Of a stretch of DNA of 24,520 bases, positions 1 to 24,520 are shown in pieces. Below the pieces are notes generated by a model. That model saw only the letters and a list, made by a program, of their open reading frames with translations, did no database searches and was not told the origin of the DNA. Made by a program: the position numbers and the translations under genes. The number at the start of each line of letters is the position of its first letter. Position 1 is the stretch's first letter. Location: positions 1 through 24,520 of IMG/VR virus record IMGVR_UViG_3300047276_000545; one strand, given 5' to 3'. This stretch comes from a virus.

Positions 1-2
1 TG

Positions 3-188
3 ATCGGAAAGCGCGTTTACCTAATCCGTCGTACTTCTGATTACTATCAGCCGCCTATCGGCACCGAAGGTACAATCGTAAGCATAAGACTTCGGCGTCT
101 TCCACGAGTCATATGGGACGTTCCGCCCCCCGCTGGCGATAAGTCGTGGTATGTGAGCTCTGAGTGCATTAAGGAGGTGATTCAGTGA
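3..188 (+). CDS. Partial small SH3/KOW-like protein (5' end outside window)
   Basis: The reading frame is open from the window edge to TGA at 186-188 and gives 61 residues. The start codon lies upstream of the window. The piece VYLIRRTSDYY...GTEGTIV resembles a KOW/SH3-like beta-barrel turn (G-x-x-G-x-V/I), a fold common in small phage accessory proteins. The end of the protein (WYVSSECIKEVI) gives no further clue. The last codons double as the ribosome binding site of the next gene, and its TGA overlaps that gene's GTG start, so the two are translationally coupled. Function unknown. Confidence 0.6.
   Translation: MGKRVYLIRRTSDYYQPPIGTEGTIVSIRLRRLPRVIWDVPPPAGDKSWYVSSECIKEVIQ
171..180 (+). 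promoter_or_regulatory. Strong Shine-Dalgarno for the GTG-started gene at 185
   Basis: AAGGAGGTGA is a near-perfect anti-16S match ending about 5 bases before the GTG at 185. It decides the choice of GTG as start of the 105-aa gene, which otherwise has no early ATG. Confidence 0.75.
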
Positions 189-502
189 AGAATTATCGTG
201 CAACCCGCCGCAACGCGGCCCGCCGCGAGTATCGCTCGCTTGATCGCGGCACCGTCCAGTGCCTGCAGGATGTGTGGAAGGGTTATGTCCTGAGCGACAG
301 CGCCAAGCCGCCCCGCGAGCCTATGCGCGGCTACTTCGGCAGTGATCCACGCATCAATCCCGAATGGCGCCCTGCCGGCCGCGAGCGTCACAAGTGGACT
401 GACGAAAGCGGCATCGTCCACACCCTGCGAGGCCCGCGCAATCCCGGCAAGTACATGCCGCACCACGGTAAGCGCGAGAAGGCTCGGCGCCATGCAGCTT
501 AG
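185..502 (+). CDS. Basic small hypothetical protein
   Basis: 105 residues, started at GTG 185 behind a near-consensus Shine-Dalgarno and overlapping the previous stop. The protein is very basic (many Arg/Lys, ending KREKARRHAA), with no membrane segment or cysteine motif. The Arg-rich N-terminus (RATRRNAARREYRSL) suggests nucleic-acid contact, but this is inference from charge only. No family recognised. It is followed by a 10-base overlap with the next gene. Confidence 0.65.
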   Translation: MKNYRATRRNAARREYRSLDRGTVQCLQDVWKGYVLSDSAKPPREPMRGYFGSDPRINPEWRPAGRERHKWTDESGIVHTLRGPRNPGKYMPHHGKREKARRHAA

Positions 503-653
503 CGATGTCATATGGCTTTCGACTAAAGAGCTTGCGAAGACGGGACAGCGCGACCTTCGCAGGACACGAGTTCACCTTGCCAAACTGCTCAAGGAAGGCA
601 AGGTCGAATGTCGCAAGTGGGGCAACTGCCTACAATGGAGACTGAAACGATGA
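492..653 (+). CDS. Small winged-helix-like hypothetical protein
   Basis: 53 residues starting at ATG 492 inside the end of the previous gene. The sequence WLSTKELAKTG...RVHLAKLLKEGKVECRKWG..LQWRL reads like a short helix-turn-helix followed by a wing: a helix set with 'LAKLLKEGKVE', then paired beta strands. That is typical of small phage DNA-binding or MarR-like folds. Its stop TGA overlaps the next ATG as ATGA, the junction style of this operon. The fold call is by eye and a role as regulator is inference. Confidence 0.55.
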   Translation: MQLSDVIWLSTKELAKTGQRDLRRTRVHLAKLLKEGKVECRKWGNCLQWRLKR

Positions 654-850
654 GATTCGATCAAGTGCTTACCGCCATGCTGACGCGCGGCAAGGCTATT
701 CGCCGCATCGGAAGTGACGACTATTACATCCTAGATAACGTCGAGGACATACCTGTCATCTGGCACTACATCGCAGAAAAGGATGACTACTATCATGCCA
801 GTTTCACCACGAAAGAGGTACTGGCAGTTGATTGGGAGATCAAGTCATGA
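650..850 (+). CDS. DUF2829/Tad2-like small protein
   Basis: 66 residues from ATG 650 (ATGA overlap with the previous gene). The pattern is that of the DUF2829 family: N-terminal M-x-F-x-x-x-L-x-x-M-L-x-x-G-K-x-I-R-R, a central beta-rich core, and a C-terminal hallmark LAVDWEI (family form: L-A/x-D-W-E-I/V). Members of this family include Tad2, a phage sponge that binds cyclic-nucleotide signals and blocks Thoeris defence. This copy is short and lacks the usual tryptophan after 'RR'. I see family-like ends, but the ligand pocket cannot be judged by eye, so anti-defence function is inference. It sits among other small accessory genes, a usual location for anti-defence genes. Confidence 0.5.
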   Translation: MRFDQVLTAMLTRGKAIRRIGSDDYYILDNVEDIPVIWHYIAEKDDYYHASFTTKEVLAVDWEIKS

Positions 851-963
851 CTGTATACCACAAGATTAACTCGCTCTATAAGCGAGATATCCTGACGGAT
901 GAATACAGTTGCCATACTCGACCCAACATCACCAAACTCAAGACAACGGACTTCAGCAGATGA
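847..963 (+). CDS. 38-aa ORF with an RNA-ligase-like N-terminus
   Basis: Short ORF framed by ATGA overlaps at both ends (847-850 and 960-963), which supports it as a translated unit. The opening YHKINSLYKRD...DEYS resembles the conserved N-terminal segment of phage RNA ligases of the Rnl2 type (K-I-x-S-x-F/Y-K-R-D ... G-E-Y-S). The catalytic lysine motif that should follow is absent, because the frame ends 20 residues later. It may be a decayed ligase remnant or a coincidental match. No other function visible. Confidence 0.4.
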   Translation: MTVYHKINSLYKRDILTDEYSCHTRPNITKLKTTDFSR

Positions 964-1145
964 TTATCGAATACTTTGGCCGCAAGCTCTACGAACGCGG
1001 CGTCGACCTGGGCAACGAAGCCGACTGCCTCGCACTGCTGCGCGCGCAGCGCATGTGGATGGAAGGCTTCGAGCACAATCTGAGCGCCATCATCCACCAT
1101 GCTCGCGTGCTGCGTGCTCGGTGTCAGAAGCTGGAGGTGGCATGA
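960..1145 (+). CDS. Small hypothetical protein
   Basis: 61 residues from ATG 960, coupled by ATGA to the preceding ORF; an in-frame ATG at 909 would give a longer version but breaks the coupling pattern. Mostly helical by composition (YFGRKLYERGVDLGNEADCLALLRA... and IIHHARVLRARCQKLE). No recognised family. The stop overlaps the ATGATG start of the next gene. Confidence 0.55.
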   Translation: MIIEYFGRKLYERGVDLGNEADCLALLRAQRMWMEGFEHNLSAIIHHARVLRARCQKLEVA

Positions 1146-1399
1146 TGTCCGACCTTAGTGCGCTCATAGCCCGCGCGATTATGATGAAGCGAGGCAACAA
1201 GGAATTTGACCTGTCCTATTACGGCAACGATCCGGTTTGGAGTGCTTCAATCGGTAATGATTGCGAGTATGTCCACATCATGGAAAATCGTCCTGAGTTT
1301 CAGGCTAGCTCGGATATCAGCCCTGAAGATGCTGTTACCAAACTCATCAAGTTGATGGAAGAACACTATCACCTTCAAAAGGAATTCCCCAATGAGTGA
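1142..1399 (+). CDS. Small acidic hypothetical protein
   Basis: 85 residues starting at the tandem ATGATG at 1142, behind GGAGG at about 1134. An N-terminal helix (LSALIARAIMMKRG) leads into a beta segment (DLSYYGNDPVWSASIG) and an acidic C-terminal helix (AVTKLIKLMEEHYH). The strand-helix order resembles small phage proteins of unknown function. No catalytic motif. It overlaps the next gene by 8 bases. Confidence 0.6.
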   Translation: MMSDLSALIARAIMMKRGNKEFDLSYYGNDPVWSASIGNDCEYVHIMENRPEFQASSDISPEDAVTKLIKLMEEHYHLQKEFPNE

Positions 1400-1664
1400 T
1401 CATGAGCCAATGGACGCGCGATGGGTTGACCTCCTGCCCGACAATGGAGAGAGCCTTCGATATGCTGTCGGCGGTACCGTCTACTTCTTCGGTGCGTCGG
1501 TCAAGATCACCCGCATCACTGTCCAGGAAGACCTACCCGGCATGTACTGTAATATGCGGCGGGTGTGCGTTTGGGCCGGCGACAAGCTGGCCTTTGAAGC
1601 GCCGCTGCACAACGTCCAGGGCGTCGGATACCTGCCGGTGAAGGAGCCCACCAATGACCACTGA
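1392..1664 (+). CDS. Beta-rich hypothetical protein
   Basis: 90 residues, ATG 1392 with AAGGA about 9 bases upstream. The composition (VYFFGASVKITRITVQED..., VCVWAGDKLAFEAP) suggests a small beta-barrel. No motif or family recognised. It overlaps the previous gene by 8 bases and the next by 11, so it is an internal gene of the operon. Confidence 0.55.
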   Translation: MSDHEPMDARWVDLLPDNGESLRYAVGGTVYFFGASVKITRITVQEDLPGMYCNMRRVCVWAGDKLAFEAPLHNVQGVGYLPVKEPTNDH

Positions 1665-1965
1665 CGTGAAGGATCTAGTGGAGAGGCTTGCTTTGCAGCC
1701 TGGAGATATTGGCGGTCCATCTTACATGCAGATGTTGCGGGAGCGTGAAGAGGCCGCTTCTGTAATCAAAGCCCAGGCGGAAGAGATCGCGCGGATGAAA
1801 GAGGAGTGCGCTGCCGCTATCGCGGAGATGTCGAAATACGCAAGCCTTTATAATGAAGCTAAAGGTCGGCGTGAGGCATCCAAATTGTCCGGAGTTATCG
1901 AGTGGTGTTTAAGCCCTCGGTCATCATTCCAAATATCGACTTTCGGAGTTAACCATGCAGGATAA
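1654..1965 (+). CDS. Coiled-coil hypothetical protein (Ead/Ea22-like layout)
   Basis: 103 residues from ATG 1654, with AAGGAG about 7 bases upstream. It opens VKDLVERLALQ...G.PSYMQMLREREEAASVIKAQ and continues as a heptad-rich helix (about residues 25-70, rich in E, A, K). This layout, 'LVERLR...REAADAIEAL.AEIARL', is typical of phage Ead/Ea22-like proteins of unknown function. The C-terminal 30 residues are unlike the rest and may be unstructured. No enzymatic motif. Confidence 0.6.
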   Translation: MTTDVKDLVERLALQPGDIGGPSYMQMLREREEAASVIKAQAEEIARMKEECAAAIAEMSKYASLYNEAKGRREASKLSGVIEWCLSPRSSFQISTFGVNHAG

Positions 1966-2155
1966 TATGATCGAAGATTGCACCACATGCCACTTTAACC
2001 GCGACGGCTTCTGCCAGCGCTTCCCGCCGCAGGTCACGCTCTATCCGTACGACAACCAGCATCCTATTATTTACGTTGTCGGTGATGGGTTCCCTACTGC
2101 CGTAGCGGGGCGATGGTGCGGTGAATGGCGGCACAAACCAAAAAAGGAATACTGA
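1955..2155 (+). CDS. Small Cys-rich, probable zinc-binding protein
   Basis: 66 residues, ATG 1955 with CGGAG upstream and an 11-base overlap with the previous gene. Cysteines form C-x2-C-x7-C (CTTCHFNRDGFC) with a fourth in WCGEW near the C-terminus, the usual layout of small phage zinc-knuckle proteins. An 'RFPP' follows the third cysteine. Metal binding is inferred from spacing; role unknown. Confidence 0.6.
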   Translation: MQDNMIEDCTTCHFNRDGFCQRFPPQVTLYPYDNQHPIIYVVGDGFPTAVAGRWCGEWRHKPKKEY

Positions 2156-2157
2156 CC

Positions 2158-2391
2158 ATGAGACAGGTGTTTAAGGCCGAATGTGAAGCAAGTGGCATCG
2201 AGCCCAACGAGGTTCGGTCCATCGTACGACGTTTGGAACGTGCCGCTAAGGACGCAAACGAACTTGGACTGTACATCTTCGGAGGTGATGCTCGTTGCAC
2301 CTTACGAGTGGCTGAGCCAGTTCGAGCAGCAGAGGAAGAACTTGCTCGTGCTCGACGCGCCTATGAGAAACTGAAGCTGGTGCAGAAATGA
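2158..2391 (+). CDS. Helical hypothetical protein
   Basis: 77 residues from ATG 2158. An AAGGA about 8 bases upstream and placement two bases after the previous stop favour this over the ATG at 2125. Almost entirely helical: VRSIVRRLERAAKDANELGL, then AAEEELARARRAYEKLKLVQK, a likely coiled coil. No family recognised. Overlaps the next gene by four bases (ATGA). Confidence 0.6.
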   Translation: MRQVFKAECEASGIEPNEVRSIVRRLERAAKDANELGLYIFGGDARCTLRVAEPVRAAEEELARARRAYEKLKLVQK

Positions 2392-2744
2392 CAACCCATG
2401 CGCGAAAAGTAGTGTGCGCATGTAAACGCGGATATGCCAGTCGCTTCGATGGGAAGTGCGGTCATTGTCGAACGCAAACTTCATTGGCGTTAGGTGGAGA
2501 CAGATTGTTCGCTTGTCACAAGCGACATTCCAACATGGGAGTGGGGAAAATGAAAACGAAACTTAAGCCGGCAAGTCTTGCAGCGCTAAAACAATTAGTG
2601 CGTGAAGGTTGTATGCCTGGATATCTTATGAATCCAGGCGTGCGAGGGGCACTTTCGCGCGCTGGTTATGCCGATCAGTACGACAATGGATATTGGTATC
2701 CTACACAAGCCGGAAAGGACTTGATTTATGCCTCTCAATCTTGA
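2388..2744 (+). CDS. Zinc-ribbon plus helix-wing hypothetical protein
   Basis: 118 residues from ATG 2388 (ATGA overlap). Residues about 10-28 hold C-A-C and C-G-H-C pairs, a zinc-ribbon-like knuckle. After a linker, residues about 55-118 (LKPASLAALKQLVREGC... and YADQYDNGYWYPTQAGKDLI) look like a small winged-helix domain ending in a 'T.aGkdli' wing. An internal ATG at 2550, preceded by GGGGAAAA, could start a shorter product of only the second domain. Composition is lower in GC than the neighbours. Function unknown; nucleic-acid binding is inference. Confidence 0.55.
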   Translation: MTTHARKVVCACKRGYASRFDGKCGHCRTQTSLALGGDRLFACHKRHSNMGVGKMKTKLKPASLAALKQLVREGCMPGYLMNPGVRGALSRAGYADQYDNGYWYPTQAGKDLIYASQS

Positions 2745-2943
2745 GAACGCCCGATCCTGGGCCGAGGAAATCTTTCTGAATTGCAGTGTAACCACGGGTT
2801 ATTGCTACTGTGGAGAGCCCATGGTAGGCCACTCTGACCCTATGAACTGCGGCCACACTCCAGTCGACCGAGGCGAATATGAGGTTCGCCAGTGGTTGGA
2901 AAATTATAAAACTCCGGTTAACAACGATCCAAACGGCGACTAG
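2728..2943 (+). CDS. Small Cys/His protein, possibly zinc-binding
   Basis: 71 residues, ATG 2728 with GGAAAGGA upstream, overlapping the previous gene by 17 bases. Residues about 25-45 contain C-Y-C-G...H...C-G-H, a plausible zinc site. The C-terminal part (EYEVRQWLENY) is helical. It is the last gene of the first operon block; a true intergenic gap follows. Confidence 0.55.
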   Translation: MPLNLENARSWAEEIFLNCSVTTGYCYCGEPMVGHSDPMNCGHTPVDRGEYEVRQWLENYKTPVNNDPNGD

Positions 2944-3000
2944 GTTTGTGTTTATCAACACGTCTCTCCGCATCGCCGCTCATCGCAGATCCCGTCAACT

Positions 3001-3075
3001 CAACGGCCGCTCCTTCGGGAGCGGCACCTCCGAACGACCGATTACCTGCCGTTTCGAGGTGCCGCTACTGGCATC
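3001..3075 (+). promoter_or_regulatory. Four-segment alternative-hairpin element, copy 1
   Basis: Hairpin P1 is GCCGCTCC (3006-3013), loop TTCG, GGAGCGGC (3018-3025). Hairpin P2 pairs AGCGGCACCTC (3020-3030) with GAGGTGCCGCT (3056-3066). Hairpin P3 pairs GGTGCC (3058-3063) with GGCATC (3070-3075). P2 shares a strand with both P1 and P3, so P1+P3 and P2 exclude each other, an attenuator-like 1:2+3:4 versus 2:3 layout. There is no U-run after P3, so it is not a simple intrinsic terminator. The following 55 bases up to the ATG at 3131 are C-rich and G-poor. The gap 2944-3130 holds nothing else I can identify. Confidence 0.7.
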
Positions 3076-3130
3076 ACTCTGCGACTCTTCTCAACACTCC
3101 GCATCGCTTCTCAACTCTAGGTATACAACC

Positions 3131-3721
3131 ATGAAATTCACATCTGCAACTGTCACGCTTCAGTCCCTGAGCCCTTACAGCCAGTCGTTCCTGCACAACT
3201 CACCTCGCCTGGAAGGCGAGAGCGTCGGAGACCACGACGCGCGAACGTGGCTTAGCAAGGCCCATATTTCAAAGAATGGCACGCTGCTCATTCCGGCGAC
3301 CGCCATGCATCAAGCCATTGTGGCGGCTGGCAAATATTCTAAGAAGCAAATTCCGGGCCAGGGTAAGGCCACTTGGACCGCCAAGCTGAAAAGTGGTCTG
3401 ATGATTGCCGAAGACATCGACACCGGCATTCCAAAGGGGGACATCCAGTCGACCACCATCCAGTGTGATGCGCGCGGTATGACCGGAGCGCAGAAGTCAA
3501 CCCTCGTGTCGCGCACCTTCCCCATCGTTCCTTCCTGGGAAGCTACGTTCGATGTGTGGGTGCTCGATCCGATCATCACGAAGGACATTTTCGCAGAAAT
3601 GGTCAATATCGCTGGCCTGTTCATCGGAATTGGCCGCTGGCGTCCAGAAATGAATGGTGGCATGAATGGTCGATTTCGCCTCACCAAACTGTCATGGCAG
3701 GACAATCGCGAGTTCGTTTGA
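3131..3721 (+). CDS. Conserved-looking phage protein with Gly-rich C-terminal motif; function unknown
   Basis: 196 residues from ATG 3131. The longer upstream frame runs through the hairpin element and is rejected. The protein has the shape of a recurrent phage family of unknown function: an N-terminal strand, an 'R-T-W' segment after an acidic patch, 'LLIPATAMHQAI', a Lys/Gly region, 'TFPIVPSW', and a C-terminal Gly-rich motif GIGRWRPEMNGGMNGRF. A Gly-rich loop at the end of a beta-rich protein recalls RNA-binding RAMP/Cas7-type proteins, but I offer this only as a hypothesis. Hairpin elements lie directly before (copy 1) and directly after (copy 2) the gene, so it is separately controlled and may itself bind these elements. 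No clear Shine-Dalgarno: only TAGG about 11 bases upstream. Confidence 0.7.
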   Translation: MKFTSATVTLQSLSPYSQSFLHNSPRLEGESVGDHDARTWLSKAHISKNGTLLIPATAMHQAIVAAGKYSKKQIPGQGKATWTAKLKSGLMIAEDIDTGIPKGDIQSTTIQCDARGMTGAQKSTLVSRTFPIVPSWEATFDVWVLDPIITKDIFAEMVNIAGLFIGIGRWRPEMNGGMNGRFRLTKLSWQDNREFV

Positions 3722-3726
3722 ACATT

Positions 3727-3803
3727 CAACGGCCGCTCCTTCGGGAGCGGCACCTCAAAGGAACTTAGACTATGGGTTTCTCCGAGGTGCCGCTACTGGT
3801 ACC
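3727..3803 (+). promoter_or_regulatory. Four-segment alternative-hairpin element, copy 2
   Basis: P1: GCCGCTCC (3732-3739), TTCG loop, GGAGCGGC (3744-3751). P2: AGCGGCACCTC (3746-3756) with GAGGTGCCGCT (3784-3794). P3: GGTGCC (3786-3791) with GGTACC (3798-3803). The stems match copy 1, but the P2 loop (3757-3783) is completely different and contains a Shine-Dalgarno and ATG. It begins 10 bases after the stop of the 196-aa gene, so it may also act as that gene's 3' structure. Confidence 0.7.
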
Positions 3804-3834
3804 AAACCCTCTCAACGCGCCTCGACTCCACTAG
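3772..3834 (+). CDS. Possible 20-codon leader peptide inside hairpin copy 2
   Basis: AAGGA at 3758-3762 lies 9 bases before ATG 3772, which opens a 20-codon frame ending at TAG 3832-3834. The start lies in the P2 loop and the frame runs through the 3' strand of P2 and both strands of P3. Translating ribosomes would therefore disrupt P2 and P3. The peptide has five prolines and three leucines and no resemblance to known leaders. Copies 1 and 3 have no equivalent ORF, so it may be coincidental. Confidence 0.3.
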   Translation: MGFSEVPLLVPNPLNAPRLH

Positions 3835-3857
3835 ACTCCGCGCCTCTCCCGGCAATG

Positions 3858-3930
3858 CAACGGCCGCTCCGAAAGGGGCGGCACCTCCGAACGACCGATT
3901 ACCTGCCGTTTTGAGGTGCCGCTTGGCACC
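3858..3930 (+). promoter_or_regulatory. Four-segment alternative-hairpin element, copy 3
   Basis: P1: GCCGCTCC (3863-3870), GAAA loop, GGGGCGGC (3875-3882). The UUCG tetraloop is replaced by a GNRA tetraloop and one A-U pair by a G-U pair, so the hairpin is kept. P2: GGCGGCACCTC (3877-3887) with GAGGTGCCGCT (3913-3923). P3: GGTGCC (3915-3920) with GGCACC (3925-3930). The 25-base P2 loop differs from copy 1 by a single base. Downstream to ATG 3974 the leader is again C-rich and G-poor, with AAGGA at 3961. Confidence 0.7.
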
Positions 3931-3973
3931 AAATCGCTTCCACTCCACTCTCCGCAACTCAAGGATTAAACTT

Positions 3974-4468
3974 ATGCCTGCTTTCGTCTCTACCGTTGAA
4001 CGTCGCATGATCCTCGAAACGATCATCGCACGACTCTTCAATCTGACGCCTGAACAGATCCTCACCCATGAGGACAGCATAAAGATTTCGGGCATGTCCA
4101 TGGATGAAACGCGCTACCTTGTGCGTCGGGCTATGCTGATGCTCAACAAGTCGCACGGGCTCGTTTTCGAGAACGTGCGGAATGTGGGCTATAAGCGCCT
4201 CATGACTGCGGCCGTGCCTGACGTAGGAAAGCAGAGCCGCCACAAGATTTACCGGCAGGCTCGCGCAACGTCGCTCAAGTTAACCAACTTTGCTGCCAAG
4301 ACCAATGGTCTAGCTCCGGAAGTCGCGAAGGAACTGAATCGCGAAATCGCCATCGCCGGACTGATCGAATTGGCAGCTTCCAAGGGGATTGCATCCCGCA
4401 TTGAACAGACCGAAACCCTGCCGACCACGCGCGCTGATGTGGTCAAGGCCATCCTGGGAAAGATTTGA
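3974..4468 (+). CDS. Hypothetical protein with winged-helix-like segment
   Basis: 164 residues from ATG 3974, with AAGGA 9 bases upstream; the longer frame upstream passes through hairpin copy 3. Residues about 10-75 (MILETIIARLFNLTPEQILTHED..., ETRYLVRRAMLML..., FENVRNVGYKRL) resemble the DNA-binding wing of OmpR-type winged helices, where 'TVRGVGYRL' closes the domain. The middle (SRHKIYRQARATSLKL) is basic and the end helical. DNA binding is an inference from this pattern. It is the first gene after the duplicated hairpin elements and is probably controlled by them. Confidence 0.6.
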   Translation: MPAFVSTVERRMILETIIARLFNLTPEQILTHEDSIKISGMSMDETRYLVRRAMLMLNKSHGLVFENVRNVGYKRLMTAAVPDVGKQSRHKIYRQARATSLKLTNFAAKTNGLAPEVAKELNREIAIAGLIELAASKGIASRIEQTETLPTTRADVVKAILGKI

Positions 4469-4471
4469 ACC

Positions 4472-4765
4472 ATGCCATGGTATCCCGACAATCGCCCCTG
4501 GATTGAGCGCACGCCGCAGGATTCCGGCTACCCTGTTCATCCTTCCACTTACGTTGAAGTGCTGCTGCGCGTTGAACGTGAAATGCAGCACTATACTCCA
4601 AGTAAGTTGTCTGTTAACGCATACGCCGTTGCTAACTGGACCCTTGATGATTCGCCAACGGACATCGTCGCATGGTTGCAGGTTGGCCCGGATATAGTCG
4701 AGAACTCGTTACAGCATGAACCGACCTCAGGGAATTCTCCATCAGGAACTCGGTCGCGTGGTTGA
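4472..4765 (+). CDS. Small hypothetical protein
   Basis: 97 residues from ATG 4472, three bases after the previous stop. Tryptophan- and tyrosine-rich N-terminus (WYPDNRPWIERTPQDSGYP), then a helix (YVEVLLRVEREMQHYTP) and a disordered Ser/Gly/Arg tail. No family recognised. The tail overlaps the next small ORF by 50 bases, and its real end may be functionally irrelevant. Confidence 0.5.
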   Translation: MPWYPDNRPWIERTPQDSGYPVHPSTYVEVLLRVEREMQHYTPSKLSVNAYAVANWTLDDSPTDIVAWLQVGPDIVENSLQHEPTSGNSPSGTRSRG

Positions 4766-4826
4766 CACCATCAAGCCTTATGGCTCTATCATGGCGGGTT
4801 ATATTGACTGGAGAAAAGAACGATGA
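4716..4826 (+). CDS. 36-aa ORF joined by ATGA to the next gene
   Basis: ATG 4716 opens a frame that runs through the otherwise empty 4766-4822 gap and ends exactly in an ATGA overlap with the gene at 4823. The product is helical and ends YIDWRKER. The junction style matches almost every other gene pair in this operon, which is the main support. There is no good ribosome binding site of its own, so it would rely on coupling. Function unknown. Confidence 0.45.
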   Translation: MNRPQGILHQELGRVVDTIKPYGSIMAGYIDWRKER

Positions 4827-5035
4827 TTTGTGCAGGTTGTGGACTTCCAATCGATCATAATTCGGTAGGTTGGCATGATAAGCCTGAGAGGTATCACCCT
4901 CAGTGTATCAATCTCGGTGGACTTTACAAAAATGGCTACAATGCCGCGATTGACGAGGTGCAGCGACTCTTTGATGAGTTATATAATGACAATATTTCGT
5001 TGAAAGATTTTGAACGGCGCTTGACAAAAATTTAA
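4823..5035 (+). CDS. Small protein with zinc-knuckle N-terminus
   Basis: 70 residues from ATG 4823, with GGAGAAAAG upstream. C-x2-C (CAGC) near the start and H-P-Q-C about 20 residues later form a LIM/zinc-finger-like half site (C-C-H-C). The rest is helical (YNAAIDEVQRLFDELYNDN, LKDFERRL). No family recognised. Lower GC than its neighbours. Confidence 0.55.
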   Translation: MICAGCGLPIDHNSVGWHDKPERYHPQCINLGGLYKNGYNAAIDEVQRLFDELYNDNISLKDFERRLTKI

Positions 5036-5048
5036 ACGCTGCTAATGT
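5021..5048 (+). promoter_or_regulatory. Candidate sigma70-type promoter before the nucleotidase gene
   Basis: TTGACA (5021-5026) and TAATGT (5043-5048) are separated by 16 bases at the end of the previous gene. The next ATG is at 5056, only 8 bases past the -10 box, so a transcript from here would be leaderless or nearly so. The box match is good for -35 and moderate for -10. Confidence 0.35.
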
Positions 5049-5055
5049 CTAGGTC

Positions 5056-5523
5056 ATGAAAACAAACCTATTCCTTGACCTAGATGGCGTCATGGCCGAC
5101 TTCGATGCGGGGTTTTATAACCTCTTTCGGCGTCCGCCTAACAGCCTTCCTGACGACGATATGTGGGCTTTGATTAATGCTCAGCCCGCATTTTTCTACG
5201 ATCTTCCGATGTGCGCTGGTGCGTTGAAGTTCTTCTGTGAAATCAGCCACTTCAAGCCCATTGTGCTGACGGCCTGCCCCAAGTCGGCTTACCAGCGGGT
5301 GGCAATTCAGAAGCGCGATTGGGTGCACAAGTACCTTGGCGCGAACGTGCTGGTGCTGCCCGTCATGGGGCGTCACAACAAGAAACTCTTCCTCCAGCAA
5401 GCCGGTGATATCCTCATCGACGATTGGGCTGAGAATTGCAAAGGGTGGGCGAAGGCCGGCGGCATCGCCATCCACCACCAAGGCGACTTCGCCGCAACCA
5501 AAGAGAAACTGTACCATGGATAA
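5056..5523 (+). CDS. HAD-superfamily 5'(3')-deoxyribonucleotidase-like phosphatase
   Basis: 155 residues. HAD motif I is DLDGVMADFD (residues 8-17), with Asp8 as nucleophile and Asp10 as general acid. 'VLTACPKS' fits motif II (Thr/Ser). The basic stretch HNKK near residue 112 is a motif III candidate, and ILIDDWAENC near residues 119-128 is motif IV. The size and DxDGV..DF signature fit the NT5C family, which removes phosphate from (deoxy)nucleoside monophosphates in the cytoplasm. Phages use such enzymes to adjust nucleotide pools, which fits the thyA/kinase/RNR genes downstream. Substrate is not determined by the sequence. Overlaps the next gene by 8 bases. Confidence 0.75.
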   Translation: MKTNLFLDLDGVMADFDAGFYNLFRRPPNSLPDDDMWALINAQPAFFYDLPMCAGALKFFCEISHFKPIVLTACPKSAYQRVAIQKRDWVHKYLGANVLVLPVMGRHNKKLFLQQAGDILIDDWAENCKGWAKAGGIAIHHQGDFAATKEKLYHG

Positions 5524-6007
5524 TCATGTGCTGTGGAACACCTATTTCGCGTACCGTGACGACATGCCTTATGCAGACTTGCTGTCTGCAGAGGATGTGC
5601 ATGCGCTACTCGCCGTCTTTGATGTCATTGATGAAGAGGAACGCGCAAACGAGTATCTTATTGAGCGCGGCATTGATTTGGTGCTAACCAAAGAAGATAT
5701 TCCATCCTTGCGTGCACTTGCTTCGTCTGCACCAGAAAAGATCGTAGTAAACCCCGACTTTACCGAAAACTTGGCTAAGTGCATGCACAAGTTTTGGCAG
5801 AACGAAGTATATGCAGCAAGTTACTTTTTCAATAAGATTGCCGTTGGAAACACTGTTCGACTGAAGATGAGCGGCAATATCGGAACAGTTACTGAGATCG
5901 ACGATCTTGACCGCATCTATATCAAGTTTCCGAACGGTGAAGTTGGACCGTTCGAAAAAAGCAAAGTGCTACCACTCATGACAGGAGAGTATTATGCAAA
6001 TCGGTGA
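5516..6007 (+). CDS. Hypothetical protein with C-terminal KOW/SH3-like segment
   Basis: 163 residues from ATG 5516, inside the end of the previous gene. The N-terminal two-thirds are helical and acidic (SAEDVHALLAVFDVIDEEERANEYL) with no recognised motif. The last ~45 residues (VGNTVRLKMSGNIGTVTEID...IYIKFPNGEVGPF) form a KOW/SH3-like barrel of the same type as in the next gene. This suggests related roles or a shared ancestor. Function unknown. Confidence 0.6.
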   Translation: MDNHVLWNTYFAYRDDMPYADLLSAEDVHALLAVFDVIDEEERANEYLIERGIDLVLTKEDIPSLRALASSAPEKIVVNPDFTENLAKCMHKFWQNEVYAASYFFNKIAVGNTVRLKMSGNIGTVTEIDDLDRIYIKFPNGEVGPFEKSKVLPLMTGEYYANR

Positions 6008-6308
6008 TCGTGTTACCTATCAGCGCACGTTTCAAGTCGGACGCGATGACTTCAACGGCCGCAAGGGGACTGTAACGGGTTTCAGCCATAACGGCATGGT
6101 GTGGGTGCAGTTCGATGGTGAAACCAACAACTTCGAACTTTTCGAGCAGAATCTCCACACGCGCCTTGCCGTGGGCGACGAAGTCGAGTACGTCTTTGAT
6201 GGCACACAGGGCCTTATTACCGAACTCAGCGCTGTGACTGCACTCGTCATGCCGCTCGACGGCAGTGACGGTTTCACCACTCATCACTCTCATCTTCGTA
6301 AGGTGTGA
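5994..6308 (+). CDS. Tandem KOW/SH3-like small protein
   Basis: 104 residues, ATG 5994 with AGGAGA about 7 bases upstream, overlapping the previous gene by 14 bases. Two barrel-like halves can be seen: MQIGDRVTYQR...GRKGTVTGFS..GMVWVQFDG, and LAVGDEVEYVFDGTQGLITELS...ALVMPLDG. Both show the 'G-D-x-V...G..G.V' pattern. Such domains bind nucleic acid or protein; no specific role can be assigned. Confidence 0.6.
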   Translation: MQIGDRVTYQRTFQVGRDDFNGRKGTVTGFSHNGMVWVQFDGETNNFELFEQNLHTRLAVGDEVEYVFDGTQGLITELSAVTALVMPLDGSDGFTTHHSHLRKV

Positions 6309-6309
6309 C

Positions 6310-7065
6310 ATGGCCTCGATCCAGTCGCTTGCCCAGGGCCGCAGCGATATTTTCCAGCTTGACCCTCGCGAAATCAGCATCAAGCCCGGCTGGAACATTC
6401 GCGAGGATAATGATCCCGACAACATCGCACATATCGAGATGCTCTCGCGCTCAATTGAGGCGGTGGGCGTCAAGGAACCGCTGACTGTCTATACCGACAA
6501 TGGCACCATCTACGTTTCGGATGGTCACTGCCGGCTCAAGGCAGCGATGCTCTGCATCGAACGTGGCGTGGACCTGAAGACCGTCCCCGTGAAGACGGGC
6601 GGTCGCGGTGAGAGCGAGGCGGATCGCGTTGCCGCGACGCTCATTCGCAACAGCGGCAAGAAGCCGACGCCCCTTGAACAGAGCCGCGCTGTCAAGCGCC
6701 TTGTGGACCTAGGCTGGCAGATCAAGGACATTGCCGCGAAGGTCGGCCTGACGGTCGCCTGGGCAAACGAACTGCTCGATTTCAACGCGGCGCCCGAGGA
6801 CGTGAAGGCCCTAGTCGCCAATGGCACCGTGTCGTCCAGTGTCGCCATGAAGGCAACCAAGGAAGGCACTACCGAGAAGCTGCGCGAGGCCGCTAAGACC
6901 GAGAAGCGCGTCACTGCCAAGCACATGCGCACGAGCCTCAAGGCCGAACTCCATGACCTGTTCACGGGTGCCGCGCGCACCGATGACAATGATACGGTGT
7001 ACGTCGCCATCAGCCAGAGCGAGTGGAAGCGCCTTCAGACCCTCTTGGGCATGGGCGACGAGTGA
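6310..7065 (+). CDS. ParB/Sulfiredoxin-fold (ParB-N) DNA-binding protein
   Basis: 251 residues from ATG 6310. The N-terminal ParB-like domain (about residues 15-115) is marked by 'IKPGWNIRED', 'SIEAVGVKEPLTVY' and 'IYVSDGHCRLKAA'; the last corresponds to the ParB nucleotide-binding 'GxxRxxA' region in its phage D-G-H-x-R form. A helix-turn-helix follows (TPLEQSRAVKRLVDLGWQ, then IKDIAAKVGLTVAWANELL). The C-terminus is basic and helical. ParB-fold proteins bind CTP and DNA sites; in phages they act in partition, transcription control or DNA modification. No parA lies in the window, so a partition role is not supported. GC-rich and well matched to the phage. Confidence 0.75.
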   Translation: MASIQSLAQGRSDIFQLDPREISIKPGWNIREDNDPDNIAHIEMLSRSIEAVGVKEPLTVYTDNGTIYVSDGHCRLKAAMLCIERGVDLKTVPVKTGGRGESEADRVAATLIRNSGKKPTPLEQSRAVKRLVDLGWQIKDIAAKVGLTVAWANELLDFNAAPEDVKALVANGTVSSSVAMKATKEGTTEKLREAAKTEKRVTAKHMRTSLKAELHDLFTGAARTDDNDTVYVAISQSEWKRLQTLLGMGDE

Positions 7066-7259
7066 TGGAGCATCTATATGGCGTGGAAGACGCTCTGCGC
7101 TCCAAGCTCACCATCCCCTATGAACTCGCGGTTCGCACCTACGGGAGCGAGCCTAACCTCAGCAACGACAGTGAACGCAAGGTATTCTTCACGGTCTGGC
7201 AGTTCCTTCAGAAGGAATTAGACGAAGCCGGGTGGGAGGTTCGTAATGAACGACGTTGA
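7065..7259 (+). CDS. Small hypothetical protein
   Basis: 64 residues; its ATG shares the A of the ParB-like gene's TGA (TGATG). Helical (YGVEDALRSKLTIPYELAV, FFTVWQFLQKELDEAGWEV). No recognised family. Its 3' end carries the GGGAGG binding site of the next gene. Confidence 0.55.
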   Translation: MEHLYGVEDALRSKLTIPYELAVRTYGSEPNLSNDSERKVFFTVWQFLQKELDEAGWEVRNERR

Positions 7260-7404
7260 TTATTATGCTGAGGGCGCTGATGCGTTCCTCGCCGGTCAGG
7301 CGGAATATGCCAATCCGTATGACCCAGACACCCAACGGGAAGAGTTTCGCCAGTGGAGCGAAGGCTACTGTGATGCCAAAATGGAGGCCGAAAACGATGC
7401 CTAG
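7246..7404 (+). CDS. RMF-like small protein
   Basis: 52 residues from ATG 7246, preceded by GGGAGG. The pattern Y-Y-x-E-G-x-D-A-F-L-A-G, then NPYDP, then W-S-E-G-Y-C-D-A resembles the ribosome modulation factor-like family. There a repeated 'A..G..A...G...NPY' and a terminal 'W..Gy..a' are typical of alphaproteobacterial and phage members. RMF dimerises ribosomes in stationary phase; whether phage forms act on ribosomes is unknown. Identification is by pattern only. Confidence 0.5.
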   Translation: MNDVDYYAEGADAFLAGQAEYANPYDPDTQREEFRQWSEGYCDAKMEAENDA

Positions 7405-7546
7405 CGTTTTCATGGACTGGATGGACGACCTTCCGATGCAGCAGCAGAGCGTTGTCGTCCTGGCAACGCGCGGCCCTGACGGCGTCGCGAAGCACCATCC
7501 TTGCAAGGACGTGGTGCGGGCCTATCGTATATCGGAGACCGAGTGA
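7397..7546 (+). CDS. 49-aa hypothetical protein upstream of thyA
   Basis: ATG 7397 with GGAGG about 10 bases upstream, overlapping the previous gene by 8 bases; its TGA shares a base with the thyA ATG. A beta-hairpin-like segment (SVVVLATRGPDGVAKHHP) suggests a small barrel. No family recognised. Confidence 0.5.
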   Translation: MPSVFMDWMDDLPMQQQSVVVLATRGPDGVAKHHPCKDVVRAYRISETE

Positions 7547-8943
7547 TGATACATCCTGACTTTGAATATGGCGTACTCGCACGGCGCATCCTTGCGGAGG
7601 GTGTCGAGAGGCCCGACCGCACTGGCACCGGAACACTGAGCGTCTTCGGTCATCAGATGCGCTTCGATCTATCTCAGGGCTTCCCACTGCTGACCACGAA
7701 GCGTGTATTTTGGAAAGGTGTCGTAGACGAACTATTGTGGTTTTTGAGTGGTTCTACAAGTGTAGAGGATTTGCCGCAAAGAACTCAGCAATGGTGGAAT
7801 CCTTGGGCTGATTCTGATGGAAACTTGGGGCCTATCTACGGAGAGCAGTATAGGAAATCTCGTTGGTGGTTTGAAGTAACTCCAAAGATATTTCCTATAC
7901 CTAAACTTCCGGTAAAGAAGGAAGGATTGTTTTTAGGTATAGGGGATTTAGGATCTTATCGGTTGTCAACTGGGATTAATTCATTAGGTGAGCCTGAGCA
8001 TATCACAAACCTTAAAAATACTTGGCGGGATATGCTAAAAAGGTGCTATAGTCCTAATGCCAAGGAATATAAAGCATATGGTGCTATTGGAGTTCATGTT
8101 GATCCAGAGTGGTTGTCGTTTTCAAATTTTTGCAGAGACGCGCAAAAATTGCCGCAATGGTCATTGAAATTAGAATATCCTAAAAAATATACAATTGATA
8201 AGGATATTCGATTTGCATCTAATAGATATTCGTTAAAAACGTGTATGTGGGCGACACCTGAAGAACAAGGCTGGAATACATCAACTGGAACACCATTTAC
8301 AGCAATAAGTCCGAAAGGTGAGAAATTTCTATTTCCTAGTTTAGGAGATATGAGTAGGTCGGAAGGTACAAACGTCTCCGCTATTCATAGATGTTTGAAT
8401 GGAAAGTTGAAAACACATCATGGTTGGTCAAATTTTGAATATACAGGAGGTGTAAAACGTTTTAGACAAGTCGATCAATTACAATTATTGATCTCCGAAA
8501 TTAAACACAATCCAGAATCTAGGAGAAATCTTATAAACCTCTGGCATACTCCGGCTATGCAGCACGGTAATTTACCATGTTGCCATGGATCTGTTATTCA
8601 ATTTTATGTTGAAAACAATCGGTTGTCATGCCATACATACCAGAGATCGGGAGATGTTCTGCTTGGAGTTCCTGTAAATATTGCATCGTATGCACTATTT
8701 ACACATATGATCGCGCATATATGCGAACTAGATGTTGGTGAACTAATTTACAGTATCGGTGACGCTCACATTTACCTCAACCATGTTGAGCAAATCACCG
8801 AGCAGTTGCAGCGTGAGGCGCGACCGTCGCCAGAACTCCTTATCACCCGAAATGTGAAGGATATCGACGACTTTAGCCCTTCCGATTTTGAGCTACGGGG
8901 ATATGATCCTCATCCCGCAATCAAAGCACCAGTGGCGGTGTGA
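7546..8943 (+). CDS. thyA: Thymidylate synthase ThyA with in-frame endonuclease-like insertion
   Basis: 465 residues in one open frame; ThyA alone is about 265. Residues 1-105 and about 307-465 form a complete ThyA: RPDRTGTGTLSVFGHQMRF (folate/dUMP binding), GNLGPIYGEQYR, then DQL...NPESRR, the catalytic Cys in LPCCHGSVIQFYV (C345 or C346), YQRSGD, VPVNIASYALF with Asn378 (marks dUMP rather than dCMP specificity), IGDAHIYLNH, and the C-terminal YDPHPAIKAPVAV. It methylates dUMP to dTMP using methylene-tetrahydrofolate. About 200 extra residues sit between QYRKS and the RQVDQ helix, in a loop that is also longer in eukaryotic enzymes. I see no intein splice residues, so the chimera may function unspliced. 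Starts at ATG 7546 behind GGAGA. Confidence 0.9.
   Translation: MIHPDFEYGVLARRILAEGVERPDRTGTGTLSVFGHQMRFDLSQGFPLLTTKRVFWKGVVDELLWFLSGSTSVEDLPQRTQQWWNPWADSDGNLGPIYGEQYRKSRWWFEVTPKIFPIPKLPVKKEGLFLGIGDLGSYRLSTGINSLGEPEHITNLKNTWRDMLKRCYSPNAKEYKAYGAIGVHVDPEWLSFSNFCRDAQKLPQWSLKLEYPKKYTIDKDIRFASNRYSLKTCMWATPEEQGWNTSTGTPFTAISPKGEKFLFPSLGDMSRSEGTNVSAIHRCLNGKLKTHHGWSNFEYTGGVKRFRQVDQLQLLISEIKHNPESRRNLINLWHTPAMQHGNLPCCHGSVIQFYVENNRLSCHTYQRSGDVLLGVPVNIASYALFTHMIAHICELDVGELIYSIGDAHIYLNHVEQITEQLQREARPSPELLITRNVKDIDDFSPSDFELRGYDPHPAIKAPVAV
7861..8460 (+). mobile_element. HNH/AP2-type homing-endonuclease-like domain inserted in thyA
   Basis: Residues about 106-305 of the thyA frame. The core (about 155-245) matches the phage homing-endonuclease family pattern: T-W-R-D-M-L-K-R-C-Y-S-P...Y-K-A-Y-G...V-D-P-E-W-L-S-F-S-N-F, then Y-T-I-D-K-D-I and an N-R-Y-S-L-K-T-C-M-W-A-T-P-E-E-Q segment. 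Residues about 250-300 (FTAISPKGEKFLF...VSAIHRCLNGKLKTHHGWSNF) look like the small DNA-binding repeat such proteins carry. The segment is clearly more AT-rich than the phage. Borders are approximate to about five codons. No Cys/Ser start and no His-Asn or Gly-Asn end are present as an intein would need. A group I intron with a read-through frame is the main alternative. Confidence 0.75.
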
Positions 8944-8946
8944 ATC

Positions 8947-9066
8947 ATGCTTATCAAGAGTGAATTTCGCACCTATGGTGGTGTGACCTATTTCATGACC
9001 TGGGTAGCGATTGGCGCCACTTGGGTATTGGCCGAATGCGAACATGCAATGGGAGTTGACCAGTGA
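8947..9066 (+). CDS. 39-aa ORF, possibly membrane-associated
   Basis: ATG 8947, three bases after the thyA stop, fills the gap up to the next GTG and overlaps it by four bases (GTGA). The middle (VTYFMTWVAIGATWVLAE) is hydrophobic and aromatic. No family recognised. Support is position and junction style only. Confidence 0.45.
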   Translation: MLIKSEFRTYGGVTYFMTWVAIGATWVLAECEHAMGVDQ

Positions 9067-9374
9067 AACTATATCGAAGCAAGGGCACCATTTGGACCGG
9101 AACTCAACTCGACGCCAAGAAGGCGCAGGGGGGCACCGACTACGAATTGGTAGAGGTTCCAACCAGCAAGCCGGAACTTATCGCATGGCTCAATGCAAAT
9201 ATCGTGCCAAAAACTACCACCAGCGAGACATTTGCATCGTCTAATGAAGCTGCGATTGAAGCATGGGCGGCAGTTGAGCAGATCACCGACAAGGCATCGG
9301 TTGAGCGACACATCGCTCGTGCGCAGAAGCACCTCGAATCCCTGAATGATGATGAGGACGACGTGCTATGCTGA
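9063..9374 (+). CDS. Small hypothetical protein
   Basis: 103 residues, GTG start at 9063 in a GTGA overlap with GGGAG upstream. N-terminal part (LYRSKGTIWTGTQLDAKKAQ) looks beta-rich; a middle stretch 'LIAWLNAN' and a C-terminal helix (ASVERHIARAQKHLESL) follow, ending in an acidic patch DDEDD. No recognised family. Overlaps the kinase by 7 bases. Confidence 0.55.
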   Translation: MKLYRSKGTIWTGTQLDAKKAQGGTDYELVEVPTSKPELIAWLNANIVPKTTTSETFASSNEAAIEAWAAVEQITDKASVERHIARAQKHLESLNDDEDDVLC

Positions 9375-9922
9375 TCGGTCTCACAAGCAAGACCCCTGGC
9401 TGCGGTAAGTCCACCGTAGCCAGTTATCTCATGCACAAACACAACTTCACGCTGGTGAAGTTTGCTACGGTGCTAAAGACTATGGCGATGGACTTCGTCA
9501 TTGGTGCCGGCGTCGATCCGTCACGCGCCTGGGGTTATATCTATGGTGACGCCAAGGAAGAGGTGATTCCTGAACTTGGCGTCACTGGCCGATACATCCA
9601 GCAGACCCTTGGCACCGAATGGGGCCGCAAGCACATCGATCCTGATATCTGGCTCAAGCTCGCACGTCGCGCCATTGACTGCCACATGGAGGCTGGCCGT
9701 GACATTGTGATCGACGACATGCGGTTTCGGAATGAAGCATTCGAGGTTCTTGCGGCTGGCGGTGTGCATTGGCGCATTCGTCGATCCCTGGTAGAGGGCA
9801 TACCTCTCGAAAAGCACGAGTCGGAAGGGCAGATCGATCACCTGAAGATGATCGAAATTTGGAACGATGGGACTCTCAGCGACCTATATGTTGAGGTTAA
9901 CTTTGCGTTGGGGTATGTGTGA
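9368..9922 (+). CDS. Deoxynucleoside monophosphate kinase-like P-loop protein
   Basis: 184 residues from ATG 9368. The N-terminal P-loop is GLTSKTPGCGKSTVA (residues 4-18), close to the dNMP-kinase form 'G..G..GSGKDTVA'. KFATVLKTMAMDF follows, as in T4 gp1-type kinases ('FA.PLK.m...'), then GRYIQQTLGTEWGRKHIDPDIWL, very typical of that family (nucleotide-binding and lid region), and IVIDDMRFRNEA (Walker B-like 'DDvRf.nEa'). It phosphorylates dNMPs to dNDPs and fits between thyA and RNR. Its last codons overlap the start of the orphan intein ORF (TGATG). Confidence 0.8.
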   Translation: MLIGLTSKTPGCGKSTVASYLMHKHNFTLVKFATVLKTMAMDFVIGAGVDPSRAWGYIYGDAKEEVIPELGVTGRYIQQTLGTEWGRKHIDPDIWLKLARRAIDCHMEAGRDIVIDDMRFRNEAFEVLAAGGVHWRIRRSLVEGIPLEKHESEGQIDHLKMIEIWNDGTLSDLYVEVNFALGYV

Positions 9923-10569
9923 TGATTCCGGGCAATACACCGCTGCTGACTTCCACTGGCTACCAGACGGTGGCCGCTTTGGTGGGACAGGAAACCCAAG
10001 TGTGGAATGGCCACGATTGGGAAACGACCATCCCTTATGCCGCCGGAGCGCAGCCATTGCACCGTGTTTGGCTATCGGATGGCACCTATCTTGACTGTAC
10101 TCCGATCCACACATTTATTATGCAGCCTACGGGCACCCAAGTATCATCACGCAAGATGGTAAGCTTGCTGAGTCCTGGCGAGCGCCTTGCCGACTTTGAT
10201 ATGCCGAGTCTGGCGAATGCAGAAGCGTTGCCCAAGTCGATCATTGATAGTTTGGGCAAGACCATCATCGACTCGGAAGGATCGCGCATCGTCGTCCACC
10301 TCGGGACGAACAAGCAGGCTGCGAATCTGCGGATGATGTTGACGCTCTGCGGATGCCATGCTCGCATCAAGGAACGACGGCTGGATATCAACTACGATGA
10401 TACCTACCGACTTGGATATGCAAATCGTATGCCAGATCGATCTGGCCGCAAGTCGATCCAAGTGGTAGAGGTGCAGGATTTACACCGAACTGAACCGACG
10501 TTTGGCATTGCGATGCCACGAGCGCGCACTGCCACGTTTGCGGGGATTGTCACTAGCGATTGCGGTTAG
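9922..10569 (+). CDS. Free-standing intein-derived (Hint) ORF, apparently splicing-dead
   Basis: 215 residues from ATG 9922 (a GTG at 9919 is also possible). It has all Hint landmarks: block A 'NTPLLTSTGYQTVAAL', block B 'CTPIHTFIM' (TxxH), and C-terminal blocks F/G 'TATFAGIVTSDCG' followed by stop. These match the nrdJ intein in the same window closely (LTS.GY, WNG..W, SDG, CTP.H.FIM, TF.GIVT..CG). The N-terminal nucleophile is lost because translation starts after it, and the terminal Asn is Asp. The last two residues, Cys-Gly, equal the first two nrdJ extein residues. The middle (HLGTNKQAANLRMML..CGCHARIKERR) resembles the second half of a LAGLIDADG endonuclease. No extein remains, so splicing is not expected. 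Base composition matches the phage. Confidence 0.75.
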   Translation: MIPGNTPLLTSTGYQTVAALVGQETQVWNGHDWETTIPYAAGAQPLHRVWLSDGTYLDCTPIHTFIMQPTGTQVSSRKMVSLLSPGERLADFDMPSLANAEALPKSIIDSLGKTIIDSEGSRIVVHLGTNKQAANLRMMLTLCGCHARIKERRLDINYDDTYRLGYANRMPDRSGRKSIQVVEVQDLHRTEPTFGIAMPRARTATFAGIVTSDCG

Positions 10570-10624
10570 CCTCGGCTTGAGGTACACCTGCTAGTTCAAT
10601 CGCTCATTCGTAAGGTGCGTTATC

Positions 10625-12988
10625 GTGACTCATACGCAGTTGCCCACCGACTACCAGTCGTTCATCCATCGCAGCCGCTATGCCCGGTTTCTCGACGCTG
10701 AAGGGCGTCGAGAGCACTGGAATGAAACTGTTGGACGCTACTTCGACTTTTTCGAAGGACACCTTGACAAGTGGCATAATTATAAGGTGTCGCCGCTTCT
10801 GCGTAGTGAGTTGGAAGACGCGGTTCTGACGTTGCAAGTCATGCCGTCTATGCGCGCACTCATGACTGCCGGCCCCGCCCTTGAGCGCGAAAACCTTGCC
10901 GGTTTCAACTGCGCCTATTGTCCGATTGACCGGCTTCGCGCATTTGCTGAGATCCTCTATATCCTCATGTGTGGCGTGGGCGTAGGGTTCTCGGTCGAGC
11001 GCCAGACAATCAAACAACTTCCAACGCTGCCGCTTGACTTCGTTCATGTAGATAAAACCATCGTTGTCGCTGATTCCAAGGAAGGCTGGGCAGCAGCATT
11101 CGAGCAGTTGTTATATCATTTGATTGCCGGCGAAATTCCGAAAATCAACACCGAGAACGTTCGCCCAGCCGGTGCACGGATTATGATCTTCGGTGGACGT
11201 GCCAGCGGTCCTGAGCCACTGCGAGCGATGTTTGAGTTCGTCATTCGCATTTTTGTCAATGCGCGAGGCCGCAAACTCACATCGTTTGAATGCCATGAGA
11301 TCGTCACCAAGATTGGTGAAATCGTCGTCGTGGGTGGTGTGCGGCGTGCGGCGCTGATCTCTCTCAGCAACTTGTCTGACCAGCGTATGCGCGATGCCAA
11401 GAGCGGAAATTGGTGGGTTGACAAGCCACACCTCGCTCTAGCGAATAATTCCGTGGCCTACACCGAGAAGCCAGAAGTTGGCGTCTTCATGGAAGAATGG
11501 TTGTCGCTCTATCGTTCCAAGTCAGGAGAGCGCGGTATCTTCAATCGCGAAGGTGTCATTCAGAAGATCCTCAAGGGTGGTCGTCGCGATCATCGATTCG
11601 ACTTCGGTTTGAATCCATGCGTGACCGGCGATACGCTTATGCTAACTTCTGACGGCTATGTTCCGATCAAGGACACTATTGGACGGCCGACCGAAATTTG
11701 GAACGGCTACACATGGTCTGAAGTCGTTCCGTTTAGCACTGGTGTAAACCCCTTGCTTCGGATTTCGTTTTCAGATGGAAGTTCTATCCGCTGCACACCA
11801 AAACATAAATTCATTATGTGCAATTACACCCGCGTTAAAGCCGAAGATTTGGTAGTCGGACATACATTAAAGTATTTCAATATGCCGAAAGGTATAAAAA
11901 ATAGTTATCTCGACAACCCTATTACCGTAACTTCGGTTGAAGATCTGGACATCAGCGAAGAAACTTTTTGTGTCACAGAGCCTATGAACCATAGTGTTAC
12001 GTTCAACGGCATTGTGACAGGAAATTGTGGCGAGATCGTTCTTCGTCCGCGCGGCCTTTGCAACTTGTCTGAAGCTGTGATTCGCGAAGACGACACCCCT
12101 GCATCCCTCTATGAGAAGGTGCAACTGGCCTCGATCATCGGAACATGGCAGTCGACGCTAACTCGGTTCAACTTCGTCGAACCCGAATGGGAGAAGAACG
12201 CCGTCGAGGAACGCCTTCTTGGTGTATCGCTAACCGGCATTTACGACAATGCCCTGATGCGTGGTGACAAGGGACATACTGTCCTGGGGACGGTACTGCA
12301 CGGTCTCAAGTCGGCGGTCATCAAGGCCAATCGAGAAGAGTCCGACCAGATCGGCATTACGTCATCTGTAGCAACTACCACGATCAAGCCCAGCGGCACC
12401 GTTTCCCAGCTTGTCAATTGTCCGAGCGGTATCCACCAGGGTCATTCGCCGTGGTACATCCGCAGGGTGACGTGTGATAATAAAGATCCTCTATGTCGCT
12501 TCATGATCGCTCAAGGCGTTCCGCATGAGCCACACGCTACGAAGCCTGACATGATGACGGTGTTCGCATTTCCGGTGCACCTCAGCCCCGCTACAGTCAC
12601 TCGTAACGATGTGACGGCCGAACAGCACCTTGAGCTTGTGAAGACCTACGGGAATCACTGGTCGGAACATGCCGTCTCATGTACGATCAGCGTACATGAG
12701 CACGAATGGCCTACGGTCGGAGGGTGGGTGTATAATCACTTCGATGACGTGGTGGGGCTGTCCTTCCTTCCGCATTTCGAGGACGATTCGAGCTACATGC
12801 AAATGCCCTATGAAACGGTGTCGCAAGAGCGTTATCTCGAATTACTGGAGGCCATGCCGGCGAAAATCGACTGGAACGGCCTAGCCGAGTTCGAGGCAGG
12901 CATCGACACCGTAACAGCAACTCGCGAATTTGCCTGCGTTGGCAATGTTTGCGAGATTATTGACGCGCAGAAGCCAACGGATGCTTGA
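10625..12988 (+). CDS. nrdJ: Class II (adenosylcobalamin-dependent) ribonucleotide reductase with mini-intein
   Basis: 787 residues from GTG 10625, with AAGG about 9 bases upstream; about 651 remain after intein removal, near the ~740 of monomeric Lactobacillus-type RTPR. Active-site landmarks: NCAY (Cys96, redox), LNP + CGE (Asn330, radical Cys468, Glu470), GLCNLSE (Cys479, redox partner), PSGTVS..V in the phosphate-binding C-terminal half, and the C-terminal redox pair C-V-G-N-V-C (Cys771, Cys776). The Cys468-Cys479 spacing of 11 equals Cys408-Cys419 of RTPR. It reduces ribonucleotides to deoxyribonucleotides using a cobalamin-derived thiyl radical and needs no oxygen or second subunit. The 55 bases upstream hold only the ribosome binding site. 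The enzyme must be spliced to be active because the intein separates the radical cysteine from Pro331. Confidence 0.9.
11618..12025 (+). mobile_element. Mini-intein in nrdJ at the radical cysteine
   Basis: 136 residues, precursor Cys332 to Asn467. Block [20 protein letters not shown]. Block [10 protein letters not shown] (TxxH). Block [13 protein letters not shown], then Cys+1. There is no LAGLIDADG or HNH domain, so it cannot home by itself. The penultimate residue is Gly instead of the usual His. The insertion point between Pro and Cys of the LNPCGE motif is a known RNR intein site. Composition is slightly richer in AT than the exteins, most clearly in its second half. Confidence 0.9.
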
Positions 12989-13013
12989 TCCTGGGATTGA
13001 GCGCTGTTATAAA
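12985..13013 (+). promoter_or_regulatory. Candidate sigma70-type promoter for the gapR-like gene
   Basis: TTGATC (12985-12990) and TATAAA (13008-13013) are separated by exactly 17 bases, at the nrdJ stop and in the 56-base gap before the ATG at 13045. A transcript would start near 13020. This is one of the few true intergenic gaps in the operon. Confidence 0.45.
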
Positions 13014-13044
13014 ACTTTGTCAACGAAACGGGACAATCATTAAA

Positions 13045-13317
13045 ATGAGCATGATCGGACACAACTCGGGCGATGTCCCGGCAGGTTTTGCTAAGGATCA
13101 ATTGAAGGCGCTGGTGGAACGCATTGAACGCCTTGAGGAAGAAAAGGCGAGCATTGCAGCGGACATCAAGGATGTCTACTCCGAGGCAAAGGCCAATGGT
13201 TTCGATACCAAAGCGCTGCGCGATATCATCAAACTTCGCAAGCAAGACGATGAATCGCGACGTGAGCACGAAGCCATCGTTGAACTCTATGCTCAGGCGA
13301 TAGGGATCTTTCTGTGA
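13045..13317 (+). CDS. GapR-like nucleoid-associated protein (DUF2312)
   Basis: 90 residues from ATG 13045; ATG 13051 would give the same domain. The sequence is an almost canonical DUF2312/Gap[50 protein letters not shown] followed by helical ends. GapR is an essential alphaproteobacterial protein that clamps overtwisted, AT-rich DNA ahead of polymerases and stimulates topoisomerases. The phage copy could alter host chromosome topology or serve phage replication; that is inference. The family distribution strongly indicates an alphaproteobacterial host. It has its own candidate promoter. Confidence 0.88.
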
Positions 13318-13505
13318 AAGTCTGCCTGGACAAAATCTATAAGCTGTCTCTCTATCAGACACCTGATGGATTGTGGCAGGCAAACACACAGACCTACAAA
13401 CAGTTTAAGCGCGGCGTATACTCTTGCGGGGTTCATAAAGATCCTGAAGAGGCAATTAAGGCCGCGCTCCACCAATTCGATGATGAGGACGACCTCCTGA
13501 CATGA
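13314..13505 (+). CDS. Small hypothetical protein
   Basis: 63 residues, GTG start at 13314 overlapping the gapR-like stop (GTGA). Two short beta segments ([22 protein letters not shown]) and a helix ([11 protein letters not shown]) are followed by an acidic end. The layout recalls small HicB-like or dsRBD-like folds, but I do not recognise the family. ATGA overlap with the next gene. Confidence 0.5.
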
Positions 13506-13858
13506 ACCGGACCATTCTCGCTGCCGCCATCTTCGCAGTGCTCATCGTTCCCGCCGCCGCTGGTAGCGGTGACTGCTACAAGACGGCTAAGAACCAGACT
13601 GACGTGGAACAGTGTGCGATCCATGGCATTCGCGCCGAGCAGGCTGCCACGAAGGCGCTGCTTGCGAAGCTCGCGCCGTACGCCGACTCGCCTGCGGTGC
13701 ATCGGCGTACCGTGAAGCATTTTGAGCAGCTTCAGTACGATGCGATTGTGAAGTGCGAGAACGAACAGCCGGTGAATGAGCAGATGCTCATTTGCATCCA
13801 CGGCTCGTTCGCCGGCTTCACCAAGGTCATTCAGGAAGTTTACGCCAAGGTGAAGTGA
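13502..13858 (+). CDS. Secreted Cys-containing protein, LprI/DUF1311-like
   Basis: 118 residues from ATG 13502. A clear signal peptide spans residues 1 to about 20 (M-N-R-T then a hydrophobic core ILAAAIFAVLIVPAAA, with cleavage after A-A-A). The mature part begins G-S-G-D-C and has four cysteines. The order 'C..aknqtdveqCa', a helix of Ala/Lys, 'LQYDAIVKCEN' and 'LICIHG' resembles the LprI-like (DUF1311) family, some of whose members inhibit lysozyme in the periplasm. The match is loose. In a phage this could protect the cell wall against lysis or superinfecting phage. It shares a base with the methyltransferase start (TGATG). Confidence 0.6.
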   Translation: MNRTILAAAIFAVLIVPAAAGSGDCYKTAKNQTDVEQCAIHGIRAEQAATKALLAKLAPYADSPAVHRRTVKHFEQLQYDAIVKCENEQPVNEQMLICIHGSFAGFTKVIQEVYAKVK

Positions 13859-16299
13859 TGAGTGTTGAAATCCTGGCAGGCGACAATCGCGACCATCTGC
13901 GCCGGCTCATTGCAGCCGGTGTCCGCGTCCATAGCGTCGTCACAGATCCGCCCTACGGCCTTACGTCCATCACCAAGCGCTTCGGCAAGGAAGGTAGCGC
14001 CCCTGCCAAGTACGGAAAGGATGGTGCCTTCGCGCGAGGAAGTAAGGGATTTATGGGTAAGTGCTTCCATCCTAACACTGACATTATGACAAAAGTCGGA
14101 TGGAAGCGTATTACGGACATTCAGAAAGGTGAAATTGTTGCTACTCTAAACCCAAAAACTCGGGATTTGGAATGGCAATCTGTTGAGCAAACGCATGTGT
14201 ATCCCTTTGAAGGGGATATGGTACATGTAAAACATCGGTCTGCTGAACAGATGGTAACTCCAAACCATCGAATTGTTGTATCCTACGATGGAGGCCCAAC
14301 TCTTACGATGGTGGAACCACTGACAACTAAGACGCACTTTCACCTATTTGCACAAGCCAATCCTAGCAGTGGGATTAAGAACGATCCTGTCATTATTGTA
14401 TCGGAACGAGAATATGGAAAAGATAGAAAAATTGTACAAGAGCGTGATGAATTTAAGGCTAACGCCTTCTTTAGGTTTTTAGGTTTGTATCTAGGAGACG
14501 GTTACGTTTGTGCTCGGACTAACGATCATCCTGCAAATGACTTTTTTGGATTTGCGGTAAAGAAAAATCGTAAATTGAATATTATTAGACAGACCTTGAC
14601 GGAATTGGGAATTAGATTTACAGAAACACCTAGTAAATCTAATAAAACTACTAATTTTTATTGTTATAATTTTGCTTTACTTGGGTTTCTAAAAACTCTA
14701 GGTAAAGCAACAACTAAACATATTCCGTGCTGGGTTTTTGATCGAGACGCATCAGAACTAGAGGAACTATATCTTGGGTTAATGGAAACAGACGGTTGCA
14801 AATATGGTAAGAACCAGGAATCATATTCCACATGCTCTAAACAACTGGCCGAAGATTTTCAACGTCTTTGCTTACTTACCGGACGTTCTGCAATTTCAAT
14901 ATTCAATCCCGGAGGTGCGATCGTAAACATTTCTGAACATGATAGTATTAGATCTGATAGTTATACACTTAGCGTTTTACAACATGGAAAACGTATGTAT
15001 GGAGAACATAGTGAAACTAGAAGTAATGTAATCTTTACTATGCCTTACGATGGGAATGTGTATTGTATTGGTGTACTAAAACACCATATCATTTATACAC
15101 GTTTCAATGGAAAACCTGTTTGGTCTGGCAATTCGTGGGATGCCACCGGCATCGAGAACGATCCCGAGTTCTGGCGGCTCATCCACGATATTCTCCTGCC
15201 AGGAGGGTACTGCTTTGCGTTCTCAGGCGCTCGCACTGGGCATCGGCAGGCTTGTGCCATGGAAGATGCCGGCTTCATTATGCACCCGATGCACGGATGG
15301 GTCTACTTCCAAGGTATGCCTCACGCTACGAATCCGGCTCCTGGCGTTGACCGGTTAATGGGTGTAGAAGGGCGTAAGGGTGATACCGGCGCATACATGC
15401 CAGCCTCACCATATGCCCAACAGTGGGATGGCTGGCGACACGGAACGCAAGCACAGAAGCCTGCCCTCGAACCCATCTTCCTCGCACAGCGCCCCTACAG
15501 CGAAAAGACCGGCGCGGCCAATTTGCTAAAGCACGGCGTTGGTGCGGTGAACATTGACGGCTGTCGCGTGCCGTCCACTGGTGAAGGTCGTCATCGAACA
15601 AACGAAGCATCGCAGGAACGTCGCTACGACAAAAATGGTAGCACGAATTTTGCACAGACACCCGGCCCGCGTGGTGGCGATCCTACAGGGCGTTGGCCAT
15701 CGAACCTATTCCACGACGGCTCGCCGGAAGTCGTAGCGTTGTTCCCTGACTCTAATGGGCAACTCGCTCCTGCCAGGAACGACGGCAAATCGCAAGGGAA
15801 CGCCGTGTACGGCGATTTGAAGAACATCACAACCAATCCTGAGCCGCGCGGTGACTCGGGCTCAGCGGCCCGCTTCTTCAATTCCTTTCCGCCTGTCCTC
15901 TGCCATCCCAAGGCGAATAAGAAGGATCGTGCGGGCTCCCCACATCCAACGGTGAAGCCCATCGGCCTCATTCGACATCTGGTGCGCCATATCACACCCC
16001 CTGGCGGGACGGTGCTCGATCCGTTTGCAGGCAGTGGCACCACGGCTGAGGCTGCTCAACTTGAGGGAATGAATTGCATCCTCATGGAAGCCGAGCAGGA
16101 CTATATCAAATTCCTGCTTGAGCGCTTTTCACTTGAAGAAGTGGGCAACCCAGGTTTTGATCTCGCCAATGAAGACGCTGGCGAGCCATCCACCGACGCC
16201 CAAGATACCACTGAAGGCCATCACGACAATACCGCTATAAGCAGCCCATTTCGTGCGGAACAACTTGCCATCACGCAGTTCCTCGGCGTGTTCTTCTAG
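13858..16299 (+). CDS. Beta-class DNA methyltransferase (N4-C/N6-A) with LAGLIDADG intein
   Basis: 813 residues from ATG 13858; about 456 after intein removal. Catalytic motif IV TDPPYG is at residues 29-34, and the AdoMet motif I LDPFAGSGTT is near residues 720-729 at the C-terminal end. This order defines the beta class. GFMGK+SWDA and LLPGGYCFAFSGARTGHR match phage and bacterial relatives. 'HPTVKPIGLIRHLV' is the usual segment before motif I. It would transfer methyl to adenine N6 or cytosine N4; the target is not visible. No restriction enzyme is adjacent, so it is likely an orphan protective methyltransferase. The last ~57 residues (after LLERFSLEE) are acidic, lie antisense to the minus-strand gene, and are probably not part of the fold. 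Confidence 0.87.
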   Translation: MSVEILAGDNRDHLRRLIAAGVRVHSVVTDPPYGLTSITKRFGKEGSAPAKYGKDGAFARGSKGFMGKCFHPNTDIMTKVGWKRITDIQKGEIVATLNPKTRDLEWQSVEQTHVYPFEGDMVHVKHRSAEQMVTPNHRIVVSYDGGPTLTMVEPLTTKTHFHLFAQANPSSGIKNDPVIIVSEREYGKDRKIVQERDEFKANAFFRFLGLYLGDGYVCARTNDHPANDFFGFAVKKNRKLNIIRQTLTELGIRFTETPSKSNKTTNFYCYNFALLGFLKTLGKATTKHIPCWVFDRDASELEELYLGLMETDGCKYGKNQESYSTCSKQLAEDFQRLCLLTGRSAISIFNPGGAIVNISEHDSIRSDSYTLSVLQHGKRMYGEHSETRSNVIFTMPYDGNVYCIGVLKHHIIYTRFNGKPVWSGNSWDATGIENDPEFWRLIHDILLPGGYCFAFSGARTGHRQACAMEDAGFIMHPMHGWVYFQGMPHATNPAPGVDRLMGVEGRKGDTGAYMPASPYAQQWDGWRHGTQAQKPALEPIFLAQRPYSEKTGAANLLKHGVGAVNIDGCRVPSTGEGRHRTNEASQERRYDKNGSTNFAQTPGPRGGDPTGRWPSNLFHDGSPEVVALFPDSNGQLAPARNDGKSQGNAVYGDLKNITTNPEPRGDSGSAARFFNSFPPVLCHPKANKKDRAGSPHPTVKPIGLIRHLVRHITPPGGTVLDPFAGSGTTAEAAQLEGMNCILMEAEQDYIKFLLERFSLEEVGNPGFDLANEDAGEPSTDAQDTTEGHHDNTAISSPFRAEQLAITQFLGVFF
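14062..15132 (+). mobile_element. Full-length LAGLIDADG intein in the methyltransferase
   Basis: 357 residues, precursor Cys69 to Asn425, with Ser+1. Block A: CFHPNTDIMTKVGWKRITD. Block B: TPNHRIVV (TxxH). Two LAGLIDADG helices: FLGLYLGDGY and LYLGLMETDG. Block F/G: NVYCIGV...VWSGN, then Ser. As in the nrdJ intein the penultimate residue is Gly. It interrupts the conserved GFMGK-x-WD motif. The intein DNA is distinctly AT-rich against GC-rich exteins with sharp borders, a sign of recent arrival; both catalytic Asp positions (D-G and D-G) are kept, so it may still home. Confidence 0.92.
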
Positions 16300-16509
16300 C
16301 GTCTTCGCATGAGCCTTGAGCGTGTCGGCAATGGGATCGATCCGATGGCGGATGGCGTATGTCTGGCCTGACACGTCAGCGATTTTCCGAGCAACATCCT
16401 TGCGGTGTTCATCGGTTCGCTCACGGTCTTCCTTCTGGTCGGAGGCCAGATTCTCAATCTGGCCCTCCAGGCGTCCTAGCACGCGCATGACATCATTCAT
16501 GTCAGCCAT
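16129..16509 (-). CDS. Coiled-coil protein with C-terminal membrane segment (lysis module)
   Basis: 126 residues; ATG at 16507-16509 chosen because it overlaps the holin stop by 8 bases, while a longer frame to 16572 lacks a binding site. Residues about 10-85 form a charged heptad-rich helix (LGRLEGQIENLASDQKEDRE..., HAKTLEEHAEELRD). A hydrophobic segment follows (YSGIVVMAFSGILGVGGWLASVF), then a short amphipathic tail. The topology suits a holin accessory or spanin-like protein. No lipobox, so not an o-spanin. Its 3' 171 bases are antisense to the methyltransferase tail. Confidence 0.65.
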   Translation of the reverse strand: MADMNDVMRVLGRLEGQIENLASDQKEDRERTDEHRKDVARKIADVSGQTYAIRHRIDPIADTLKAHAKTLEEHAEELRDGKLFRTKWAAYSGIVVMAFSGILGVGGWLASVFIGEIKTWVAHFFK

Positions 16510-16831
16510 TTTTCTTACCGAAGATAGAGACTGCCGACCACCACAGGGCCGCAACGAGCGGCATCGCGACACCGAGCAAATTCACAGCGTTCTCGGTGAA
16601 CTGCTGCCAACTCTCGGAAGTGCCGTAGCCCTTGCCGGCCAGATAGCCACCGACCACAAACAGCAGAATACGAACGATTTGTGTGCTGAGTGGCACCAGC
16701 ATCTCAGGGCGTGGCATGTTGGCCGCAATCAAGTCCGCAGCCTCCTTCGCAACTACAGGATCGACCTTACCACCTTCGGCCACGGACGACGTAATGATAG
16801 CGCTATTAAGCGCCTTAGACAGATTGCGCAT
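16502..16831 (-). CDS. Holin (Pam3-gp28-like)
   Basis: 109 residues, ATG one base after the endolysin stop. Two transmembrane helices: VRILLFVVGGYLAGKGYG and LLGVAMPLVAALWWSAVSIFG, with a short loop. The patterns 'RiLlfvvGgylagkGy' and 'lvaalWWSavSi' match the Pam3-gp28 putative holin family. Holins form the inner-membrane lesion that releases endolysin. Charged C-terminal GKKNG. Position next to the endolysin supports the role. Confidence 0.72.
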   Translation of the reverse strand: MRNLSKALNSAIITSSVAEGGKVDPVVAKEAADLIAANMPRPEMLVPLSTQIVRILLFVVGGYLAGKGYGTSESWQQFTENAVNLLGVAMPLVAALWWSAVSIFGKKNG

Positions 16832-16832
16832 A

Positions 16833-17801
16833 TCATGCCTCCAGCGCGGTAAGGGTTACTTCGTCGAGTTCACCAGTCTGAGGCAAGCCAGAGCGCGCCT
16901 GAAACGAACCAATGGCAGATCGAGTGCGTTTGCCCATGATGCCGTCAAGCGGGCCAGGGTTGTAGCCGAGCGATGCAAGCTTGGTCTGCGCCTCAAGCAC
17001 GATCTTTGCACGAAGGGCCTCCACCAGCTTTGCATTGGTCAGCGGGCCGGCGAGACCGTCGGCCTTCAGCCCGCGCTTCGTCTGGAAAGTTTTGACGGCT
17101 GCTCGAGTCGCATCGTCATAGATGCCGGTCAGCGGCAAGTTGTAATCCAGATCGTTGAGGGTGCGCTGCAACTCAAGCGTCTCATCGTCAGGCTGGGCAG
17201 GTTCCTCCACAATAGTACGACCGCCAAACCACACATCCACGTCGAGCGCCAGAAGGCGACTCATCAGGGGCGCGATGCCCATCTGCTGGTCGACGGCTGT
17301 GGACGACCACACACCATCAGCGATGTACTTACCCTTGCTGTACTGATTGGAGAAACTCCACAGGTAGGCGCTCGGAACGCCGCGATTGCGATAACCAAAG
17401 CCATTGAAGCGCTCGCCCTCATAGAGGCATCGCGGAATCGACCACTCGGGAGAACCGCGCTTATAGCCCTTGATTTCGAGGGCGTCGATAGCCGCCTGTT
17501 CCCAGGTTGAGAACGGCCCACGACCGGCAGGCACCAGCTTGGTCTTCTTACCATTGCCGATGATCTTTTCCCCGTTGTGAAGCACACCGGCAAAGTCGCA
17601 GGACGACTCGCGCGAGTGCAGCACGCCGATGAAGGCCCAGGGCACGCCGGTATCACTCTGTACAGCCTTGTAGCGCTGCTTGCCAGCAATGATCTTGCGA
17701 GCCATGGTGTCGATGGTGGACACGCGAGCGGGCGTGATGACCATATTTCCCCATTTGGACGTATATTCGGCCTCCAATGAGGCGTAAGCGTAAGTGGCCA
17801 T
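16833..17801 (-). CDS. Endolysin: lysozyme-like domain plus two peptidoglycan-binding repeats
   Basis: 322 residues with ATG at 17801, sharing a base with the upstream TAA. The catalytic domain (about 25-200) contains MARKIIAGKQRYKAV..TGVPWAFIGVLHSRESS, with Glu65 as candidate catalytic acid, then VLHNGE, FSTWEQAAIDAL and YLWSFSNQY, typical of the phage lysozyme family of proteobacterial siphophages. Two PG_binding_1 modules follow: LELQRTLNDLDY...GIYDDATRAAVKTFQ and AQTKLASLGYNPGPLDGIMG with TRSAIGSFQ. No signal peptide or N-terminal anchor, so export depends on the holin. It degrades host peptidoglycan at lysis. Confidence 0.85.
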   Translation of the reverse strand: MATYAYASLEAEYTSKWGNMVITPARVSTIDTMARKIIAGKQRYKAVQSDTGVPWAFIGVLHSRESSCDFAGVLHNGEKIIGNGKKTKLVPAGRGPFSTWEQAAIDALEIKGYKRGSPEWSIPRCLYEGERFNGFGYRNRGVPSAYLWSFSNQYSKGKYIADGVWSSTAVDQQMGIAPLMSRLLALDVDVWFGGRTIVEEPAQPDDETLELQRTLNDLDYNLPLTGIYDDATRAAVKTFQTKRGLKADGLAGPLTNAKLVEALRAKIVLEAQTKLASLGYNPGPLDGIMGKRTRSAIGSFQARSGLPQTGELDEVTLTALEA

Positions 17802-20800
17802 TAGGGGTACCCGTGCGCTAGAGATTGAACCACGGAACTTGTAGCCTTTTCTGGCCACACGATCAACTGGTCGTATTCTGTTCGTGAACCTGCGGAAACG
17901 GTAAAGCGCATGTCTGTAGTGGCACCGCTTGGAAATTGTGTACCAGTTACAGGCGTTTGTCCGTTTACAGATGCAATGAGACCGCTAGTGTTCCACGACA
18001 TGGCTGCACCAATTTCGTCAGTTGCAGCGGTCAAAGTTGAGTATACGGCATTCCCAGGAGGTGTGAATCGTACTCCATTAGCAGTTGCAGTGGTGGTTTC
18101 AATGATATTGGAGTTGTTAGTTGTGTTCGCAACATACAGCAACGCATGTGTGTGCGAACGCGAGCGCTTGGCACGCAATACCAGCGTTCTCGCAAGTCCA
18201 CTACCGCCCACCTTGCTATATGCGGTTGATGTTAGAGCGACGGTATCGGCACTACGAGTTGCCGTACTTCCCGTTGTGGTAATGTAACTCGTGGGAATTG
18301 CGCCGGCCTCAAGTTGTACTTCCCGAACATTGCCAGACGGAGTTAATACCAATGTACCAGAAGTTGGCGTAAACGTTATTGAAACTCGATTATTTGCACC
18401 TGTACCTACCAAGGTGAATGAGCCCGTTCCCGTGGCTACAATAGAACCCGTACCGATGAACGATAGCGTGTAAGTTTGAGCAGTTACAGAAAAATTCTGT
18501 GTACTTGTCGGTGCCGCCGAGCCAATCCATAGGTTCGTGGCGGCACCTTCGACCACGAGACGGCGGCGCCCGCTGGAATAGCAGAACGCCAACGTGTTAG
18601 CTGCGACTGTTACCCAAGTCCCAGTATTGTCCATTACTCGCTTGGATACACCACTTCGGCTAATCAGTGAACCAATTGCAGTCGTGACGCCATCGACTTG
18701 ATAGATTCCATCAACAAAGTTCATATTTAATGTCGGGGCAGATCCGCCAACTACCCCACCTGGGGCATAGTGCAGTCGGATCGTATGACCTTGAAGCGAT
18801 TCATGACCGTCGCGAACTGCAAGCACTTGGGCATCAACTGTCGTGTAGCCGGAGAAACTGCTTACAGGCAGGGTGTAACTTGTCCCTGGTAGGTCTGTGA
18901 TCGTGTCAATCACCGCTCCTGAGGTATTGTACAACCGGATTGCTGTTGTCTGACCACTTTCAGGGACGATTGTTGCCTCATCCCAGGCCACGACAACAGA
19001 ATCTTCCATTGTGCGGTTGCGGTTAGCCCAGGTCACAGAGAAGTCTGTGACCAAATAGTCTGTGATCGCAACATACGCCGGGAATCCTTGTCCATTAATC
19101 TGCACATTTGCCGGACGATTAGGCAGGTATGGACGCCCCGACATGGTCGCCATCTCGATAGGCGCTGTCGCTTCATCCAGTTGACCAATAGAGGTGCGCG
19201 ACAGGAATTTGTACTCCACCGTCTCAGCGTCACTGCGGAATGTGCTGGTGTCCAAAAATGGAGTGTCGCCATTGACAAACCATACCTTCGTTCCGATAGG
19301 CCATGCGTGCGGAACAGTGTCAAGGACGCCGCGCTTGAGTGTTAGGTTGCCACCAGACGATGCTGCAATGAGCGCGATTTCGTGCTTATCTTCGTCCACA
19401 TCACCAATAATCATGAAATTTCCCACCTGGGCATAAGTCGAGCCTCCGATGGAAGTCGGTGCGGGAACAATCGTAGTCGCTTCCCATGGTAGAGCCACTG
19501 TCAGTGTGCCGCTGCCGAGCACTGGCAGCGTTCCACGGTTCTGCCATGCACTGCCGCCAGTTGCATCAGTTACAGGGCTCAGCAGATCGTATTGGAAGCA
19601 ATCCGGGTTGTTTGTGCCTGTTAGCAATGCCGCGACCACGTCAGGATAGTTCATCGAATCAACTTCAGCGCTCGTCAGTGTCGCACTGACAAAGTAAGCC
19701 GGTGCCGTAATCACTCGTGCCGGATCAAGAACGGTTGGAGCGCGCGACGTATCTTGCCATTGTGTGTCAGGCGGTGGCGTAAACGATCCGGCAGGAAGCG
19801 AGAAAATATCCTCCATGGCATTGATTTTTATGGTTTTATCCTTGCGCTTGCCGTAATCGATATTGCTAAGACGCAACACAAGATTCTCAATGCCGTACTC
19901 TGGATAATTTAACAGCGCACAACTACCAGGGGTAAGTGTCCAACCCTTGCGGTTGACCTCAAGCTCAAAAGCTGCTAGCGGCGCCGATGCCGTAGCAAGA
20001 TCACGCATAGCTAAAGTCATTGCTAGCGCAGCATTACGCACACCATAATAGTTACGCGCATCGGAAATTACACCTCCCTGGATTGTAATATTTGCTAGGT
20101 CTTGAGCGGTGACAGTCTCTTCTTGTTCATTTAGTGGATTAGTCCAAGTTACGACAATCTCATTGATCGTCTCACCCCAGCCCTTGCGATCAAACGACGT
20201 AACCGTACAATTGCTCGGATCGAGCACAATCAGGTCTTCAATATTGTAGTCATCGCGAATGAGTTTGAGCGTGATAAGGCCGGTACGCTGATTGACGAAG
20301 ATCGTGCCTTGGATGTGATCGAGGATTTCTGAAATGAATGCCTCTGTGGTCGATTGCTTGGACCACATTAGTGACATACCGAACTTCTCTGCCAGGAGAG
20401 TTGTCGCCGCATCCGTGAACGATGCGAAGTCGATAGCTGCCGGAGATGTACCCATACCCCACACGGTATTGGTCAGGCATTCATAGATGATCGCCGCTGG
20501 ATTAGCATCGGTCACAGGAGTCATGACGATCTTGTATGTCGCCATTTCTACGCCGCCCTCACTATAGAATCCAGTTAATGTAATCTTAACTTCTGGTAAA
20601 GAGACGACTCCACCGACGAAATCGTATTCAACACCGTTAATCTTGACCGAGTCGGTATCTCCTGTAGGATCGACGATAATGTCCGTGCCGTTAACCATGG
20701 TTGTCTGGCCGCTGGTCATGACCGAGCAGCCGTTTACGAACTCAGCAATGCCGGTCGTCAGGGTTTTCGTGACGCCGTTGACCGTGATGACATTACCGAC

Positions 20801-21283
20801 TCCACGCACCACGTCATATGCGTTACCTTCGATGGAACAAAGTTCGGGATCGAACACCTTTGGAACCCGAGTAACTTTCGCCCACATGGATTTCAAGTAG
20901 GGATTATTGGAACTCAGCAAGAAGCCCTTATATGGATTCCCAGGCGAATTTCCGAACATGAAAATGCTGGCAATCCCGCGATAGGCTGGACACGTTTCGG
21001 GCGTTAGGTTAATACGACTCGCGAGCGACGTAGGTGCAACCTGCGTATCGTTACCATTTAGGTAATGGACACTGCCGACTGCGCCGCCTTCCTTCTTGAC
21101 GCCACCAAAGAGTCTTGGCTTGTTAATGGAGAACTGCGTGTTGTCCGCAATATCGCCGTGCCACGCCAACTTCTCGCCGTAATAGATCGCCAGCAACTTG
21201 TCAGCTACGCCATGGCAGATGCCGTAGTGCAGCGACATGCGATAATCGACGACCTCCATCTTGGAGCTAGAACCCTTACCCAT
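17801..21283 (-). CDS. Tail tip / host-specificity protein (TipJ-like)
   Basis: 1160 residues, ATG 21283 overlapping the previous gene by 8 bases. Residues 1-500 are the tail-tip core (YGICHGVADKLLAIYYGEKLAWHG; PAAIIYECLTNTVWGMG; EAFISEILDHIQGTIFVNQRTGLITLKLIRDDY; WTLTPGSCALLNYPEYGI), as in lambda J-type and GTA-like tip proteins. Residues about 730-870 look like FN3-type domains ('VTWANRNR', 'AQVLAVRDG'). The last ~290 residues are Thr/Ser/Gly-rich beta, with a 'VQLEAGAIPTSYI' motif found in lectin-like receptor-binding domains. It forms the tail tip and contacts the host surface. The C-terminal part is lower in GC and probably the variable host-range region. Confidence 0.82.
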   Translation of the reverse strand: MGKGSSSKMEVVDYRMSLHYGICHGVADKLLAIYYGEKLAWHGDIADNTQFSINKPRLFGGVKKEGGAVGSVHYLNGNDTQVAPTSLASRINLTPETCPAYRGIASIFMFGNSPGNPYKGFLLSSNNPYLKSMWAKVTRVPKVFDPELCSIEGNAYDVVRGVGNVITVNGVTKTLTTGIAEFVNGCSVMTSGQTTMVNGTDIIVDPTGDTDSVKINGVEYDFVGGVVSLPEVKITLTGFYSEGGVEMATYKIVMTPVTDANPAAIIYECLTNTVWGMGTSPAAIDFASFTDAATTLLAEKFGMSLMWSKQSTTEAFISEILDHIQGTIFVNQRTGLITLKLIRDDYNIEDLIVLDPSNCTVTSFDRKGWGETINEIVVTWTNPLNEQEETVTAQDLANITIQGGVISDARNYYGVRNAALAMTLAMRDLATASAPLAAFELEVNRKGWTLTPGSCALLNYPEYGIENLVLRLSNIDYGKRKDKTIKINAMEDIFSLPAGSFTPPPDTQWQDTSRAPTVLDPARVITAPAYFVSATLTSAEVDSMNYPDVVAALLTGTNNPDCFQYDLLSPVTDATGGSAWQNRGTLPVLGSGTLTVALPWEATTIVPAPTSIGGSTYAQVGNFMIIGDVDEDKHEIALIAASSGGNLTLKRGVLDTVPHAWPIGTKVWFVNGDTPFLDTSTFRSDAETVEYKFLSRTSIGQLDEATAPIEMATMSGRPYLPNRPANVQINGQGFPAYVAITDYLVTDFSVTWANRNRTMEDSVVVAWDEATIVPESGQTTAIRLYNTSGAVIDTITDLPGTSYTLPVSSFSGYTTVDAQVLAVRDGHESLQGHTIRLHYAPGGVVGGSAPTLNMNFVDGIYQVDGVTTAIGSLISRSGVSKRVMDNTGTWVTVAANTLAFCYSSGRRRLVVEGAATNLWIGSAAPTSTQNFSVTAQTYTLSFIGTGSIVATGTGSFTLVGTGANNRVSITFTPTSGTLVLTPSGNVREVQLEAGAIPTSYITTTGSTATRSADTVALTSTAYSKVGGSGLARTLVLRAKRSRSHTHALLYVANTTNNSNIIETTTATANGVRFTPPGNAVYSTLTAATDEIGAAMSWNTSGLIASVNGQTPVTGTQFPSGATTDMRFTVSAGSRTEYDQLIVWPEKATSSVVQSLAHGYP

Positions 21284-21458
21284 TATGCTTGACCTCGATT
21301 ACGCGCAGCGCCATGGCATCGCCCGTGGCAGCTAGAACTTCCTCATCGATACCATCTTTAAGGAAGGCTCGAAAGTCCAAGCCGTATCGCTCAAACCAGC
21401 GGCGCATTCCGGTTCCGCAGTAGCCGGCCCGAATGATGTCAGTGCAATAGATGCGCAT
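21276..21458 (-). CDS. Small conserved tail-module protein
   Basis: 60 residues. The pattern IIRAGYCGTGMRRWFERYGLDFRAFLKDGIDEE..ATGDAMALRV is the one often seen in small genes next to tail-tip genes of alphaproteobacterial siphophages ('aGyC.rG.r.wf..hGLDw..Fl..GI....'). No function is established that I know. ATG shares a base with the previous stop (TGATG); overlaps the tip gene by 8 bases. Confidence 0.6.
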   Translation of the reverse strand: MRIYCTDIIRAGYCGTGMRRWFERYGLDFRAFLKDGIDEEVLAATGDAMALRVIEVKHNG

Positions 21459-21688
21459 CAGGCGTTGACCTTATATGTGAGCATGGTTTTGTCACCGTAC
21501 CATAGCACATTAAGCGATTGTACCGTCATAGTTCCGAAGACAACCGGGATTTCGCGACCAGCTTCAGCAGTAGGGTCGTCCATGTTGCGAGCCGATTCAG
21601 GCTTGTTCTGCTTAGGCTTTGGCAACAGGAGATAACTGACGACATTAAGAACCAGACCAACCAGAAGTGAAATAAGCCACGGGTCCAT
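21458..21688 (-). CDS. Membrane-anchored small tail-assembly protein
   Basis: 76 residues. A single hydrophobic N-terminal segment (WLISLLVGLVLNVVSYLLL) is followed by PKPKQNKP and a region 'EAGREIPVVFGTMTVQSLNVLWYGD'. The second part resembles the N-terminal segment of tip-attachment proteins ('PEaREGrpIPivYG.vrv.g..v.w'). It may have been split off the tip protein or act as an assembly chaperone. Sits between the hub and tip genes. Confidence 0.6.
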   Translation of the reverse strand: MDPWLISLLVGLVLNVVSYLLLPKPKQNKPESARNMDDPTAEAGREIPVVFGTMTVQSLNVLWYGDKTMLTYKVNA

Positions 21689-21696
21689 ATGTCACC

Positions 21697-22542
21697 TCAA
21701 TAGAAGTTATTGGCATTACCATGTGGGTTCTTACGAGGAATCCAGGGTTGCCCTCCGAAGTTCTGGATGTTGTTGAGGTATCGACATCCGTCCATCACAT
21801 GGTTGCAACCCAGGCTGAGAGTTACTGCTGTTCCAGCGGTCAATGTCGACAAAATGCCACCGACCGTCAGCGTGTTAGTCCCCTCATTGACCTGTCGAAT
21901 TGTACGAATTTCTGCAGTAGAACCACTACCCCACTCAATAACCCCATCCACGAAACGAGCCTTCGCAAATGAGCCATTCCAGCCGCTTGGCAAGGTCAAC
22001 GTCGCTCGATTGACGGTTCCTGCCGTGGAAGACACCGTGTAGGAGGCTTTGCTAGCGCGACACTGATCGCCGTAGAGCGCATGAGGGCACCCATACTGGT
22101 AACGCCGACGCAAGCCAGGGCGACGCAATGAGGTGCTGATAGGTTCGCATGTCAACTTAGATCGGTCCTGGTCACGCTGGCAACTCAGTACACGACCGCT
22201 CCATACACTCAGAAATTCATAGTCTGGATCATCGGAATGACCCTGGTAAATAGTGAGATAGACGATATCGCTCGGAGGATAGACGCGAAAAAGTTCCGTT
22301 ACGTCCGTATCGAGCGGCAGTTCCAAGGTCATATTGGCCTTGTCGAGCGTACCAGATGCAGAGATGGCGCTACGATTGATCGGAATTGGCGTATATGCAA
22401 TTGTTCCAAGCGGCAAGCCGTGGTTGACAACGATGGTGCTATCGCCATCCGCATAGGAAAACTTCTGCGTTCGATACGAAAACAGGTAGAGCGTATCAGG
22501 TGCACCGAGGTATCGGCTTTCCTCAAAGTAACTGAAGGCCAT
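21697..22542 (-). CDS. DUF2163 / phiJL001 Gp84-type tail hub protein
   Basis: 281 residues. The N-terminal half has the barrel pattern (INRSAISASGTLDKANMTLELP, VYLTIYQGH, VWSGRVLSCQRD). The C-terminal half carries the family cysteines 'YGCPHALYGDQC' and 'LGCNHVMDGC', then 'NFGGQPWIP'. This signature belongs to phage BR0599/phiJL001 Gp84 proteins, relatives of lambda gpL, whose cysteines hold an iron-sulfur cluster. All four cysteines are present here. It joins the tail tube to the tip. Overlaps the upstream gene by 20 bases. Confidence 0.85.
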   Translation of the reverse strand: MAFSYFEESRYLGAPDTLYLFSYRTQKFSYADGDSTIVVNHGLPLGTIAYTPIPINRSAISASGTLDKANMTLELPLDTDVTELFRVYPPSDIVYLTIYQGHSDDPDYEFLSVWSGRVLSCQRDQDRSKLTCEPISTSLRRPGLRRRYQYGCPHALYGDQCRASKASYTVSSTAGTVNRATLTLPSGWNGSFAKARFVDGVIEWGSGSTAEIRTIRQVNEGTNTLTVGGILSTLTAGTAVTLSLGCNHVMDGCRYLNNIQNFGGQPWIPRKNPHGNANNFY

Positions 22543-23968
22543 TTGTCGCCTCTGGATAATCGACGTTTACGACCACGTCGAATGTGTCAAAATACGGCAG
22601 AATGCCTGTTCCCCAAGTCGTGAGAACCCATTCTTCCGCACCATCGAAGGAATCTGGTGCAATGCCCATAAACATTTGCGTGATTTCCGGGTAGCGAACG
22701 TTAACAATCCAATCCGACTGGTCAAGAAAGCCCAGAGCGCCAAGTCCCCAATTATCAAGAACCCATTGCGCCGCCTCGTCGTATGGTGGAATTGTAATTT
22801 CAGACGGTAGCGCTTCGAGCGCCTGGATTGACAATGTCGTTTGCGCCGACTGATCTGTAATCCATTCCATGGTCAGGTCGTCGGTCGCAAAGCGCGAGAC
22901 GTACAGCCAACATACCATCTCGATCTGATTTTGAGACAGAGTCGTCGGCCACGATGGCGTTACACGAATTTGCGATTGTGTACCAGCTACATTGAAAATA
23001 TTAATAATTCGTCGCGGAATAAAACGACCATCATCTGTAATTACAACGATATATTTATGCAACGGATCGCGTACAAATTGATTGTATGTTTCAATACCAT
23101 CAACTAAAATATTCTGACCACCTTCGTTAATTCCAGACAATACCTTAAAATCTGGAATCCATGTCGGCATCAGAAACTCGTGAGCACGCCCTCGCTGGCG
23201 CCGTACAAACTTTTGAATCTCTTCAATCTGCGTATCGGTCTGTCGTAGGAATGTAGACGTGCGAAGGTAACTTCCAAATGCAATTGGCGTATAGGTCAGA
23301 ATGCGACCAGCATCAAAATCCAGTTGTTCATATGTTTGAGAATATTGCGACTCGACAGGGTTCGACCAGTTGGGGCGGTCAATCAGAAGTTCTCGATTCT
23401 CGAAATGAATCGCATTGTAATATCCATCATCGCGTGGCTCGCTGCCTGGATCGATGTTAAAAGTGAATTGCAACTCAGCAACGCCGTTCGTTTGCGAACT
23501 GACACGCATCAAACTTTCAAGTTGGCCTTGCACACCTAGGTATACAAGCGCGCCCGCTGCCACGTCTGCGGTAAGTGCGTCTGTCAATGTAAGGACAGTG
23601 CCTGTAATCGCTGTTACCGTCGTCCACTGACCATGCGGCAAAACGAGTGTGATACCGGCCTGTAGCCATGTAGGAACGCGCGACACCGTCAAACTGGTCG
23701 AGCCACTTAGCGCTGTTCCGATTGCAGCAACGCGCCGTACCGGATCGCGCATCGTAGTCATCTTGCCCATTTCCGAACTCAGGAAACGATGCAGTTGACG
23801 TTGGCCGTCACTATCCAACGTCACTCGGAACTCGACTTGTCGGCGAGGTGTCTTACGCCATGCTGTACGCTGCTCACGACCGGCCCTGGACGTGATGATT
23901 TCAGTCAAATAACTGATCGTCACGTTGACCGAGTTTTTCCAGTTCGGTTCGAAAGGCCAGAGCTTCAT
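22523..23968 (-). CDS. Tail protein (distal-tail/hub type) with C-terminal duplication
   Basis: 481 residues, ATG 23968 sharing a base with the tape-measure stop. It opens KLWPFEPNWKNSVNVTISYLTEIITS and contains RTAWRKTPRRQVEFRV, a pattern common to tail proteins between tape measure and DUF2163 hub in alphaproteobacterial siphophages. A beta-rich insert (about 100-150) is followed by 'QTYEQLDFDAGRIL' and a C-terminal Trp-rich repeat pair. Probable baseplate/distal tail component. No enzymatic motif seen. Confidence 0.72.
   Translation of the reverse strand: MKLWPFEPNWKNSVNVTISYLTEIITSRAGREQRTAWRKTPRRQVEFRVTLDSDGQRQLHRFLSSEMGKMTTMRDPVRRVAAIGTALSGSTSLTVSRVPTWLQAGITLVLPHGQWTTVTAITGTVLTLTDALTADVAAGALVYLGVQGQLESLMRVSSQTNGVAELQFTFNIDPGSEPRDDGYYNAIHFENRELLIDRPNWSNPVESQYSQTYEQLDFDAGRILTYTPIAFGSYLRTSTFLRQTDTQIEEIQKFVRRQRGRAHEFLMPTWIPDFKVLSGINEGGQNILVDGIETYNQFVRDPLHKYIVVITDDGRFIPRRIINIFNVAGTQSQIRVTPSWPTTLSQNQIEMVCWLYVSRFATDDLTMEWITDQSAQTTLSIQALEALPSEITIPPYDEAAQWVLDNWGLGALGFLDQSDWIVNVRYPEITQMFMGIAPDSFDGAEEWVLTTWGTGILPYFDTFDVVVNVDYPEATNGLQLL
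22547..22774 (-). repeat. Internal protein duplication in the 481-aa tail protein
   Basis: Residues 399-429 and 444-474 align: W-V-L-D-N-W-G-L-G-A-L... F-L-D ... VNVRYPE against W-V-L-T-T-W-G-T-G-I-L... Y-F-D ... VNVDYPE. A 14-residue linker separates them. The DNA of the two copies has diverged, so the duplication is old. Confidence 0.7.
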
Positions 23969-24520
23969 TATCCAAGCGCCGAGTTAACAGATGTCTTATT
24001 CTCACGCAGGAAGTTGATGAGCGTGCGCTCTCCTACCTTTGTGCCTAGGCCCATGGATAGCACATCAGATGGATCGAAGGCTACAATGTTACGGATGTTC
24101 ATCGGCGCCTGCCCACCCGCGCCACCGCCATTATTGACGTGACGAGGATCATCCGAGGTGAGAACTTCCTCACCTTTTTGCAGCACGGCCGGAACTTCAT
24201 CGGGCTTCAGACCGGCGATTCCGCCATCGTGATAACGCATTGCGCCGTCGAATACGCTGCTGCTGACCGACTGCGTCCAACCTGCACCCGACCCGACCAC
24301 GCCGCCTGTATGGTGGAAGAACGTAGTAACCAGCGATCCGATGATGCCGCCAAGTCCGCCCCCACCACCCCCCCCACCGCTAAATATCCCAATTATACCC
24401 TTCAGCAAGCCACTAAACATGCTGAAGATGCTATTCATAAGGCTACTGAGGCTATTAGCGATGCCGCTGAAAATGTCAGTGCCGGGAGTGCCGGGAGTGC
24501 CGGGAGTGCCGACTTGTACA
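23968..24520 (-). CDS. Tail tape measure protein, C-terminal part (partial)
   Basis: The frame runs off the right edge of the window; 183 complete C-terminal codons are visible. The internal ATG at 24438 is not the start, because the frame stays open upstream. Landmarks: a hydrophobic segment (LLKGIIGIFSG), a run of eight glycines, 'FHHTGGVVG', then GLKPDEVPAVLQKGEEVLTSDDPRH, the classic C-terminus of lambda gpH-like tape measures of many alphaproteobacterial siphophages. The upstream edge has a Gly-Thr-Pro repeat. The tape measure sets tail length and enters the host envelope during DNA injection. Confidence 0.82.
   Translation of the reverse strand, partial: VQVGTPGTPGTPGTDIFSGIANSLSSLMNSIFSMFSGLLKGIIGIFSGGGGGGGGLGGIIGSLVTTFFHHTGGVVGSGAGWTQSVSSSVFDGAMRYHDGGIAGLKPDEVPAVLQKGEEVLTSDDPRHVNNGGGAGGQAPMNIRNIVAFDPSDVLSMGLGTKVGERTLINFLRENKTSVNSALG
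24478..24507 (-). repeat. 9-bp tandem repeat encoding (Gly-Thr-Pro)n in the tape measure
   Basis: Three perfect 9-base units GCCGGGAGT on the plus strand (24481-24507), with a partial unit on either side. On the coding strand they read as collagen-like Gly-Thr-Pro repeats in the tape-measure frame. More units may lie beyond or vary in length between isolates. Confidence 0.8.

Follow-up and report, generated by a model that had tools for sequence, protein, structure and literature searches.

A VIPR-like locus in a tailed phage with structured, covarying RNA elements set between C-x-C pentanucleotide tracts

The window, that is, the whole stretch of 24,520 nucleotides analysed here, is a fragment of a tailed-phage virus record (IMG/VR IMGVR_UViG_3300047276_000545) with tail genes at 17.8-24.4 kb. 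The same virus is represented by IMG/VR contig 3300021430_000526, which is 100% identical over 8.6 kb and reaches 2 kb beyond the window. No DNA relatives of the region were found among GenBank phages. The locus consists of two genes, three copies of a hairpin cluster of about 72 nt, and four C-rich tracts, as follows.

2956-3005, plus strand: tract U1, 10 units (CAACA CGTCT CTCCG CATCG CCGCT CATCG CAGAT CCCGT CAACT CAACG); score 16/18, with 0 of 2000 local shuffles as high
3004-3077, plus strand: element E1; P1 3006-3013/3018-3025 (UUCG loop), P2 core 3026-3030/3056-3060 plus an extension, P3 3058-3063/3070-3075
3072-3116, plus strand: tract U2, leader of gene A, 9 units (CATCA CTCTG CGACT CTTCT CAACA CTCCG CATCG CTTCT CAACT); score 17/18, with 0 of 2000 local shuffles as high
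3131-3721, plus strand: gene A, 196 aa, between E1 and E2; putative Vipr-like RAMP protein (phrog_4652) with a Gly-rich GIGRWRPEMNGGMNGRF loop
3730-3805, plus strand: element E2; P1 3732-3739/3744-3751 (UUCG loop), P2 core 3752-3756/3784-3788, a differing apical hairpin, P3 3786-3791/3798-3803; no tract on its 5' side
3803-3862, plus strand: tract U3, about 12 units (CAAAC CCTCT CAACG CGCCT CGACT CCACT AGACT CCGCG CCTCT CCCGG CAATG CAACG); 16/18 over nine units, with 0.25% of local shuffles as high
3861-3932, plus strand: element E3; P1 3863-3870/3875-3882 (GAAA loop), P2 core 3883-3887/3913-3917, P3 3915-3920/3925-3930
3935-3959, plus strand: tract U4, short and weak, leader of gene B (CGCTT CCACT CCACT CTCCG CAACT); score 10/12, with 4% of local shuffles as high, suggestive only
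3974-4468, plus strand: gene B, 164 aa, after E3; candidate vap (Vipr-accessory protein)

An earlier note on this DNA had described the three elements as four-segment structures with stems P1, P2 and P3, able to fold as 1:2 with 3:4 or as 2:3, and every one of these pairings is present. P1 is GCCGCTCC/GGAGCGGC with a UUCG loop in E1 and E2; in E3 the loop becomes GAAA and the arm GGGGCGGC, one U-A pair turning into U-G while the stem is kept. P2 has the form (A/G)GCGGCACCTC/GAGGTGCCGCT, with a 3' arm identical in all three copies, and P3 joins GGTGCC to GGCATC, GGTACC or GGCACC, the loop and P3 variants being just those reported. The P2 loop of E2 is unrelated in sequence to that of the other copies, yet forms a 9-bp hairpin. 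A scan of both strands of the 24.5 kb for the four-segment layout (P1 of at least 7 bp, P2 of at least 9 and P3 of at least 6, with overlapping arms) found E1, E2 and E3 on the plus strand and none on the minus strand. Strict element patterns, searched in IMG/VR and 84,980 genomes, found only the same virus, plus unrelated GC hairpins. A tRNA-like reading, considered for the CCA in which the elements end, was rejected, ARAGORN having found none. E2 alone carries a ribosome-binding-site-like AAGGA and a 20-codon open reading frame (MGFSEVPLLVPNPLNAPRLH) at 3772-3834 on the plus strand, across segments 3 and 4.

The stretches seen in the earlier note as C-rich, G-poor leaders are present and are tandem 5-nt repeats, a period that it had not noticed. 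The units follow CNNCK, that is, C-x-C alternating with a dinucleotide NN. Tracts were scored over nine units by counting C at two phases (maximum 18), against local shuffles that keep composition. In the whole window only U1, U2 and U3 reach at least 16/18, and the maximum in dinucleotide-shuffled windows is 14. The x of C-x-C is T, G or A in the window. A small GTGTT/AACAC hairpin at 2946-2962 (plus strand), just before and running into U1, is possibly this tract's own 5' element.

A guide to these features is provided by VIPR (Viral Interference Programmable Repeat), which a 2026 preprint (PMC13142463) presents as a phage-encoded, RNA-guided system related to CRISPR proteins and suggests as a possible CRISPR ancestor. 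As the preprint sets out, the system has a RAMP protein, Vipr, marked by an RRM core, a G-loop and a thumb, together with an accessory gene, vap, and with vrRNAs, each vrRNA having 9-16 tandem YNNGG units and a structured tail, and reading DNA with a 1-nt skip. A sequence search of PDB with gene A alone points to entry 36pp, "SUSP1 Vipr protein", at E 0.37. A profile of 17 gene A relatives, SUSP1 not included, finds chain 36pp_D at E=3.1e-6, and hhalign of this same profile against SUSP1 Vipr gives 93.8% probability. Phage DSL-LC04 encodes a weak homologue (27%), which in turn matches 36pp_D at 1.9e-5. The Gly-rich loop of gene A is invariant among its relatives. AlphaFold models from single sequences, run with no alignment, had pLDDT of 35-48 and were unusable, and PADLOC, NCBIfam and Pfam have no model for gene A or gene B. 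From its sequence, the gene A product is predicted to be related to Vipr, the RAMP protein that VIPR systems encode. Gene B, its product a putative DNA-binding protein, is likely vap, because its homologues adjoin vipr in about 20 related loci; it also weakly resembles the neighbour genes of SUSP1, LESphi2 and Medea1 around an RG.GY motif.

Single-protein searches for close relatives returned the same virus only. An alignment-based search succeeded: the scan of IMG/VR with a Vipr alignment found 345 relatives, from which 80 loci were kept. Those 47-100% identical to gene A (L061-L089) carry their CxC tracts exclusively on the vipr strand. A tree built from 68 Vipr proteins places the window in a clade that is CxC in 23 of 23 members, with support of 100/100; CxC labels also cluster over the whole tree, where bootstrap values are not fully settled and some branches are long. 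In the tracts of the relatives, x is G in 2256 of 3048 units, and all 16 dinucleotides occur at the hypervariable position.

A covariance model built from E1-E3, the check that the earlier note had proposed, found plus-strand copies in eight contigs (L062-L067, L069 and L071; E 4e-8 to 9e-4). In L064, 11 copies alternate with tracts of about 15 units. A tract lies on the 3' side of 23 of 23 elements and on the 5' side of 21; coding background never scores 9/10 or above. In the window the figures are three of three directly after and two of three before, E2 being the exception; the second L062 copy likewise has no 5' tract. Several other relatives have tracts separated by different hairpins or by none, and no element follows the tracts that immediately precede vipr and vap. 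In one such relative (L085, 3085-4600, plus strand), about a dozen CxC tracts are seen with another hairpin family between them (CTCTCGAC...GTCGAGAG).

The base-pair-preserving changes from which the earlier note had argued are suggestive at best in three copies, and become convincing with 23 elements from relatives. These sequences are related, so the independent events are few. Because parts of P1 and P3 were wrongly placed by MAFFT, full pair counts were taken by segment parsing, and shuffle-tested counts from well-aligned columns only. Over the 23 elements, P1 shows C-G, G-C, A-U and U-A replacements at several positions, the P2 core shows U-A, C-G and A-U replacements, and P3 shows G-C to A-U and U-A to A-U. 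In the aligned P2 columns 99.5% of cells are paired, with 15 double changes, a count that 0 of 500 shuffles equalled and no slid control approached. Outer P1 covaries strongly, like P2, while P3 taken alone covaries more weakly, 58 of 500 shuffles scoring as high. The complementarities, whose loss in related phages would have told against structure, are thus kept, and this covariation supports the selection on RNA structure that had been claimed.

We consider it highly probable (roughly 85%) that the elements are structured separator or processing elements of a CxC-type VIPR guide-RNA array. This reading draws on the RNA structure and its conservation, the period and code of the repeats, the Vipr homology and the synteny. 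It would have the plus strand transcribed and processed, with the tracts as guides for gene A in DNA targeting and the elements delimiting them. The gene A product would be a RAMP-like guide-RNA-binding protein, with the gene B product as its accessory. The C-rich non-coding stretches, in which C-x-C alternates with a hypervariable dinucleotide, would be vrRNA variable tracts, and U1 is proposed as one such variable region. Most likely, the elements would mark where neighbouring vrRNAs end within one longer transcript and shield those ends. P1 lies right against the constant 3' end of the tract before it, at the position of the tail hairpin in other VIPR RNAs; P2 with its apical stem offers a plausible site for processing by a host RNase (for example RNase III); and P3 stands ahead of the next tract. 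During transcription P1 would form first, be partly displaced by the 2:3 pairing, and be restored once segment 4 captures segment 3. We prefer "separator" to "tail": no element follows the tracts that lead into vipr and vap, and E2 lacks a tract ahead of it, so that tracts can do without the element and the element does not serve as a tail alone.

The locus belongs to, or is a variant of, VIPR. Like the type of Escherichia phage SUSP1 (PDB 36pp), it has a Vipr/RAMP homologue of about 20 kDa with a neighbouring accessory gene, non-coding 5-nt tracts of constant trinucleotide and variable dinucleotide on both sides of vipr, and structured RNA adjoining the tracts. U1-U3, at 9-12 units, fall within the 9-16 given in the preprint. 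P1 abuts the 3' end of U1, of U3 and of the tract before 21 of 23 elements, as an invariable 3' tail would, and as a tail hairpin does in the LESphi2 and Medea1 arrays, but the tracts leading into vipr and vap are not followed by it and no tract precedes E2. The differences are that Vipr here is only about 20-25% identical to those of SUSP1 and LESphi2, that a P1/P2/P3 cluster with conserved alternative pairings stands where SUSP1 has a pseudoknot tail, and that the constant part is C-x-C rather than GGY. This last point, CxC/NN against the GGY/NN of the VIPRs characterised in the preprint (which allows "a related consensus"), argues against the reading, but lowers only the claim of typical VIPR membership. 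Class 1 CRISPR arrays (with Cas7, Cas5 and Cas6 RAMPs) similarly combine a RAMP-family protein, a programmable guide array and structured, conserved intervening parts, but here there is no spacer-repeat array, there are no cas genes, and the code is one of 5 nt with gaps. The earlier statement that no described family has this layout thus stands for Rfam and falls for the locus as a whole: the kind of system is already described, while the element is in no Rfam family, and the main text of the preprint (PMC13142463) makes no mention of a separator element with alternative folds.

Both pairings, 1:2 with 3:4 and 2:3, look selected on sequence grounds, because column 21 in segment 2 covaries two ways, with column 6 (segment 1, P1) and with column 65 (segment 3, P2 extension), and because of triple changes in L062. 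But for two exceptions, column 21 is U with A at both partner columns or C with G at both, and the two L062 elements each compensate a change in segment 3 by changes in both segment 2 and segment 4. The mutually exclusive pairings proposed in the earlier note are borne out by these changes. The minimum free energy path of a growing transcript runs from P1 through a P2-extended fold to P1 with P3, the computed alternatives lie within about 0-7 kcal/mol of each other in all copies, and some copies favour a junction in which segments 1 and 4 pair as well. Regulated switching of the element is possible. We hold it doubtful that the elements are bistable switches within the VIPR array, using 1:2 with 3:4 against 2:3 (with 1:4) to govern vrRNA processing or translation of vipr/vap mRNA: the near-equal folds and the triple covariation of segments 1-2-3 and 2-3-4 are what such a switch would have, but unregulated strand exchange of a simple geometry could by itself lead to shared sequence among the segments, neither a ligand nor a trigger is known, no element precedes U1, and the element is absent from many relatives. 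Equally tentative is a fuller version, in which a CxC-reading branch of VIPR would use the two selected folds of a strand-exchanging separator to decide between guide RNAs and vipr/vap mRNA.

It is unlikely that the vrRNAs come from the opposite strand, with the code G-x-G/NN and with each element forming the 3' tail of one vrRNA, three in all (U4-E3', U3-E2' and U2-E1'). The tract on the 3' side of every element would then lie 5' on the minus strand, the guide repeats would be G-rich and resemble the GGY type, and the apical part of P2 in E1 and E3 does fold better on the minus strand, a caveat to the plus-strand reading. Minimum free energy z-scores relative to shuffles are -3.8 (E1), -4.1 (E2) and -2.8 (E3) on the plus strand and weaker for every copy on the minus strand (-2.8, -3.2 and -2.1). 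Against the minus-strand reading, the UNCG and GNRA loops and G-U pairs are those of the plus strand. More than half of the relatives' tracts have AA in their 3'-terminal units, whether a hairpin element or a gene comes next, and U1 does so too; because the AA units sit at the 3' end, the tracts have a polarity on the vipr strand. The VIPR tracts inspected in SUSP1, LESphi2, Medea1 and DSL-LC04 are all on the vipr strand as well. Some of these arrays are unannotated: GGY/NN tracts with GCTG..CAGC tail hairpins lie beside a Vipr homologue in Pseudomonas phage LESphi2 (2500-2950, minus strand) and in Medea1 (1500-1620, minus strand). In DSL-LC04 (23047-23366, minus strand), GGY/NN tracts and a 21-bp hairpin lie upstream of the Vipr homologue, which is annotated as a helix-turn-helix regulator and has a strongly skewed leader of 5-nt G-rich repeats; the region is apparently an unannotated VIPR locus.

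The earlier note had seen the logic of a transcription attenuator, with Rho-dependent control or antitermination of the HK022 put type as plausible. In the form weighed here, the elements would act in cis on genes A and B, while the C-rich leaders would serve as rut (Rho-utilisation) sites. The elements do stand in front of genes A and B with C-rich, G-poor leaders, and their conserved exclusive pairings recall trp-type attenuators, in which four segments likewise pair as 1:2 with 3:4 or as 2:3; HK022 put (PMC9378689), found in early transcripts and likened here by description, is also a phage RNA of about 70 nt with two consecutive stem-loops. We nevertheless judge this very improbable. No U-tract follows the elements, as that note had stated, and no terminator-like site exists at 3000-3970. 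The C-richness is a strict 5-nt code, seen around the same protein gene in dozens of phages, with or without the hairpin element, and the 11 copies of L064 sit between tracts, most of them not in front of any gene. Trp-type attenuators differ in having a terminator U-tract and a conserved leader peptide (here a 20-codon frame occurs in E2 only) and in not lying between guide tracts; put, for which binding of putL/putR to the beta-prime zinc-binding domain is characteristic, differs in that the present elements have many copies in a guide-like array and an alternative third stem. No Rfam model, ribozyme families included, matched the window at gathering thresholds, permissive E-values gave only sub-threshold chance matches there, and a permissive search of five relatives gave no match. 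That the elements are DNA-level repeats (a replication origin, recombination sites or mobile palindromes) whose RNA folding is incidental is scarcely credible, for all their perfect dyads, the 11 copies in L064 and the 112-nt, 78% identical duplication formed by E1 and E3 with their 5' tracts, since the G-U tolerant changes, the loop types and the better z-scores all favour plus-strand RNA and the elements always stand in vipr orientation beside tracts.

On the preferred reading of a CxC-type VIPR array, this locus and those related to it offer many naturally occurring cases of a second repeat chemistry, with C-x-C in the place of GGY and arrays holding up to about twelve guides. The release or capping of single guides could be accounted for by a covarying separator RNA, and direct tests become feasible both of how guides are processed and of how far the RAMP protein tolerates another constant motif. 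Should the separator prove to be regulated through its folds, an RNA-guided anti-phage array would contain its own RNA switch. As a caution, what looks in a phage like a C-rich "leader" with hairpins may be a guide array and not an attenuator or rut site.

Patterns with a 1-nt skip, derived from U1 and U3, each found one exact 18-base match in IMG/VR. Both look like chance, because neighbouring units fail to extend either match and the skips of the U3 match are not at codon wobble positions; no convincing target for these patterns was found in IMG/VR, and in local data the 1-nt skip showed no enrichment over other skips.

Elsewhere in the window, a thymidylate synthase frame at 7501-8943 (plus strand) has an in-frame HNH/NUMOD (I-HmuI-like) insertion, around which Rfam found no group I intron. 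A 787-aa adenosylcobalamin-dependent ribonucleotide reductase is encoded at 10625-12988 (plus strand); other phages match it in two pieces, covering about 82%, suggesting from sequence that it may carry an insertion. The DNA methyltransferase at 13792-16299 (plus strand) has an N-terminal part resembling Hint/LAGLIDADG intein modules. The longer contig, L008, has a GTGCCGCGCC/GGGCGCGGCAC hairpin at 1-60, before its first gene. Neighbouring genes share an 84% identical stretch, at 9-64 of the window and 1818-1873 of L008, which is likely a tandem duplication.
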